Shown piece after piece: positions 1-64,000 of a DNA stretch of 64,000 nucleotides. The stretch is from positions 1 to 64,000 of the forward strand of contig NZ_CAJYOJ010000041.1 of assembly GCF_913776295.1 (NCBI RefSeq). The letters run 5' to 3'. Position 1 is the stretch's first letter, and the number at the start of each line of letters is the position of its first letter. Both the position numbers and the translations under genes were made by a program. Source of the DNA: an uncultured Pedobacter sp. (GTDB lineage Bacteria; Bacteroidota; Bacteroidia; Sphingobacteriales; Sphingobacteriaceae). The notes under the pieces are model-generated. The model ran no database searches, was not told the DNA's origin, and saw only the letters and a list, made by a program, of their open reading frames with translations.

Positions 1-22
1 CCCTTCGTTTCCGTTGGGGTTG

Positions 23-52
23 CAAAGGTAAGCATCTTTTCCTAACTTCCAA
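23..52 (-). promoter_or_regulatory. Leftward promoter, third of three tandem copies
   Basis: Minus-strand TTG (50-52), 19 bases, then TACCTTTG (23-30). Three perfect promoters about 110-125 bp apart suggest a highly expressed unit to the left, for example an rRNA operon. That target is inferred because the transcript leaves the window at once. Confidence 0.78.
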
Positions 53-147
53 ATAAAATAAATTTTATTTTTCTTTCTTCTTTTTCTGCATCCTCTTATT
101 TCAATATGCTGCTTTTTTCAGCTTCCCGTTTCTTCCGAACCGGGCTG

Positions 148-177
148 CAAAGGTAGCAATCTTTTTCTATCCCGCAA
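148..177 (-). promoter_or_regulatory. Leftward promoter, second of three tandem copies
   Basis: Minus-strand TTG (175-177), 19 bases, then TACCTTTG (148-155). The spacing is identical to the copies at 259-288 and 23-52. The DNA just downstream is GC-richer than its surroundings, as in all three copies. Confidence 0.78.
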
Positions 178-258
178 TATTTATTTTAAAATAAATCCCG
201 CTTCCCCTATCGCTCACGCACCTTTTCAGTTTATTGCCCTCTCCTCCGGAGCGGGATG

Positions 259-288
259 CAAAAGTAGAAAAAATATATTCAACCGCAA
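259..288 (-). promoter_or_regulatory. Leftward promoter, most upstream of three tandem copies
   Basis: On the minus strand a -33 TTG (286-288) is followed by exactly 19 bases and the -7 element TACTTTTG (259-266). This is the Bacteroidota vegetative sigma consensus TTG-N19-TAnnTTTG. No gene lies between here and the left edge, so the target is outside the window. Confidence 0.75.
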
Positions 289-749
289 AGGTTTTGAAAT
301 GATTAATGGAGGTTTCTACGTAACCCTATGGTTTTCAACGGGAAAAATTTTAATCCGAAACAAAACAATTAGGCGTTCTGCCTGTTTATTGCCGTTCTGG
401 ACGGCTGCAGGAAATGATAATGTCCGTTGGAAGGGCTGGCGAAAAGATCCGTCGACTACGCCCAGGATGACCGACCGGCCGGAGAAAGCCGTTAAACTTC
501 CGAAGTTCCCCTACGCTAAATCCTTTGATACTTCGGAAGACAACCGCCACCCAAACTCCAGCAGGCAGGCGACAGCAGTGGAAAACCTGGAGCAGAGCGA
601 GGATTTGGAGCGGATAGCGGGGATATCCTTATATAGCGGCACAACAACTGCTTTGCTAAAAAAAGCATTAAATAAGTGACTGATACAACTATCGGGATAT
701 TAAACAATAATTAATACTTTTACCGCTTAATAAACCAGCCTTATTATCA
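289..749. other. Intergenic region with a repeat-like end, no convincing gene
   Basis: A 126-codon open frame at 299-679 has no recognisable domain, a random-looking composition and no promoter, so I treat it as non-coding. Positions 609-625 (AGCGGATAGCGGGGATA) resemble the right end of an intergenic element also present at 5538-5650. Nothing else is recognisable. Confidence 0.4.
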
Positions 750-1715
750 ATGAAAATTACGCTTAAAACATACTTACCTTTGCTCTTTATCTTTATCGCA
801 AAGCTTGGCCAGGCTCAGCATTACAAAAATGAGCTCGTAGTGATTACTGAGAATGATGCCTACATTGATATTACGAGCGATAAATATTACACCAATGGTT
901 TTTTTATTCAATACAGGCATGCTTTAAATGGTGAGAACCTGAAGAACGGCCGTAGTAAAGAGGTTATTGGTTTTGAACTCGGTCAGAAAATATACAATCC
1001 TTATTATAGCTACGCTCCTAACCCTGCCCTGCACGACCGGCCTTTTACCGCCTATCTTTATGGTGAGGCCAATTACAGCAGGTTTTACCAAAACAAACAG
1101 CTTTTAAAGGTTTCGGCACAGGTTGGCCTTACTGGTAAGGATGCCCTTGGAGAAGAATTCCAGAAAACTTACCATAAACTGGTTGGCCAAAATCAAATTG
1201 CCGGCTGGGAATATGGATTAAATAGCGAACCCACTTTAAATCTGGGCATAGCATACAACAAGCGTCTGTTGGCTACCCCTAACGAAATCTTTGATGTTAC
1301 CGGAACTACATCAGCAGCGGTGGGCAATGTAATAACCAAAGCAAATATTGGCGCTTTACTCAGATTTGGGAAATTTAATGAAATGGATGGTTCAGCTGCA
1401 TTTAATAGCCTGGTAAGCAACAATCATCAAAATAATGCTAAACGTAAATATGAACTTTTCCTTTCGGTGGCACCACAATTACACGCTATAGCTTATGACT
1501 CCAGCCTACAAGGCGGTCTGCTCCTGAATGATAAGGGACCGATTACCTTTAAGCCGAAGCCAATGGTTTTTACCACGCAGGTAGGTTTAACCTTCGCCAT
1601 TGCACGCTGGACAGCCAATTATACCGCTACCTTTACTTCAAACGAAGTTAAAAACAGTGCCACCGGCTATCGTTATGCCTATTATAGTCTTGCTTACCGT
1701 TTTAGTAAAAACTAA
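750..1715 (+). CDS. LpxR-like outer-membrane lipid A deacylase
   Basis: A 321-residue protein with a Sec signal peptide (about residues 1-22, cleavage near QA-Q). The mature part matches the LpxR/DUF2219 family, outer-membrane barrels that remove the 3'-acyloxyacyl group of lipid A. The signature is present: N35-D36 in ENDAY followed by the DKYYTNG segment at 44-50. The rest shows alternating aromatic/polar strands and ends in the barrel-type YRFSKN. The stop codon overlaps the start of the next gene in TAATG, so the two are probably translationally coupled. Family assignment is good; the true substrate in this organism is inferred. Confidence 0.8.
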   Translation: MKITLKTYLPLLFIFIAKLGQAQHYKNELVVITENDAYIDITSDKYYTNGFFIQYRHALNGENLKNGRSKEVIGFELGQKIYNPYYSYAPNPALHDRPFTAYLYGEANYSRFYQNKQLLKVSAQVGLTGKDALGEEFQKTYHKLVGQNQIAGWEYGLNSEPTLNLGIAYNKRLLATPNEIFDVTGTTSAAVGNVITKANIGALLRFGKFNEMDGSAAFNSLVSNNHQNNAKRKYELFLSVAPQLHAIAYDSSLQGGLLLNDKGPITFKPKPMVFTTQVGLTFAIARWTANYTATFTSNEVKNSATGYRYAYYSLAYRFSKN

Positions 1716-2821
1716 TGAAGAAATTACTCATTTTTATTTTCGTTGTTATAGGCTGCTCATTAACAAAGGCTCAAATTGCTCCTGAAAATCATTCTATCAT
1801 TCTTAAACCCATATTTGGCACACATGTCAATAACGACCAGGGACATTTGTTTCAGGACCAGATTACAGGATTTGATGCGGCTTATTTTAAAGACATCAGC
1901 CAGAACAGTGATAAATGGATCGGATTCAGCGGCGCTCAGTCTTATGGGATCGGTTTTGTTTTTAGGGATTTAAGCAAACTGAAAGGCACAAAAGATACTT
2001 CGGCCAATGCATTCGGACAAGTATATGGCTTAGTGGCCCAGATGGATTTCCAGTTGTTTAAAATCGGAAAAGCCAAATTTAATTTTACGCCTGGCGTTGG
2101 GCTGGGTTACACTAACAAGTATTACTATAATAATACCAAAAACAGGTTTTTGGGAAGTCCGGTTAACGAAATCATTAAAGCAGATTTAGGCATGGAACTG
2201 CCAATCGGAAGATATACTGGTCTATTGGCTGGTTTCGGTTTTCTACATGTGTCTAACGGAGGAGCTACTGTTCCCAATGGTGGATTAAATACAGGGAATA
2301 TCTACATCGGGCTTAAACTCAATAATCCAAAAACCTTAACTACTGCGCAAAAGAGTAATTACACTACTTTACAGCGGAATTCAATTGAGCTTAGTGCCGG
2401 TTTGGGCGCGAGGGGCGTATTTGGCAATAGAGCGAAAAGCTTATACAAAAGCGGGATTTATGCGGGTTACAATTTTTACCTGAATGATGTCATGTCGCTT
2501 AAGGCAGGGGCCGATGCAGTTTATTATTATACCACCTTCGATCCGGATAAATTTAATGATACATTCCAAAACTACGGTACTTCGTATGACAGATGGCGCA
2601 CAGGCCTTAGTATCGGTGCTGACATCAATTTATGGCGGGTAACGGTTGCGGCTCAGATCGGGAAATACATCCACTATAACCGATTGATGGAAAAAGCAAA
2701 CTGGTACTGGACATTTGGACCGACTTTTAATATCACCCCACATTTGGGTTTACAGGCCAAAACCTATATGCACTTTGCCCAGGCTGATTACGTAAACTGG
2801 GGGATCGTATACCGGTTTTAA
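1715..2821 (+). CDS. PagL-like acyloxyacyl hydrolase (lipid A 3-O-deacylase family)
   Basis: A 368-residue predicted outer-membrane barrel ending in Phe. The N-terminus is a signal peptide; cleavage after KA19 seems likelier than lipidation, although VIGC14 resembles a lipobox. The middle carries the PagL-type HxSNG motif (H178, S180, N181) with a following PNGGLN (187-192), in the place of the PagL catalytic His/Ser region. PagL removes the 3-O-linked acyl chain of lipid A. The C-terminal half (after about residue 210) is a second barrel-like portion longer than classical PagL, typical of Bacteroidota homologues. It overlaps the LpxR-like gene by one base and converges with the next gene, overlapping its stop by four bases. 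Confidence 0.75.
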   Translation: MKKLLIFIFVVIGCSLTKAQIAPENHSIILKPIFGTHVNNDQGHLFQDQITGFDAAYFKDISQNSDKWIGFSGAQSYGIGFVFRDLSKLKGTKDTSANAFGQVYGLVAQMDFQLFKIGKAKFNFTPGVGLGYTNKYYYNNTKNRFLGSPVNEIIKADLGMELPIGRYTGLLAGFGFLHVSNGGATVPNGGLNTGNIYIGLKLNNPKTLTTAQKSNYTTLQRNSIELSAGLGARGVFGNRAKSLYKSGIYAGYNFYLNDVMSLKAGADAVYYYTTFDPDKFNDTFQNYGTSYDRWRTGLSIGADINLWRVTVAAQIGKYIHYNRLMEKANWYWTFGPTFNITPHLGLQAKTYMHFAQADYVNWGIVYRF

Positions 2822-3177
2822 TATTGCCCGGTACTGAGCAACACTAAAGTACAGGCCTCAACCGGTTCAATATCATGCAGATCCAGTAATTTCTCCAGTT
2901 CGTAATTTTCGGTTCCGGGATTGAAGATGACTCTTTTTGGTTTTGTAGCCAGAATATAATCGTGGTATTGCGGCTGCAGAGCAGGACCAATATATAAAGT
3001 AATGGTATCTATATCCTGATGGATTTCTCCGGGCTTTTCAATTTCAACACCTGCTACTTCTCCCTTCTTGATGCCAACATTAACAATGTCATGATTGAAA
3101 CGCCTGAGCATATGGGCTGCCTTGTATGCATACCTGGATGGATCTGGCGATGCGCCTATAATTAAAGTCTTTTTCAT
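2818..3177 (-). CDS. CoA-binding domain protein (YccU-like)
   Basis: A 119-residue protein made almost entirely of one CoA-binding Rossmann domain. It begins with a strand and glycine loop (KKTLIIGASPDPSRYA), followed by the expected NVGIKKGEV, hydrophobic DTITLYIGP and VIFNPGTEN segments, as in small stand-alone CoA-binding proteins related to succinyl-CoA synthetase alpha. Cytoplasmic; the cellular role of these proteins is unknown. Its stop overlaps that of the upstream convergent gene. Confidence 0.82.
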   Translation of the reverse strand: MKKTLIIGASPDPSRYAYKAAHMLRRFNHDIVNVGIKKGEVAGVEIEKPGEIHQDIDTITLYIGPALQPQYHDYILATKPKRVIFNPGTENYELEKLLDLHDIEPVEACTLVLLSTGQY

Positions 3178-3228
3178 TTGAGTTTGATTACACAGATTTA
3201 AGGATTACACAGATGATGGTAACACCGT

Positions 3229-3696
3229 TTAAAATTTGGATAACAATGCGATCTGGCCGGAGTGATAGGCGTGGTGCTGTGCCAAACCACTTAAAAGCTC
3301 CGCATTGGTTACCCCGGTGCCTAGCGCCGGATTACGTTCATTTTTTACTTCCTCGTCCCACTGGTTGTCTTTTAAGCTTTCGCATAGGCGGATCAGTTCT
3401 TCGTTCGCAATCTTAAAATCAAAAATAATGCGTTCCCATGCCTGGGCTGTCCGTTCTTCAGGTTCTGGCCAATCACCCCTTTCGGGCTCAGCAGCTGGTT
3501 TACCGATCAACCTGGAAGAAACTTCTTCTGTCCACGCGGTTAAATGCAAGGCTATTTCTGCAATAGAATGCGCACCGGGAACAAAATGACTGAATGCGCC
3601 TTCTGGATTAACGTTATTAAGCGTTTGCATCACATGGTTACCATGCCAGGCATCTCCGTTAAAGGCTTTTTTTATTTCGTTCGTAATACTAAACAT
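3229..3696 (-). CDS. DinB-like four-helix metal-binding protein
   Basis: A 155-residue member of the DinB/DUF1572 superfamily. Histidines sit in the family pattern: H51 in the IALHLTAW helix, and H141 and H145 in the C-terminal HHAYHSGQI helix. Together these form the typical metal site. Members include thiol-dependent transferases and proteins of unknown role; nothing here tells which. A second DinB-type gene lies at 37445-37894. Confidence 0.75.
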   Translation of the reverse strand: MFSITNEIKKAFNGDAWHGNHVMQTLNNVNPEGAFSHFVPGAHSIAEIALHLTAWTEEVSSRLIGKPAAEPERGDWPEPEERTAQAWERIIFDFKIANEELIRLCESLKDNQWDEEVKNERNPALGTGVTNAELLSGLAQHHAYHSGQIALLSKF

Positions 3697-3729
3697 GCCA
3701 AAGTAACAATTGGCATGCTATAAAGTTTG

Positions 3730-5271
3730 TCAAGATGCGTTCAATATTGCATTTGCACAGTTAATTCCATCGATTGCTGCCGAGACAATTCCACCGGCAT
3801 AACCTGCTCCTTCCGCACAAGGATATAAACCTTTTACCTGAGGATGCTGGTAAGTCTCTTTATCTCTCGGAATCCTGACCGGCGAGGAAGTTCTGCTCTC
3901 TACCCCTACCAAAATGGCTTCGTTGGTATAATAACCTTTAATTTTTTTTCCAAACAACGGCAATGCCGCACGCAGGCTATCTGACACGAAATGGGGCAGA
4001 ATATTATCGAGCATGGAACTCTTTGTACCAGGCAGATAGGAGTTTTTTGGTAAATCGATCGATAATTTATTGTTCACAAAATCAACCATTCGCTGTGCAG
4101 GAGCCACCAAATTACCACCGCCGGCCTCAAAAGCCATTTTTTCAATTTCCGATTGAAAATGTAACATTCTTAGCGGATCATAACCTTGAACATCATTTAA
4201 CGTAACCTGCACTACTGTTCCGGAATTGGCATAAGGGTTATTCCGTTTGGATGGCGACCAGCCGTTAACTACAATCTCATTCTCACCAGTGGAACAAGGC
4301 GCAATGATACCCCCGGGACACATACAAAAAGAAAATACCCCACGTGCACCAACCTGCTCAACTAAACTGTAATAAGCTGGTGGTAAAAATTCAGAGCGGA
4401 TATCGCAATGGTACTGCGCCGAATCAATAATGGACTGAGGATGTTCAATCCGTACACCTAAAGCAAACGGTTTTGCCTCAATTAAGATATTTTTACTGTT
4501 CAATAATTCGTACACATCCCTTGCAGAATGACCTGTCGCCAGGATGATGTCATCTGCCCACAACTTTTCCTCAAAATTTATCTCAATACCTTTTACCTTT
4601 CCAAATTCGACTAAAATATCTGTCATCCGGCTATCGAACATCACTTCACCTCCCGCATTCAGGATGGTATCTTTTATCGAAGTGATGATATGGGGAAGTT
4701 TGTTGGTGCCGATATGTGGACGGGCATCGATAGCAATATCGGCCTCAGCGCCGTGATTTACAAAAATCTGAAGTACTTTATTGATGTCGCCCCGTTTGTT
4801 AGAGCGTGTATATAGCTTACCGTCAGAATAGGTTCCGGCACCACCTTCGCCATAACAATAATTAGATTCGGTATTCACCAAACCTTGTTTATTTATGGCT
4901 GCCAGATCTCTCCTTCGCTGTTTAACATCTTTACCTCTTTCGATAATAATGGGTTTTAGTCCATTTTCTATGCATTGCAGGGCCGCAAACAAACCCGCCG
5001 GACCAGCGCCGATAATAATTACAGGTTTGGCATCGCTCACATTGGGATAGTTAATATTATAAACTTCGGGAACAGCTTCTTGATCAACAAAAACTCTTAC
5101 CTGTAAACGGAAAATAACCTTCCTGGAACGGGCATCGATCGATCTTTTCAGAATTTCGTAGCCTTTTATCCTCGTTTCGGAAAGTTTTAACCCATCGGCA
5201 AGTTTTTGTTTAATAACTTCAGCCTGCTCAACCTGATTAGGGAGCAAAGTAATTTCGATGTCTTTTTGCAT
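3730..5271 (-). CDS. FAD-dependent oxidoreductase of the COG2509 type
   Basis: A 513-residue protein. After about 80 residues of N-terminal domain comes the dinucleotide-binding motif VIIIGAGPAGLFAA (GxGxxG at 88-93), then a GGAGTYSDGKL segment, a GHSARDVY motif and a C-terminal GVESRTSSPVRI / EGAGYAGGI region. These are the hallmarks of the large uncharacterised FAD-dependent dehydrogenases of COG2509. Flavin binding is secure; the substrate is unknown. It stands alone between a DinB gene and a 600-base non-coding region. Confidence 0.85.
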   Translation of the reverse strand: MQKDIEITLLPNQVEQAEVIKQKLADGLKLSETRIKGYEILKRSIDARSRKVIFRLQVRVFVDQEAVPEVYNINYPNVSDAKPVIIIGAGPAGLFAALQCIENGLKPIIIERGKDVKQRRRDLAAINKQGLVNTESNYCYGEGGAGTYSDGKLYTRSNKRGDINKVLQIFVNHGAEADIAIDARPHIGTNKLPHIITSIKDTILNAGGEVMFDSRMTDILVEFGKVKGIEINFEEKLWADDIILATGHSARDVYELLNSKNILIEAKPFALGVRIEHPQSIIDSAQYHCDIRSEFLPPAYYSLVEQVGARGVFSFCMCPGGIIAPCSTGENEIVVNGWSPSKRNNPYANSGTVVQVTLNDVQGYDPLRMLHFQSEIEKMAFEAGGGNLVAPAQRMVDFVNNKLSIDLPKNSYLPGTKSSMLDNILPHFVSDSLRAALPLFGKKIKGYYTNEAILVGVESRTSSPVRIPRDKETYQHPQVKGLYPCAEGAGYAGGIVSAAIDGINCANAILNAS

Positions 5272-5877
5272 AACCAGTCAGGTTTTTATCCTGAACGGTT
5301 ACAAAGATAATCATCTGGAAAGAATATTTGTTGATTTCCAGAATACACCCCGAAATTTATTTGCTGCCGAATGCTTAATTTTTCTTTTTTTAAAAAGCAG
5401 TTTCAACATTCCATAGGTCGGTTTCTCCCCGCTCTACCTTCTGCCCCGGTGAAGGCCGGGGGCATCCGTTGGATCGGGTTTAATTAGGTTGTTTTTCTGC
5501 TACTATGCCGGTTTTCTGTGCACACCCCAAAGTTTTTAGCCCCGATCTGAGCAGGCATCCCGATTTTAAGCACCGGTTTGTGTTATACTTTGGTGTGCTT
5601 GCTTATTTCACAGGTTTCTATGGGGATAAAGCGGATGAGCGGGAACGAACATTAAAAAAAAGCGAAAGACCTTGAGCTCCAAAACAAAAAACCAGCTTTG
5701 ATATGCGCCGATTTATTATTCAATTGCCATCAGAATATCGCAAATTTCAACTTACTAAATTCCTGTGGCGCTTGTCAACCTGTCAGATAAATACCGAAAG
5801 TGTAACAAAGGCATGCAATTTGATATCTAATTCGTAAATTGATCAATCAATTCTATTAAAAAGACAAAATCATAAAA
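5272..5877. other. Intergenic region of about 600 bases
   Basis: No open frame with protein-like composition is visible. The left part has a short pyrimidine-rich stretch and GC-rich blocks, the centre carries the repeat-like element at 5538-5650, and the right part (5700-5877) is AT-rich and presumably contains the lemA promoter, which I could not pinpoint. Confidence 0.5.
5538..5650. repeat. Candidate dispersed intergenic element
   Basis: The left end AGCCCCGATCTGAGCAGGC and right end GATAAAGCGGATGAGCGGGA flank a variable centre. From memory this architecture resembles a non-coding element scattered through Bacteroidota genomes (an AGCCC-GAT-GAGC left end and an AGCGGA-AGCGGGA right end). 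A second right-end-like match is at 609-625. The assignment is tentative. Confidence 0.4.
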
Positions 5878-6459
5878 ATGAAAAGATTAATATTTGGATT
5901 TTTAGCTGCAGTTATTGCAGTAAGCACTTTAAGTTCGTGCGGTTATAACAGTATGGTGAAATTGGATGAAAACGTTAAATCGAAATGGGGAACGGTGCAA
6001 ACCCAATACCAAAGAAGAGCAGATTTGATTCCGAACCTGGTAGCTACCGTAAAAGGCGCGGCGAAATTTGAGCAGGGTACGCTGACCGCGGTGACTGAAG
6101 CACGTGCAAAAGCGACACAAATGACCGTGAATACAGATGATTTATCACCAGAAAACATCAAAAAATTCCAGGCTGCACAAGGAGAATTGAGCCAAGCTTT
6201 GGGTAAATTATTATCCATTACCGAAAATTACCCTGAATTAAGAGCTACGCAACAATTCAGCGATTTATCAGCACAATTAGAAAGTACAGAAAACAGGATT
6301 ACAGTTGCCCGTAAAGATTTTAACGATGCGGTGCAAGAATATAATGGCAAAATCAGGTCTTTCCCTACTAATTTAACAGCTGGAATGTTCGGATTTAAAC
6401 CTAAAGGATATTTTGAGGCTGATGCTTCTGCTAAGGATGCACCTAAAGTAGAATTTTAA
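5878..6459 (+). CDS. lemA: LemA family lipoprotein
   Basis: A 193-residue LemA protein. The signal peptide ends in a lipobox (LSSC21), so it is a predicted lipoprotein. The body is the helical LemA domain with the conserved start of the first long helix (NSMVKLDENVKSKWG) and the QTQYQRRADLIPNLV segment; the C-terminal half ends in the conserved FPTNLTAGMFGFKPKGYFEA. LemA genes are commonly next to TPM-domain genes, as here (6545 and 6992). The role is unknown; an envelope quality-control or membrane-repair role is a guess from neighbours. Confidence 0.93.
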   Translation: MKRLIFGFLAAVIAVSTLSSCGYNSMVKLDENVKSKWGTVQTQYQRRADLIPNLVATVKGAAKFEQGTLTAVTEARAKATQMTVNTDDLSPENIKKFQAAQGELSQALGKLLSITENYPELRATQQFSDLSAQLESTENRITVARKDFNDAVQEYNGKIRSFPTNLTAGMFGFKPKGYFEADASAKDAPKVEF

Positions 6460-6476
6460 TATTCCCAACACAACAG

Positions 6477-6522
6477 AAAAGGGGTAGTGAATGTTTATCA
6501 GCTAAACATTTATTACCCTTTT
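6477..6522 (+). terminator. Hairpin between lemA and the TPM genes
   Basis: Left arm 6477-6496 and right arm 6504-6522 pair almost completely (AAAAGGG...AATGTTT with AAACATT...CCCTTTT) around a short loop, and the right arm runs into T residues. It can act as a partial terminator or attenuator after lemA, reducing transcription into the two TPM genes. Confidence 0.65.
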
Positions 6523-6544
6523 TACTTCATATAAAAATAAGTAC

Positions 6545-6988
6545 ATGTCGTTATTTTCAGATATTGAACAAGAAAGAATAGCAAATGCAATCTCCGATGC
6601 AGAAAGAGCAACCTCCGGAGAAATCAGAATTGCCATTGATAAACATTGTGCAGGTGATCCGTATGAAAAAGCCACCGAGTATTTTGCTAAGCTGGATATG
6701 GATAAAACTGCGCAAAGAAATGGTGTGCTGATCTATCTGGCACATGCCGACCATAAATTTGCCATTATCGGTGATATTGGTATCCATCAAGTGGTACCTG
6801 ATAACTTCTGGGAAACCACAAAAATTGCCATGACAGCGCATTTTGCAAAAGGCAATTTGGCCGATGGCATTATTGCAGGTATAGCATTGGCTGGAGAAAA
6901 GTTAGCTTTGTTTTTTCCTCCGCAAAAAGGCGATATTAATGAATTGCCGAACGATATTGTTTTTATGGACAAGCTAGAGAACAAATAA
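6545..6988 (+). CDS. TPM domain protein, cytoplasmic type
   Basis: A 147-residue TPM-domain protein without a signal peptide. The domain starts at once (FSDIEQERIANAISDAERATSGEIRIAI) and holds the expected KLDMDKTAQRNGVLIYLA and FAIIGDIGIH strands. It lies between lemA and a longer secreted TPM protein, four bases before the latter, and so forms an operon with it. TPM domains are named for TLP18.3, Psb32 and MOLO-1. The molecular activity of short bacterial members is not established. Confidence 0.85.
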   Translation: MSLFSDIEQERIANAISDAERATSGEIRIAIDKHCAGDPYEKATEYFAKLDMDKTAQRNGVLIYLAHADHKFAIIGDIGIHQVVPDNFWETTKIAMTAHFAKGNLADGIIAGIALAGEKLALFFPPQKGDINELPNDIVFMDKLENK

Positions 6989-6991
6989 GAG

Positions 6992-7762
6992 ATGAAGAAA
7001 ATATTCCTTTTATCATTATTCAGTTTATTATTCGCCTTTGCTTTTGCGCAGGATTTCCCGGAAAAGCCCAATACTTTGGTCAACGATTATGCTAATGTCT
7101 TATCATCAGATCAGAAACAGGCACTCGAAAATAAACTGGTAACCTTTAACGATTCGTCATCTACTCAGATTGCCGTTGCTATTTTAAAGTCCATTGGCGA
7201 TTATGATATTAATGAATATGCTGTAGAACTCGGCAGAAAATGGGGTGTTGGGCAAAGTGGCAAAAACAATGGCATTATGATCGTAGTGGCCGTGGGCGAC
7301 CGTAAAATCTCCATTCAAACCGGTTATGGTCTGGAAGGTGCTTTACCTGACATTTATGCCAAGCGTATTATTGATAACGATATTAAACCCAATTTTAGAG
7401 CTGGGAACTATTATGCAGGTCTGGATGAAGCGACCACATCCATTATCAAATATACCAGAGGCGAATATAAAAATGATAATCCGAAAGCTTCTTCTAAAAA
7501 AGGTGGTTCAGGTAGCATCGTCATCATTATTATTATTGTAATTGTGATCATCATCATCATACGCAAAGGTGGCGGAGGCGGAAGCGAGGTAATTGGCGGA
7601 CGAGGAGCGTCTAACGCACTATTTTGGGCGATGCTGTTTGGAAGCGGCGGTGGCCGAAGCAGCGGTGGCTGGGGAGGTGGTTCATCTGGCGGAGGCGGTG
7701 GCGGATTTGGTGGTTTTGGCGGCGGCAGTTTTGGCGGGGGCGGTAGTAGTGGAAGCTGGTAG
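6992..7762 (+). CDS. YgcG-type TPM domain protein with membrane anchor and glycine-rich tail
   Basis: A 256-residue protein with a signal peptide 1-19, an extracytoplasmic TPM domain (about 24-155, including NDYANVLSSDQ and NNGIMIVVAVGDRKISIQTGYG), a transmembrane helix at about 175-190 consisting almost only of Ile/Val, and a Gly/Ser tail from about 192 to the end with repeated GGG, GFGG and GGSFGGGG units. The order LemA-TPM-TPM is widely conserved. The isoleucine run and poly-Gly tail come from simple-sequence DNA, which also explains long false frames on the other strand. Confidence 0.9.
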   Translation: MKKIFLLSLFSLLFAFAFAQDFPEKPNTLVNDYANVLSSDQKQALENKLVTFNDSSSTQIAVAILKSIGDYDINEYAVELGRKWGVGQSGKNNGIMIVVAVGDRKISIQTGYGLEGALPDIYAKRIIDNDIKPNFRAGNYYAGLDEATTSIIKYTRGEYKNDNPKASSKKGGSGSIVIIIIIVIVIIIIIRKGGGGGSEVIGGRGASNALFWAMLFGSGGGRSSGGWGGGSSGGGGGGFGGFGGGSFGGGGSSGSW

Positions 7763-7770
7763 CAGTAGTT

Positions 7771-7822
7771 CATAGTCCATAGTCCATAGTCCATAGTCCA
7801 AGTCCATAGTCCATAGTCCATA
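7771..7822. repeat. Heptanucleotide tandem repeat CATAGTC
   Basis: Four perfect copies of CATAGTC (7771-7798), a 6-base degenerate unit CAAGTC, two more perfect copies (7805-7818) and a partial CATA. It begins 8 bases after the stop of the TPM gene. Such tracts change length by slippage; no function is evident. Confidence 0.9.
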
Positions 7823-7841
7823 AGTTGGAACTTTTTTACAG

Positions 7842-7870
7842 TTTGAAAGTTCCACAACGTTATAACTTTG
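7842..7870 (+). promoter_or_regulatory. Promoter of the gene at 7895
   Basis: TTTG at 7842-7845 and TAACTTTG at 7863-7870 give a -33/-7 pair with 17 bases between them, slightly short of the usual 19. The -7 element covers the TTG codon at 7868, which shows that the gene starts at the ATG at 7895 instead. Confidence 0.6.
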
Positions 7871-7894
7871 CAACAATTAAACATTACAACCCTA

Positions 7895-8284
7895 ATGTAC
7901 AGAAGAGATTTAATTACAGCTGAAATACAGAAACTGGCCCAGGTTTTGGCCCGCATTATGGGGCTCAAATTAGAAGGTAAGTTGGCAGAGGCCAATCAAC
8001 TTTTTGATGAAACTATGGCCGGCGGCTTTCAACTGCCAAAAGAAATTCTTGAAAACGAAGACTTCTCTGTTTTTGAAAATTGGCTCGCTGAAGGTAATCT
8101 CCCCCCGGAAAAACTCGACTCGTTAAGCGAATTTTTATACTACGAGTTAGGGGTAAGCCAGGAGCGTAATCAGATCATTGCGCCAAAACTTAATTTAGTG
8201 TATCAATACTTGTCTGATGAGCATAAGATCGTACATTTGGTGAACCTGCACCGACAGAAAACAATACAACAATACCTGCGCTGA
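7895..8284 (+). CDS. Small conserved helical protein of unknown function
   Basis: 129 residues from the ATG at 7895 (MYRRDLITAEIQ); a TTG start at 7868 would lie inside the promoter and is rejected. The protein is mostly helical and soluble, with an N-terminal IQKLAQVLARIMGLK amphipathic helix, an acidic middle and a basic C-terminus (HRQKTIQQYLR). I do not recognise a characterised family. It is followed after 43 bases by a NUDIX gene in the same direction and may be co-transcribed with it. Confidence 0.7.
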   Translation: MYRRDLITAEIQKLAQVLARIMGLKLEGKLAEANQLFDETMAGGFQLPKEILENEDFSVFENWLAEGNLPPEKLDSLSEFLYYELGVSQERNQIIAPKLNLVYQYLSDEHKIVHLVNLHRQKTIQQYLR

Positions 8285-8327
8285 GCGCTAAGCGCGTGGC
8301 GCCAAACAAAATAAACAACATAAATAA

Positions 8328-8876
8328 ATGATTATAGAGAAGTGGCAGAAACTTGCCTCTAAATATTTAGTACGCGAACAGTGGGCCACCTTGCGCGTTG
8401 ACGAAGTAAAACTTCCGGATGGCGTGGTAAAAGATGATTATTATGTTTTAGAGTATCCAAACTGGGTAAATGCTGTTGCATTAACGGAAGAAGGGAAAAT
8501 AATTATGGTGCGCCAGTACCGCCATGCTGCCGATATTGTTTCACTTGAAGTTCCGGGCGGTGTGATTGATGGGGATGAAGCCCCGGAATTTGCCGTTAAA
8601 CGTGAGCTTTTGGAAGAAACCGGCTACAGTTTTAAAACCTGCAAACTTATTGCAGAACTTTATCCCAATCCGGCAACCTCAAACAACAGAACCTTCACTT
8701 ATTTCTTAACAGGTGGTATCAAAACCCATGAACAGCATTTAGATGAACATGAAATTTTAAATGTTGAAGAATATACGGTTAATGAGGTAAAGCAACTGCT
8801 TATGGAAAATAAAATTGCTCAGGCTTTACATGTTGCAGCTTTGTTTTACGGACTCGAAGAACTAGCCAAAGCTTGA
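8328..8876 (+). CDS. NUDIX hydrolase, ADP-ribose pyrophosphatase-like
   Basis: A 182-residue protein with a perfect NUDIX box, Gx5Ex7REUxEExGU, running from G78 and E84 to R92-E93, E96-E97 and G99. The long N-terminal part (residues 1-50, with WATLRVDEV and DYYVLEYPNWV) and the VRQYRHAA strand before the box resemble ADP-ribose/GDP-mannose pyrophosphatases more than MutT. Expected activity is hydrolysis of a nucleoside diphosphate linked to another moiety with Mg2+. The exact substrate cannot be read from the sequence. Confidence 0.88.
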   Translation: MIIEKWQKLASKYLVREQWATLRVDEVKLPDGVVKDDYYVLEYPNWVNAVALTEEGKIIMVRQYRHAADIVSLEVPGGVIDGDEAPEFAVKRELLEETGYSFKTCKLIAELYPNPATSNNRTFTYFLTGGIKTHEQHLDEHEILNVEEYTVNEVKQLLMENKIAQALHVAALFYGLEELAKA

Positions 8877-8923
8877 TAAAATCTGAGATAGGCCCCTTAT
8901 TCCCATCTCAAAAATTACAGGTA

Positions 8924-8962
8924 AAAAAAGCAGCCAGATTTTAAACATCTGGCTGCTTTTTT
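8924..8962. terminator. Bidirectional terminator between NUDIX gene and dnaA
   Basis: Perfect 16-bp stem (8924-8939 with 8947-8962, core GCAGCCAGAT/ATCTGGCTGC) and a 7-base loop, with A6 on one side and T6 on the other. It can stop transcription from both convergent genes. Confidence 0.93.
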
Positions 8963-8985
8963 ATGAAGCAATAAGCCTGTAACGG

Positions 8986-10416
8986 CTAGCTCATTTTTAA
9001 TTTCTTTTGGATATCGTGTACGTAAGCTTTAAACTTCTTATCCGTATCGATTAAGTCTTCTACCGTTTGGCAAGCATAAATTACGGTACTGTGATCGCGG
9101 CCGCCGAAGAAAGCACCGATTGTTTTTAGTGATGATTTAGTATGACTCTTTGAAAGGTACATCGAAATCTGACGGGCCTGAACAATTTCGCGTTTACGTG
9201 TTTGCGATTTCACCATATCAACAGGAACTTCAAAATATTCACAAACCAATTTCTGGATATATTCCATCGAAATTTCTTTTGAGGTATTTTTGATAAAGTT
9301 CTTCAACATTTGCTTCGCCAGGGCTAAATCGATTTCCTTTTTATTCAAAGTGGCCTGTGCTAAAAGTGATACCATAGCACCTTCCAGCTCACGCACATTA
9401 TTATCAATGTTATGTGCTACATATTCTACCACCTCACCTGGTAACTCAATACCATCTGCATACATCTTTTTCCTTAAAATAGCGATGCGTGTTTCCAAAT
9501 CAGGCACCTGTAAATCTGCAGACAAACCCCATTTAAAGCGACTCAATAAACGCTCTTCCAAGCCAGCTAAATCTTTTGGTGCTTTATCAGATGTTAAAAT
9601 TACCTGTTTGCCCGATTGATGCAAGTGATTAAAAATGTGGAAGAAAATATCCTGTGTTTTTTCTTTGCCCGCGAAGTTGTGTACATCATCCATGATGATG
9701 ACATCCATTGCCTGGTAAAAGTTAACGAAATCGTTGATGGTGTTGTTTTTTAAGGAATCTACAAACTGCTGACAGAATTTCTCACAACTTACGTAGATTA
9801 CCAATTTATCTGGCATGCTGCGTTTAATCTCATTACCGATTGCCTGCGCCAGGTGTGTTTTACCCAAACCAACTCCACCGTAAATCATTAAAGGATTAAA
9901 AGATGTTCCCCCTGGTTTAGCCGCTACAGCGTAACCTGCAGAACGTGCAAGGCGGTTGCAATCTCCCTCGATATAATTTTCGAAAGTGTAGTTAGCGTTT
10001 AATTGTGGATCAACATTTAATTTTTTTAATCCAGGGATAATAAATGGATTTTTAATATCCTTATTGATGGAAACCGGAATCGGCATCGATTGTACCTTTG
10101 CCTCCGCTCCGTTTCCATTTGAGGGCATATTGGTAGTATAAGGATTACCGCTGTTTGATGATTTATCTACAACGATGTTATATTCCAACCTGCCATCCTC
10201 TCCAAGTTGTTTTTTTACAGTCTTGCGCAGCAAGCCCACATAATGTTCTTCAAGCCATTCGTAAAAGAACAAACTTGGCACCTGTATGGTTAAAACCTTG
10301 CCTTCCAATTTAAGAGCCGTTATTGGCTCGAACCAAGTTTTAAAACTTTGGCCCGGAATATTATCCTTAATAATTTGAAGACAGTTCTTCCATACTTCTG
10401 TACAAGTTTTTTCCAT
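8986..10416 (-). CDS. dnaA: Chromosomal replication initiator DnaA
   Basis: A 476-residue DnaA with all domains: domain I (residues 1 to about 85, WxxCLxxIKDNIPGQSFKTWF), a linker, the AAA+ domain with Walker A GGVGLGKTH (G180-H188) and Walker B IIMDDVHNF (D243-D244), and domain IV at the C-terminus with the DnaA signature (RQISMYLSK, GGRDHSTVIYA). It binds DnaA boxes and opens the origin. The 540 bases upstream hold one perfect and two near-perfect DnaA boxes, consistent with autoregulation or a neighbouring origin. Confidence 0.98.
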   Translation of the reverse strand: MEKTCTEVWKNCLQIIKDNIPGQSFKTWFEPITALKLEGKVLTIQVPSLFFYEWLEEHYVGLLRKTVKKQLGEDGRLEYNIVVDKSSNSGNPYTTNMPSNGNGAEAKVQSMPIPVSINKDIKNPFIIPGLKKLNVDPQLNANYTFENYIEGDCNRLARSAGYAVAAKPGGTSFNPLMIYGGVGLGKTHLAQAIGNEIKRSMPDKLVIYVSCEKFCQQFVDSLKNNTINDFVNFYQAMDVIIMDDVHNFAGKEKTQDIFFHIFNHLHQSGKQVILTSDKAPKDLAGLEERLLSRFKWGLSADLQVPDLETRIAILRKKMYADGIELPGEVVEYVAHNIDNNVRELEGAMVSLLAQATLNKKEIDLALAKQMLKNFIKNTSKEISMEYIQKLVCEYFEVPVDMVKSQTRKREIVQARQISMYLSKSHTKSSLKTIGAFFGGRDHSTVIYACQTVEDLIDTDKKFKAYVHDIQKKLKMS

Positions 10417-10955
10417 TGCGATTTCTATAATTTATTGGTTTACAGTACCTATTCGAATTAAAGGGATGGTCCGTTTAGGGACTACGAATATTGAGAAAAT
10501 TATCAACATTTTAAACAAAAATTTCAAATAAATCGTAACCTACTGATAAGGAATAGCCTAGCCTACTTAACCTCAATTTTTTATGTTGATAACTATTTAT
10601 TAACACCGGTTATCCACATTAAATGCGATCTATGATCAATATCTGTTCATCATTTCGAATCGCTGCTGGAAAAGCAAAATCTGCGCCATTTTAGATTCGG
10701 CTTAACCGTTTTAGCACTCTTAAATATCAAATAAACTGGAAATCAAAGCCATAACTTTCATAAATTGATTTTACTTTAAAAAAACCGTTTGAAATATTTT
10801 ATTGGAATAGATTATTGTATGATTTTTTTGACAGTTTAGGGTAAGATTTTGAAATAAGCAACAAGATTGCGGATCCTTTACCGGCTACTCATAAAAGCCG
10901 AACGCCTGTCGGGTTCCACCGGTAATAAAATACAGGAACAAGCGGTTACGGTTAA
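10417..10955. other. DnaA-box region upstream of dnaA: possible oriC or dnaA regulatory region
   Basis: No gene is visible in these 540 bases. A perfect DnaA box TTATCCACA lies at 10610-10618. Variants TTATCAACA occur at 10500-10508 on the plus strand and at 10584-10592 on the minus strand. A clearly AT-rich stretch follows (about 10690-10860, with several A or T runs) that could serve as an unwinding element. The pattern fits an origin, but three boxes could also just autoregulate dnaA; strand composition skew would decide. Confidence 0.5.
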
Positions 10956-12503
10956 TTAGTAAACACCAAAAACATCTCTGAATACATTTGCAATTTCGCC
11001 AAGTGTAGCATATTTTTCAACGGCATCTATAATCAAAGGCATCAGGTTGGTATTGCCTTTGGCTGCTTCACGTAATTGCTTTAGCGACTGTTCAACCGCA
11101 ACCTGATCGCGGGTTGATTTTAAATGATCCAGCTTTTCAGCTTGCAGCTTACGGATCGAATCATCTATATTAAATACCTCGGTTAGCCCCTCCTCTTTTT
11201 GTGTAAATTTATTTACCCCTACCGAAATTCTTTCGCCGTTTTCGATTTCTTTTTGATATTGATAAGCGGCGCCGGCAATTTCATTTTGCATATAGTCGCT
11301 TTCAATGGCATTAACTGATCCCCCCATAGCGTCTATCCGATCGATATAAGCCCAGGCTGCAGCCTCTACATCATCGGTTAAGCTTTCTACAAAGAACGAT
11401 CCCGCCAATGGATCTACCGTATCGGTAACTCCGCTTTCAAAGGCAATAATCTGCTGGGTACGTAGCGCAATTTTAGCTGCCGATTCTGTTGGAAGCGAAA
11501 GTGCTTCGTCGTAGCCGTTGGTATGTAAGGACTGGGTTCCGCCTAAAATTGCAGCCATAGCCTGGTTACTTACCCTGATCACATTGTTTAAGGGTTGTTG
11601 CGCAGTTAATGTCGAACCTCCGGTTTGGGTATGAAACCTCAACATTTGCGCCTTTTCATCCGTAGCACCTAAATCCCTGGTAATTTTCGCCCACATCCGC
11701 CTTGCAGCCCTAAACTTGGCTATTTCTTCAAAGAAATTGTTATGGCAATTGAAGAAGAATGACAAACGTTTTGCAAAAACATTAATATCCAAACCTTTAT
11801 CTAAGGCCGCTTTTAGATAAGTTTTGCCATTAGCCAACGTAAAAGCCAGTTCTTGTACCGCGGTAGATCCGGCTTCACGAATATGGTAACCAGAAATGGA
11901 AATAGTATTCCATTTCGGTAATTCTTTACTGCAAAACTCAAAAATATCCGTAATTAAACGCATTGATGGCTTGGGTGGATAGATATATGTACCTCTTGCG
12001 GCATACTCTTTTAGAATATCATTCTGTATCGTACCCGAAATCTGTTTTAAATCTGCACCTTGTTTTTTGGCCAGCGCAATATACATGGCCAATAAAATCG
12101 AAGCCGTTGCATTGATCGTCATCGAGGTTGTAATGTCTTTCAATCCGATACCATCAAATAGAATTTCGATATCCTTTAGCGAATCGATAGCTACACCAAC
12201 TTTACCTACTTCTCCATCAGCCATTTCATGATCAGAGTCGTAACCAATTTGAGTCGGAAGATCAAAAGCAACAGACAAACCAGTTGTGCCCTGAGCCAAT
12301 AAATAATGATAACGTTTGTTTGATTCTTCAGCTGTCGAAAAACCGGCATACTGCCGCATCGTCCACAAGCGTCCACGGTACATATCCTTCTGAATTCCCC
12401 TGGTAAAAGGAAATTCTCCGGGCCGTTCTTCCATCGGCTTAGCTTCGGTATACAATGCTTTGATTTCGATACCAGATGTGGTGGTGTGCTTTTTTTCACT
12501 CAT
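10956..12503 (-). CDS. Methylmalonyl-CoA mutase, catalytic subunit lacking the B12 domain
   Basis: A 515-residue acyl-CoA mutase catalytic (TIM-barrel) chain. Conserved segments are [47 protein letters not shown] and [16 protein letters not shown]. Tyr52 in RQYAGFS corresponds to the tyrosine that marks methylmalonyl-CoA mutase rather than isobutyryl-CoA mutase (Phe there). The protein ends after the barrel, so the roughly 130-residue cobalamin-binding domain must come from a separate subunit, not seen in this window. Predicted reaction: interconversion of succinyl-CoA and (R)-methylmalonyl-CoA. Confidence 0.85.
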
Positions 12504-12574
12504 TTGGTTAGTTTATTAATTCAGTGGTTCATTAGGCATTTATTGGTTCATAGCCAATAGTTGATAGTTCATAG

Positions 12575-12725
12575 CTTATTTAGTTAATTGCTGAAACTGG
12601 TTAATCGGTTACCTTAGTATTGAGGTTAATCGTTTAAACCGGTTAATTGGTTAACTGTAGAATTACCTATGATCGGACTTTGGTTAACCAATTTAACAAT
12701 TAACCAGTTACCCCCTATTAATACA
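12575..12725. repeat. GGTTAA-rich intergenic repeat cluster
   Basis: Many copies of GGTTAAT, GGTTAAC and their complements, including a GGTTAATCGTTTAAACCGG stretch on one side and TTAACAATTAACCAG in the opposite sense on the other. The same family recurs at 41641-41664 and 42205-42227. No protein-coding potential is seen. Confidence 0.7.
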
Positions 12726-12732
12726 GTTAACC

Positions 12733-13263
12733 CTAAAAAAGCCTGTGAATGTCTTTCTTAATTAATTCAATTGTTAAATCATATGGATTTTCCTCTATAC
12801 CGGCCATATGCTGCAAAATGGCTTTGCTGAGTTCAATTCCATTTGCATCAGCTGCTAAACCTTGTACTGCGTTGTTTACCATGGCAATGGTATCTTCTTT
12901 TAACTTTCGCACTACTCCCCATGTTACACTATCTATGTACAACTGTTGGGTAATGTTATGCTGATATTCCGAACGGACCTCATTTAAAATAGCAGCTTGT
13001 AAAGTATTGATGGCAATCCCTTGCTGGTGCAGGCGAACCAACAAATTGGCGGGGTTAATGCGGTCAACAAATATCATTAAACGCTCATGAGCCTGTAAGC
13101 GAAGGGGTAAAATATGCGCCCGGCTTTCTTTATTAAGCTCGATGGTTTTTAAGTTAAAGAAACGTTGGATATCGTTCCTTAAAATATAATAAACGGCCAT
13201 CAACGCCATGAAAACTCCTGCAAATAAGATTATTACATCAACTAAAATCTGTGTTGTATTCAT
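12733..13263 (-). CDS. Membrane-anchored conserved protein of unknown function
   Basis: 176 residues. A single transmembrane helix at about residues 7-27 (VDVIILFAGVFMALMAVYYIL) is followed by a basic stretch and a soluble, mainly helical domain (ILPLRLQAHERLMIFVDRINPANLL, then YIDSVTWGVVRKLKEDTIAMVNNA). I do not recognise a characterised family; it looks like a Bacteroidota-type conserved protein. It is divergent from the Fe-S carrier gene (92 bases between starts), but nothing links the two functionally. Confidence 0.8.
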   Translation of the reverse strand: MNTTQILVDVIILFAGVFMALMAVYYILRNDIQRFFNLKTIELNKESRAHILPLRLQAHERLMIFVDRINPANLLVRLHQQGIAINTLQAAILNEVRSEYQHNITQQLYIDSVTWGVVRKLKEDTIAMVNNAVQGLAADANGIELSKAILQHMAGIEENPYDLTIELIKKDIHRLF

Positions 13264-13325
13264 AAGTATTGTTTAAGTACAGTAATATTAACTGAACGTT
13301 AAAAGCAAAAATGTACATTATTATT

Positions 13326-13333
13326 TATATTTG
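13326..13333 (+). promoter_or_regulatory. -7 element for the IscA/SufA-type gene
   Basis: TATATTTG matches TAnnTTTG. The ATG follows 22 bases later. No clear -33 TTG is present at the usual distance. Confidence 0.5.
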
Positions 13334-13355
13334 TAACAGATAAAATTTAAATAAC

Positions 13356-13709
13356 ATGAGCACAACAGTTGATACAGCATTTGCACCAGTTAGTTTTTCT
13401 GAAGGGGCAGCCAAAGAGTTATATAAATTAAAAGATCAGCAGGAAATTGGCGATGATTATGGATTGCGCGTTGGCGTAGAAGGTGGTGGCTGTGCCGGCA
13501 TGAATTACGTTTTAGGTTTTGATCAGAAAAAAGATGGCGATCAGGAATTTTTGATCGATGGCATTAAAGTTTTCATGAACAAAGCACACCAGATGTACTT
13601 AATGGGTATGATGATCGATTGGCAGGACGGCCTAAATTCGCGTGGCTTTACCTTCATTAACCCTAATGCAACCAGTACGTGCGGCTGCGGTACGAGTTTC
13701 TCTGCGTAA
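13356..13709 (+). CDS. A-type iron-sulfur cluster carrier (IscA/SufA/ErpA family)
   Basis: A 117-residue HesB/IscA-family protein with the three conserved cysteines: C46 in GGGCAGMNY and the C-terminal CGC pair C109/C111 in STCGCG. These bind an iron or Fe-S cluster for transfer to apoproteins. Length is standard for the family. No other suf or isc gene is adjacent, so I assign no specific symbol. Confidence 0.92.
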   Translation: MSTTVDTAFAPVSFSEGAAKELYKLKDQQEIGDDYGLRVGVEGGGCAGMNYVLGFDQKKDGDQEFLIDGIKVFMNKAHQMYLMGMMIDWQDGLNSRGFTFINPNATSTCGCGTSFSA

Positions 13710-13736
13710 ATAAAATATTATTGTAACATATCGTGC

Positions 13737-13769
13737 AGTCCCCTTGTCTAAACATCGGGACTTTTTTTA
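13737..13769 (+). terminator. Terminator of the Fe-S carrier gene
   Basis: Stem AGTCCC (13737-13742) with GGGACT (13757-13762) and a following run of T. Confidence 0.75.
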
Positions 13770-13866
13770 TTTTTACACATAAAGGCTTAAGGCAAAAGGT
13801 ATAGGGTAGAAGGTTAATCCCATCTTCATACTTGATACTCAATACTTGAATTGGCACTTACAATAA

Positions 13867-15096
13867 ATGAATTACAGAGAAAACATCCGACTGGCATTAG
13901 AATCCATTAAAGCGAACCGCTTGCGTACTATGCTTACCGCCTTAATTATTGCCATTGGTTTAATGGCTTTGGTGGGGATTTTAACCACGCTGGATGCTGT
14001 AAAGAAAAGCATGACAGATGCTTTCAGTAGTATGGGGGCCAACTCATTTACCATCCGGAACCGTGGTACGGGGATCAGGATTGGAAACGGGAAAAGGCCT
14101 AAACCTTTTAAAGCCATCCGTTACGAAGATGCTGTTAAGTTTAAAGATAGCCTGAACACCCCTGCTACTGTTGCAGTAAGTGTTTTTGCCAGTGGTGGTT
14201 CTACTATAAAATACGGCAGTTTAAAAACCAATCCCAATATTAACGTTCAGGGAATTGATGAAAATGGTTTAGCCGCTCAGGGTTTAAACCTCTCACAGGG
14301 AAGAAATTTTAGCATTTCTGAAATACAGCTGGGGAGTAATGTTTGTATTGTTGGTGGCGAAGTTGTGGAAAAACTGTTCAAAGATTCAGATCCTCTGGAT
14401 AAGCTCATCAATGTGGGCAATAACCGGTTTAAAATTGTTGGGATACTGGAGAAAAAAGGATCTAGTATGGGCTTCAGTGGAGACAGGGCCGTTTATGTAC
14501 CGCTGTTAAAAGCAAAGCAGATTAATGCCAACGCCAATCCATCGTATACCATTACCGTAATGGTACCCAATAATGATATGCAGGAAAACATTATTGGCGA
14601 ATCTACTGCCCTATTCAGAAATATCCGCAAAGTAAAGGTTAACGAATCCAATAATTTCGAGATAACCAAAAGCGATGCCATAGCGCAAACACTGTTTGAA
14701 AACCTGGCCTTTGTGGCTATTGGCGGCGTGGCAATCGGTATTATCACTTTAATTGGAGCCTCCATAGGTTTAATGAATATCATGCTGGTTTCGGTTACCG
14801 AACGTACCCGCGAAATTGGTATCCGTAAAGCTATTGGTGCCAATCCCAAAGTAATTCGTCGCCAGTTTTTAATTGAGGCTGTCGTAATTTGTTTAATGGG
14901 TGGTATATTCGGTATTTTCCTTGGAATCGTTTTAGGAAACCTGATTTCGCTGGCTATGGGCGGTTCATTCTTAATTCCATGGTTGTTTATTTTTGGCGGC
15001 TTTGTACTGTGCGTATTTGTAGGTATACTGTCTGGTTATTATCCTGCAAAAAAAGCTTCCAGATTGGATCCTGTAGAAGCATTAAGGTATGAATAA
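13867..15096 (+). CDS. MacB/FtsX-type ABC transporter permease
   Basis: A 409-residue permease with the MacB topology: one N-terminal transmembrane helix (about 21-43, [20 protein letters not shown]), a large extracytoplasmic MacB_PCD domain (about 45-275) and three C-terminal helices carrying the FtsX domain. The family motif [13 protein letters not shown] and the closing [18 protein letters not shown] are present. Such permeases need an ATPase subunit, not encoded next to it. Substrate unknown; peptides, lipoproteins or other envelope molecules are typical. Confidence 0.88.
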
Positions 15097-15211
15097 TCTG
15101 ATCAGTAACTTACCTGTTCAAATTTAAAAGGCAATAGTTCTTTGTTGATGGTTGGCTATTTATGACTTAGCTAAGGACAAATAAAAATGTATAAGTGGTC
15201 ATAAAAAGTTT

Positions 15212-15267
15212 ATCCTGCTACAGTTTCGTGAAACAGTTTCAGGATGACGAAACCACGTTAGCAGGAT
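15212..15267. terminator. Inverted repeat between convergent genes
   Basis: ATCCTGCTA (15212-15220) pairs with TAGCAGGAT (15259-15267). Inside lies the small palindrome GTTTCGTGAAAC. It is between the 3' ends of two convergent genes and may end both transcripts, though no long T run follows. Confidence 0.45.
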
Positions 15268-15299
15268 GAAAAGCAAATATATGAATGCCAAATAAAACC

Positions 15300-16043
15300 T
15301 TAAAGCAAAGTGTTATTCAACTGATGTTGTGTAAGCAGCTGTTGCATTGAGGGAGTGCTGAGGCTGTTTTCGAGTGCTACTGCATGTTTTAAATGATGCA
15401 TATCGCTACCCAAAAAATCGATCAGATGTTTATCGACCATGCTTTCTGCGGCTTTTTTCGCTCCCGTTCCGTAATAACCTGTTAGTGCAATAGCATTTAA
15501 CTGGAACAGACAGCCTGTTTCTCTGATCTGATGATAGTTTTCGAAATTATAATGATAGTACGAATATCTTTCGGGATGAGCCAAAACGGGTTTGTAACCG
15601 GCATCTTGCATTATTTTTATAAAATCAATAAGGTTTTGAGGCGGATTGATGTAAGAGAGTTCGAACAAAAGGTAGTGTTCTCCAAAGGTTAGCACCTCTT
15701 TCTGCCTCACTTTTTTTTCCAACGTTTCATCCAGGTAATATTCAGCGGCAGCCTCAACAACTAAACCAATACCATGTTCTTCCAAACCTTTTCTCAACAA
15801 ATCCAATCCGCGGTTAATGGTAGCTGGTGTATTACGGAAATAATCGGCCATGATATGCGGCGTGGCAATCAATTTCTGATAACCTAAGGCTTTAAACTTT
15901 TTAGCGAGCAGCAATGCATCTTTAAGATCTTTTGCACCATCATCAATCCCAGGGATAATATGGGAATGCATGTCGGTCTTAATACCGGAAAAATTCAATT
16001 CGGGCACTATTTTTTTTTTCTTTTTAAATAATCCGAACATCAT
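15300..16043 (-). CDS. CpsB/YwqE-type PHP phosphatase (tyrosine-protein phosphatase family)
   Basis: A 247-residue PHP-domain protein. The metal-binding motifs are evident: TDMHSHIIPGIDDGA near residues 24-38, ATPHIMADYFRNT, LAHPERYSYYH and the C-terminal LGSDMHH. This is the layout of Gram-positive CpsB/YwqE protein-tyrosine phosphatases, which use metal ions and dephosphorylate the kinases that control capsule export. It is the last gene of an operon making UDP-glucuronate, UDP-xylose and UDP-galactose, consistent with a role in surface polysaccharide production. No tyrosine kinase is visible nearby. Confidence 0.85.
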   Translation of the reverse strand: MMFGLFKKKKKIVPELNFSGIKTDMHSHIIPGIDDGAKDLKDALLLAKKFKALGYQKLIATPHIMADYFRNTPATINRGLDLLRKGLEEHGIGLVVEAAAEYYLDETLEKKVRQKEVLTFGEHYLLFELSYINPPQNLIDFIKIMQDAGYKPVLAHPERYSYYHYNFENYHQIRETGCLFQLNAIALTGYYGTGAKKAAESMVDKHLIDFLGSDMHHLKHAVALENSLSTPSMQQLLTQHQLNNTLL

Positions 16044-16057
16044 GATAGGTTATGGCC

Positions 16058-16615
16058 TTAACTAATCTCTGGTGGCAAATTTTCGGCTTCTGCTGCACCA
16101 GCCAATTTCGAGGAATATATTTTGTCAAGCAGCTGATTCACGCTTCCACTTAAATCAAACTGCAGATCTTCGTGAAGTTTTTTAAATTTATTGATGGTTA
16201 CCGTGACCGTTTTAATGTAATAAACACTAAAAAGCATCATAAAATCACGGTAACCAAAAATTGATTTTTTATAATCTAAGGGGATGATATTCAGAATATA
16301 CAGCTTTAGTTCCACTTCTCCAACGGGATCTTTGGTTACTTTGTAAAAATGATTCACAGAAGTAATCATCTTCCTTACCTTTACCAAAGCTTCTTTGGCA
16401 TTTAGCTGTTTGAGAAGTGAAATCTGCTCAGCTACATCAGCTTTAATCCTTTCTTTCCGATCTTCCAGATCGGTTTCATCCTCTAACAATTTATAATGAA
16501 GGTGTTCAGTAAGCACTTTATCTTTTGCTACCAAACGCAATAACAGCTTGTCTTTTTCTTTAACAGGCAGTCCGGTAATGGCAGTTTTTAAGTCTTTGTG
16601 CTCTGATAACTTCAT
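16058..16615 (-). CDS. Conserved helical protein of unknown function
   Basis: 185 residues, no signal peptide or membrane segment, rich in Lys, Leu and Glu and strongly helical (LPVKEKDKLLLRLVAKDKVL, KADVAEQISLLKQL). I recognise no characterised domain. Its ATG directly abuts the galE stop codon and its stop is 14 bases before the start of the phosphatase gene, so it is part of the nucleotide-sugar operon. Confidence 0.8.
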   Translation of the reverse strand: MKLSEHKDLKTAITGLPVKEKDKLLLRLVAKDKVLTEHLHYKLLEDETDLEDRKERIKADVAEQISLLKQLNAKEALVKVRKMITSVNHFYKVTKDPVGEVELKLYILNIIPLDYKKSIFGYRDFMMLFSVYYIKTVTVTINKFKKLHEDLQFDLSGSVNQLLDKIYSSKLAGAAEAENLPPEIS

Positions 16616-17638
16616 TTAAAAAGGATTAGCCTTAATATATTTTTCCCATTCCCAAGCCGAGCGCATCATTTCATTGATATCAAGTTCGGCCTTCCAACCC
16701 AGTTCGTTATTCGATTTTTGTACATCGCCGTATACCTTCACTACATCTCCAGCTCTTCTAGGTCCTATTTTATAGTCCAATTTTTCGCCGTTTACCTTTT
16801 CAAAAGCCGCAATAATCTCTAAAACCGACGATCCTTTACCTGTACCGATATTGAAAACATCATAATTGCCGTTCGGGTTTCCATCTTCTAATTTTTTTAT
16901 GGCCGCAACGTGCGCTTTTGCAAGATCAACCACGTGGATATAATCGCGGATAGCTGAACCATCCGGCGTATCATAATCATTGCCATAAACTGTAATTGGA
17001 CCACGTTTGCCAATAGCCGATTGGGTAATGAAAGGAACCAGGTTTGCGGGCACGCCATTTGGCAATTCGCCGATTAAAGCAGTTTCATGCGCACCAACCG
17101 GATTAAAATAACGTAACGCGATTACATTTAAATCAGGAGTTACCGCAGCAGTTTCTGCCAAAATTTCTTCAGCAATCTGTTTGGTATTTCCGTAAGGAGA
17201 TTCTGCTTTCTGCACAGGTGCGGCTTCGGTTACGGGCAAAGTTTCGGGCTGGCCATAAACCGTACATGATGAAGAAAACACAAAATTAATTTTCCTGTTA
17301 AATGAGGTAAGTAGGTTAATCAATCCGTAAAAGTTGTTTTTATAATATTTTAACGGTTGCTCTACTGATTCTCCTACCGCTTTAGAAGCTGCAAAATGAA
17401 TAATTCCATCAATATCGGTATTATTATCTGCAAATTCCTGCACCGCTTTTTCATCCCGGAGATCAATTTCATGAAAATCGAACCATTTGCCGGTAATGGC
17501 ATGCAGCTGGGTTAAAATTTTGATATTCGAGTTGGAAAGGTTATCAATGATGATAACTTCATACCCTGCGTTGTGTAATTCTACTGCGGTGTGCGAACCA
17601 ATGTATCCTGTTCCGCCGGTTACTAATATTTTTGCCAT
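16616..17638 (-). CDS. galE: UDP-glucose 4-epimerase
   Basis: 340 residues from the ATG at 17638 (MAKILVTGGTGYIGSH); an earlier ATG at 17674 would overlap the upstream gene by 35 bases and add a non-homologous leader. It is an extended SDR: NAD motif GGTGYIGSH at residues 8-16, the catalytic SSCTVYG serine region, the SPYGNTK YxxxK pair, and C-terminal segments GPRRAGDV and LGWKAE that are classical for GalE. It interconverts UDP-glucose and UDP-galactose. It is one base from the preceding gene's stop codon. Confidence 0.95.
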   Translation of the reverse strand: MAKILVTGGTGYIGSHTAVELHNAGYEVIIIDNLSNSNIKILTQLHAITGKWFDFHEIDLRDEKAVQEFADNNTDIDGIIHFAASKAVGESVEQPLKYYKNNFYGLINLLTSFNRKINFVFSSSCTVYGQPETLPVTEAAPVQKAESPYGNTKQIAEEILAETAAVTPDLNVIALRYFNPVGAHETALIGELPNGVPANLVPFITQSAIGKRGPITVYGNDYDTPDGSAIRDYIHVVDLAKAHVAAIKKLEDGNPNGNYDVFNIGTGKGSSVLEIIAAFEKVNGEKLDYKIGPRRAGDVVKVYGDVQKSNNELGWKAELDINEMMRSAWEWEKYIKANPF

Positions 17639-17639
17639 T

Positions 17640-18629
17640 TTAACGGTTGAATGTGGTAAAGTCTTTATGATCAATTTTTGCCAAAGCCTCCGGAGGCAAT
17701 GACTTAAAGTATTCGTATGTAATTTTTAATCCTTCGGCCCGGCCTATTTTTGGCTCCCAACCTAATAGCTCTCTTGCTTTGGTGATATCTGGCCTGCGCT
17801 GTTTCGGGTCATCCTGTGGAAGTTCCTTGTAAACAATTTTTTGGGTGGTGCCTGTAAGTTTGATAATTTCCTCACAGAACTGTTTAATGGTAATTTCATC
17901 GGGATTACCAATATTAACCGGTTGGGCATAGTTGCTCATCAATAGACGGTAAATACCTTCAATCAGATCATCTACATAACAGAAAGAGCGTGTTTGACTT
18001 CCATCACCAAAAACAGTTAAATCTTCACCCCTTAATGCCTGCCCGATAAAAGCAGGTAAAACCCGGCCATCGTTTAGACGCATTCTCGGTCCATAGGTAT
18101 TAAAAATCCTGACAATCCGGGTTTCTACACCGTGAAAAGTATGATAAGCCATAGTAATCGCTTCCTGAAAGCGCTTGGCCTCATCGTAAACGCCCCGTGG
18201 CCCTACCGGGTTTACATTTCCCCAATATTCTTCGGGCTGCGGATTAACATTCGGATCACCATATACTTCTGAAGTTGATGCAATCAGCATCCTTGCATTT
18301 TTATTGCGCGCCAAACCCAAAAGATTATGCGTACCCAACGAACCTACCTTAAGGGTCTGGATCGGTATTTTAAGATAATCGATCGGGCTGGCTGGTGACG
18401 CGAAATGCAAGATATAATCAAGTTTGCCTGGAATATGAACAAATTTAGAAACGTCGTGGTTATAAAATTCAAAATTTTCTAATTTGAACAGGTGTTCTAT
18501 ATTGGCCATATCCCCTGTAATCAGGTTGTCCATTCCAATAACATGGTAACCTTCCTTTACAAAACGGTCGCAAAGGTGCGAACCTAAAAATCCGGCGGCA
18601 CCTGTAATCAATATTTTTTTCTGCCCCAT
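17640..18629 (-). CDS. UDP-glucuronate decarboxylase (UDP-xylose synthase)
   Basis: A 329-residue extended SDR. NAD motif GAAGFLGSH (G10, G13, G16), the [11 protein letters not shown] serine region, the Y148xxxK152 pair (VYDEAKR) and the substrate-binding [10 protein letters not shown] all match UXS enzymes, which turn UDP-glucuronate into UDP-xylose. The gene directly upstream encodes UDP-glucose 6-dehydrogenase, which makes the substrate, with only one base between them. The family also includes dTDP-glucose dehydratases, but the motifs and context favour UXS. Confidence 0.9.
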
Positions 18630-18630
18630 T

Positions 18631-19941
18631 TTAATCTATCAATTTTCTACCAATGCTGTTATAATAATAGCCTAGATCGATCATTTTTTGAAGATCGTAT
18701 AAATTCCGGCCATCAAAAACAATTTTATTTTTAAGAATGCCATCTATTTTATCAAAATCGGGATTACGAAAAACCGACCATTCTGTTGCAATCAATAATG
18801 CATCAGCACCTTCCAGAGCTTCGTATTGGTTTTTGGCGTAGCTTACCTTATCGCCAATAACGTTTTTAACATTCGCCATTGCCTCCGGATCAAATACAGA
18901 AACAGTAGCACCATTCTTAACCAGCTCATCAATCATGTATAAGGCGGGTGCCTCTCTGATATCATCGGTTTCCGGCTTAAAAGCCAGGCCCCAAAGGGCA
19001 AAATGTTTGCCTTTTATATCACCTTTATAGTATTTTAATACCTTATTCACAAGAACTGTCTTTTGCCTTTCGTTAACTTCCATCACCGATTTAAGGATTT
19101 GGAAATCGTAGGCATAATCATCAGATGATTTTACCAAAGCCTGAACATCTTTAGGGAAACATGAGCCACCGTAACCAACCCCCGGAAAAAGGAACCGTTT
19201 ACCAATACGATCGTCAGAACCTATTCCTCTTCTTACTGCATCTACATCAGCACCTACCCGTTCGCAAAGGTTTGCAATCTCGTTCATGAAAGTGATCTTC
19301 GTAGCGAGAAAAGAATTGGCCGCATACTTGGTCAGTTCAGAAGAACGTTCATCCATAAAAAGAATAGGATTACCCTGACGTACGTAAGGCCCATATAATT
19401 CTGCCATCAGTTTTTTAGCCTTTTCGCTTTTGGTACCCAGCACCACACGGTCGGGTTTCATAAAGTCATCAACCGCTACGCCTTCCCTTAAAAACTCAGG
19501 GTTCGAAACCACATCTACCTCAATTGAAGTATTTTCGGCAAACACAGCTTTTACCTTATCGGCAGTGCCTACCGGAACCGTTGACTTATTTACGATTACC
19601 TTATATTCGGTGATCAGTTTGGAAATGTCTTTCGCAGCACCTAAAATATAAGAAAGATCGGCCGCACCATCACCCCCCGGAGGCGTTGGCAATGCCATAA
19701 AAATAATCTGCGCTTCTTTTACCGCATCAGCAAGATTGGTAGTAAAGGTTAATCTTTCCTGTTCGATATTTCTATGGAACAAAAGATCTAAACCAGGTTC
19801 GTAGATCGGCACTTCGCCAGCCTGCATCTGTTTTACTTTTGCTTCATTAATATCGACACATATTACATCATTTCCTGTTTCTGCTAAACAGGTTCCGGTA
19901 ACTAAACCTACATATCCGGTACCAATAACGGCTATCTTCAT
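18631..19941 (-). CDS. ugd: UDP-glucose 6-dehydrogenase
   Basis: A 436-residue enzyme oxidising UDP-glucose to UDP-glucuronate with two NAD+. It has N-terminal NAD motif GTGYVG (7-12), the [10 protein letters not shown] active-site segment, catalytic Cys261 in [10 protein letters not shown] and the C-terminal domain motif [15 protein letters not shown]. It is the first gene of a tight leftward operon with UXS, galE, an unknown gene and a CpsB-type phosphatase. The divergent start of the Kdo transferase gene is about 130 bases away. Confidence 0.96.
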
Positions 19942-20072
19942 CTGTTAATTTATTTTTATCAGCTATAAACTACCTACAAGTTTATTTATTCAATTGAATG
20001 TTAGTTAAAATTGTAGGTTTCCCTATATTTTTAAGCTTTTTAAATATATTCGTTTTATCTTGGCACGAAGAT

Positions 20073-21320
20073 ATGAAATTACTTTACATCATCGGAATCC
20101 AGGCCTACACTTTGCTCATCAGGATATTTTCATTATTTAATCCTAAGGCTAAATTGTTTATCAAGGGACGCAAAAATATCTTTACCTCAATTGCCCGGAA
20201 AATTGATTCTGCTGAAAAACATGTATGGTTTCATTTTGCGTCGTTAGGCGAATTTGAACAAGGCCGGCCGGTTTTAGAAAAATTAAAAGCCCTTTATCCT
20301 TCAAAAAAAATTGTAGTTACCTTTTTCTCCCCTTCGGGATATGAAATCAGAAAAAATTATGCCCTGGCAGATGTATTTTATCTTCCGATTGATACCGCTG
20401 CTAATGCCAAACGTTTTATAACAGGTATTAACCCTGAAATGGTAATTTTTACCAAGTATGAATTTTGGCATTTCTATTTTAAGGAATTAAAAGACCAGGG
20501 CATTCCTTTGTATGTGATTTCTGGAATTTTTAGAGAAAGTCAGGCATTTTTTAAATGGTATGGCGGCTTTTACCGTAATATTTTAAAGTCGGTTACTTAC
20601 TTTTTTGTACAAAATAAAGAAAGTGAAGATCTTTTAAAATCAATCGGATTACATCAGGTAAGCGTAACTGGCGATACGCGTTTCGACCGTGTTTATGAAA
20701 ATGCGCAATCGCCTAAACAGCTTAGTATTGTTGAAAGCTTTATTGGTAGCGCCCCAACTATAGTTTGCGGAAGTACCTGGCCCGAAGATGAAAAAATATT
20801 ATCGGCTTTGCCTCAGCAATACCCTAACTGGAAATTTATCATCGCACCGCACGAGATCCACGAAGGCCACATAGAAAGCATTGAAAAACAGTTTCCAGTG
20901 GACAGTATACGGTTTTCAGTTCTCAGTTCTCAGTTGGAAGTTAACAGTGCTCAAATCTCAAATCTAAACTCCAAAATCTTAATCATCGATAACATTGGCA
21001 TGCTTTCCGCTTTATATCAGTATGGAAAACTGGCTTATATTGGTGGTGGTTTTGGAACAGGTATCCACAATACATTAGAAGCTGCGGCATTTGGATTACC
21101 GGTAATTTTCGGACCTAAATACGATAAGTTTCAGGAAGCTAAGGATCTTATTGCCATTGGTGCAGCCAAAAGTATAGCCTCAACCGAAGAACTGATGGAT
21201 GCCTTCAATGCCTTTGCAAACCACCAACAGGCAGCCGATACAGCCAGAAAATACGTGGACAATAAAAAAGGGGCAACCGACCAGATTATTTCGGTAATGA
21301 TGAAATTAAATCAGCCTTAA
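20073..21320 (+). CDS. kdtA: 3-deoxy-D-manno-octulosonic acid (Kdo) transferase
   Basis: 415 residues from ATG 20073 (MKLLYIIGIQAYTLLIRI); the TTG/ATG-rich leader back to 19998 is not family-like, and a near-consensus -7 (TATCTTGG, 20056-20063) lies just before it. N-terminal membrane anchor, then the GT-B fold: WFHFASLGEFEQGRPVLE, FFSPSGYEIRKN, TGDTRFDRV, CGSTWPEDE, APHEIHEGHI and the C-terminal GGGFGTGIHNTLEAAAFG. It transfers Kdo from CMP-Kdo to lipid IVA. Residues around SVLSSQLEVNSAQISNLNSK are low-complexity and encoded by repeat-like DNA (20914-20980). The 3' end overlaps the convergent gntK by 35 bases. Confidence 0.92.
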   Translation: MKLLYIIGIQAYTLLIRIFSLFNPKAKLFIKGRKNIFTSIARKIDSAEKHVWFHFASLGEFEQGRPVLEKLKALYPSKKIVVTFFSPSGYEIRKNYALADVFYLPIDTAANAKRFITGINPEMVIFTKYEFWHFYFKELKDQGIPLYVISGIFRESQAFFKWYGGFYRNILKSVTYFFVQNKESEDLLKSIGLHQVSVTGDTRFDRVYENAQSPKQLSIVESFIGSAPTIVCGSTWPEDEKILSALPQQYPNWKFIIAPHEIHEGHIESIEKQFPVDSIRFSVLSSQLEVNSAQISNLNSKILIIDNIGMLSALYQYGKLAYIGGGFGTGIHNTLEAAAFGLPVIFGPKYDKFQEAKDLIAIGAAKSIASTEELMDAFNAFANHQQAADTARKYVDNKKGATDQIISVMMKLNQP

Positions 21321-21804
21321 CAATCTCTTTAACAATTTCGGGGATACTTTGATCGATTGAAACGGTCAATACATCCGGTTCATCAGCCTGTGGTTCTTCC
21401 AGGGTTTCAAACTGGCTTTGCAATAAGCTGGAAGGCATATATTGATGCGAACGCTTCGTAATACGATCGTGAATCAGATCGAAACTCCCTTTTAAATATA
21501 TAAAATGCATAGATGCATTATCCACTCTCAACAAATCGCGGTAAGATTTTTTAAGTGCAGAACAAGCAATGATACAGTTGGTTTCATGAGCAGCATGTTC
21601 TCGGCCAACTTTGGCAATCAACTGCAGCCAATCCAATCGGTCGGCATCTGTTAACGGAATTCCCGCTGCCATTTTATCTACATTCCTTTGCGAATGCAGG
21701 TTGTCGCCATCAATAAATTCTGCATTTAATTTTGGGGCCAAGGCTTTTCCAATTACCGTTTTACCACTTCCCGAAACGCCCATTAAGATAATAAAACTTC
21801 CCAT
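21286..21804 (-). CDS. gntK: Gluconokinase
   Basis: A 172-residue P-loop kinase. Walker A GVSGSGKT lies at residues 9-16, followed by the gluconokinase-specific FIDGDNLHS and DRLDWLQ segments and ACSALKKSYRDLLR. It phosphorylates gluconate to 6-phosphogluconate. Length is typical of thermoresistant-type GntK. It is six bases downstream of hemH in the same direction, so probably co-transcribed, though the pathways are unrelated. Confidence 0.93.
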   Translation of the reverse strand: MGSFIILMGVSGSGKTVIGKALAPKLNAEFIDGDNLHSQRNVDKMAAGIPLTDADRLDWLQLIAKVGREHAAHETNCIIACSALKKSYRDLLRVDNASMHFIYLKGSFDLIHDRITKRSHQYMPSSLLQSQFETLEEPQADEPDVLTVSIDQSIPEIVKEIVKADLISSLPK

Positions 21805-21810
21805 CTTTAA

Positions 21811-22821
21811 TTATTTTATCATTCCGGCCAAAGCCTCAATAAATACGGGACTATCATTTAAACTTTCTACCAACTGAACATGTTCGCCCCCCAAAGCCTT
21901 AAATTCTTCGTGGTATTCTACAGTAATTTCGTAAAGCGTTTCTAAACAATCAGCAACAAAAGCCGGACTAAAAACCAAAAGACGTTTTTTGCCTTCGGCA
22001 GCCAATTTCTTTAACACATCGGTGGTATAAGGCTGTACCCATGGCTCCTTACCTAAGCGCGATTGGAAACAAACGGTATATTGGTCTTTTGACAGGTTTA
22101 ATTCTTTAGCAATTAACCTGGCGGTATCATGTCCCTGCGCAGAATAGCAGAATTTATTGGTATCATTTAATGTTTGGCAACAATCTGCACTTTTTAAACA
22201 ATAACTTCCGGTATGATCGCATTTTAAAAGTTGACGTTCAGGCAAGCCATGAAAGCTGAACAACACATGATCATAACTGTCTATGTGGTGCTTCCTGGCA
22301 TTTTCGGCAAAAACTTTGATCATTAATTCATTATCGTGGAATGAATTAATGAATGAGATGGGTGGCACTGTTGGCCATTTGCTCACCAACTCCATTACCA
22401 GTTGCATTACCGAACCGGTACTGGCAGAAGCATATTGCGGGAACATGGGTATTACCTGTATACTTTCTACCAAACCTGCTTTTAGATTGGCCAGTGCCGA
22501 TGCAATAGACGGGCTTTGGTAACGCATAGCCAATTCAACATGGTAATCGTTGCCTAATTTCTCCTGAAGCATTTTAGCCTGCAATCTGCTGTAAAATAAT
22601 AGTGGAGAGCCATTTTCATCCCAGATTTCTTTATATAACTTTGCCGTTTTAGGACTACGAAAAGGAACGATAATACCTTTAACTAATAATGTTCTGTTCA
22701 GTTTGGGAATATCGATTACCCGTTCATCCATCAGAAATTGATCCAAGTATTTTCTTACATCGCCCGTCGCCGGACTATCAGGTGTTCCTAAATTTACCAG
22801 TAAAATCCCCTTTTTGCTCAT
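21811..22821 (-). CDS. hemH: Ferrochelatase
   Basis: A 336-residue ferrochelatase, inserting Fe2+ into protoporphyrin IX in the last step of haem synthesis. The start GILLVNLGTPDSP, the VIPMFPQYASASTG segment, the signature LFSFHGLPERQ with catalytic His191, and FSPAFVADCLETLYEI are all present. A Cys-rich segment (C201, then SYC and DCC) follows the HGLP motif; whether it binds a cluster is unclear. Confidence 0.96.
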   Translation of the reverse strand: MSKKGILLVNLGTPDSPATGDVRKYLDQFLMDERVIDIPKLNRTLLVKGIIVPFRSPKTAKLYKEIWDENGSPLLFYSRLQAKMLQEKLGNDYHVELAMRYQSPSIASALANLKAGLVESIQVIPMFPQYASASTGSVMQLVMELVSKWPTVPPISFINSFHDNELMIKVFAENARKHHIDSYDHVLFSFHGLPERQLLKCDHTGSYCLKSADCCQTLNDTNKFCYSAQGHDTARLIAKELNLSKDQYTVCFQSRLGKEPWVQPYTTDVLKKLAAEGKKRLLVFSPAFVADCLETLYEITVEYHEEFKALGGEHVQLVESLNDSPVFIEALAGMIK

Positions 22822-22972
22822 TTATTAAGAAATATGTTTTGTGGAGGCAAATATCGCCTTTTTATTGTCTTTTCACTAAGCTAAAAATATGATTGCCGAC
22901 ATTTTTAAGTCAAAATTATTATTTCATATTTTTAAATACTATCAGCCAAAATCTTTGAATCTCTAATTCTAT

Positions 22973-23088
22973 TAGATGTTACCATCTTACTGTTGGAAAA
23001 GAGATGTGCTGTCAGATTTTACAATCTGACAGGAATAACAAATAAAATAGCAGAAAATGGGTTAAATTAATGCAAGATGGCAACATCT
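22973..23088. repeat. Nested inverted repeats downstream of the CrtW-like gene
   Basis: An outer inverted repeat (AGATGTTACCATCTT at 22973-22987, imperfect complement at about 23071-23086) encloses a perfect 10-bp stem with a 4-base loop (CTGTCAGATT at 23009-23018 with AATCTGACAG at 23023-23032). It lies between two leftward genes and may terminate the crtW-like transcript or be a dispersed palindromic element. Confidence 0.65.
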
Positions 23089-23110
23089 TTCCAATACGAT
23101 TAGTGAATTA

Positions 23111-23785
23111 TTACCCTTTCGTTTTATACAGCTGCCACCAGGGCATACCTGGCTTTTGGTGGTGTTCTAAATGATAACCAAAAAAATAACAGGAAATAAA
23201 GGCTACAAAATGGTTTTTTTGTAAGGTTGAAGAGTGATATTCATTATTGTGCTCACCTTTATGGGGTAAATAGGTTCCAAAATAAAACAATTGAAAAGTG
23301 CTTAACAAAGACGGCAGTACCCAAAATAATAACAGATTTTTTTCAGCAATCCAGATTTTTAAAACATTATAAGCTACCGCCATAATGATCAATTGGATAA
23401 TGGTAACGTAATTTAACATAAAACGGAAATACCATTTCCAAAAGCCGTGTGGGGCGAAATCCGGATCATTTTCAGTATGTACATGACGGTGGTGCTGGTG
23501 ATGTTTCGCATACAAACGGTTATAAAAAAAACCTGCATAGAGAAAAACAGAAAGATAGCCAATAAAATTATTTGCTTTTTGGTTAGGTGATATTGTTCCA
23601 TGCATGGCATCGTGGGCGGTAATAAACAAACCGGTGTACAAATGCATCTGCACGAAAATCATGAGGTAAACCAAAGGATTAGTCCAGGCAAAATTCCATG
23701 TTAATAAAAAACAAAGAGCAATAAACCAGCAGATAATTACGGTTAACGCAACCAGCATTCCGGTGTATGGGTTTATTTTTTCCAA
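23111..23785 (-). CDS. CrtW-like beta-carotene ketolase (membrane fatty-acid-hydroxylase/desaturase fold)
   Basis: A 224-residue integral membrane protein with four to five hydrophobic helices and the di-iron histidine motifs: HDAMH (58-62), a cluster KHHQHHRHVH (94-103), and HLEHH (205-209). The segment FQLFYFGTYLPHK before the last motif is characteristic of CrtW carotenoid 4-ketolases. It would add a keto group to a beta-ionone ring. CruF-, glycosyltransferase-, acyltransferase- and CrtD-like genes in the same window support a carotenoid role, though ketolase versus another desaturase-like activity is not proven. Confidence 0.82.
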   Translation of the reverse strand: MEKINPYTGMLVALTVIICWFIALCFLLTWNFAWTNPLVYLMIFVQMHLYTGLFITAHDAMHGTISPNQKANNFIGYLSVFLYAGFFYNRLYAKHHQHHRHVHTENDPDFAPHGFWKWYFRFMLNYVTIIQLIIMAVAYNVLKIWIAEKNLLLFWVLPSLLSTFQLFYFGTYLPHKGEHNNEYHSSTLQKNHFVAFISCYFFGYHLEHHQKPGMPWWQLYKTKG

Positions 23786-23804
23786 TTTTTTACCTCAAAA
23801 TATG

Positions 23805-23866
23805 CGATCGTCATCTCGAGCGAAGTGCAACGAAGTCGAGAGATCTATCAAAGCAGATCTCTCTAT
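23805..23866. repeat. Dispersed intergenic repeat (TCTCGAGCGAAG type)
   Basis: A GTCATCTCGAGCGAAGTGC stretch continues into ACGAAGTCGAGAGATC, partly self-complementary through TCTCGA/TCGAGA. Related fragments occur at 43225-43275 and 51590-51660, indicating a family of short intergenic repeats. Confidence 0.6.
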
Positions 23867-23931
23867 TCCAATGCGTTACAGTTGAAACGACGATCCTACT
23901 ATATTAATACTTATTCAGATCTTCTTATAAT

Positions 23932-24783
23932 CTAATACTGCTCCAAAGCAGCCTTAACATTTTCCATCAGCCACATGGGTGTAGAAGTGGCTCCGCAAAT
24001 ACCTACTTTATCATTTTCAGCAAACCAGCCTTGCTCTAACTCTTCAACATTTGAAATGAAGTAAGAATTATCGTTATGTTTTTTACAAACATCATAAAGC
24101 ACTTTTCCGTTCGATGATTTCTTTCCGGAAACGAAAACAATTTTATCATAATCGCCAACAAAATCTTCCAGTTCTTCGTATCGGTTAGATACTTGCCTGC
24201 AAATGGTATCGTTAGCCTTAACTTCGTAACCACGACTCAGTAATTCATCTTTAATATGATAGAATTTATCAGTGCTTTTGGTGGTTTGGCTATATAATGT
24301 AAATTTTGCCGGAAGCTCAACGTGATCTAACTCGGCCAAATCCTGAAAAACAATGGCTTTACCGTCTGTCTGGCCTTGTAATCCAATTACCTCGGCATGG
24401 CCGTGCTTACCAAAAATAAGTACCTGTTCATCGTCATCATGCGAATTTTTAATCCTGTTTTGTAATTTTAGCACAACAGGGCATGAAGCGTCGATTAATG
24501 TGAGGTTATTTTCTAAAGCCAGCTGATAGGTTGATGGCGCCTCGCCATGGGCCCTGATTAAAACTTTTTCGTCCTTTAAGTCTTTTAAAACTTCGTGATC
24601 GATGATTTTTAATCCGCGGTTGGTTAACCGCTCCACTTCCTCATCATTATGTACAATATCACCAAGGCAATATAAATAACCTTCATTATCCAGAATATCC
24701 TCGGCCATTTCTATGGCGTATACCACACCAAAGCAAAAGCCTGATGATTTATCGATGTTGACCTGTAAGTTTAAATTGCTCAT
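23932..24783 (-). CDS. ispH: 4-hydroxy-3-methylbut-2-enyl diphosphate reductase
   Basis: A 283-residue IspH/LytB enzyme, the last step of the MEP pathway, producing IPP and DMAPP. The three [4Fe-4S] cysteines are in place: C17 (SSGFCFGV), C101 (DASCPVV) and C195 (NDTICRQV). Also present are GDIVHNDEEV and the substrate-binding CGATSTPMWLMENV. The enzyme supplies isoprenoid precursors for the carotenoid genes on both sides. Confidence 0.96.
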   Translation of the reverse strand: MSNLNLQVNIDKSSGFCFGVVYAIEMAEDILDNEGYLYCLGDIVHNDEEVERLTNRGLKIIDHEVLKDLKDEKVLIRAHGEAPSTYQLALENNLTLIDASCPVVLKLQNRIKNSHDDDEQVLIFGKHGHAEVIGLQGQTDGKAIVFQDLAELDHVELPAKFTLYSQTTKSTDKFYHIKDELLSRGYEVKANDTICRQVSNRYEELEDFVGDYDKIVFVSGKKSSNGKVLYDVCKKHNDNSYFISNVEELEQGWFAENDKVGICGATSTPMWLMENVKAALEQY

Positions 24784-24799
24784 TTTTTTTCCGGAATAG

Positions 24800-25081
24800 T
24801 TATTTATCGTGGTAGTGTCCCTTTGCAGAAATTACAAATACAGTAATAATCTCTTCATCAATTCTATAAACTAATCTGTCTTTTTTATTTATTTGTCTTG
24901 ACCAATAACCAGAATATTCAAATTTTAACCTTTCAGGTTTACCTACGCCTGATGAGGGATGAATACTTAATTATATAAAAATTTGCTGAAGTTTTTTAAT
25001 GGAAGCTTTATCTCCTGATTTAAGGATTTCAGCCAATTGTTTTTTAGCTTGATCTGTAATGTCTACAAAATACTTTCCCAT
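24800..25081 (-). pseudogene. YoeB/Txe-type mRNA interferase toxin, interrupted by an in-frame stop
   Basis: From ATG 25081 the frame reads MGKYFVDITDQAKKQL..., typical of Txe/YoeB toxins, then meets TAA at codon 37 (24971-24973). Without shifting frame it continues [33 protein letters not shown] and [13 protein letters not shown] to a second TAA at 24800-24802. The total is 93 codons, the normal family length, with all catalytic-region motifs kept after the stop. One base change (probably GAA to TAA) would explain the break. It overlaps the antitoxin gene by 19 bases, as in intact operons. Alternatives are readthrough or a sequencing error. Confidence 0.85.
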
Positions 25082-25269
25082 ATATTTTGAACATCCTTAA
25101 CTCTTGTTAAACGTCCATTTTTTATATCTTCTTCTCCTTTAGCTATTTCATTTATAAATTCAGGGCTGTAGCTCTTCTCTTTTTTAAAAGTAACGTTCAA
25201 TGCTTGTAACACCGCCTCAACTGCCAAAAGCTGTTTTTTATTTTTGGGCTGTACGATTAGTGTTTCCAT
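25063..25269 (-). CDS. Antitoxin partner of the YoeB-like toxin
   Basis: A 68-residue protein immediately upstream of, and overlapping, the broken toxin. It begins METLIVQPKNKKQLLAVEAVLQALNV and ends with an acidic/basic helical tail (INEIAKGEEDIKNGRLTRVKDV). This is the form of short Bacteroidota antitoxins (DUF2683-like) paired with Txe/YoeB toxins. It is intact. With its toxin apparently lost it may be a relic or an anti-addiction module. Confidence 0.78.
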   Translation of the reverse strand: METLIVQPKNKKQLLAVEAVLQALNVTFKKEKSYSPEFINEIAKGEEDIKNGRLTRVKDVQNIWESIL

Positions 25270-25301
25270 ATTATAAAATTAATTAACATAACCTTACAAA
25301 A

Positions 25302-25976
25302 TTAAGCAAAAATATTTGTTCCGGTTGTCATGTATAAGACAACAAAAAAGATTAACTGCGAGGCAAACATGGTCACACCAATATACTTCTGCTGTTTTAA
25401 GCCCAAAGCATAATAAAATTTCAATAAGATAACAGAAACAATAAACCAGGCTACATAATTTTGGACTGGAATTTCGTGCCAATCCCATTGCCAGTAATTA
25501 AATTTCATGGCCACAGGTTCCAAAAAGAAATCGAAAACAACCAATAAAAAAGCCCCGATAACCGAAGCTAAAATACTATGCCTGATTTTCATACTTTTCA
25601 TCATTTGCCCAATGCTGAAAATAAGGATTACCCAATTTACCCCCATTAACAATGGGACCGCAGCAACTTTGTAACCTAATGTATCGCCATAATAGTAACT
25701 GCCAAATATCTTCCCTGTATGTACCCCCAATACTTCTACCAGGAAGCCGCAGAGAAATACACCTGAAACAAATAACAACAATCGTTTTACATCGGCATTG
25801 TAAGAAAAAACAATTATGGCAAACATCAGCAATAAATGAAAGGGAACTAGTTTTATAAAATATGGCTGCGCAACAGGGAGTAAAAAGCCAAGTAGGCCAA
25901 CCACATGAAAAACGACAATTATTGCCACTGCAATCTTTTTAACCATTAAATCGTTTTGATCGTTCTGCCCTTCCAT
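25302..25976 (-). CDS. CruF-like carotenoid 1,2-hydratase (DUF422 family)
   Basis: A 224-residue polytopic membrane protein with about seven hydrophobic segments. Family marks are GFLVEVLGVHTGKIFGSYYYGDTLG, PLLMGVNWVILIF and the VVFDFFLEPVAMKFNYWQW segment, as in CruF and bisanhydrobacterioruberin hydratases that add water to the end of an acyclic carotenoid. The 3' neighbour is the toxin-antitoxin relic; the 5' neighbours are a glycosyltransferase (overlap 31 bases) and an acyltransferase, the order expected for a carotenoid tailoring operon. Confidence 0.85.
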   Translation of the reverse strand: MEGQNDQNDLMVKKIAVAIIVVFHVVGLLGFLLPVAQPYFIKLVPFHLLLMFAIIVFSYNADVKRLLLFVSGVFLCGFLVEVLGVHTGKIFGSYYYGDTLGYKVAAVPLLMGVNWVILIFSIGQMMKSMKIRHSILASVIGAFLLVVFDFFLEPVAMKFNYWQWDWHEIPVQNYVAWFIVSVILLKFYYALGLKQQKYIGVTMFASQLIFFVVLYMTTGTNIFA

Positions 25977-27043
25977 GTGCTCGTTTTAAAAATATGTTTT
26001 TTTATAGAAATAAGTGAAATGATTAAGAAGAACAACATCTGTAAAGGATGTAACACCAAGTTTATCAAAACATGCTGTCCGGATAAATAGGAAATCATCA
26101 TTCTGCTTAATACGATTAAAGTTAATGGTAATACAAGTAAAGCAACGTTAAAGTTTAAGATTAAAATCAATGGCCCTATGGTTACCAAAAGCTGGTAAAG
26201 TAATAATATTATGATGTTATTACCAAAACCAGCCAGTAAATTTTTACTAAAGCCATTTAAGCTTTCGTTTAAATTCCTATACATCCTGCAATAAATCAAT
26301 CCGTTGGCCAGAAGCGCTTCTGCGTTAAATTTTTCCTGTTTAACCAATTTCATAATCTCCACATCTTCTACAACCTGGTGTTTAACCTGCTTATGCCAAT
26401 GGTTTTCTTTGTAGTGATTGGCATTAAAAAACATACATTGTCCGCTGGCGGCTGCAAATGCCGGGTTTTTAGAAATCTTCACTAAGCGTAAGGGTAATAA
26501 GTTCAACAGGATAAAATGCATTAAAGGCACCGTTAACCATTCGCCTATCGATTTCATCGTCTGATTGGTAAAAACACTCAGCAGGGCCAGTTTTCCAATT
26601 TCCATCCGGCTGATGAGGCTATTGATCAATCCTCTTTTAATGGTCTCATCAGCATCAATAAATAAAAGGTATTTACCGGTAGCCAATTCGCTAAGCTGCT
26701 GGCAGGCATAGTTTTTTCCCAGCCAGCCTGGAGGCAACTCCTTTCCGCTTATCACTTTGAATCGTGGATCATTAAGGCAAAACTTTTTCACCACCGTAAA
26801 AGTATCATCACTGCTGTTATCATCTAAAATAATAACCTCATAATCAGCATAATCTTGATTTTTTATCGAAATAAGCAATTCTAAAATATTTTCGGCTTCA
26901 TTTCTCGCAGGGATCAGGATCGAGACCAAATCATGATGGTGTTTAACTACTCTTGGCAACTTTGGGTTAGATAGAAAATTGAAGACAGTTACCGAAAACC
27001 GGATCACCAGGAAAATTAAAACGGCATAAATAAAAATCGTCAT
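25946..27043 (-). CDS. Membrane glycosyltransferase family 2, CruC-like
   Basis: A 365-residue GT2 protein with an N-terminal membrane helix. The nucleotide-sugar binding motifs are LVSILIPARNEAENI (39-53), ILDDNSSDD (72-80) and LFIDADETI (127-135); three or more C-terminal transmembrane helices follow. Between a CruF-like gene and an acyltransferase, it is best read as the CruC-type enzyme that glycosylates a hydroxylated carotenoid. The sugar is unknown. It overlaps the acyltransferase stop by four bases (27040-27043). Confidence 0.83.
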   Translation of the reverse strand: MTIFIYAVLIFLVIRFSVTVFNFLSNPKLPRVVKHHHDLVSILIPARNEAENILELLISIKNQDYADYEVIILDDNSSDDTFTVVKKFCLNDPRFKVISGKELPPGWLGKNYACQQLSELATGKYLLFIDADETIKRGLINSLISRMEIGKLALLSVFTNQTMKSIGEWLTVPLMHFILLNLLPLRLVKISKNPAFAAASGQCMFFNANHYKENHWHKQVKHQVVEDVEIMKLVKQEKFNAEALLANGLIYCRMYRNLNESLNGFSKNLLAGFGNNIIILLLYQLLVTIGPLILILNFNVALLVLPLTLIVLSRMMISYLSGQHVLINLVLHPLQMLFFLIISLISIKKHIFKTSTWKGRTIKTI

Positions 27044-27678
27044 TCAATTAGTTGATTTTGTTTAACAACCGATTGATCGTAATGTTTATTGTAAGCGCTT
27101 TTTAACAATTGCAAACTCACATACTCTTCATTCTCCCAATGTTGTAGATATGTATAAGCTGTTGGTTTTCTTTTCGCAAAATAATCGATAAAGGTAGCCG
27201 CAAAAATGATATTGATTTTTTTCTGACTGGCATTAATAATCTGCATCACCCCTTTTTCAAAATTAATGCCCTTCAAATGGTTAGAATACAATTTTCCCTG
27301 AGGAAACACCAACACTAAGTTAGATGGATTATCTAACAGTTTGCCTGCATAATTAAGTGTTTCTAAAATGTCTTTGCCTTTATTTTCAGCAGCAAAGGCT
27401 CCAAGAAATTTCAAAAAACTTATTTTAGTATAGTTCTCAGCATTCACCAACACATGAAATTGCTTTTTTAATATTTTTTTGTTGATGTAAAACAGAAAAA
27501 AACCATCCCACCAGCTGAAATGGTTGGCCAAAATCAGAACAGAAGAATCAGATTTGATTTCCATTGCATTATAATTGAATGCAGCAAAATCTTTTTTGAT
27601 GATCAATTGAATATACCAGGAGAAAAATTTAAAAATCAGATTATTTTTTCGGGGCCGATACATTTTGGAAAATTGCAA
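27040..27678 (-). CDS. Lysophospholipid-type acyltransferase, CruD-like
   Basis: A 212-residue PlsC-family acyltransferase. The catalytic NHxxxxD motif is NHFSWWDG and the second block is VFPQGKLYSN. The start could also be the ATG at 27663 (MYRPRK). Placed upstream of CruC-like and CruF-like genes, it is best read as the CruD-type enzyme that acylates the carotenoid sugar. A general phospholipid role cannot be excluded. Confidence 0.8.
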   Translation of the reverse strand: MQFSKMYRPRKNNLIFKFFSWYIQLIIKKDFAAFNYNAMEIKSDSSVLILANHFSWWDGFFLFYINKKILKKQFHVLVNAENYTKISFLKFLGAFAAENKGKDILETLNYAGKLLDNPSNLVLVFPQGKLYSNHLKGINFEKGVMQIINASQKKINIIFAATFIDYFAKRKPTAYTYLQHWENEEYVSLQLLKSAYNKHYDQSVVKQNQLIE

Positions 27679-27741
27679 AAAATTGAGGTGATTTACAAAT
27701 TTGGTCTTTATAGACCAGAAAAAGTTTAGCCTTCATTTTTA

Positions 27742-27880
27742 ACGGGAGTGTCGAGATCCACATTTTATAATTTGCTGCAAGATTTTAAATATATTTCGAC
27801 TAGCAATAACATGGTCCTCGTTTTCAACAAGGATCAGTGAGAGCCACATTTGTAATGTGGTCTAAAATGCTAAAAACTCG
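27742..27880. repeat. Intergenic hairpin-containing repeat DNA
   Basis: A small perfect hairpin CCACATT-TGT-AATGTGG at 27844-27860, preceded by a partial second copy (GAGATCCACATTTTATAAT near 27752). No gene is seen between the acyltransferase start and the PRTase stop. Confidence 0.5.
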
Positions 27881-27946
27881 TTATGCACCTATTAAATCGC
27901 TGTTTCATCCATTCTCGTTACAAACGCGGACGATACCAATTCTTAA

Positions 27947-28453
27947 CTAGCTCAAATAAACCCGATCTTCTTCTCCTTCCACATCCATCACCACATCTAC
28001 ATGTTCTTTTAAAACCGTAGCAAGTTCAAGTCCAACAAAATCAGTGGCAATGGGGAAGATTTTATGGCTTCGATCAACCAAAACTACCGTACGGATTTTT
28101 TTATGTGGTGTGTTTAAGAAAACACCTAAACCATAAGCAAGGGTTTTACCACTGTTCAATACATCATCAACAATAATAATTACCTTGTTTTTCCAATGAT
28201 TTTCGTCCAAATCAGTTGAAGCCACCAATTTACTGCTTTCTTTTTGCATATCAATACGTAGCAGGGTAAGTTTAAAGCCTGAAATCGTTTTAAGCACTTT
28301 TTCCAACCTTTTGGCCAACTTATAGCCACGGTCCCAAATACCTGCAAGTACTACTTCTTTCTCGTTCAGGTTATCCTCTAAAATCTGATAAGCGATACGG
28401 TCTATTTTCTGCTGAATTTGTTTCTTATTTAGAATAAGTAATTGCGATGCCAT
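27947..28453 (-). CDS. PyrR-like phosphoribosyltransferase
   Basis: A 168-residue type I PRTase. The PRPP-binding motif is KVIIIVDDVLNSGKTLAYGL near residues 89-108, with the flexible-loop region before it and VVLVDRSHKIFPIATDFVGLEL after it, as in PyrR. PyrR proteins control pyrimidine genes and may have uracil PRTase activity. No pyrimidine gene is nearby, so a regulatory role cannot be supported from context. Confidence 0.78.
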   Translation of the reverse strand: MASQLLILNKKQIQQKIDRIAYQILEDNLNEKEVVLAGIWDRGYKLAKRLEKVLKTISGFKLTLLRIDMQKESSKLVASTDLDENHWKNKVIIIVDDVLNSGKTLAYGLGVFLNTPHKKIRTVVLVDRSHKIFPIATDFVGLELATVLKEHVDVVMDVEGEEDRVYLS

Positions 28454-28643
28454 TGTATAATCGGATTGAATACAAAAAGAACGATTTTAAGAATGAAATT
28501 CAAACTATTTAAAAAATTTTTTCAATTGCTTGCAACGTTTTCTCAGGAGATGCGTCTAATCCATAACCAAAACAGAAAATAGAAGTACTGGCATCCAAAT
28601 ATTGGATCACATTGACTTCAAAATCATTTAACGAAAAACAAAT

Positions 28644-29348
28644 ATGAAAATCCTTATCAAATCATCTGCCATCTTATTTATAGTGGCAATCAGCTATATG
28701 GCCAAAGCACAGGAAACTAAAAGTTTCACGGTCAAAAACTTTAATAGCGTTGGGGTGAGTAGTGGAATTGACTTATACTTAACCCAGGGAAGTAGCGAAA
28801 GTGTAAGTATAAAATCTGATTCGGAAACATTACAAGATATTGTTGTGGAACAGAATGGCAGCAGTATTACCATCAAGTTTAAAGATGGCATCAACTGGGG
28901 CGGCATGTTTAAAAACCGTACCATTAAAGCTTATGTAAACTTTAAAATGCTAAATGCAATTGCAGCTTCCGGAGGTTCGGATGTTTTTACACAAAATCAG
29001 ATCAGGACAGATAAACTTGCTGTCCGCTCTTCTGGTGGATCAGATTTAAAACTTAACGTTGTTTGTAAAGATTTATCTATCCAGTCAAGCGGAGGAAGCG
29101 ACATTGATTTGAAAGGCAAAGCAGAAAACATGACCATTCAATCCAGCGGCGGCAGCGACATAGATGCTTATGAATTAATTGCAGATTATGCAAAGGTGCA
29201 GGCTTCTGGTGGTTCTGACGTAAATCTCTATGTGAACAAGGGCTTGGAGGCCAGTGCGAGTGGTGGTGGCGACGTAAGTTATAAAGGCAATGCCGCACTT
29301 AAAAAAACATCGACTTCAAAAAGTGGAGATGTACACCACGTAAATTAA
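28644..29348 (+). CDS. Secreted head-GIN domain (DUF2807) protein with SGGSD repeats
   Basis: A 234-residue protein with a signal peptide to about residue 22 (KAQ). It then has a DUF2807 domain starting with SFTVKNFNSVGVSSGIDLYLTQG. The second half is a repetitive beta structure where SGGSD recurs five times (plus SGGGD once), spaced about 18-21 residues apart, as expected of a beta-helix. DUF2807 proteins are extracytoplasmic and their role is unknown. It is a single-gene unit followed by a strong terminator. Confidence 0.88.
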   Translation: MKILIKSSAILFIVAISYMAKAQETKSFTVKNFNSVGVSSGIDLYLTQGSSESVSIKSDSETLQDIVVEQNGSSITIKFKDGINWGGMFKNRTIKAYVNFKMLNAIAASGGSDVFTQNQIRTDKLAVRSSGGSDLKLNVVCKDLSIQSSGGSDIDLKGKAENMTIQSSGGSDIDAYELIADYAKVQASGGSDVNLYVNKGLEASASGGGDVSYKGNAALKKTSTSKSGDVHHVN

Positions 29349-29373
29349 GACTTTAGTTTAGTTAATAATAATT

Positions 29374-29411
29374 CGCTGCTTTGTGGATGCAAAGCGGCGT
29401 TATTTTTTTTT
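29374..29411 (+). terminator. Terminator after the DUF2807 gene
   Basis: CGCTGCTTTG (29374-29383) pairs with CAAAGCGGCG (29390-29399), one G-U pair, 6-base loop, then a long T run. Confidence 0.88.
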
Positions 29412-29492
29412 ATAGATAGGTCTAATATTCGGGCATTAAACCACTTCTGACTATTATTGGCTGTGAGAATTAAACCATAAACCCTCCACCAC

Positions 29493-29906
29493 CTACCCTT
29501 TACCCTTTTTATATGGGTAATAAATAAAGTTAGCGCCTTCAGGAACGATTACAAAAACGCACATAAAGTCTACCGGTTTCTTATATACTTTTAAGAAAGG
29601 TTCTTTTTTATCCTTGCTGATAATTCCTTTTTCTAGAAATTCTTCTAAAGTAGAGGCCTGTATCGTCCAATTGGTATTAAGTTCTTCTTTATTTAAAATT
29701 ACCTCTCCAATATTTACTTCGTGCTGGTGAGCAATGAAAATAGGAGAAGCGGAAATGCCTTCAACCATAATTTCTATGGCAACTTCTTTAATCGCATCAG
29801 CATAAAATTCCAGGTCTTTCTCTAAACTGATTAGTGGACTTTCCTGTTTTTGTTGTGGTGCCCCTCCATCTTCCGGTGTTGCACTTAGTAATTCTTCTCT
29901 ATCCAT
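29493..29906 (-). CDS. Conserved protein of unknown function
   Basis: 137 residues, cytoplasmic by appearance. After a polar Gln/Pro-rich start it has a compact domain: LEKDLEFYADAIKEVAIEIMVEGISASPIFIAHQH, EVNIGEVILNKEEL and a hydrophobic C-terminal VDFMCVFVIVPEGANFIYYPY. I do not recognise a named function. It lies 68 bases downstream of rlmD in the same direction and may share its transcript. Confidence 0.75.
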   Translation of the reverse strand: MDREELLSATPEDGGAPQQKQESPLISLEKDLEFYADAIKEVAIEIMVEGISASPIFIAHQHEVNIGEVILNKEELNTNWTIQASTLEEFLEKGIISKDKKEPFLKVYKKPVDFMCVFVIVPEGANFIYYPYKKGKG

Positions 29907-29974
29907 TTTTTGTTGTTGAAAGGTTTAAATGTTAGAATGTTTAAAATCCCATAAAACCTTTTCTATTTCTGTTT

Positions 29975-31408
29975 CTACGCTCTTAACCTCAATAGTACCA
30001 CATTCTCTACGTGTTGTGTATGAGGGAACATGTCTACCGGCTTAATGCGAGCTACATCATATTTTTCTTTTAACAGTTCGAGGTCTCTGGCCTGTGTTGC
30101 AGCATTACAGCTCACATACACAATTTTTTCGGCTTCCATTTCCAATAATCTTTGCACCACATCTGCATGCATTCCGGCACGCGGCGGATCGGTGATTACT
30201 ACATCAGGCTTACCGTGCGCCAATATAAATTCGGATGTAAGGATGTCTTTCATATCACCCGCATAAAAGATGGTATTATCAATGCCGTTCAGTTCAGCGT
30301 TGAACTTAGCATCTTCAATAGCTGTGGGTACATATTCTACGCCCACTACCTGTTTCACATTTTTGGCCACAAAGTTGGCAATAGTTCCTGCCCCGGTGTA
30401 CAAATCATAAACCAATTCATCGCCTTTAAATCCGGCAAATTCCCTGGCAATTTTATATAGCTCAAAGGCTTGCTCAGAATTGGTCTGATAAAAAGATTTA
30501 ACCCCGATCTTGAAGCGGATGCTATCCCCGCCTGTTAGTCCGGCAGGCATTTCTTCAAAAATATGATCCCGGCCCGAGAACACCACTACCTCCTGATCGA
30601 AAATGGTATCATTTTTCTTCTGGTTAACGATATAAAGCAGGGAGGTAATTTGTGGGAATTCACTTTTAATGAACTCCATTAAACCATCAATCTGTGTTAG
30701 TTCCGGATAAGCAAAAACTACTGCCACCATCACCTCTCCCGTGCTGGAAGTACGGATAATCAGGTTACGCAAAACACCTTCATGGTTACGCAAATCGTAA
30801 AACGACAGTTCATTTTCTAAAGCATATTTACGGACAGCGTTTCTTATCGAATTGGATGGCTCATCCTGTAAATAACAATGTTCGATATCCAAAATCTTAT
30901 CAAAACGTAAGGGCACGTGAAAACCCAATGCATTCATATCAAAATCTTCATCGCGCTCTACATCAGTTTTCTCCAACCAACGTTTGTTCGAAAATGTAAA
31001 TTCTAATTTATTGCGGTAATACCTGTTTTTTGCCGACCCCAAAATAGGTTCTGTTCCAGAGGTATCTATTTTACCTAAACGCTGTAAGGCGGCCTCAACA
31101 TTTTTCTGTTTAAACTTTAATTGAGCATCGTACCCCATATGCTGCCATTTGCAACCACCACAGGTTCCGAAATGAGGACAGAAAGGATCGGTGCGCAATG
31201 TGGATTTTTCGTGGAGCTGATCGATGATGGCTTCAGCAAAATTCTTTTTCTTTTTGGTCAAGCGTACATCCACCAAATCACCTGGAACGGCTTTATCTAC
31301 AAAAATGACCAATTCATCAGCTTTGCCAACACCTTTTCCTTCTTCAGCAATATCAATTATTTGTACGTTTGGAACAATAGTTACCGTACCGGGTTTTCTT
31401 CTACTCAT
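29975..31408 (-). CDS. rlmD: 23S rRNA (uracil-C5)-methyltransferase, RlmD-like
   Basis: 477 residues from ATG 31408 (MSRRKPGTVTIVPN). An upstream ATG at 31519 exists, but a promoter -7 element (TATCTTTG, 31416-31423) lies between them, so the short form is chosen. It has an N-terminal TRAM domain, the [4Fe-4S] ligands C77, C83 and C86 (CPHFGTCGGC), the SAM-binding YDLYTGAGTIANF, the DPPRAGMH motif and the catalytic YVSCNAATQARDL. It methylates U1939/U747-type positions in 23S rRNA; which one is not decided here. Confidence 0.92.
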   Translation of the reverse strand: MSRRKPGTVTIVPNVQIIDIAEEGKGVGKADELVIFVDKAVPGDLVDVRLTKKKKNFAEAIIDQLHEKSTLRTDPFCPHFGTCGGCKWQHMGYDAQLKFKQKNVEAALQRLGKIDTSGTEPILGSAKNRYYRNKLEFTFSNKRWLEKTDVERDEDFDMNALGFHVPLRFDKILDIEHCYLQDEPSNSIRNAVRKYALENELSFYDLRNHEGVLRNLIIRTSSTGEVMVAVVFAYPELTQIDGLMEFIKSEFPQITSLLYIVNQKKNDTIFDQEVVVFSGRDHIFEEMPAGLTGGDSIRFKIGVKSFYQTNSEQAFELYKIAREFAGFKGDELVYDLYTGAGTIANFVAKNVKQVVGVEYVPTAIEDAKFNAELNGIDNTIFYAGDMKDILTSEFILAHGKPDVVITDPPRAGMHADVVQRLLEMEAEKIVYVSCNAATQARDLELLKEKYDVARIKPVDMFPHTQHVENVVLLRLRA

Positions 31409-31415
31409 TATGTTG

Positions 31416-31423
31416 CAAAGATA
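31416..31423 (-). promoter_or_regulatory. -7 element of rlmD
   Basis: TATCTTTG on the minus strand matches TAnnTTTG and ends only 7 bases before the ATG, predicting a nearly leaderless mRNA. No TTG sits 19 bases upstream. Confidence 0.55.
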
Positions 31424-31602
31424 GGAAAAAGAGGTTGAAGGTGGAGGACAGAAAGACAGAAGGCTTAAAAACTGCTGAACAAACAAGGCGAAGGCCTGGC
31501 GATTAGGACGACTGTACAAGGTTAAACAACGAATTTAGAAAAATTAAGGTATAACCTTTCAACCGGAAACTAACTGCCCGGTAAATAATTATGGCTAAAA
31601 AA

Positions 31603-31713
31603 TTATTTTCCAAAAAATTTAAATGCTGCGCCCCAAAAGCCGTCCAGCCAATTAAATTTCAGGTCGAATTTTTCATCCACTTGTACAGAAAACTCTAATA
31701 TTTCTTTGCTCAT
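31603..31713 (-). CDS. Possible small protein of 36 residues
   Basis: From ATG 31713 the frame encodes MSKEILEFSVQVDEKFDLKF and then NWLDGFWGAAFKFFGK before TAA. Acidic first half, aromatic amphipathic second half. This composition differs from random AT-rich translation. There is no clear consensus promoter (a one-mismatch TAGATTGG is close upstream). It sits in an otherwise empty 408-base gap. Real gene or chance frame cannot be settled. Confidence 0.35.
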   Translation of the reverse strand: MSKEILEFSVQVDEKFDLKFNWLDGFWGAAFKFFGK

Positions 31714-31816
31714 GACAAAAAACCAATCTATTTAAACAATAATACAAAATTCAGACCAAAAACCGAAACGGTATAGATTAATTTTCTGTTAATTTTACAT
31801 TATAGATTCAAAACAA

Positions 31817-32368
31817 CTATTTATGTTGCCAACATCTTCCACCGCCTACTACTATACGTTTACAATATCCTCCGGTTTTATTTTTAGCACCACAAACTGA
31901 CGAAACTGGGTTGGTATTTCCTCCGCTGTTATTCCCTGTTCCTGTAACGATGTAATTACCGAAACTTGAAATGCCTTTACTTTGCCTGATGTCATAAGAT
32001 ATTTCAGCATAATTATATCCAAATATCCCATATACTGCTTCATCATTTCTAAGAATGTAAGCCTGAATCTCCTGTGCGCTCACCAAACTTGTTTTAATAG
32101 ACAATTTTAGATCAAAAGAAACATTAGCATTCATTTTATAAGCCCATTTTCCCATAATGCCCTTGATGGTTTTGCTTTGGTTTTGTATATCAATGTAAGA
32201 AATGTCGCAATAATTACAGGTTACCTCATAACTAAATTCAACTGGGGCTTCAGTTATTTCGATGTTTGTATCAACCTTTTTCTTACATGAAAATAGAGAT
32301 ATGGCTATAATAAATACCCACAAGCTGTTAATTAAACCGATTCTATTCTTTCTGGAATTCTTTCTCAT
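31817..32368 (-). CDS. Lipoprotein with a C-terminal Cys/His motif
   Basis: 183 residues. A basic start and hydrophobic stretch end in the lipobox LFSC28, so it is a predicted lipoprotein. The middle is beta-rich with a CNYC pair. A glycine/asparagine linker (about 142-155) leads to a C-terminal motif with C159, C169, C179 and H182, spaced C-x9-C-x9-C-x2-H and rich in Lys, Arg and Gly. It resembles a small zinc-binding tail seen at the end of various Bacteroidota proteins. Function unknown. Confidence 0.75.
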   Translation of the reverse strand: MRKNSRKNRIGLINSLWVFIIAISLFSCKKKVDTNIEITEAPVEFSYEVTCNYCDISYIDIQNQSKTIKGIMGKWAYKMNANVSFDLKLSIKTSLVSAQEIQAYILRNDEAVYGIFGYNYAEISYDIRQSKGISSFGNYIVTGTGNNSGGNTNPVSSVCGAKNKTGGYCKRIVVGGGRCWQHK

Positions 32369-32595
32369 AGATTTTTGTAGTAGAACTTACATTTGTTATT
32401 TATACAAAAATCAGCATTGGAAATAACATCTAAATACGGCTTTCCGTATCAACTGGTTTCAAATCATGTAATATTGATAAACAAAACACCCAGAACACGC
32501 AATAACCTGCTGATGGAAGCCTGAAACGCAAAACACGTAAGCGCGGCGCCTAAATAACATTAAATTCTTAGTATCTTTCGTTTTTACTAACGATC

Positions 32596-34299
32596 ATGAA
32601 AACGAAGATATTTCTTGCACTACTTTTTGTTCACTTAGGCTGTTATGCACAACAATCGACAAATGAATATTTTAAGCTTACAAGGACGGGTTTCCAAGAA
32701 AAAAATGCCTACGAAACCACCGCTTTTGTAGAAAAATACTTCCGTGTGCCCGGCAACACCGGTTTTAATGCCAGTATCCATTACGTCGAAAATATCCTTA
32801 AAAAGGCTGGTTTTATAGAACAAAAGCAAGATGAGTTTGAAGCACCTCTAACCTATCGGATTGAAAAAAGAGCAATGAAAAACAGTACATGGGAGCCTGT
32901 TGATGCCAATATTGATATTATAGGTGATGTACAGCCGCTCATATCTTACAAAACCAATCGTAACATGATTCCGATCAACTGTGGATCAACTCCTGCTGAT
33001 GGCATTACAGCCAAGGTTGTTTACATCGAAAAAATAATTCCGGCAGAAATAGAAAAAATGGATTTAAAAGGAAAAATCCTATTTTCAGAAAATAATCCAT
33101 CACGTTTACTTCAAATTGCTACTAAAGCAGGGGCCATTGGTTTTTTAGGCTATTCGATGCCGAAATATACGCAGCCAGAATTTCATCAAACTTCCATCCA
33201 GTTCGGTAGCATGAAAGCCAATAGCGAAGTATGGACATTGCTTCTATCCTACGCAGCAAAAGAAAAGTTGAAAGCGGCTTGCCTAAAAGGTGAGACCAAA
33301 TTGAAAGTAAATATTCAAACTAAAATTTATCCTTCCGAAGAATTAACCATTGTGGCAAATGTTAAAGGAAGCGTGAATTCACATGAACGTTTTGTATTTA
33401 GTGCACACGTACAAGAACCCGGCGCAAACGATAATGCAAGCGGCGTGGGCACATTAGCAGAAATGGCAAGATTAACAGCAGAATTGTATCAGGCAAAAAA
33501 GATAAACCCCCAACGTAGTTTAACTTTTTTATGGGGCGACGAAATCATATCAACAAGAAGATATATTACCGAGGATACCACCAGGGCCAAAGGCATAATG
33601 TGGGGAATGAGTTTGGATATGGTTGGTGAAGACACCAAAAAAACCGGCGGCTCTTTCTTAATCGAAAAAATGCCTGATCCATCAGCCATTTGGACGAGAG
33701 GTACGGATAAACATACTGAATGGGGTGCTGGTGATGTGAGTGAAAAAGATCTTTTCCCGCACTATTTCAACGATTTTATTTTCGATATCTGTAAAGCACA
33801 GGGTAAATTTGCCAATTGGACGGTTAACTATAACCCTTTTGAAGGGGGAAGCGATCACACTCCGTTTTTACAAAATAAAATACCAGGTTTACTGATGTGG
33901 CACTTTACCGATGTTTTTTATCACACCGATAACGATAGAATCGATAAAGTTTCCGCAACAGAAATGAAAAACGTCGGCATCAGTGGTTTAACTGCGGCCT
34001 ATACCTTAATTTCTGCAGACGAAAACACGGCTATTGCTACCGTTTCTCAAGTTAAAGCAGATGCGCTGATCCGCTTAAAAACAGAATTTCAGCTCAGCAA
34101 AAAAGCAATTACAAATGGAAAATCGGCAGATGATGAGAAACATATTATTGAGGTTTGGGGCAAATGGTACGTTGATGCACTGGCAACCATCAATAAAATG
34201 CCTGTTAAACCAGAAACTACGAGAGTAGATTCGGCCATTAAGTTTGCCATCAACGAGATTGACAAACAGACACAGGTATATTTATCGGAATTGAAGTAG
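32596..34299 (+). CDS. Secreted M28-family metallopeptidase
   Basis: 567 residues with a signal peptide (about 1-19). A PA-like insert (about 110-230, with TAKVVYIEKIIP and LKGKILFSE) precedes the M28 catalytic domain. Di-zinc ligands can be placed: His in FSAHVQEPG, Asp in GANDNASG, the Glu of WGDEI, Asp in MSLDMVGED and His in VFYHTDND. Expected to be a periplasmic or surface aminopeptidase. It stands alone. Confidence 0.88.
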   Translation: MKTKIFLALLFVHLGCYAQQSTNEYFKLTRTGFQEKNAYETTAFVEKYFRVPGNTGFNASIHYVENILKKAGFIEQKQDEFEAPLTYRIEKRAMKNSTWEPVDANIDIIGDVQPLISYKTNRNMIPINCGSTPADGITAKVVYIEKIIPAEIEKMDLKGKILFSENNPSRLLQIATKAGAIGFLGYSMPKYTQPEFHQTSIQFGSMKANSEVWTLLLSYAAKEKLKAACLKGETKLKVNIQTKIYPSEELTIVANVKGSVNSHERFVFSAHVQEPGANDNASGVGTLAEMARLTAELYQAKKINPQRSLTFLWGDEIISTRRYITEDTTRAKGIMWGMSLDMVGEDTKKTGGSFLIEKMPDPSAIWTRGTDKHTEWGAGDVSEKDLFPHYFNDFIFDICKAQGKFANWTVNYNPFEGGSDHTPFLQNKIPGLLMWHFTDVFYHTDNDRIDKVSATEMKNVGISGLTAAYTLISADENTAIATVSQVKADALIRLKTEFQLSKKAITNGKSADDEKHIIEVWGKWYVDALATINKMPVKPETTRVDSAIKFAINEIDKQTQVYLSELK

Positions 34300-34300
34300 G

Positions 34301-35284
34301 TTAATTTTTATAGTTGATCAAATTAATCACTACTTTAACCATCATTTCTTTTTCTTTAGGATCACTTTCTGCGATCAGTAAGGTAAGCGCAACCAATGCA
34401 TTATCGGCGATTCTTTTCGTACCATCTTCGCGATAGAGCATTTTATTTTTGTCCAGAAACCAAACAAATAAAAAAGCAGCGATCCGTTTATTTCCATCAG
34501 AAAATGAATGGTTTTTTACAACGAAATATAATAGATTGGCTGCTTTTTCTTCCATACTTGGATAAAGCTCCTCCCCATCAAATGTTTGATAAATGGTATA
34601 TAATGAACTTTGAAATGACTGGTCTTTTTCATTTCCAAAAAGTTTGCTTCCACCAAATTTCACCCTTAAATCATCTATAGCTTCAAGTGCAGAATCGTAA
34701 TCTATTTTAAAATCGCCCTTATGGCCAGAAACTTCATTTTCCAGCCGCTGATGGTCGTAACGATCAAGAACATCTAAAGCATAAACATAATCTGTAAGAA
34801 TTTTAAAAGTATCTTTTAGCTCATCATTATTAAGCAAGTGGTTATTTTGAACAGCACCAACCAGCCTTATGGCCTGCTTTAATTCTATAAGTTGCTGGCT
34901 TTGTTATTGTAATTTTTTATAATTTAGAGCATACCCATTTATTAGATAATCTTTTAATATTTGGTTGGCCCAAATGCGGAATTTTGTTCCCTCGACCGAT
35001 TTTACACGATAACCAACAGAAATGACTACATCAAGTGAATAGTAGAATGTATTATAACGCTTACCATCTAAAGCAGTTGTCAAGGATTCCTTGACAACTG
35101 AATCTTTTACAAGTTCATTTTCACTAAATATATTCTTAATGTGCAGACTTATATTCTGTTTAGTTTTATTGAAAAGTTGCTGCATCTGCTGTTGCGTAAG
35201 CCAAACAGTATCATTGTCGAAAACCACTTCTATTGCTGGCAGTCCTGCTTCATTTTTATAAATTATAATTTCATCCTTAGTCAT
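34301..35284 (-). pseudogene. RhuM-Fic fusion gene interrupted by one in-frame TAA
   Basis: One continuous frame of 328 codons. Codons 1-126 (from ATG 35284) encode a RhuM domain (VVFDNDTVWLTQQQMQQLF, TALDGKRYNTFYYSLDVVISVGYRV). TAA follows at 34904-34906. The same frame resumes with QSQQLIELKQAIRLVGAVQNN and then the Fic domain, whose motif HSFSDGNKRIAAF is complete. A single substitution (perhaps CAA to TAA) thus separates the two halves. Intact RhuM-Fic proteins of this length are common in Bacteroidota. The Fic half could start internally at TTG 34837. A perfect palindrome lies at 35074-35100. The start is 39 bases from the divergent crtD-like gene. Confidence 0.85.
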
Positions 35285-35323
35285 TGCCTTAAGTTAGTAA
35301 AATATTTATTCTATTTTCGCATT

Positions 35324-36808
35324 ATGCCTAAACTAAAAGCCATAGTGATCGGTGCAGGAATTGCAGGAATTGCATCTGCCGTTCGACTCGCTGTAAAAGG
35401 TTATCAAGTCGATGTTTTTGAAGCCAATGCTAAACCTGGGGGCAAGCTTGGGGAAATAAACATGAATGGTTTCAGGTTTGATGCCGGTCCGAGTCTTTTT
35501 ACCATGCCACAATATGTTGATGAACTCTTTAAACTGGCGGGTAAAAATCCTGAAGACTATTTTAAATACATTAAACTAAAAGAAATTTGCCGTTACTTTT
35601 ATGAAGATGGCTTAAGGTTAAATGCCACTGCTGACCTTGATCAGTTTGCAAAGGATATAGCCGAAAAAACCCATTCAACCGCAGCGGAAGCACGGCATTA
35701 TTTTAAAAAAAGCAAGACGATTTATGAGGTTACACATCGTGTTTTTTTAGAAAGAAGTTTGCATAAACTTAAAAGTTACCTGCATTGGGATACTTTAAAA
35801 TCAATATTCCGTTTTGGTCAGATTGATGCTTTCAGAACACAGGCCAAAGCAAACCAATCGTTTTTTAAAGATGAGCGCATTGCGCAGCTTTTTAACCGCT
35901 ATGCTACCTACAATGGTTCAGACCCCTATCAGGCACCAGCTACGTTGAATGTAATTCCACATTTTGAATATCATTTTGGGGCTTATATCCCAAAGGACGG
36001 CATGTATGGTATTGTGAATGCTTTAGTGAAATTAGCGGAAGAACTAGGCATTAGGTTTCATTATAGCCAAAAAGTTGAAGAAATTTTACATAGTAAAACA
36101 GGCAAAACTAAAATAGAGGGTGTTAAAGTGAATGACAAGACCTACCGAGCAGATATTGTTGTCTCTAATCTTGATATCTGGTTCACTTATAAAAATCTAC
36201 TTAAAGATATAACTGAACCAAAAAAATTATTGACCCAGGAAAGAAGCAGTTCGGCATTAATTTTCTACTGGGGCATGGATAGTAGTTATAGCGACTTAGG
36301 ACTGCACAATATTTTCTTTGCTAAAGATTATCAAAAAGAATTTAGTGCCATTTGGAAAGATAAAACGCTTAGTCACGATCCAACAGTTTATGTCAATATT
36401 ACCTCCAAGCATATCAGAAACGATGCACCGGCAAATGCTGAAAACTGGTTTGTAATGATTAATGTGCCAGCCAATAACGGACAAAACTGGGATCAGTTGA
36501 TTAATGAAGCAAGGGCAAATATTATTAAAAAAATCAACAGAATTTTAAACCGGAACATTGAAAGGGATATCGTTTGCGAACAGACTCTTGATCCTAGAGG
36601 CATAGAAAGCAAAACAGGATCGTATCAGGGCGCTTTGTATGGCAATAGCTCCAACAATCAATTTTCCGCATTTTTAAGGCATTCTAACTTCAGTTCGAAA
36701 GTGAAGAATCTTTACTTCTGCGGTGGAAGCGTACATCCGGGTGGCGGAATCCCATTGGCATTGTTGTCGGCCAGGATTATTGATGATGATATCAGGCCAG
36801 TTCAATAG
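35324..36808 (+). CDS. CrtI/CrtD-family carotenoid desaturase
   Basis: 494 residues from ATG 35324 (MPKLKAIVIGAGIAGIASAVRL); an open extension back to 35141 overlaps the rhuM region and is ignored. FAD-binding GAGIAG at residues 10-15, then FEANAKPGGKLGE and FDAGPSLFTMPQY, which mark the CrtI family. The C-terminus has the family motif FCGGSVHPGGGIPLAL. Because CruF-, CruC- and CruD-like genes occur in the window, a 1-hydroxycarotenoid 3,4-desaturase (CrtD) is more likely than phytoene desaturase, but the sequence alone does not settle this. Confidence 0.87.
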   Translation: MPKLKAIVIGAGIAGIASAVRLAVKGYQVDVFEANAKPGGKLGEINMNGFRFDAGPSLFTMPQYVDELFKLAGKNPEDYFKYIKLKEICRYFYEDGLRLNATADLDQFAKDIAEKTHSTAAEARHYFKKSKTIYEVTHRVFLERSLHKLKSYLHWDTLKSIFRFGQIDAFRTQAKANQSFFKDERIAQLFNRYATYNGSDPYQAPATLNVIPHFEYHFGAYIPKDGMYGIVNALVKLAEELGIRFHYSQKVEEILHSKTGKTKIEGVKVNDKTYRADIVVSNLDIWFTYKNLLKDITEPKKLLTQERSSSALIFYWGMDSSYSDLGLHNIFFAKDYQKEFSAIWKDKTLSHDPTVYVNITSKHIRNDAPANAENWFVMINVPANNGQNWDQLINEARANIIKKINRILNRNIERDIVCEQTLDPRGIESKTGSYQGALYGNSSNNQFSAFLRHSNFSSKVKNLYFCGGSVHPGGGIPLALLSARIIDDDIRPVQ

Positions 36809-36920
36809 TTCATTAGCCATTGGTTTATTGGTTACTAGTTTAATAGTGGATAGCTCATAAACTATAGCAGTATTATTTAAAGCGATAACCGAATATAGAC
36901 TGAAGACTCCGGAATAAGTA

Positions 36921-37424
36921 CTAATAACTTCCCTTAATCGCTTCCTCCAACTTCTCCCCATCGAGGTCAAATGCATCTACAATTATTTTCGCCTGGGTAT
37001 AAAACGGAGCACGTTCCTGAAGTTTTTCTTTAATGAACACAAGCAGTTGTTCATCATCCAAATCTTTAATTAAAGGACGTTTTTGCCGGTTATGTAAACG
37101 AGAAACCAAAGCAGCGGGTTCCATTTGCAGGTAAACTGTTGTACCGTGTGCATTCATCCATTCCATATTATCGAAGAAACAAGGCAATCCACCGCCGGTA
37201 GCTACCACACAAGTTTCCGGATAATCGAAGGTTTTAAGCATCTCACTTTCGTAATCCCTGAAACCACTTTCTCCGTACTCAGCAAAATATTCGGCAATGC
37301 TTTTGCCTGTTTTTGAAACAATTTCGGCATCAAGATCAATTACAGGGCATTCTAAACGATGTGCCAACTGTTTCGCTTTGGTACTCTTGCCGCAGCCCAT
37401 ATATCCGATAAGAAAAATTTTCAT
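36921..37424 (-). CDS. aroK: Shikimate kinase
   Basis: A 167-residue P-loop kinase: Walker A GYMGCGKST (8-16), the shikimate-binding DLDAEIV and FRDYESE, and the VVATGGGLPC loop. The lid RLHNRQKRPLI follows. It phosphorylates shikimate in aromatic amino acid biosynthesis. It is the last gene of a leftward run starting at 40690. Confidence 0.96.
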   Translation of the reverse strand: MKIFLIGYMGCGKSTKAKQLAHRLECPVIDLDAEIVSKTGKSIAEYFAEYGESGFRDYESEMLKTFDYPETCVVATGGGLPCFFDNMEWMNAHGTTVYLQMEPAALVSRLHNRQKRPLIKDLDDEQLLVFIKEKLQERAPFYTQAKIIVDAFDLDGEKLEEAIKGSY

Positions 37425-37444
37425 CTGAAGTTTTATAAGGCGAC

Positions 37445-37894
37445 CTATAGTAAATGATCGCGTTTTAACATAATGTAATCGGTTACAGGTGGAGTAAAAC
37501 CTGCCTTTTTCAGCAAAGTCACCACCTGCCCGCGATGATAAGTAGAATGGTTAAACAAATGAAATAAAATTTCATCTATGGAGTTTTCGTATTGATCGCC
37601 TCTGGAATTCGAATATAAAATCCGCTGATCTAAAGGAAAATGAATCAATGCCTCCCTAATCAGTTTAAAATTTTCTGAAGAGAGCCTTTCAAAATTTTTC
37701 TTTGGATGTATATCCCAAACGCCATATGTTGGTTTTTGTGCTGAAATGCGATATGCCCAGATATGCTGTGCATTAAGCACATGACTGAACAAACGCTCAG
37801 CATCAGGCATTTCAATCTTAACGTGCTTAAAGATTTCGATAATGCGTTGATCTGCAAGCTCAGTATAATTTGCTATTTCTTCGTTGCTCATCAC
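37445..37894 (-). CDS. DinB-family metal-binding protein
   Basis: A 149-residue DinB/YfiT-like protein. Histidines appear in the expected helices: FSHVLNAQHIWAYRI near residue 40 and LFHLFNHSTYHRGQVVTLL near residue 115, the latter with the family hallmark HxxYHRGQ. Its start abuts the permease gene's stop, with no gap. Function unknown; distinct from the DinB-like gene at 3229. Confidence 0.85.
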   Translation of the reverse strand: MMSNEEIANYTELADQRIIEIFKHVKIEMPDAERLFSHVLNAQHIWAYRISAQKPTYGVWDIHPKKNFERLSSENFKLIREALIHFPLDQRILYSNSRGDQYENSIDEILFHLFNHSTYHRGQVVTLLKKAGFTPPVTDYIMLKRDHLL

Positions 37895-38950
37895 TTAACT
37901 TAATTTAACCCTAGGGTCAACATAGGCATATAAAATGTCGACCAGAATATTAATGACCACAAAAACAAAGGCAATAAAAAGAATGGAGCCCATTACCACC
38001 GGAAAATCAGACATTTCTAGAGCAGTTACTGTTGTTCTTCCCAAACCGTTATAACCGAAAATATATTCGACAAAAAAAGAGCCTGCCAATAGCGAAGCAA
38101 ACCATCCGGAAATAGCTGTAATTACAGGATTCATGGCATTTCTTAAGGCATGTTTATAAATGATCGCATTTCTGCTCAGACCTTTTGCCTTTGCTGTTCT
38201 GATGTAATCCTGGGCCAGAACATCCAGCATGGCACTCCGGGTAAGCTGTAAAATAATGGCCAAAGGCCTTAAACCCAGGGTAATCATTGGCAACCATAAA
38301 TTCCTGAGCGTTAAAATTTCTCCACTAAAAGGATCATAAGAGTATAAGCTCCCACTCATTTTTAAACCTGTATAATTGCTCAGCACAAAGCCAAAGAGCC
38401 AGGCAATGATAATCCCGGCAAAAAAAGAAGGTGCAGATATCCCCAAAATGGCAAATGCATTGGCTGCTTTATCAATCCACGAATCTTTATAGACGGCAGA
38501 TAGCACACCTAAAAACACACCGATTATGGTGGCAAAAATCATTGCAGTTAAAGCCAGGATAAAGGTGTTGGGTACCGTTTCGGAAAGAATTGCAGTAACG
38601 TCGCGTTTGGTTTGGTAAGAGCTACGCAGATAGGGCCATTTGAGCGCCAGTACTTTTTGATTAAAAGCGACTATTTTGGCATAATGGTATTTCTGCTGAC
38701 TGGCACTATCATTATCCAGTAAACTGATCGGCGACAAATCATTGATATATAAAATAAACTGAACCGGCTTAGACCGGTCTAAACCAAATTCTTTACGAAC
38801 AGCCTCAAGCGACTGCACATCAGCCCGTTGCCCCATGGTCATTCTTGCAGGGTCGCCGGGCAAAATGTTAAACAGCACAAAAACCACCAATATCACACCG
38901 CCCATTACCAGCAGTCCATACATGAGTTTTTTTAGTGCATATCCAATCAT
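37895..38950 (-). CDS. Oligopeptide/dipeptide ABC transporter permease, DppB/OppB type
   Basis: 351 residues and six predicted transmembrane helices. The start (VLFNILPGDPARMTMGQRA) and the cytoplasmic EAA loop (QDYIRTAKAKGLSRNAIIYKHALRNAMNP) are typical of the DppB permease. The periplasmic loop after helix 1 is long, as usual. No second permease, ATPase or binding protein lies next to it. It is two bases from the BT_3928-like gene. Confidence 0.9.
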   Translation of the reverse strand: MIGYALKKLMYGLLVMGGVILVVFVLFNILPGDPARMTMGQRADVQSLEAVRKEFGLDRSKPVQFILYINDLSPISLLDNDSASQQKYHYAKIVAFNQKVLALKWPYLRSSYQTKRDVTAILSETVPNTFILALTAMIFATIIGVFLGVLSAVYKDSWIDKAANAFAILGISAPSFFAGIIIAWLFGFVLSNYTGLKMSGSLYSYDPFSGEILTLRNLWLPMITLGLRPLAIILQLTRSAMLDVLAQDYIRTAKAKGLSRNAIIYKHALRNAMNPVITAISGWFASLLAGSFFVEYIFGYNGLGRTTVTALEMSDFPVVMGSILFIAFVFVVINILVDILYAYVDPRVKLS

Positions 38951-38952
38951 GT

Positions 38953-40104
38953 TTATTTATCGAAATATTTTCGGCTGAGTTGTTCGAAAGTCGGTACATT
39001 ATGATAATGCCACTTATTGATCACCACTCCATTTTTCATCAATAAAATACCAGGATTTGCCCTTACCATACTTTTCAGCGGAACGGCATCTGCAAAAAAC
39101 ACTTCTGAAAACAGGTTGTTTTTTTTGATAAAAGCCTGGGCATCCTGAGCTGAATTAGCAGTAAGCAATACTGTACGGATATTAAACTGTTGTGTAGCAT
39201 TCAAAGCCAGTGCATTTAATTTACCAATAGCAGCTTCATTGGTTGCATGCAGATCGTAAGCCACAAAAATCAAATTATAGTATGGGTTTTCGATCAGTTC
39301 TTTGGTATAATCAGTTCCGGAAGCATCAGTGATATTCAAATCTTTGATCTTGGGCTCAAACCCTTTTTTAATCAGCCTTTTAGTCGGTTCGCCAATAATT
39401 TCCCAATTTTCGTCCTTCCATATCTCCGTTTTAAGATAGGCCTTATCGCTCATGTCTTTTTCCTCTTTGGTTTTCTTGTTCCTGAGGTGATACATAATTT
39501 CATATTCATCAGGTTTTTCTCCCGGAGGAATTACCATTAACGATGGAATATGTGCGCCAACCTTATAGGGTAGGAAATCAATAATTGGCAAAACATTATA
39601 AGTATATACGCCAAAGCCTAAAGATACAAGCGTTACGGCAATGGCAATATATTTTTGCGTGGCTTCTTTTCTAAACAGTGGCTGAATGAGGTTTTTATTT
39701 AGGAAAATCACGATAATCAGCGCCAGGAGGATCAGATCCTTGGTAAATGACTGCCATGGTGTAAGCGGAATGGCATCGCCGAAACAACCACAACTGGTCA
39801 CCACTTTAAATGCTGCAGAAATAAACGTGAGTAGGGTAAAAAAGATAATAAGCAACAATAGGCCCCAGGAGACCTTTTTACTCCAGAAACCCAATAACAA
39901 CAAGGCACCGAGCACAATTTCTAAAGTACAAAGTAAAATGGCTATACCAGTGGCCATTCCGCTCAGGAAATTCATGTGAAAAACTTCAAAATATTCCTGT
40001 AGTTTATAGCCAAAGCCAAGCGGATCGTTTGCTTTGATTAATCCTGAAAATATGAATAAAGCACCAACAAAAATCCTGGAGAATCTTAAAAGTATATTTC
40101 GCAT
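38953..40104 (-). CDS. BT_3928-like DoxX/MauE membrane protein with thioredoxin-like domain
   Basis: 383 residues. The first half is a DoxX/MauE four-helix domain: FSRIFVGALFIFSGLIKANDPLGFGYKLQEYF, then VVTSCGCFGDAIPLTPWQSFTKD with a CxC pair. The C-terminal half (about 200-383) resembles a thioredoxin fold without a CxxC, with IFVAYDLHATNEAAIGKLNAL and MKNGVVINKWHYHNVPTF. This architecture is typical of Bacteroidota and is usually next to a DUF1599 gene, as here. A redox role is inferred. Confidence 0.82.
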   Translation of the reverse strand: MRNILLRFSRIFVGALFIFSGLIKANDPLGFGYKLQEYFEVFHMNFLSGMATGIAILLCTLEIVLGALLLLGFWSKKVSWGLLLLIIFFTLLTFISAAFKVVTSCGCFGDAIPLTPWQSFTKDLILLALIIVIFLNKNLIQPLFRKEATQKYIAIAVTLVSLGFGVYTYNVLPIIDFLPYKVGAHIPSLMVIPPGEKPDEYEIMYHLRNKKTKEEKDMSDKAYLKTEIWKDENWEIIGEPTKRLIKKGFEPKIKDLNITDASGTDYTKELIENPYYNLIFVAYDLHATNEAAIGKLNALALNATQQFNIRTVLLTANSAQDAQAFIKKNNLFSEVFFADAVPLKSMVRANPGILLMKNGVVINKWHYHNVPTFEQLSRKYFDK

Positions 40105-40138
40105 TTATGTATCTATCTTAAAGGCTGTTTTGTTATTA

Positions 40139-40690
40139 TTATTTAACACCGAGTTTGATCAGTGCAAAAACCGAATAGTTCAGCATATCCTGATAATTTG
40201 CATTAACGCCCTCGGAAGCCAGCGTCTGCCCTTCATTATCTTCGATCTGTTTAACCCTAAAAATTTTCATCAAAATCAGGTCGGTTAACGAACTGATGCG
40301 CATATCCCGCCAGGCCTCTCCATAATCGTGGTTCTTGGCAAACATCAAATCTTTAGTTTCGGTTACCTTTTCGTCAAACCTTTTTTCAACTTCTTCATAA
40401 GGCATTTCATTCGGGTCGCTTTCCGTCAGTTCAAGCTGCATCATGGCAATCACACAATAGTTTACAATCCCGATATATTCAGATACCACACCCTCTCCTA
40501 CCTTACTTACCTTTTTTTCTTCCAGGGTGCGGATACGTTGTGCTTTGATAAAAATCTGATCAGTGATCGAACTTGGCCTTAAAATCCGCCATGCAGTGCC
40601 GTAATCTTTAGTTTTTTTTAAAAATAATGATCTGCAAACCGCAATCACTTCATCAAATTCTATAGAGGTATTTGTTTGTGCCAAAGCCAA
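40139..40690 (-). CDS. DUF1599 protein with two tandem domains
   Basis: 183 residues built as an internal duplication. Residues 13-86 and 104-181 share the pattern DYGxAWRxxRxSSxTDxIxxK (DYGTAWRILRPSSITD and DYGEAWRDMRISSLTD), each followed by QRIRTLEE or FRVKQIED and a helix with NYCVIA or NYSVFA. DUF1599 (nucleotide modification associated domain 1) has been proposed to act on modified nucleotides; the activity is not shown. First gene of the leftward run, divergent from folP. Confidence 0.85.
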   Translation of the reverse strand: MALAQTNTSIEFDEVIAVCRSLFLKKTKDYGTAWRILRPSSITDQIFIKAQRIRTLEEKKVSKVGEGVVSEYIGIVNYCVIAMMQLELTESDPNEMPYEEVEKRFDEKVTETKDLMFAKNHDYGEAWRDMRISSLTDLILMKIFRVKQIEDNEGQTLASEGVNANYQDMLNYSVFALIKLGVK

Positions 40691-40710
40691 TAATTATTTA
40701 GTTTTTAGTG

Positions 40711-40718
40711 TATTTTTG
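40711..40718 (+). promoter_or_regulatory. -7 element of folP
   Basis: TATTTTTG matches TAnnTTTG in the short gap between the divergent DUF1599 gene and folP. No good -33 TTG is seen. Confidence 0.45.
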
Positions 40719-40783
40719 TCCTGAAAAAACAAAAGCTAAAGATACATTTTTAAAGCGAAACCCAAATCCCGAAAGGGTTTATT

Positions 40784-41638
40784 ATGGCAGAAAAAAACTT
40801 TTTTGAGTCCAAACAAAGCTTAAATATAAAAGGCAGACTTATTGATTTAAGCTCGCCAAAAGTAATGGGGATTTTAAACATTACCCCCGACTCCTTTTAC
40901 AGCAACAGCCGTACAAAAACGATAGATGAAGCCTTGAACAAAGCAGCCCGGTTTTTAAATGAGGGTGCTACATTTATTGATATTGGCGGTTATTCATCAA
41001 GGCCCGGCGCTAAGGATATTTCTGTCGATGAAGAGACGGACCGTTTGATACCGGTGGTAGAAAGTTTGACAAAAACTTTTCCGGAAGCCATTATTTCCAT
41101 AGATACCTTCAGAGCGAAGGTTGCTGAAGAAACCATTGCCGTAGGTGCGCACATCGTTAACGACATTTCCGCTGGCAATCTGGACGAGCAGATGTTCGAA
41201 ACAGTAGCGAAGCTACAAGTCCCCTATATTATGATGCACATGCAGGGAACTCCGCAAAACATGCAACAAAATCCTACATATAACAATGTATTGCTAGAGG
41301 TAATAGATAATCTGTCAAAAAGAGTTGCCGCACTTAAGGCCCTGCATGTTCATGACGTCATTATTGATCCTGGTTTCGGCTTCGGAAAAACTATCGGACA
41401 TAATTACGAACTGCTCAGACAGATGGAAGCATTTAAAATTTTCAAACTCCCTGTTTTAGCAGGTTTCTCTCGCAAGGGAATGATTTATAAAACACTAGGT
41501 ATCACTGCAGCAGAAGCGCTAAACGGAACTTCTGTACTCAATACGATTGCTTTACAAAAGGGTGCCGGGATTTTAAGGGTACACGATGTAAAAGAAGCGA
41601 TTGAGTGTGTAAGGTTGGTGGAGAAGTTAAAAGGTTAA
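40784..41638 (+). CDS. folP: Dihydropteroate synthase
   Basis: A 284-residue TIM-barrel enzyme joining p-aminobenzoate to dihydropterin pyrophosphate in folate synthesis. Signature blocks: VMGILNITPDSFYS (27-40), FIDIGGYSSRPGA, VNDISAGNLD, MHMQGTPQNMQ, DPGFGFGKT and AGFSRKGMIYK. In Bacteroidota folP is usually followed directly by cdaA; here a four-helix-bundle gene and repeat DNA come between. Confidence 0.97.
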   Translation: MAEKNFFESKQSLNIKGRLIDLSSPKVMGILNITPDSFYSNSRTKTIDEALNKAARFLNEGATFIDIGGYSSRPGAKDISVDEETDRLIPVVESLTKTFPEAIISIDTFRAKVAEETIAVGAHIVNDISAGNLDEQMFETVAKLQVPYIMMHMQGTPQNMQQNPTYNNVLLEVIDNLSKRVAALKALHVHDVIIDPGFGFGKTIGHNYELLRQMEAFKIFKLPVLAGFSRKGMIYKTLGITAAEALNGTSVLNTIALQKGAGILRVHDVKEAIECVRLVEKLKG

Positions 41639-41640
41639 TC

Positions 41641-41664
41641 GGTTAATTGTTTAAATCGGTTAAC
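41641..41664. repeat. Left copy of GGTTAA inverted repeat flanking the four-helix-bundle gene
   Basis: GGTTAATTGTTTAAATCGG followed by TTAAC, 3 bases after the folP stop. Its complement appears at 42205-42227 with 21 of 23 positions matching. Related DNA is at 12575-12725. Confidence 0.75.
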
Positions 41665-41811
41665 TGAGGATTATTGACTAGCTATTGAAATACTTCAAAT
41701 TTATTGATTGAACTCATGTAATAAGTAAATTAATTGAGTATGTACACTTAAAGCCGTAAATTCATCTTAAACGACACCTCTGTTGGCTGACGTCAACACT
41801 TAAATTTAATT

Positions 41812-42177
41812 ATGATGCATGTATATTCCTTTGAGAAATTAGAAACCTGGCAAAAAGCCAGAATTTTTAGAAAAGACATTTATAATTTAACTAGAAAATT
41901 CCCTAAAGATGAAACATTTGGCTTAACAAGTCAGATCAAAAGATCTGCAAGCAGTATTGGTGATTGCTTAGCAGAAGGTTCAGCTAGAATTACTTCCAAG
42001 GACAAGGCACATTTTATATCCATGTCTTATTCTAGTGCAATAGAAACCATTAATCACATTATTGGAGCTTATGATTTGGAGTATATAAATGAAGAAGAGT
42101 ATACTTCATTCAGGTTGAAACTTGATGAATTAACAAACAAGCTAAATGCATTACGCAAATCAATATTAAAGAATTAA
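41812..42177 (+). CDS. Four-helix-bundle protein (S23/IVP family)
   Basis: A 121-residue protein of the four-helix-bundle family first known from 23S rRNA intervening sequences. Typical segments are YSFEKLETWQKARIFRKDIY, FPKDETFGLTSQIKRSASSIGDCLAEG and the last helix LDELTNKLNALRKSI. Function unknown; relatives act as accessory proteins in retroelements. It lies between folP and cdaA and is flanked by a GGTTAA-type inverted repeat, suggesting insertion as a unit. Confidence 0.9.
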   Translation: MMHVYSFEKLETWQKARIFRKDIYNLTRKFPKDETFGLTSQIKRSASSIGDCLAEGSARITSKDKAHFISMSYSSAIETINHIIGAYDLEYINEEEYTSFRLKLDELTNKLNALRKSILKN

Positions 42178-42204
42178 TTCTTATACTCCCAAACATTTAA
42201 CCAA

Positions 42205-42227
42205 TTAACCAGTTTAAACAATTAACC
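42205..42227. repeat. Right copy of GGTTAA inverted repeat flanking the four-helix-bundle gene
   Basis: TTAACCAGTTTAAACAATTA followed by ACC, the inverted counterpart of 41641-41663. More degenerate units lie on both sides (to about 42246). Confidence 0.75.
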
Positions 42228-42287
42228 AAACTTTAAACGGTTAATCTAATATTGTAAACTGGAATCCGTTTTGCTATCTTGCCAATA

Positions 42288-43079
42288 ATGAAAGGTTTTG
42301 ATTTTGACTTCCTTAAAGTATCGCCAACTGATATCGTTGATATTATTTTGGTGGCTTTATTAATTTACTACGTTTATACCCTAATCCGCAATACATTGGC
42401 CGTTAATCTGTTGGTTGGGATGTTTATTATCACCGTTTTTTACTGGATAGTAAAAGCCCTGCACATGGAATTATTGACTGCCATTATAGACAAGTTTATG
42501 AGCGTGGGGATTATTGCCTTGATTGTAATTTTTCATCCGGAGATCAGGCGCTTTCTTTTACTGATCGGGAAGAATGCTTTTTTACAAAAAAACAAAGCCT
42601 GGTGGGGCTACTTATTTGGCCGTAAAGAAATTGAAAGGAACAATTTAACCCGTATAAAGCCCATTATCGATGCTTGTAAAAGCATGAAGAAAACGCGTAC
42701 AGGAGCCTTAATCGTATTTGTTAAATTTTACGACGAACAGTTTTTTGCCAATAGCTGCGAATTGGTTGATTCCAAAATATCGAAACGTTTATTGGAAAGC
42801 ATTTTCCAGAAAAACAGTCCATTGCACGATGGTGCTGTGGTGATCTCTGAAAACCGAATTAAAAGCGCCAGTTGCATCTTGCCTTTAACAGATAACGACC
42901 AGTTGCCCCCACAATTTGGCTTAAGGCACCGGGCAGGTATCGGCGTTTCGGAAACGACTGATGCTGTCGCCGTAATTATATCGGAAGAGACCGGAGAGAT
43001 ATCTTACGCTAAACAAGGCCGTGTACGGATGAATGTTTCTTTCGGAGAATTAGAAAAATTGCTGAATAAGGATTTTTAA
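42288..43079 (+). CDS. cdaA: Diadenylate cyclase (DisA_N domain, CdaA type)
   Basis: 263 residues from ATG 42288 (an in-frame TTG at 42279 is less likely). Two or three N-terminal transmembrane helices (about 14-75) and a DAC domain: DGA motif D181-G182-A183 in SPLHDGAVVI and RHR at 213-215 (GLRHRAGIGV). These are the ATP-binding motifs for making cyclic di-AMP. The usual genetic partner folP is upstream, separated by the four-helix-bundle gene. Confidence 0.94.
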   Translation: MKGFDFDFLKVSPTDIVDIILVALLIYYVYTLIRNTLAVNLLVGMFIITVFYWIVKALHMELLTAIIDKFMSVGIIALIVIFHPEIRRFLLLIGKNAFLQKNKAWWGYLFGRKEIERNNLTRIKPIIDACKSMKKTRTGALIVFVKFYDEQFFANSCELVDSKISKRLLESIFQKNSPLHDGAVVISENRIKSASCILPLTDNDQLPPQFGLRHRAGIGVSETTDAVAVIISEETGEISYAKQGRVRMNVSFGELEKLLNKDF

Positions 43080-43369
43080 AGCACTGATTGAAGATTTTTT
43101 TTTCAAGCCGTCACCCTGATCCGATAGCAATCGGATTTATTTCAGGGTCTTAATGGTAGAAAGATGCTGACCACGAAGTAGCTTCTCTAGTCTTAGCGCC
43201 CCTTAGACCAGGTGCGGATCTATCTCCATAAATCTCTCGACTACGTTACACTCGGCTCTAGATGACGGAGATTATTAAATGCAAAAAGGCGAATGCTTCC
43301 ATTCACCTTTTCAATATAATTTCATGAATCATTTTATTGGTGTAATCCCCTCAATCTGTGTAATCAATT
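43080..43369. other. Intergenic repeat-rich region
   Basis: Contains CACCCTGATCCGATAGCAAT with the palindrome CCGATAGCAATCGG, and a TCTCGACTACG...CTCTAGATGACGG fragment of the family at 23805-23866. A short plus frame at 43279-43476 crosses into the bacilliredoxin gene and is not convincing. Confidence 0.5.
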
Positions 43370-43780
43370 TTAACAGTATTGTTCAAAAGCACCGATCAGG
43401 TTATCGGCAATCATTTGTGCCGGCCTGCCTTCAATCTGATGGCGTTCGATCATATGAACCAATTTACCATCTTTAAATAAAGCCATTGCGGGAGATGATG
43501 GCGGGAAAGGCATCATATAACTTCTAGCCTGATCTACTGCTTCTTTTTCCATACCAGCAAAAACAGTAACCAATTTATCAGGATGTTTTTCGTGTGCGGC
43601 GGCTGCGCGAGCTGCCGGACGTGCATTTGCTGCTGCACAGCCACAAACTGAATTCACAACAACTAACACTGTTCCTTCGCCTTTAATGGCCTGATCTACG
43701 TCTGCTGCATTTTTTAACTCTTGAAAACCAACGTTCGTTAATTCCTTACGCATTGGCTCTACTAAATATTCTGGATACAT
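43370..43780 (-). CDS. Bacilliredoxin (BrxA/BrxB family)
   Basis: 136 residues. The thioredoxin-like family signature is VVVNSVCGCAAANARPA with the CGC active site C46/C48; a C-terminal Cys136 is also present. Members remove bacillithiol from proteins in Firmicutes; Bacteroidota homologues are common. Start MYPEYLVEPMRKEL is typical. Single gene. Confidence 0.92.
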   Translation of the reverse strand: MYPEYLVEPMRKELTNVGFQELKNAADVDQAIKGEGTVLVVVNSVCGCAAANARPAARAAAAHEKHPDKLVTVFAGMEKEAVDQARSYMMPFPPSSPAMALFKDGKLVHMIERHQIEGRPAQMIADNLIGAFEQYC

Positions 43781-43824
43781 TATCTTAGTTTTTTATTTAC
43801 AATTTCAATTTTACAAAAATAAGA

Positions 43825-43852
43825 AAATCGAATGGCATGCACCATTCGATTT
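43825..43852 (-). terminator. Terminator of the DUF4190-like gene
   Basis: Perfect 11-bp stem AAATCGAATGG/CCATTCGATTT with a 6-base loop, followed on the minus strand by a TTCTTATTTTT run. It lies after the stop of the gene at 43878. Confidence 0.7.
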
Positions 43853-43877
43853 ATATTTTTAAGGTAAAATTAATGAC

Positions 43878-44372
43878 CTATTTCATCCCTTTTATAAAAT
43901 TATCAAACATTTGAGGATTGGTAATCGCACCAGCTATAATCAATATGAAGATCACGATAAATAATGCACTTAAAATGGTTGCGATCATTCCACAGATCTT
44001 ACCTGCTTTTGCATTTTTATATGATGACTCGGTATATAAATTAGGATTGAGCTGATATTTTTTCATATCGCCGGCACCTAATATCCAGGCGATTACGCCA
44101 AATATTAATCCGAATATGCCATAAAAACAACAAGCCGGAATTGCTAAAATGCCCAATACAAGAGCGGCAGTAGCATTTGGCAAATTTTGCTGACCAAAAC
44201 CTCCTCCAAACTGACCGAATGGCGGTGGTTGCTGAAAGGGCGGCGGCTGCTGGAATGGTGGTGGGGTTGCTGGTCCCTGATCAAGAGGCTGAAAAGGTGC
44301 TGGTTCGGGATTCTGATTCTTTGAAAGATCAATAGGTTTATTTTCCTGAGGGTTTTCCTGTTCTTCTGACAT
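43878..44372 (-). CDS. DUF4190-like membrane protein with proline-rich N-terminus
   Basis: 164 residues. The first 65 are polar and rich in Pro, Gln, Gly and Phe with repeats of PPPFQQ. Then come two hydrophobic segments: ATAALVLGILAIPACCFYGIFGLIFGVIAWILG (about 68-100) and a C-terminal helix ATILSALFIVIFILIIAGAI. The pair CC in the first helix recalls the CCC-motif/DUF4190 families. Function unknown; it heads a short run with DUF2752 and DUF1232 genes. Confidence 0.78.
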   Translation of the reverse strand: MSEEQENPQENKPIDLSKNQNPEPAPFQPLDQGPATPPPFQQPPPFQQPPPFGQFGGGFGQQNLPNATAALVLGILAIPACCFYGIFGLIFGVIAWILGAGDMKKYQLNPNLYTESSYKNAKAGKICGMIATILSALFIVIFILIIAGAITNPQMFDNFIKGMK

Positions 44373-44380
44373 AGCTATAT

Positions 44381-44701
44381 TTAGATCAATTGGTAAGTGT
44401 ATATTTTGTAAATGTAGTTGATTAAAATAATTACTGCAACTCCTGCAAAGATGATTTTAATCAGCTGTGCGCCATACTTAAAATCTAATTTTAGATGAAT
44501 AAGAGTGAACATTACCACAAAAATAAGGGGAATTGTTGCAGGATAAAACTTTAAGGATGCAGCTAAATCACCGCGAAATAATGCCAGAACGGAGCGCTGC
44601 AGGCCACACCCTGGGCAATCAATACCGAAATGGGCTTTAAAAGGACAACTAAAGAGGTGTTCGCCCAACCATTCTAAAAAACTTTTATGCGGTTGGGCCA
44701 T
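44381..44701 (-). CDS. DUF2752 membrane protein
   Basis: 106 residues with the family core CPFKAHFGIDCPGCGLQRSVLALFRGDL. Cysteines sit near residues 19, 29 and 32. Two transmembrane helices follow (IPLIFVVMFTLIHL and IIFAGVAVIILINYIY). DUF2752 has no known function. Its start overlaps the DUF1232 gene's 3' end by 17 bases. Confidence 0.88.
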   Translation of the reverse strand: MAQPHKSFLEWLGEHLFSCPFKAHFGIDCPGCGLQRSVLALFRGDLAASLKFYPATIPLIFVVMFTLIHLKLDFKYGAQLIKIIFAGVAVIILINYIYKIYTYQLI

Positions 44702-45113
44702 TTATATCAATTACTTTTCCTTGTGCATCTTTCCAGTTTTTATATTTTTCCAAATCTTTGAGTACCTGTCTGTATACCAGATTTAAGATGTATATGTCGT
44801 CAATAAAGCCCAGAACAGGAACAAAATCCGGAATGACATCAATTGGGGATAGGAAATAAATCAGTCCTCCTAAGATGGCAATGATCGATCTTTTCGGGAT
44901 TTCGGTATAATCGCCATTTACATAGTCTTTAGCTACCGCAAAAAGCAGAACCAGTTTCGACCAAATTCCCTCCAGATCTCCTTTGTTGGTTACCGCCTTA
45001 CCCAAAGCATCTTTTATGGTATTACTTGCTTTGGTCTTGTCGCCCAAAATTACCGAGGCCTTACTTTGCGATTTCTTAAAAAAACCAAGTATTTTATTTC
45101 TGTTCAATTTCAT
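44685..45113 (-). CDS. YkvA/DUF1232 membrane protein
   Basis: 142 residues. The DUF1232 core, LGGLIYFLSPIDVIPDFVPVLGFIDDIYIL, lies in the second half. The first half is basic and soluble. Function unknown. It is first in a three-gene run with DUF2752 and DUF4190-like genes. Confidence 0.88.
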   Translation of the reverse strand: MKLNRNKILGFFKKSQSKASVILGDKTKASNTIKDALGKAVTNKGDLEGIWSKLVLLFAVAKDYVNGDYTEIPKRSIIAILGGLIYFLSPIDVIPDFVPVLGFIDDIYILNLVYRQVLKDLEKYKNWKDAQGKVIDINGPTA

Positions 45114-45186
45114 AATTAACGCTTTACAAATTAACGGCCAAAAGTGTCGTCATTGTCTTCTGCTCATTTGTCAACAGCCTGAAACT

Positions 45187-45594
45187 TTACTTCTTATTAA
45201 AAAGTTTCAATAACTTTTTGTCAAAATCGATAGCAATCAGTTTATTGTTTACCACATCTTCTTCGTAAAGCTGTTGCCTTTTTGGATCAAATACAAACCG
45301 AGCTAAAATAGGCATCCTATCGGTATAACTTTCGTGCAGGTTAAAATTATAATTTTGTGAGTAAGATTGAGATGGATCTGTTTTAGGATTTGGACTACTT
45401 TCGAGCATAATGCCATAAGAGGTACCCCCATTTTTAACAACTCTTTCGTAGAGCCCTTTGGTAAGCTGTTTACAACGAGGAGAGGTTTCTACAATTTTAT
45501 AGGCAATCTGTGCTTTGTAGCTTTCTTTTAATTGGGCTTTTGATTGGTAAATAGACAATCCCAAAACAAAGAAAAAAAACAAGATATTTTTCAT
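45187..45594 (-). CDS. Small secreted protein of unknown function
   Basis: 135 residues with a signal peptide (FFFVLGLSIYQSKAQ, cleavage near 20). The mature domain (KAQIAYKIVETSPRCKQLTKGLYERVV) has no recognised family. It is leftward between the PIN pair and the DUF1232 gene. Confidence 0.72.
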   Translation of the reverse strand: MKNILFFFFVLGLSIYQSKAQLKESYKAQIAYKIVETSPRCKQLTKGLYERVVKNGGTSYGIMLESSPNPKTDPSQSYSQNYNFNLHESYTDRMPILARFVFDPKRQQLYEEDVVNNKLIAIDFDKKLLKLFNKK

Positions 45595-45609
45595 GATTGA
45601 GTAACGATA

Positions 45610-46014
45610 TTATCCAATCAATGATAAAAATTCATCAATTGTTAATACTTTAACTTTAGGGAATTCTATTTGTTTTAAGATTTTAAAATGATTGTCATTT
45701 GTAATGATAAAATCAGCATTGCTACACACGTAAGCATCTACGTACTTATTATCATCTAAATCTGACGAAATAAGTTTCCATTCAAAATATATATCTACCT
45801 TTTCTACATTTTTAAGGTTTAGCAACAACTCAGCAATATTACTTGCTACAAGAAAATTTGTTTTTTGTTCTAAAATCTCGACATATTCTGAAAGGATATC
45901 ATAACTGACCACGGCATCAAAACGTTTAGCAAGCAATGCATCAAAAATTGCTCTGTATTTTGATTTCTTAGGAATTGAAACAAGAAGTATATTCGCATCC
46001 AGTACAACTTTAAC
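45610..46014 (-). CDS. PIN-domain toxin, no normal start codon visible
   Basis: The frame encodes VKVVLDANILLVSIPKKSKY, a classic PIN N-terminus with the first catalytic Asp, then SYDILSEYVEILEQK, LDDNKYVDAYVCSNADFIITND and a C-terminal KVKVLTIDEF. All acidic residues are present. However, between the in-frame stop at 46030-46032 and this segment no ATG, GTG or TTG occurs; codons read GAA AAA AAT AAT CTA GTT AAA. The first ordinary start, TTG 45936, would remove the catalytic Asp. Start is therefore set provisionally at GTT 46014. A 7-base A run at the antitoxin's end could allow frameshifting. Confidence 0.65.
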   Translation of the reverse strand, partial: VKVVLDANILLVSIPKKSKYRAIFDALLAKRFDAVVSYDILSEYVEILEQKTNFLVASNIAELLLNLKNVEKVDIYFEWKLISSDLDDNKYVDAYVCSNADFIITNDNHFKILKQIEFPKVKVLTIDEFLSLIG

Positions 46015-46018
46015 TAGA

Positions 46019-46234
46019 TTATTTTTTTCTTAAATGTTCGTTCTTCCAAGATTCAATTGTATTGTCATCCCAATTGTTATCATGCCAGAGTTTATCCATC
46101 TCATCGGACGCAGATTTAGCAAAATACGTTGCTAACATCTCTTTAATATCATTTAGTTGAGCATCAGGCAAATTATATTGAAATAATTTTAATAACTCTA
46201 ACTGAACGTTTGTTAATTTTCCTGTAGCTTCCAT
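46019..46234 (-). CDS. Antitoxin partner of the PIN toxin
   Basis: 71 residues from ATG 46234 (MEATGKLTNVQLELLKLFQYNLPDAQ); an ATG at 46267 is less likely. It is an acidic helical protein typical of small antitoxins next to PIN toxins in Bacteroidota. It ends in HLRKK encoded by an A7 run, right before the toxin sequence. Confidence 0.75.
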   Translation of the reverse strand: MEATGKLTNVQLELLKLFQYNLPDAQLNDIKEMLATYFAKSASDEMDKLWHDNNWDDNTIESWKNEHLRKK

Positions 46235-46273
46235 AGTTTTCTTATGAACTAAAACAAATATAATCAATATATG

Positions 46274-47791
46274 CTAAGAAGATTTCATCATCTCCAAAAT
46301 ATCATCTACGTATTTGCGCTCATTGGCTAAACGGGGCACTTTATGTTGTCCACCCAATTTATCTTTCGCCTTTAACCAGTTGTAAAAAGTATGGGCAGGA
46401 GCATTATGCACTTTAGGACGGGCCAGCGCCATATCTTTAAACCGTTTGGCGTCGTAATCAGAATTCACCTCGCGCAAGGTTTGATCCATCACATCCACAA
46501 ATTTTTGGAAATCATCGGGCTGCTTATCAAATTCAATGATCCATTCATGTCCGCCTGCTTTTTCATCTTTGAAGTAAATCGGCCCGGCAGTATAATCTTT
46601 AATTTCAGCACCCGTTTGCTGACAGGCTTTAGTTAAGGCCTGTTCTGCATTATCAATAATCACTTCTTCGCCAAAGGCATTGATAAAGTGTTTAGTACGT
46701 CCGGTAATTTTTATACGGTATGGAGAAAGTGAGGTAAACTGGACAGTATCGCCGATCATGTATCGCCATAAACCACCGTTTGTAGAAATAACGATAGCAT
46801 AATTTTTACGTAATTCTACCTCACCCAACAGTAGTGCCTTAGGATTTTCATCTCCTATATTTTCCATCGGCACGAATTCATAGAAGATCCCATAATCCAG
46901 CATCAGCAACATTTCTTCCGAGTGGTCCTGATCCTGAATACCGAAAAAGCCTTCCGATGCATTGTAAGTTTCCAGATAGTACATCTCAGCGGAAGGAATC
47001 AACTGTTTAAACTGTTCGCGATAAGGCGCAAAATTTACTGCCCCGTGGATATATAATTCAAGGTTAGGCCAAACATCCAATAAATTTTGCTTTCCGGTAA
47101 GTTCGAGTACTTTTTTCGCCAATACGATGGTCCAGGTTGGTACGCCTGAAATACTGGTTACGTTTTCATTAATGGTGGCTTCTGCCATTCTATCCATTTT
47201 GATTTCGTAATTGTCCATCAGTGCGATAGACATATCGGGTGTGCGGTAATATTCGGCCCATATCGGAAGGTTTTTAATCAGTACAGCCGATAAATCACCA
47301 TAAAAACAATCTTCGTTTAACTGGTTAACCTGATGGCTACCACCTAAAACCAAACCTTTTCCGGTAAACATCTGGTTGTCGGGCCGGTTATTACAATAGA
47401 TGGAAAGCATATCTTTCCCGCCTTTAAAATGGCACTCCTCCAACGATTCTTCAGAAACGGGGATAAACTTACTCCTGTCGCTCGTGGTACCCGATGATTT
47501 TGCAAACCACTTGATATCAGACGGCCATAAAATGTTCTGCTCACCATTAAGCATACGCTCAATGTAAGGTTTCAGGGTATCGTAGTTTTGAATGGGAACA
47601 CGCTGCTGGAATTGCTGCTGCGTTAAAATTGATTTATAGTCGTACAATTTACCCCATTCAGTATTTTCTGCACTATCAATCAAGCTATGAAACCATTCTT
47701 CCTGAACATCGTGCGGATATTTCATAAAAAGCTCGATCTGGTGGATCCGCTTTTTCATTAACCAGGTAAAAATTGAATTTACAATTGCCAT
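46274..47791 (-). CDS. GH3-family acyl-acid-amido synthetase
   Basis: 505 residues of the GH3 auxin-responsive family. It has the ATP-binding FAKSSGTTSDRSKFIPV (near 90-106), a central YLETYNASEGFFGIQD motif and the C-terminal YRIKITGRTKHFINAFGEEVIIDNAE. Plant GH3 enzymes adenylate acids and join them to amino acids; the bacterial substrate is unknown. Next gene upstream is lptB. Confidence 0.9.
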   Translation of the reverse strand: MAIVNSIFTWLMKKRIHQIELFMKYPHDVQEEWFHSLIDSAENTEWGKLYDYKSILTQQQFQQRVPIQNYDTLKPYIERMLNGEQNILWPSDIKWFAKSSGTTSDRSKFIPVSEESLEECHFKGGKDMLSIYCNNRPDNQMFTGKGLVLGGSHQVNQLNEDCFYGDLSAVLIKNLPIWAEYYRTPDMSIALMDNYEIKMDRMAEATINENVTSISGVPTWTIVLAKKVLELTGKQNLLDVWPNLELYIHGAVNFAPYREQFKQLIPSAEMYYLETYNASEGFFGIQDQDHSEEMLLMLDYGIFYEFVPMENIGDENPKALLLGEVELRKNYAIVISTNGGLWRYMIGDTVQFTSLSPYRIKITGRTKHFINAFGEEVIIDNAEQALTKACQQTGAEIKDYTAGPIYFKDEKAGGHEWIIEFDKQPDDFQKFVDVMDQTLREVNSDYDAKRFKDMALARPKVHNAPAHTFYNWLKAKDKLGGQHKVPRLANERKYVDDILEMMKSS

Positions 47792-47957
47792 CTCTAAATG
47801 TTAAAGTGAATGACCCTCGTTTTGTCAGAGATTTTCATACTTACGAATTGATTACGCGGAGACACACAGCGATTTTTATGCACAATAAAATTAATAGCTT
47901 TTGGTTTAATGTTGCGATTAGGCAACACGCCAGGTTGAATTTTGTTTGTTAACTATT

Positions 47958-48698
47958 CTAAATATCAAATTTCTTACGTTTCAACACGAAATTCGAGCCC
48001 AGATATACTTTTCTCACCATTTCATTTTCAGCAAGCACTTCCGGAACACCCTGCTCCAGGATTTTTCCTTCGAAAAGCAAATATGCCCTGTCAGTAATGG
48101 ATAGCGTTTCCTGAACATTGTGATCGGTAATCAAGATACCAATATTTTTATGCTTCAGTTTCGCTACAATACTTTGGATTTCCTCTACCGCAATAGGATC
48201 TACCCCGGCAAAGGGCTCGTCCAGCAAAATAAAATTAGGGTTTGCAGCTAAAGCACGGGCAATTTCGGTACGGCGGCGTTCACCACCAGATAATAAATCG
48301 CCACGATTTTTACGCACTTTGTGTAAACTAAATTCATTGATCAGTTCTTCCAGTTTATCACGCTGCTCTTCTTTAGTCAAGTTACTCATTTCCAAAATGG
48401 CCAGGATATTATCCTCTACGGTAAGTTTTCTAAAAACAGATGCTTCCTGTGCCAGATAACCGATTCCTTTTTGCGCCCTGCGGTACATCGGATCTTCGGT
48501 AATATCCTCTTCCTCTAAAAAGATCCGCCCTTCATTCGGTTTGATTAAACCTACGATCATGTAAAAGGAAGTGGTTTTTCCCGCACCGTTTGGGCCTAAA
48601 AGACCAACAATTTCTCCCTGACTTACGTTAAAGGAAACATTGTTAACAACAGTACGCTGTTTATATTTTTTAACGAGATTCTCGGCTCTTAATATCAT
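47958..48698 (-). CDS. lptB: LPS export ABC transporter ATPase LptB
   Basis: 246 residues. Walker [10 protein letters not shown] (35-43), signature [16 protein letters not shown], Walker [14 protein letters not shown] and the H-loop [10 protein letters not shown]; together with [17 protein letters not shown] this matches LptB, the ATPase of the LptBFG extractor that drives LPS to the outer membrane. A palindrome separates it from recJ. Confidence 0.95.
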
Positions 48699-48709
48699 AT
48701 TTATCAGCT

Positions 48710-48742
48710 AAACCTTACAGGTTTTAAAAACCTGTAAGGTTT
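48710..48742. terminator. Perfect palindrome between lptB and recJ
   Basis: Arms of 16 bases (AAACCTTACAGGTTTT and its complement) around one central A. It follows the recJ stop and precedes lptB, both leftward. It may end recJ transcripts and is also a type of palindrome that recurs in Bacteroidota intergenic DNA. Confidence 0.65.
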
Positions 48743-48745
48743 CAA

Positions 48746-50446
48746 TTAATTTACTTTTATTCCTTTAATATTTAACTGCAAACGTTTCTTATCTCTCCAT
48801 ACGTTCTCTTCTAACGTATAACAAACAGAAAACGGCACCCTTGGTTGTAAAAGATTTTGAAATTCTGCCAAACCAAATGCAATGCCCTCAAAAATAGGCG
48901 AATTTTGTTGTTTAATGCTAATTTTCAAATGATTTTGACCAACCGCCATGGCATGCTGAGCAAGATATACGTTATGGGTAACAAATATTGGCGCCATATT
49001 TTCTGGTCCAAATGGCCCCATTTGCGATAAAACGCGGAAAAATTTACCATCTATCTGTGCCAGTTTAATTTCGGCGTCAATCCTGATCATGGGGGTAAGT
49101 AGCTCTTCGGTAATGCTAGCCGATACAATTTCTTCGAATTTATCGGCAAAGGCATTTACATTTTGTTCCTGCATAGTTAAACCAGCAGCAAATTTATGTC
49201 CACCGTATTGATCCAATAAATGTGCACATCCGCTTAAAGCTTCATATAAATCAAAACCCACTACCGATCGGCACGAACCAGCAACATGCCCGTTAGACTT
49301 AGTGAGTACAATGGTTGGGCGGTAATATTTCTCTGTTAAACGCGAAGCCACGATTCCGATAACTCCTTTATGCCAGTTTTCGTTAAATACCACAGTTGTT
49401 TTTCTGTTGATGAGGATTTCACTGGCGCCAATTAATGCCAAAGCTTCGCGGGTAATGTCCTGATCGTAGGTTTTACGTTCGGTATTTTTTAGATTGATAA
49501 GTTCACTCTGTTCCAATGCGTTACCATCAACCTGGCAGAGTAACATGGCCACGGCATGTTTTGCATGATCGATCCGGCCAGCGGCGTTAATCCGCGGACC
49601 TAATGTAAAAACCACATCGGTAATGGAATAATTTTCGGTTTTGCCCGAAACTTCCATCAGGGCGCGTAGACCTTCGCAAGGGTTGGAATTTAGTTTTTTC
49701 AGCCCATAGTACGCTAAAATTCTGTTTTCGCCTACTACAGGCACAATATCGGCTGCAATACTCACCATCACTAAATCTAAATATTGCAGATAACTTTCTT
49801 TTGGGAGCTGATGTTTTTGAGCGTAAGCCTGCGCCAATTTAAAACCAATGCCACAGCCAGCCAGTTCTTTAAACGGATATGCACAATCGGCACGCTTAGG
49901 ATCCAAAACTGCAATGGCCTGAGGAAGTTCATCTCCCGGCAAATGGTGATCGCAGATAATAAAATCGATCCCCAGTTGATTAGCGTAATCAATTTTATCG
50001 ATTGATTTTATACCACAATCTAACGCGATAATTAAGGAGAACCCATTTTCATTGGCATAATCAATCCCGGCAATAGAAATGCCATAGCCTTCCAGATAAC
50101 GGTCTGGGACGTAATATTCTATATTTTGAGTGAGCTTGGAGAAGAAACTGAAGGCCAGAGCAACCGAAGTGGTACCATCCACATCGTAATCACCATAGAT
50201 CAATATCTTTTCATGGTTACCCAATGCCTTTTCAATACGGGCAACAGCAATATCCATATCCTTCATTAAAAAAGGATTATGAAGGTGATTAAGATCTGGT
50301 CTGAAGAAATCTTTTGCCTGATCAAAATCACATACATTCCGCTGCACGAGAATCTGTGCCAATGAGCGGTCTATGTTAAGTTGTTGTGCTACTTTTGTTA
50401 CCGTATCATCATTACAATCTGACGCAAGTACCCATCTTTTTTCCAT
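48746..50446 (-). CDS. recJ: Single-strand-DNA-specific exonuclease RecJ
   Basis: 566 residues. DHH motifs: IYGDYDVDGTTS (near 76-87), ALDCGIK and the ICDHHLPGD triad, the ATP/metal-binding GPRINAAGRIDHA and the DHHA1 GGHKFAAGLT. A C-terminal OB-like domain is included. RecJ degrades single strands 5' to 3' in repair and recombination. Confidence 0.95.
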   Translation of the reverse strand: MEKRWVLASDCNDDTVTKVAQQLNIDRSLAQILVQRNVCDFDQAKDFFRPDLNHLHNPFLMKDMDIAVARIEKALGNHEKILIYGDYDVDGTTSVALAFSFFSKLTQNIEYYVPDRYLEGYGISIAGIDYANENGFSLIIALDCGIKSIDKIDYANQLGIDFIICDHHLPGDELPQAIAVLDPKRADCAYPFKELAGCGIGFKLAQAYAQKHQLPKESYLQYLDLVMVSIAADIVPVVGENRILAYYGLKKLNSNPCEGLRALMEVSGKTENYSITDVVFTLGPRINAAGRIDHAKHAVAMLLCQVDGNALEQSELINLKNTERKTYDQDITREALALIGASEILINRKTTVVFNENWHKGVIGIVASRLTEKYYRPTIVLTKSNGHVAGSCRSVVGFDLYEALSGCAHLLDQYGGHKFAAGLTMQEQNVNAFADKFEEIVSASITEELLTPMIRIDAEIKLAQIDGKFFRVLSQMGPFGPENMAPIFVTHNVYLAQHAMAVGQNHLKISIKQQNSPIFEGIAFGLAEFQNLLQPRVPFSVCYTLEENVWRDKKRLQLNIKGIKVN

Positions 50447-50649
50447 TTTATACTGTCTCCGAACAGTAAATATACGTTTTAATTGGATATGACGGCGCTA
50501 AACTTTAGCGTAATGCTTTACAAAGCATTTAAACAGAAAAAGTTAAATTTTATTCCAATAACGAATGTGGTTTTAATCATATCATTTTGAAAAGCCCTGT
50601 TGAAATTGATTAGACCTGGCTTTATGATAAATACTAATTTTTAGATTGT

Positions 50650-50657
50650 TACCTTTG
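50650..50657 (+). promoter_or_regulatory. -7 element of the MBL hydrolase gene
   Basis: TACCTTTG fits TAnnTTTG. The TTG start is 24 bases downstream, which supports that start codon. Confidence 0.55.
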
Positions 50658-50681
50658 TACACACATTAAAAGATTCATATT

Positions 50682-51449
50682 TTGCAAGTACACACCTTAT
50701 TCGAAGGCACATATTCAGTTGATGCAACAAAGAAATTTGTGCCTTTCGATTCCGCTATACACAGTTTTAAAGACAGACCCGCTTCATTATTCATCAATGT
50801 ACAGCCTTTTTTGGTTGAGCTGAAAAACGACCTCATACTTTTCGATACGGGTTTAGGTTTTAGTGATGACCAGGGCGAACTGATTTTACATCGAAACATT
50901 CGCAATGCAGGTTTCGATCCCACTGATGTGACCAAAGTTTTAATGTCGCACTTACATTACGACCATTCTGGTGGTATGATCCATAAAAAAAGCAATGATC
51001 AAGTAGAATTAAGTTTCCCTGCTGCAGAATATGTAATTAACCGGGGAGAATGGGAAACTGCTTTCAGTAGCACATCATCATCTTACCATACCGATATTTT
51101 CGATTTCGTTCAGCGCAATGCACAATTGAAGTTTGTGGAGGGTGATGGTGCTTTGGATGAAACCATTGCTTACGAATTTACCGGGGCGCATTGCCCAAAC
51201 CACCAGGTTTTTCTTTTAACAGAAGGCAATCAAAAAGTATTTTTTGGTGGCGATGTTTTACCTGAACCTGAAGAACTGGTTAAAAATTTTATTGCCAAAT
51301 ATGATTTCGACGGTCGCCAAGCAATGGAATTACGAAAAGAGTTTGGGAAAAGAGCCGCAGAAGAAAACTGGGAATGTTTGTTCTACCATGGAAAAAGTGT
51401 AGCAACTGGTTTTGTGGATGCTGTTGAAGGTGGATTTAAGATTAGGTAG
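50682..51449 (+). CDS. MBL-fold metallo-hydrolase
   Basis: 255 residues from TTG 50682 (no in-frame ATG lies between the promoter and the conserved N-terminus, MQVHTLFEGTYSV). The metallo-beta-lactamase motif HLHYDHSGG (H90, H92, D94, H95) is complete, followed by GAHCPNH, FFGGDVLP and a C-terminal FYHGKSVATG. Substrate unknown; the layout resembles lactonase-like or general MBL hydrolases. Two bases after its stop a TTTAGGG repeat begins. Confidence 0.88.
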   Translation: MQVHTLFEGTYSVDATKKFVPFDSAIHSFKDRPASLFINVQPFLVELKNDLILFDTGLGFSDDQGELILHRNIRNAGFDPTDVTKVLMSHLHYDHSGGMIHKKSNDQVELSFPAAEYVINRGEWETAFSSTSSSYHTDIFDFVQRNAQLKFVEGDGALDETIAYEFTGAHCPNHQVFLLTEGNQKVFFGGDVLPEPEELVKNFIAKYDFDGRQAMELRKEFGKRAAEENWECLFYHGKSVATGFVDAVEGGFKIR

Positions 51450-51450
51450 G

Positions 51451-51506
51451 TTTAGGGTTTAGGGTTTAGGGTTTAGGGTTTAGGGTTTAGGGTTTAGGGT
51501 TTAGGG
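51451..51506. repeat. Eight perfect TTTAGGG repeats
   Basis: Seven-base unit repeated eight times without error, identical to the plant telomere unit. It starts two bases after the MBL gene stop. It is probably a slippage-prone microsatellite. Confidence 0.95.
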
Positions 51507-51906
51507 TGAACAACTTCATAATGGTTTTGTTGTGCATTGAAATGTAAGAATCAATATATTTTTATTTCGGCGTGCACTTACGTCGTTCCGTCATCTGAAA
51601 CGCAGTGGAATGCCCGCCTGTGCGGACAGGCCTTGCCCGTACAGGCGGGGAGAGATCTTTGAACTTTGCAATTTTCTGTTTCTTAATATGCCGAAGCCTT
51701 TAAGCCCTTCTATTTTTTTTTCGCAAAGCACGCAAAGAAGGAAGCGCTAAGCGCGCAGCGTTTTTTTTTTACCACAAAGGGCCACGGAGAAAGACACAAA
51801 GTAAACAGAGTTGGGTGCATATTTAGTATTATTAATAAACTCTACGCTTCTCTGTGCAAAACTCAGCGTCCTATGTGGTTAACCTTAGCGTGATTTGCGG
51901 TTAAAC
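51507..51906. other. Repeat-rich intergenic region
   Basis: Contains a GC-rich palindromic block (CCCGCCTGTGCGG and CCGTACAGGCGGG, about 51611-51650) ending in GAGAGATCT, and CGCAAAGCACGCAAAG, CACAAAGGGCCACGG and CTCTGTGCAAAACTC stretches (about 51720-51880) of the CACAAAG family seen again at 59325-59458. No gene is visible. Confidence 0.6.
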
Positions 51907-51935
51907 GAAAAAAGCCCCGACAAATGCCGAGGCTT
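51907..51935 (-). terminator. Terminator of the YceI gene
   Basis: On the minus strand AAGCCTCG pairs with CGGGGCTT (one G-U pair) around an 8-base loop and is followed by TTTT, after the stop at 51959. Confidence 0.75.
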
Positions 51936-51958
51936 CGAATTTTCCGAGACTGGAAAAA

Positions 51959-52543
51959 TTATTTTTTAGCTACCAATTTTACAGACAATTCGAAGTTATC
52001 GTCAATTGCTTTGTCACCAATGCTATCAAAGAAAGATTTCGAACCGTATTTAATGTCGTATTTAGTTCTGTCTACCACAATTTTACCAGCTAAAGCTGAA
52101 ACTGTACCATCTGCATTAACAGATACAGTTGCCGGGAAGCTTAATGGTTTAGTGATACCTTTGATGGTTAAATTACCGGTTACCGTTACGTTAGCACCTG
52201 AACCCGCAACTTTAGTAATTACGAAAGTTGAAGTTGGGAATTTAGCTGTACCAAAAAAATCGTCTGCTTTTAAGTGACCTTCTAATTTAGCGCTGCCGTC
52301 AGCATCTTTAATTGAAGTCATATCGATTACGAAAGTACCACCAGTTACGCTTTTACCGTTAACAGCTAAGGTACCTGATTGTAAAGCCACTGTACCATTA
52401 TGTGAGCCTGTTACCTTTTTACCAATCCAGGTAATGGTTGATTTTGTTACATCTACTGTATAAGTTACTGGTTTAATAGTTGTAAAAGCTGATAAAGAAA
52501 CAACTGCAACTAATAAAAAAATTGAAGAGATTTTTAATTTCAT
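51959..52543 (-). CDS. YceI-family periplasmic protein
   Basis: 194 residues from ATG 52543 (MKLKISSIFLLVAVV); the ATG at 52570 falls inside the promoter. Signal peptide to about residue 20, then the lipocalin-like YceI barrel: YTVDVTKSTITWIGKKVTGSHNG, GTFVIDMTSIKD, GHLKADDFFGTAKFPTSTF and the C-terminal DDNFELSVKLVAKK. YceI proteins bind isoprenoid-type lipids. Single gene with its own promoter and terminator. Confidence 0.93.
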   Translation of the reverse strand: MKLKISSIFLLVAVVSLSAFTTIKPVTYTVDVTKSTITWIGKKVTGSHNGTVALQSGTLAVNGKSVTGGTFVIDMTSIKDADGSAKLEGHLKADDFFGTAKFPTSTFVITKVAGSGANVTVTGNLTIKGITKPLSFPATVSVNADGTVSALAGKIVVDRTKYDIKYGSKSFFDSIGDKAIDDNFELSVKLVAKK

Positions 52544-52567
52544 TTTCTGGTTTTTTAAAATTTGATA

Positions 52568-52575
52568 CAAATATA
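52568..52575 (-). promoter_or_regulatory. -7 element of the YceI gene
   Basis: TATATTTG on the minus strand fits TAnnTTTG and lies 24 bases before ATG 52543. It fixes the start codon. Confidence 0.6.
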
Positions 52576-53054
52576 GATGAACTACCTATCTCTTGTTGTT
52601 GACCTATGTTAAGTTTTTTGAAAAATAATCTGATTTATTTTAAATCATGCTATTGACTGTGGCAAGATGTAAGGGTTTAATTTATCGAGTAGAAAATTGT
52701 TTACAGTTGAGATTCAGCCCTCTAACGTTCATTCTAAACCTGACAGCAGCGGAAATCCTTGTTGTTGGCACTTACTGTAAAAGATTGCTTCGTCGTTCCT
52801 TCTCGCAATGACGACAAGAAAGAGAAAACACTACAAAAAGATTGAAGCAAATGGCGGGGCTGTAGCCGCCGATGTGAAACCGACATTCATTTCCAATAAA
52901 GGTATAAGGTAAAAGGCTTAAGGTTGAAGGTCCCATTCTATACTTTAAAATGCGCTGCTCCCCATAAACTGAAAAGGGTTTAAAATTTTCTGCTGCATGC
53001 TTTACGCACCCTGCAAAAAACCTTAAACCCTCTACCTTCCTGCCTTCTACCTCC
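52576..53054. other. Intergenic region with repeat fragments
   Basis: Holds a GATTGCTTCGTCGTTCC...CTCGCAATGACGAC inverted fragment near 52785-52815 and polypurine/polypyrimidine stretches (AAGGTAAAAGGCTTAAGG, with CCTTAAACCCTCTACC in the opposite sense further right). No coding frame is supported. Confidence 0.5.
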
Positions 53055-55931
53055 CTAAGGAACTATTTCTTCCAAATAACTTTCAACCGGAGGACAAGCA
53101 CAGATCAATGATCTATCTCCATGGCTATCATTCACACGACCAACTGAAGGCCAGAACTTACGCTCTAACACATAAGGAAGTGGGAAAGCAGCAGTTTGAC
53201 GGCTATAAGCATGGTCCCAATTGTCAGCAGTAATCACTGATACCGTATGAGGTGCATTTTTTAGCGGATTATCCGTTTTATCAAAAGTTAAATTCTCTAC
53301 CTGATCTATTTCCTTTTTAATGGCAATTAAAGCATCACAGAAGCGATCAAGCTCATGCTTAGGCTCAGATTCTGTAGGCTCAACCATTAAGGTACCTGCA
53401 ACCGGGAACGAAACCGTTGGTGCATGGAAACCATAATCCATTAAACGTTTTGCAATGTCAGTTACTTCAATTCCGAAAGCTTTAAATGAACGGCAATCTA
53501 AAATCATCTCGTGTGCGCAACGGCCCTGAGCACCTGAATAAAGTACTGGATAATGTTGCTCTAAACGCGCTTTCATGTAATTTGCGTTTAGAATAGCATA
53601 TTTCGTAGCATTGGTTAAACCTTCAGCACCCATCATTGCAATATAGGCGTGAGAAATGATCAGGATTGAAGCTGAGCCCCATGGTGCAGATGAAACTGCA
53701 GAAATAGATTTTCCTTTGTCAATATCAACCACAGCATGACCTGGAAGATAAGGGACCAGGTGTTTAGCCACGCCGATTGGCCCCATACCCGGCCCCCCAC
53801 CGCCGTGAGGGATACAGAAAGTTTTGTGCAAGTTTAAGTGACAAACATCAGCACCGATATTGGCCGGGCTTGTTAAACCTACCTGTGCATTCATATTGGC
53901 ACCATCCATATAAACCTGTCCGCCGTTAGCGTGAATGGTTTCGCAGATTTCGATAATGCTCTCTTCAAATACTCCGTGTGTAGATGGATAAGTTACCATC
54001 AAACACGATAAGTTGTCTTTATGTAATTCTGCCTTCGCTTTTAGATCCTCAACATCAATGTTACCGTTTTCCAAAGATTTAACCACCACAATTTTCATAT
54101 CGGCCATTGCCGCAGAAGCAGGGTTTGTTCCGTGTGCAGAAGCCGGAATTAAGGCTACGTTACGGTGGAAATCCCCCCTATCTTGGTGATAAGCACGGAT
54201 CACCATTAAACCAGCATATTCTCCCTGAGCACCCGCATTTGGTTGTAAGCTCATTGCCGCGAAACCGGTTATTTCACTTAACCACTTATCCAGTTCGTTA
54301 AAAACTGAGTAGTAACCTAATACCTGATCGGCTGGGGCAAATGGGTGGATGCGACCGAAGTGAGACCAGGTAACCGGAATCATTTCTGCCGTGGCATTTA
54401 ATTTCATGGTACAGCTACCCAGAGCAATCATCGAGTGGCAAAGTGATAAATCTTTTGCTTCCAATGATTTGATATAACGCAACATTTCGTGTTCCGAGTG
54501 GTGCGAATTAAAAATTGGGTGTGTTAAATAAGCAGAAGTACGTTGTAGAGATGCCGGAACAACCGTTTCTACATTTTCTACTACCTCTACCTGATCGCCA
54601 GCAATACCTTTTGCTCTTGCAAAGATTTTAGCAATTAAAGTAATGTCTTCAAAAGTGGTGGTTTCATCAACAGAAATGGTCATCGTATTACCCACGTAAT
54701 GTAAGTTGATTTCATTGTCTAAACAATAAGCATGAATGCCACCTTTTAAATCACCTAAATCAAAACGGATGGTATCGAAATAAGCAGAATTTAATTGCTC
54801 GTAACCCAAATTTTTAAGGGTAGATGCCAAACTGATGGCCAAACCATGTGTACGTTCCGCAATGGCTTTTAATCCTTTCGGACCGTGATAAGCGGCATAA
54901 AAACCGGCCATAATAGCCAATAAGGCTTGTGCCGTACAAATGTTTGATGTTGCCTTATCTCTGCGGATATGCTGCTCACGCGTTTGCAAAGCCATACGCA
55001 AAGCATAATCACCATGGCTATCGATGGTCACACCGATAATACGACCAGGTATGTTACGTTTATATTGTTCTTTGGTTGCGAAGAATGCTGCATGTGGTCC
55101 CCCGAAACCCATTGGGATTCCTAAACGCTGTGTAGTACCTACAACAACATCAGCTCCCCACTCGCCCGGAGGCGTTAGTAAGGTTAAGCTTAAAATATCT
55201 GCAACTACCGTTAATTTAATATTTTGGCTATGTAATGCTGATGCAAAGTTCGCATAGTCGAAAACTTCACCGTTTCCGGCCGGATATTGTACAATTGCGC
55301 CGAAAAATTCTTCTGTAGCCCCAAAATCTAAATGACTTCCGATAACCAGCTCGATGCCATAAGGATTGGCACGTGTTTTTAAAATATCGATGGTTTGAGG
55401 GAAAAGTAATTCTGAAACGAAAAACTTTTTAGCCGCCTGGTTTTTGCGTAAACTGTATTGCATAAACATGGCCTCTGCTGCTGCAGTGCCTTCATCCAAT
55501 AAAGATGCATTGGCAATTTCCATTCCGGTTAAATCGATTACCATGGTTTGGAAATTTAATAAAGCCTGTAAACGGCCTTGTGCAATTTCCGCCTGGTATG
55601 GCGTATATTGAGTGTACCATCCCGGGTTTTCAAACACGTTACGTAAAATAACGCCAGGAGTAATGGTATCGTAATAACCCTGACCGATAAAGCTTTTGAA
55701 AACTTTATTCAACAATGAAGTTTGTTTTAAAGCACCAAGATATTCAGTTTCTGATTTCGCTGCCGGCAAATTTAAAGGTTGTTTTAACCTGATTGCCGTA
55801 GGAACGGTTTGTTTAATCAGCTCGTCAATAGAATTTACGCCAACAATTTGCAACATTTCGGCTGTATCAGCCTCATTAGGAGCAATATGACGATTTTGAA
55901 AATCTTCCTTGTAGTGGATATTTAAGCCCAT
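53055..55931 (-). CDS. gcvP: Glycine dehydrogenase (decarboxylating), P-protein
   Basis: A full-length 958-residue P-protein of the glycine cleavage system. Both halves are present, starting [21 protein letters not shown]. The PLP-lysine motif [19 protein letters not shown] sits in the second half, and [14 protein letters not shown] and MVEPTESEP follow the family. It decarboxylates glycine and passes aminomethyl to the H-protein, whose gene is not in the window. Confidence 0.97.
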
Positions 55932-55956
55932 GCGGTATGAATAATAAATTTGCGTG

Positions 55957-55964
55957 CAAAGGTA
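55957..55964 (-). promoter_or_regulatory. -7 element of gcvP
   Basis: TACCTTTG on the minus strand, 25 bases before the ATG. No TTG at the optimal -33 distance. Confidence 0.55.
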
Positions 55965-56405
55965 GCAAAAATGAAGCTGTATTTCACTATCAATCAGTGT
56001 AAAAAAGGTGTCCTATTTACGTTTTAAAGCGACAAAACAGATAGAATTTGTAATCGAAAGCAAGGTTACACTTTTCGACAATTTTTACCTGATATTTTAA
56101 TTATTTGGAAAGCAGTAGGGGTATTAAAATTTAAGTTTGTTTCCGCCATCCATTTCCATCTTTTTACAATCCTTTAATGCTGAGCTACGATGTATGGCAG
56201 CGTATTCAAATCATGATAACCAGACAGGATTTCCACTGTTATCAGGATGTAACAACAACAACATTGCGGGAAACAGTGCCCGGCAACAAATACTCAAATC
56301 AAATCCTTAGATATTATGCAACTCTTTTTCAGCTATTTAAATAAAAAAATCAATTGAATTTAAATATACATTGTTATACTATGTATTTTGTTATACCTTT
56401 ACACT
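55965..56405. other. Intergenic region of about 440 bases
   Basis: AT-rich DNA between divergent gcvP and the PadR gene. A TATACCTTTA stretch near 56390-56400 is a one-mismatch -7 element for the PadR gene. No repeats or small genes are recognised. Confidence 0.5.
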
Positions 56406-56744
56406 ATGAACGAAGACTTTATTCATAAATGGATATCGCAGGTTAAAAAGGGAACCTTATCCTTTATTGTACTCAATGTTTTAAAAAGCGGAAAAGCCTA
56501 TTACGGTTATGATCTGATCAATGAAATAAAAAAAATTACGGAAATCGAAATCGCCGAAGGAACCTTATATCCACTTATGAACCGGCTTAAAGATGAAAAA
56601 CTCATTATATCAGAATGGGTGGAACAAGAATCGGGCATCCCAAGAAAATATTACAGCATTACGCACGAAGGGAAAAACACGGTGACCAAAATGGAGGAAT
56701 ACTGGCATAACCTGAACCAATCCATATTAAAAATTACGAAATGA
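56406..56744 (+). CDS. PadR-family transcriptional regulator
   Basis: 112 residues from ATG 56406 (a TTG at 56388 is closer to the promoter and rejected). Winged-helix PadR domain: GTLSFIVLNVLKSGKAYYGYDLINEIKK, EGTLYPLMNRLKDEKLI, and the wing GIPRKYYSITHEG. It probably represses its own operon. It overlaps the HAAS gene by four bases (ATGA). Confidence 0.92.
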   Translation: MNEDFIHKWISQVKKGTLSFIVLNVLKSGKAYYGYDLINEIKKITEIEIAEGTLYPLMNRLKDEKLIISEWVEQESGIPRKYYSITHEGKNTVTKMEEYWHNLNQSILKITK

Positions 56745-57331
56745 AATTAAAAGAAATACCATTTAAAGATCAGTCGGCTGAACGGATTTATCAGGATTAT
56801 CTGTACAGAATAAGAAAACAGGTCAAAGGCCTCAATCAGCAGAACCAGGATGAAATATTAATGGAACTGAACAGCCATATTTATGAAAACCTACAAGAAC
56901 ATCCTGCCGGAAATGAAGTAGAAAAGCTACTTAATATATTAGAAAAATTAGGAAGACCTGAGGAAATACTCAAACCACTTGTGGCTGATAAAAAATTAGC
57001 AGAAGCCACCAGAACATTTAACCCGATACACGTTTTCAAAGCTTTATTGCTCAATTTAACCAATGGCATATCGTACATCATATTTTTTATACTTTACTTG
57101 TTTCTGTTTGGTTTTGTGTTTTTAATCTGTGCTAAAATATGGAATCCATCACAGGTAGGCTTTTTTTATAAACCAGGTGAAGTTTTCATAATCGGCCTCT
57201 CAAAAGGCCTGGTAAACCCTGCAGATGAAATTTTGGGCAACTGGTTTATTCCTGTAATGATTATCGTAGCCATTGCACTCTACTTCATGATCACCCTACT
57301 CCTTAAATTAAAAAGAACCATCAACAAATAA
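56741..57331 (+). CDS. HAAS-domain membrane protein
   Basis: 196 residues. The first 85 form a soluble helical domain (YQDYLYRIRKQVKGLNQQNQDEILMELNSHIYENL, then LEKLGRPEEILKPL) characteristic of HAAS/DUF1700 proteins. These are typically encoded next to PadR regulators and are thought to respond with them. Two transmembrane regions follow (about 107-130 and 165-188). Four bases before the next gene. Confidence 0.86.
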   Translation: MKLKEIPFKDQSAERIYQDYLYRIRKQVKGLNQQNQDEILMELNSHIYENLQEHPAGNEVEKLLNILEKLGRPEEILKPLVADKKLAEATRTFNPIHVFKALLLNLTNGISYIIFFILYLFLFGFVFLICAKIWNPSQVGFFYKPGEVFIIGLSKGLVNPADEILGNWFIPVMIIVAIALYFMITLLLKLKRTINK

Positions 57332-57335
57332 TATC

Positions 57336-58658
57336 ATGATCAAAAAATTAACATTCTTAACCTTGCTCATTCTCAAGGTTCATTTTAGCTTTTCACAATC
57401 CTTTGATAAAACCAAACTGGATACTTATTTTGATGCACTTGGCCAATACAATAAATTTATGGGAAGTGTAGCCATTGCTCAAAATGGCCATTTGATTTAC
57501 AACCGAATACTAGGTTTCGCAAACATAAATGAACAGCAAAAAGCAAACGAAAACACCAAATACCGAATTGGATCAATCTCTAAAACCTTTACAGCTGTTT
57601 TAATCTTCAAGGCCGTTGACGAGAAAAAGATCAACCTGGATCAAACGATACAGAAATTTTTCCCGGACATCAAAAATACTGGTAAAATCACTATTGCGAA
57701 TTTGCTTTACCACAGAAGCGGAATACATGATTTTACAGATGACAAAGAGGAATTCTTAAAATGGCATAGAGAACCAAAAACCGAAAAAGAGATGATTGCA
57801 ATAATCAATAAGGGCGGAATTGATTTCGAGCCGGATACTCAATCTGATTACAGCAATTCGAACTATTTACTGCTATCATACATCCTTGAAAAAACGTTCA
57901 AAATGCCTTATGCGCAAATAATGGACAAATACATTGCTAAACCTCTTGCCTTGAAAAATACTTTTTTAGGCAAAAAAATAAATCCAAAAAGTAACGAAGC
58001 CAGCTCTTATCGTTTTGAAGGGAACTGGAAATTAGAGGATGAAACTGATAGCTCTATTCCGCTAGGTGCTGGCGGAATTGTTTCTACCCCGATCGATCTG
58101 GTGAAATTCAGCATAGCATTATTTGGCGGAAAAGTGATTTCTAAAAACAGTTTAGCACAGATGAAAACCGTTAAGGACAAATACGGCATGGGCATTTTGG
58201 CTATTCCATTTTATGACAAAGCCGGATTTGGTCATTCGGGTAGTATAGATGGTTTCAGCGCTACATTCTCTTATTTTAGTGATGGCGATATAGCCTATGC
58301 TTTAACGAGTAATGCTACAAATTTCAATAATAACTCTATTTCACTGGCCGTATTAAGCGCTGTTTTTAATAAGGATTATCAAATTCCCGATTTTAAAACA
58401 GTTGAGCAAATCACTGCTGACTTAAACCAATATATAGGCACCTATGCCTCAACGGCAGTTCCGATTACCATTGCCATTATCAAAGAAAATACAACCTTAA
58501 TTGCGCAAGCCACAGGTCAACCGGCAATAAATTTAACCTCTAAAGGTAATCACGAGTTTACATTCGAAGATGCAGGTATCATCCTATCCTTTAATCCCAC
58601 AGCAAAACAAATGATCCTGAAACAGGGTGGCAAGGAATTTAAGTTTACAAAAGAATAA
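57336..58658 (+). CDS. Secreted serine hydrolase of the beta-lactamase/PBP family
   Basis: 440 residues with a signal peptide to about residue 20 (SFS-Q). Active-site motifs: S80xxK83 (GSISKTF), Y172SN174 and HSGSIDGF in the third position. A C-terminal beta domain (from about 350: LNQYIGTYAS) follows, as in class C-like esterases and D-aminopeptidases. Substrate unknown. Third gene of the PadR-HAAS operon, so expression is probably under PadR control. Confidence 0.9.
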   Translation: MIKKLTFLTLLILKVHFSFSQSFDKTKLDTYFDALGQYNKFMGSVAIAQNGHLIYNRILGFANINEQQKANENTKYRIGSISKTFTAVLIFKAVDEKKINLDQTIQKFFPDIKNTGKITIANLLYHRSGIHDFTDDKEEFLKWHREPKTEKEMIAIINKGGIDFEPDTQSDYSNSNYLLLSYILEKTFKMPYAQIMDKYIAKPLALKNTFLGKKINPKSNEASSYRFEGNWKLEDETDSSIPLGAGGIVSTPIDLVKFSIALFGGKVISKNSLAQMKTVKDKYGMGILAIPFYDKAGFGHSGSIDGFSATFSYFSDGDIAYALTSNATNFNNNSISLAVLSAVFNKDYQIPDFKTVEQITADLNQYIGTYASTAVPITIAIIKENTTLIAQATGQPAINLTSKGNHEFTFEDAGIILSFNPTAKQMILKQGGKEFKFTKE

Positions 58659-58707
58659 ACAGATTACATCATCAATAGGCAGGATAGTTTAATACTAATT
58701 AACCTGC

Positions 58708-59271
58708 TTATTTCTGCACTTTCCATCCTTCATCCTTACTTAACTTTAATTTATAAGTTTTGGTAATAAAGTTGCTGTTTTTGTTTGCATCCTTATCAAA
58801 AGGCTCGAAATCAGTAGTGGTCATTTTCAGTGATACGGTAACCTTTGCTGTACTTGAGTTCACCTGCTCAAAATCCACCGGTTTCTCGTCTGATAAAACA
58901 TATTCTACCACTTTTACCGTTGCCCTGTCGCGATCCTGTTTCAATACCAGCGGACTCGCCTTATCGGTTAAGGTAATCTGATAAACAAAACTGCTGTCTT
59001 TTGAAAGAAATTTCTTTTTGGCTTCTTTTAAGCTTAAGATAACCAAACCTTTGCTGGCCAAAGATTTATATTTCCCCAGTTCAAACATATCGTTCGTACT
59101 ATTAAATTTCATCTCACCAAATTTAAACCTGGTGGTTTTATATTCCGGATTGGCTTTTAAATAGTTGGTAATTACTTCAGCTGCCTCATCCTGGTTGATG
59201 GTGGTTTTGGTTTTACATCCGGTTAAGCTGATAATAATCAGTGATAAGATATAAATAGTAAGTTTTTTCAT
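58708..59271 (-). CDS. Lipoprotein of unknown function
   Basis: 187 residues with a lipobox LTGC19. The mature part contains a helical segment (NQDEAAEVITNYLKANPEYKT), then beta-rich regions (VILSLKEAKKKFL, ATVKVVEYVLSDEKPVDFEQ, STAKVTVSLKMTT). No recognised domain. Convergent with the serine hydrolase gene (49 bases between stops). Confidence 0.75.
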   Translation of the reverse strand: MKKLTIYILSLIIISLTGCKTKTTINQDEAAEVITNYLKANPEYKTTRFKFGEMKFNSTNDMFELGKYKSLASKGLVILSLKEAKKKFLSKDSSFVYQITLTDKASPLVLKQDRDRATVKVVEYVLSDEKPVDFEQVNSSTAKVTVSLKMTTTDFEPFDKDANKNSNFITKTYKLKLSKDEGWKVQK

Positions 59272-59324
59272 GTGTATATGCGCTATGCTTTTTTAAAGTT
59301 ATTTATTTTTTTGATATGCTACCA

Positions 59325-59458
59325 ATATAAACCACAGAGCACACTAAGTTTTCACAAAGAGAACGGAGACTTAAAGTACCCTACACCCTTAATTGTTAAA
59401 CATTAACCCGGCTTTGTGCCCTTTGTGCCTAACTCCATTTTCTTTGTGGTAAAAATAA
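59325..59458. repeat. CACAAAG-type inverted intergenic repeat
   Basis: Left part ACCACAGAGCACACTAAG...TTCACAAAGAGAACGGAG and right part CTTTGTGCCCTTTGTGCC...TTTCTTTGTGGT are inverted relatives. Similar fragments occur at 51720-51880 and 60390-60450. It may form a long hairpin. Confidence 0.65.
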
Positions 59459-59460
59459 GA

Positions 59461-60351
59461 TTACTTCTTTTTCAAATAATTTAAATTTGGTAAAACCATT
59501 GCCAATAAGATCACTACAACCCCAACCCACCTTAAAAACGAAACCTGTTCCTGCAACACAAAACCAGCCATCATTACTGCGACCGGTAATTCCGCAGCGC
59601 TCAAAATAGAACTAATGGCCGTACCAATTCTCGGCACACCTTCGGCATAAAACAGCGGCGGGATTACGGTGCCAAAAACAGAAATAATCAATCCCCATTT
59701 CAGTAAGCTTCCACTCAAAGCTCCATTAAACAAAAATGCAGGAGGAAAGATGATGAAAATCAAAATACAGGCACCAGTAATCATCAGCGCACTTTTCTTT
59801 AGCGGCACATATTCATTACCGATCCTACCACTCAACAACAAAAAGCCGGCATAACATAATGCAGCCAGCAAACCGAAACCAATTCCTTTTAAATCCATGC
59901 TTCCTAAACTGGTTTCTGCCATTCCGCTGGCTAAAACGGTACCACCCAAAACCAATACGATAGCTGCGAGCTGTAAACCACTAGGCTTCTTTTTGAAAAT
60001 GAGGTACTCCATTAAAATACTCATCCAGATAAACTGCATCAGCAAAATGATGGCAACCGAATTAGGCACCAGCTTTACACATTGATAGTAAAAAATACTC
60101 ACCAGACCTGTGCAGGTACCCGCAATGATCATCTGCCACCGGGGTGTTTTAGCAGGCAAAGCTTTAGCTTTATAAGCTGCAGTTCTGCTTTGCAAGAAAA
60201 ATAATACCCATAAAATTACCGCACCGAAAAAAGCCTGTACACCGGTAACATCCCCCAAAGTATAACCTTCGTGATAGGCGAGTTTAACAAAAGTAGATAA
60301 GATGCCAAAACTACAGGCACCAAAAAAAACAAGGAGAATTCCTTTAAGCAT
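59461..60351 (-). CDS. EamA/DMT-superfamily transporter
   Basis: 296 residues with ten predicted transmembrane helices arranged as two EamA repeats. The start is GILLVFFGACSFGILSTFVKLAYHEGYTLGDVTGVQAFFGA; the C-terminal half has LIISVFGTVIPPLFYAEGVPRIGTAISSILSAAELPVAVMMA. Substrate unknown; relatives export amino acids or metabolites. Confidence 0.9.
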   Translation of the reverse strand: MLKGILLVFFGACSFGILSTFVKLAYHEGYTLGDVTGVQAFFGAVILWVLFFLQSRTAAYKAKALPAKTPRWQMIIAGTCTGLVSIFYYQCVKLVPNSVAIILLMQFIWMSILMEYLIFKKKPSGLQLAAIVLVLGGTVLASGMAETSLGSMDLKGIGFGLLAALCYAGFLLLSGRIGNEYVPLKKSALMITGACILIFIIFPPAFLFNGALSGSLLKWGLIISVFGTVIPPLFYAEGVPRIGTAISSILSAAELPVAVMMAGFVLQEQVSFLRWVGVVVILLAMVLPNLNYLKKK

Positions 60352-60452
60352 TATATATTTTTTATTTCAACCACTGGAAAAAGAGTTTTACACCGAGTTC
60401 ACAGAGGCTCTGTTTGCTCTGTGTACATCTTTGTGCGCTTTGTGGTTAAACC

Positions 60453-61169
60453 CTAAGCGAGCTGTTGTAAGTATTTCTGGATGGTAGTTTCCAAGCCTAA
60501 ATAAAGTGCATCACTAATTAAGGCATGGCCGATTGAAACTTCCAATAAACCTGGGATGCTTTGTGCGAAATAATGCAGGTTGTGCAGATCCAGATCGTGA
60601 CCGGCATTAATGCCCAGGCCTAATTTATTGGCATGATGTGCTGCAGCTATATAACTCACTACTGCCTTTTCGCGATCAGCAAAATAATTATGCGCATAAG
60701 CTTCGGTATATAATTCAATACGGTCTGCTCCGGTCTCAACAGCTCCCTCAACCATTTCTACAACCGGATCAACAAAAATAGAAACGCGGATGCCTTCGTT
60801 TTGAAAAACAGCAACCATTTCTTTCAGGTAATCTTGATGTTTGATGGTATCCCAACCATGGTTAGAAGTAATCTGTCCTTCAGCATCGGGTACCAAAGTA
60901 ACCTGTGCAGGTTTGTTGGCCAAAACCAGATCAACAAATTTATCTTCCTTGCAATTTCCTTCAATATTAAATTCTGTAGCAATGGCAGCTTTTAAATCGT
61001 AAACGTCCTGATAACGGATGTGCCGCTCATCAGGGCGTGGGTGCACCGTAATCCCCTGCGCACCGAAACGTTCACAGTCTAATGCAACCTTTACCAGATC
61101 AGGATTATTCCCTCCGCGGCTGTTGCGGAGTGTAGCAATTTTATTGATGTTAACCGATAACTTTGTCAT
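60453..61169 (-). CDS. pdxJ: Pyridoxine 5'-phosphate synthase
   Basis: A 238-residue PdxJ barrel, making pyridoxine 5'-phosphate from 1-deoxyxylulose 5-phosphate and 3-amino-acetone phosphate. Signature segments are [21 protein letters not shown] (glycine-rich start), [38 protein letters not shown] and [13 protein letters not shown]. Confidence 0.96.
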
Positions 61170-61173
61170 AAAG

Positions 61174-61181
61174 CAAAGATA
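61174..61181 (-). promoter_or_regulatory. -7 element of pdxJ
   Basis: TATCTTTG on the minus strand lies only 4 bases before the ATG at 61169, predicting a leaderless transcript. The -33 region has no TTG at the expected distance. Confidence 0.5.
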
Positions 61182-61252
61182 AGGCTTTGCCCCTGTTAAT
61201 CTTAAACCTTAAAAAAATTTGACTTTTTTTTGCTCATATTTGCTTCCTGTAA

Positions 61253-62893
61253 ATGAATTTAAAAGAGACCACACTGTATAAAATTTTAATCGCTTTTATT
61301 GCACTGGTTAGTGTGCCGGCTCTTTTTGGCGGCATAATGGAACCCGATTCTGCACTTTATGCATCTATAGCCAAAAATATGGTACTGCGGAACGACTGGA
61401 TCAATATATATGTTCGCGGTGCAGATTGGTTAGATAAACCACATCTTACTTTTTGGTTGGCCGCAGCTTCATTTAAAATTTTCGGGATTACAGCCTTCGC
61501 CTATAAACTTCCTTCCTTCTTATTTGGATTATTGGGTGCATGGTACCTTTATCAACTGGCAAAAGACATTTATAATGAAAAAACAGGATTGATCAGTGCA
61601 TTGATTTTTTTAAGTTCGCTGCACATCCTCATTTCTACTTTCGATGTGCGTGCTGAAGTGTATATCACCACTTTTACCTTGGCAGCCATTTATCATTATT
61701 ACAAAGCGCATCAGGGTTCTTTCTGGCATATTGCTGCAGGTTCATTTTTCGCTGCATTTGCCATCATGATTAAAGGCATATTTGTATTAATCCCCGTTTT
61801 TGGAGGCTTCATCGTGTACTGGTTGCTTACCAAACAATGGAAACAGTTGCTAAAGCTGAAATGGTGGATTGCCATTGCATTGATTTTTATTTTTGTTATT
61901 CCAGAGTTATATACTTTATATATTCAGTTCGACTTACACCCTGAAAAGGTAGTATTTGGAAAAACCGGTGTCTCCGGTTTAAAGTTCTTCTTTTGGGACA
62001 GCCAGTTTGGCCGTTTCTTTAACAACGGACCAATAAAAGGCAAAGGTGATGTTTCATTCTTTCTACACACAACCCTTTGGGCTTTTTTACCCTGGTCGAT
62101 ATTGTTTTATACTGCTGTGGTTAATCTTCTCAAAAAGAAAAACAGGATAACTTTGCCCGCAGAAAGCATCATCATCTGGACGAGTGCAGCCATTACTTTT
62201 TTATTGTTTTCACTTTCGAAATTCCAGCTGCCGCATTATATTTTGATCATCTTGCCACAGTTCGCCATCATTACGGCTTTATACATACAGCAATCGCAAG
62301 GCAAAAGCCTGAAAGTGTTTTTTACGATCCAAAATGTACTGGCCGTTTTAATCGTTTTGATTTTATCTGCCGTTACTATCTTTTTTGGTTTTGAGCATAA
62401 TTATATCGCAATTACTGTTTTAGTCATTTTATTGGCAGTTTCTTTTTTTGCATCCAAAGGATTAAAAACCGAAAACTTACTGGCCAGAAGCGCGATGATT
62501 TCAGTTGGCCTGATGATATTTCTATCGGTCTTTTTCTATCCATCGGTACTGAAATATGAAGCAGGCATGGAAGCGGGAAATTGGCTAAAAGCGCATTATC
62601 CGGAGGCGAAAGCTTCGGTATTAATGTACCCTGATGCTTATTCGTTCGATTTTTATGCCAATGGCGAACCGAAATATTTCTGGAGTTACGAGGAATTGAA
62701 TAAGTCTAAGGATGAAAAAAATCTGGTGATTTACACTCCGGAATCTGAACTGGCAAAATTGAAAAAGGAATATGGTGCCGAAGTGCTAAAATCGTTCGAA
62801 TATTATCACATCACCAAGCTAACGCCTAAATTTATCAATGCTAAAACGCGTCCTCAGCTATTAGAACATTTTTATCTGGTTAAACTGCATTAA
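61253..62893 (+). CDS. Membrane glycosyltransferase family 39 (ArnT/PMT-like)
   Basis: 546 residues with about 12 transmembrane helices. The first periplasmic loop has the family's acidic motif in GGIMEPDSALYASIAKNM (D32), followed by WLDKPHLTFWL and RAEVYITTFTL. A periplasmic domain closes the protein. Such enzymes move sugars from polyprenyl carriers onto lipid A or proteins. The next gene, two bases on, encodes a GtrA-like protein. Confidence 0.9.
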   Translation: MNLKETTLYKILIAFIALVSVPALFGGIMEPDSALYASIAKNMVLRNDWINIYVRGADWLDKPHLTFWLAAASFKIFGITAFAYKLPSFLFGLLGAWYLYQLAKDIYNEKTGLISALIFLSSLHILISTFDVRAEVYITTFTLAAIYHYYKAHQGSFWHIAAGSFFAAFAIMIKGIFVLIPVFGGFIVYWLLTKQWKQLLKLKWWIAIALIFIFVIPELYTLYIQFDLHPEKVVFGKTGVSGLKFFFWDSQFGRFFNNGPIKGKGDVSFFLHTTLWAFLPWSILFYTAVVNLLKKKNRITLPAESIIIWTSAAITFLLFSLSKFQLPHYILIILPQFAIITALYIQQSQGKSLKVFFTIQNVLAVLIVLILSAVTIFFGFEHNYIAITVLVILLAVSFFASKGLKTENLLARSAMISVGLMIFLSVFFYPSVLKYEAGMEAGNWLKAHYPEAKASVLMYPDAYSFDFYANGEPKYFWSYEELNKSKDEKNLVIYTPESELAKLKKEYGAEVLKSFEYYHITKLTPKFINAKTRPQLLEHFYLVKLH

Positions 62894-62894
62894 A

Positions 62895-63275
62895 ATGGAG
62901 TTATTCTTCCGCATTATAAAATTTGGATTGACCGGCCTGCTCGGAATGGCGATCGATTTCGGAGCAACCTGGTTGTGCAAAGAGAAAATCAAAATCAATA
63001 AATACATCGCTAATGCCATTGGTTTTTCTTTAGCTGTAACCAATAATTACCTCATCAATAGAATATGGACTTTCGAAAGCACCAATAGCCATTGGGGAAC
63101 AGAGTTTAGCAAATTTTTGGTCGTGAGTTTAATTGGTTTAGGATTAAACACCTTTATCATTTACTTATTTCACCAAAGAAAAAACGGAACCAACTTTTAC
63201 GTGGCGAAGTTTTTTGCCATTGTAATCGTATTTGTCTGGAATTTTTTGGCGAATATGCTGTTTACTTTTAAGTAG
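62895..63275 (+). CDS. GtrA-family membrane protein
   Basis: 126 residues with four transmembrane helices: RIIKFGLTGLLGMAIDFGATWL, INKYIANAIGFSLAVTNNYLINRIWTF (family motif NYxxNRxWTF), FLVVSLIGLGLNTFIIYLF and FAIVIVFVWNFLANMLFTFK. GtrA proteins help flip polyprenyl-linked sugars. It is in an operon with the GT39 gene. Confidence 0.93.
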   Translation: MELFFRIIKFGLTGLLGMAIDFGATWLCKEKIKINKYIANAIGFSLAVTNNYLINRIWTFESTNSHWGTEFSKFLVVSLIGLGLNTFIIYLFHQRKNGTNFYVAKFFAIVIVFVWNFLANMLFTFK

Positions 63276-63393
63276 TTACCAAAAAGATCCTGAAACAAAT
63301 CCAATAGCAATCGGATCAGGATTGACGGTCAGCTAAAGATTTACTCGACTGGTCCGGACTAATAAACAAATGACCAGTGAACAAATGAACTAT
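63276..63393. repeat. Short intergenic repeat fragment
   Basis: AAATCCAATAGCAATCGGA...TCAGGATTGACGG resembles the palindromic fragment near 43105-43150. No gene here. Confidence 0.4.
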
Positions 63394-63516
63394 TTAACTC
63401 ACATTTTTACCTATGAAATAGAATACAACAAGCCATATTAATCCTTTAATCAGGAAGAACAAAAATCCCACTAGCCCTACCCGTTTAAACCATAATTTTA
63501 ATTTTTCTTTGTTCAT
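63394..63516 (-). CDS. Small single-helix membrane protein, 40 residues
   Basis: From ATG 63516 the frame encodes MNKEKLKLWFKRVGLVGFLF followed by FLIKGLIWLVVFYFIGKNVS and TAA. A basic start and one long hydrophobic helix look like known short conserved Bacteroidota membrane proteins, recalled from family memory. A near -7 (TATCTTTA) is just upstream. Confidence 0.55.
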   Translation of the reverse strand: MNKEKLKLWFKRVGLVGFLFFLIKGLIWLVVFYFIGKNVS

Positions 63517-63576
63517 GGCGATGTTTGTAAAGATAATCCATTTGCGTTAAATTAGAAAGATTTTAAATAAGGAAAT

Positions 63577-64000
63577 ATGAAGTTATCTAAATTTATACTG
63601 CTCAGCGTTTTTTGTATCTGCTTTTTCTGTACTGAAATCTTTGCGCAAGATTTTGAAGATATTAAACGCTATAGGGTAAATTTTGGTCTGGCAACACGTG
63701 CCAATGAACAACTGATCGCGCTCAGAAGCTTTTCTGCAAGTAACCAGAAATACTTACTGCTGATAAACCCTGAAACTTTAGATACCAAAGTAGATCTGGC
63801 CAGTCGTTACAGCACCAGGGGTTTACAATATTCCAATGTACTCGCCATCTTTAAAAATACAGTTTATATCAAGTCCTTGGAAGCAGCGGCAGCTAAAGAT
63901 CTGCAATTGCAAAATGCGGGAATTGATCATGCAATCCCAAATGAGAAAGGCATTACCTTAACTATTGATCTTTGTCCTTCGCATAAGGCTTTAGACCGGA
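63577..64000 (+). CDS. Secreted protein, 3' end outside the window
   Basis: Reads from ATG 63577 to the window edge (141 codons). Signal peptide (SVFCICFFCTEIFAQ), then NFGLATRANEQLIALRSFSA and a segment ITLTIDLCPSHKALDR that may begin a polysaccharide deacetylase-like domain. Identity uncertain because the remainder is missing. Confidence 0.7.
   Translation, partial: MKLSKFILLSVFCICFFCTEIFAQDFEDIKRYRVNFGLATRANEQLIALRSFSASNQKYLLLINPETLDTKVDLASRYSTRGLQYSNVLAIFKNTVYIKSLEAAAAKDLQLQNAGIDHAIPNEKGITLTIDLCPSHKALDR

Follow-up and report, generated by a model that had tools for sequence, protein, structure and literature searches.

Salmonella holds both pagL and lpxR within a single organism, where the two genes sit at separate loci and are under separate control. 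In another member of the Bacteroidota, P. gingivalis, LpxR (PG1333) is described as a 3'-O-deacylase, and the same paper reports that this organism has no PagL-like gene (PMC12704123). Tri- and tetra-acylated lipid A has been reported for Echinicola, and the authors name lpxR as a possible cause of the tri-acylated form (PMC8707317). The LpxR literature describes a mechanism that uses Ca2+ and a histidine-activated water and gives H122 as the catalytic residue (PMC6260217), and for Yersinia LpxR the N9A, D10A, S34A, Q118A and H122A variants are reported as inactive (PMC3486919). Among the matches listed in our literature searches (titles and abstract openings, with incomplete coverage and few subscription journals) there was no description of an lpxR-pagL operon or of a double-barrel PagL, and the matches listed for two barrels per chain included nothing on PagL.

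The overlapping gene pair

The locus studied here lies at the beginning of the window, a stretch of 64,000 nucleotides from an uncultured Pedobacter sp. The first gene, an lpxR of the second-copy type (750-1715, forward strand), encodes a protein of 321 aa with a probable 12-stranded outer-membrane barrel, and the second (1715-2821, forward strand) encodes a PagL-type double-barrel outer-membrane protein of 368 aa, identified from its match to PF09411 and from an AlphaFold2 model. Both proteins begin with a stretch that by eye resembles a signal peptide. The two ORFs share one base within the sequence TAATG (1713-1717, forward strand), where the stop codon of lpxR runs over the start codon of the PagL-type gene, and from this overlap we infer that translation of the two genes is coupled.

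The original prediction had claimed an LpxR-like gene with ND and DKYYTNG motifs, a PagL-like gene with an HxSNG motif and a TAATG overlap between them, and all three were borne out. ND corresponds to residues 35-36 and DKYYTNG to residues 44-50 of a protein that matches PF09982 (LpxR) over residues 14-318 (E 2.1e-62, 211.4 bits vs a curated cut-off of 26), and the HxSNG motif appears as HVSNGG at residues 178-183 of a protein whose match to PF09411 (PagL) covers residues 102-200 only (E 4.6e-9, 36.9 bits vs a curated cut-off of 23). Neither ORF matches an NCBIfam model above cut-off; the families and the coupling are upheld by profiles, fold comparison and conservation. Among 19 junctions compared (that of the window plus 18 from the 23 paired loci described below) 13 read TAATG, one reads TGATG, which is again a one-base overlap, and four read TAATATG, which leaves a gap of one nucleotide, with the close spacing lost in the remaining one (L048).

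Upstream of the pair a conserved promoter-like block, AACAATAATTAATACTTTTA (703-722, forward strand), ends 27 nt before the lpxR start. In an alignment of 18 upstream regions (the window's own plus 17 from the 23 paired loci) the block is identical in 15 and has one mismatch in each of the other three (L046, L047 and L052), and 5' of it most of the sequence has diverged. Within the block TACTTTTA resembles the Bacteroidota -7 box TAnnTTTG. Given the conserved block and the gene overlap, the simplest reading is that a single promoter would serve both lpxR and the PagL-type gene.

The contigs of all 20 close loci (L034-L053) break off between 138 and 1,226 bases 5' of lpxR, and that of the window itself begins 749 bases upstream of the gene; the pair probably adjoins an rRNA operon that breaks assemblies. 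Several further observations were made in the surrounding sequence. The element TGCAAAGGTA is repeated three times before the pair (window positions 21-30, 146-155 and 257-266, the third copy with one change), matches to the Flavo-1 small RNA just over the gathering score lie near the pair in two relatives (L040:50-115 and L037:5624-5690), and at positions 1-123 of the P. frigidisoli locus (L052) a 16S rRNA gene begins on the opposite strand, this being the sole rRNA match in the 17 loci scanned.

In order to compare the LpxR protein with known enzymes we utilized a profile of 22 rows (the window plus all paired loci but L039 and L047, hence 21 of 23), which matches the Salmonella LpxR structure 3fid with an E of 1.7e-12. 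The alignment places T48, Q138 and H142 on T34, Q118 and H122 of 3fid, and N35-D36, which lie ahead of the aligned part, were equated with N9-D10 by their position in the family. All five residues are invariant in the 22 rows, and across 73 rows of the wider LpxR family N35, D36, Q138 and H142 are present in every row while position 48 carries T in 71 rows, S in one and M in one. Equivalents of all the residues that are essential in LpxR mutants (N9, D10, S/T34, Q118 and H122) are thus kept in the window protein. The LpxR model has about 12 main strands at low confidence (pLDDT 57.5), and a Foldseek search with this low-confidence model returned 3fid first (E 6.6e-9, TM 0.59).

Structure and active site of the PagL-type protein

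The AlphaFold2 model of the PagL-type protein, built with 40 rows and having a mean pLDDT of 88.5, contains eight strands in residues 26-204 and a further eight in residues 223-367. The N-terminal PagL barrel (residues 26-204; 1790-2326, forward strand) carries H178, S180, N181 and N192, and in a comparison with VIA-align its top match is PagL 2erv (Z 17.4, rmsd 2.2 Å, 146 of 150 residues, model residues 28-202). The predicted C-terminal barrel (residues 216-368; 2360-2818, forward strand) matches generic eight-stranded barrels such as the OmpA barrel 1qjp (Z 14.3, model residues 218-368), and in Pfam it reaches only a sub-threshold match to OMP_b-brl (E 0.0027, 18.4 bits vs 28.7). With this second eight-stranded barrel at about residues 217-368 the protein is not a single-barrel PagL, and the double barrel, which the original prediction missed, is the more unusual feature of the pair. 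A Foldseek search with the whole model was uninformative, giving among the 50 matches listed porin-like alignments that span both barrels at TM 0.13-0.27, and the PagL-type protein used as a single-sequence query against the PDB returned no match.

In two genomes of the family the two barrels are separate ORFs, which share a one-base TAATG overlap in one (G023, L033:1483-2618) and in the other (G024, L032:1498-2639) overlap by 4 or 16 bases according to which start codon is used, and at both loci each of the split ORFs has by eye its own signal-peptide-like start. As the second ORF is separate and has such a start, the C-terminal barrel seems able to stand alone and is at the same time tied to the PagL barrel; alone it is probably an exported protein. 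Longer PagL frames with matches to the C-terminal barrel profile were found in families f4 and f9, at 8 of the 30 best-scoring PF09411 loci from 198 genomes of the phylum (L166-L171, L186 and L187), and the double-barrel PagL architecture is present in three Bacteroidota families (f1, f4 and f9). Duplication of one barrel into two was considered and rejected, the profile comparison of the halves giving a probability of 2-5% and common descent being without sequence support. A clustering of conserved positions at the outer rim of the C-terminal barrel was likewise rejected, as the difference (15 of 86 outer positions vs 4 of 59 inner ones) was not significant (Fisher p 0.08). Clusters of PagL-type genes were also observed, with four matches in a row at G189:C4:43321-45985 and two at G021:C91:13163-17036.

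Within the PagL barrel seven residues (H178, S180, N181, P187, N188, G190 and N192) show no variation, either across the 27 full-length family sequences or across the 40 rows of a larger alignment (the window and 39 of the 53 loci described below). In a profile alignment to 2erv (E 0.012) the His and Ser of the PagL HYS motif are matched by H178 and S180, and the Glu that follows the motif His by 14 residues is matched by N192. This Glu is the third member of the Ser-His-Glu triad of P. aeruginosa PagL, and the window protein has Asn192 in its place. Across 60 Bacteroidota PF09411 loci (L116-L145 and L166-L195, the best-scoring ones, some of which repeat the pair itself) the position is Asn in 56 and Asp in four; 55 of the loci matched a pattern (51 Asn, 4 Asp) and the other five (L166-L169 and L171) were read as Asn by eye. 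Since Asn or Asp occurs in all 60 loci, the replacement of Glu by Asn appears as a phylum-wide feature and not one peculiar to the window gene.

A change so old and fixed is in keeping with a shift in the function of the PagL-type protein, such that LpxR would be a true lipid A 3'-deacylase and its partner would act on another ester lipid, transfer acyl chains or only bind lipid A. The C-terminal barrel is also the more conserved of the two, with at least 90% identity at 30 of 145 columns vs 17 of 179 in the PagL barrel, a comparison that is partly biased as both scan patterns used for collecting loci lie in the C-terminal barrel. However the His, the Ser and the neighbouring Asn residues are without exception in the 40 rows and the barrel fits PagL to within 2.2 Å, which together point to a working site, and Asn is able to act as a triad member in other hydrolases. 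We consider the shift in function possible but doubtful and read the site as a Ser-His-Asn/Asp variant that is likely to be active.

Distribution, origin and selection

A scan of genome contigs with the PagL-type alignment gave 53 loci. LpxR lies just upstream in 23 of these, including all 20 loci of at least 75% identity (19 from Pedobacter and one from a Sphingobacteriaceae MAG), two tightly spaced Pedobacter loci at 49% (L054 and L055) and one Pedobacter locus at 46% with a gap of 193 bases (L058); at the other 30 no LpxR was detected within the flank covered. Pedobacter type strains with the pair include P. terrae and P. zeae. Among 151 genomes of the family LpxR was found in 125, PagL in 64 and P0002-like proteins in 50, but the LpxR and PagL-type genes were adjacent in only seven (places compared by eye). 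Six of the seven belong to the window's genus, which is represented by 20 genomes, each with at least one LpxR, and LpxR was present on 7 of 30 family loci retrieved with a P0002-like search. Reading the lists for the 198 phylum genomes gave PagL in 102, LpxR in 23 and both in 15, with adjacency in two, namely the window's genome and a second genome (G202) in which the PagL gene is broken. Such pair counts are lower bounds as contig ends can hide pairs. The degree of conservation had been left as a check by the original prediction, and these counts show the pair to be narrow, belonging to a small group centred on Pedobacter.

The second genome, which comes from another family, was considered as a case of independent pairing, in which LpxR comes after a PagL fragment and a short ORF. 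It was set aside and is not counted as support because the fragment is without its 5' part and adjoins an IS110-type transposase gene and because the other 26 genomes of the genus are unpaired. The fragment lies between the transposase gene and the LpxR gene (L203:5606-7248).

The window's genome contains two lpxR genes, and the other copy, on contig C22, adjoins lon (Lon_C E 5.6e-86). A lon-type ORF is present at 27 of the 30 unpaired LpxR loci of a first tree (L001 included; absent in L106, L108 and L115), which makes the place beside lon the usual site of lpxR. In this first tree, built from 24 paired rows and 30 others, the paired LpxRs form one clade (100/99). An obligate partnership of this LpxR subclade with PagL was proposed and then dropped, as six unpaired copies (L146, L149, L151, L153, L154 and L165) joined the clade in a second tree. 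The genomes of these six gave no PF09411 match, and the second lpxR lineage would either predate the pairing or have lost its partner there. For this second tree we drew on 20 further LpxR stretches from other genera, 19 of which gave a match (L158 did not). Only nine of its rows are labelled paired and three of those labelled solo (L139, L141 and L145) are paired copies fetched again, and as a result of this mislabelling its group count of five changes is inflated.

Paired PagL-type genes also form one clade (94/85, in a tree combining 37 unpaired rows with 12 of the 24 paired ones), and a single origin of the pair would fit this grouping. The one clade would also be seen if the pairing were a lineage accident, in which a second lpxR came to lie next to a PagL gene in an ancestral member of this Pedobacter group and was inherited without joint function, and in line with this no further intact pair was seen by eye in the 198 phylum genomes and the other 26 genomes in the genus of G202 lack one. 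However gene order has been kept down to 46-49% protein identity (L054, L055 and L058, the last with its wider gap). Within the close group the upstream block and the gene junction are retained, and both genes have a low dN/dS. Relative to the window genes, in 18 comparisons drawn from the 23 paired loci, dN/dS ranged from 0.031 to 0.071 for lpxR (9 of 18, with dS saturated in the other 9) and from 0.025 to 0.081 for the PagL-type gene (11 of 18 with unsaturated dS). Ratios this low indicate purifying selection on both genes and argue that the pair is no accident, and we regard a mere accident of lineage as unlikely.

Predicted function and comparison with known systems

The reading that we favour, at a probability of roughly 0.6, is that the pair forms one transcription unit encoding two outer-membrane lipid A O-deacylases which between them remove both ester-linked primary chains. 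A Ca-dependent LpxR would remove the 3' ester-linked chain of lipid A by way of a His-activated water, and the PagL barrel would remove the ester-linked chain at position 3 with a His-Ser pair aided by Asn and not by Glu. The second barrel probably serves to hold the lipid, to present it or to stabilize the enzyme within the membrane, and joint expression of the two genes would yield a lipid A that keeps mainly its amide-linked primary chains. Because two late acyltransferase homologues (PF03279) are encoded in the window's genome, its lipid A is likely to carry secondary chains, and the exact product is not predictable. The analysis establishes the families, the PagL fold, the essential residues, the overlap of the genes, their conservation and purifying selection on them, and infers the substrates, the positions cut, joint expression and the part played by the second barrel.

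The paired lipid A remodelling unit that was originally proposed therefore holds up in part. The families, the coupling, the LpxR residues and the His and Ser of PagL speak for it, whereas the PagL-type partner has Asn at the Glu position and an unforeseen second barrel; the unit is restricted to a small group centred on Pedobacter. Comparison of structures and active sites recovered the 2erv fold (Z 17.4) with its His and Ser and put 3fid on top for a weak model, but the triad Glu is replaced by Asn. Against a joint need for the two enzymes, most relatives keep one gene without the other adjacent (LpxR in 125, PagL in 64 and the pair in 7 of the 151 family genomes), and as single genes are far commoner than the adjacent pair neither gene needs the other. 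We hold it unlikely that the three barrels (LpxR, the PagL barrel and the extra one) form a single processing station in the outer membrane, in which the extra barrel would capture or position lipid A on the surface of the cell and the two active sites would strip the 3' and 3 chains sequentially without release.

If the favoured reading of two deacylases in one unit is true, one transcript would hard-wire the loss of both ester-linked primary chains from lipid A, and the pair would offer a way into the question of how hypo-acylated lipid A arises in Bacteroidota. The double-barrel PagL in turn raises the question of what role a well conserved second barrel plays for a membrane enzyme.

In comparison with known systems, the LpxR protein shares with Salmonella LpxR (3fid) and P. 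gingivalis LpxR (PG1333/PGN_1123) the profile, the essential Asn-Asp, Thr, Gln and His and, on a low-confidence model, a probable 12-strand pattern and the top fold match. It differs from these in belonging to a second-copy subclade that adjoins a PagL-type gene, and at the position of E128 in Salmonella LpxR it has Asn (N148), a position that in the 73 rows of the family is Tyr in 48 and Asn in 21. The PagL-type protein has in common with P. aeruginosa PagL (2erv) an eight-stranded barrel, superposed at 2.2 Å over 146 residues, and the HxSN motif, but unlike 2erv it carries a second C-terminal eight-stranded barrel in the same chain and its gene overlaps lpxR. As in Salmonella both enzyme types occur within one organism, whereas in the window they are encoded by one overlapping pair.
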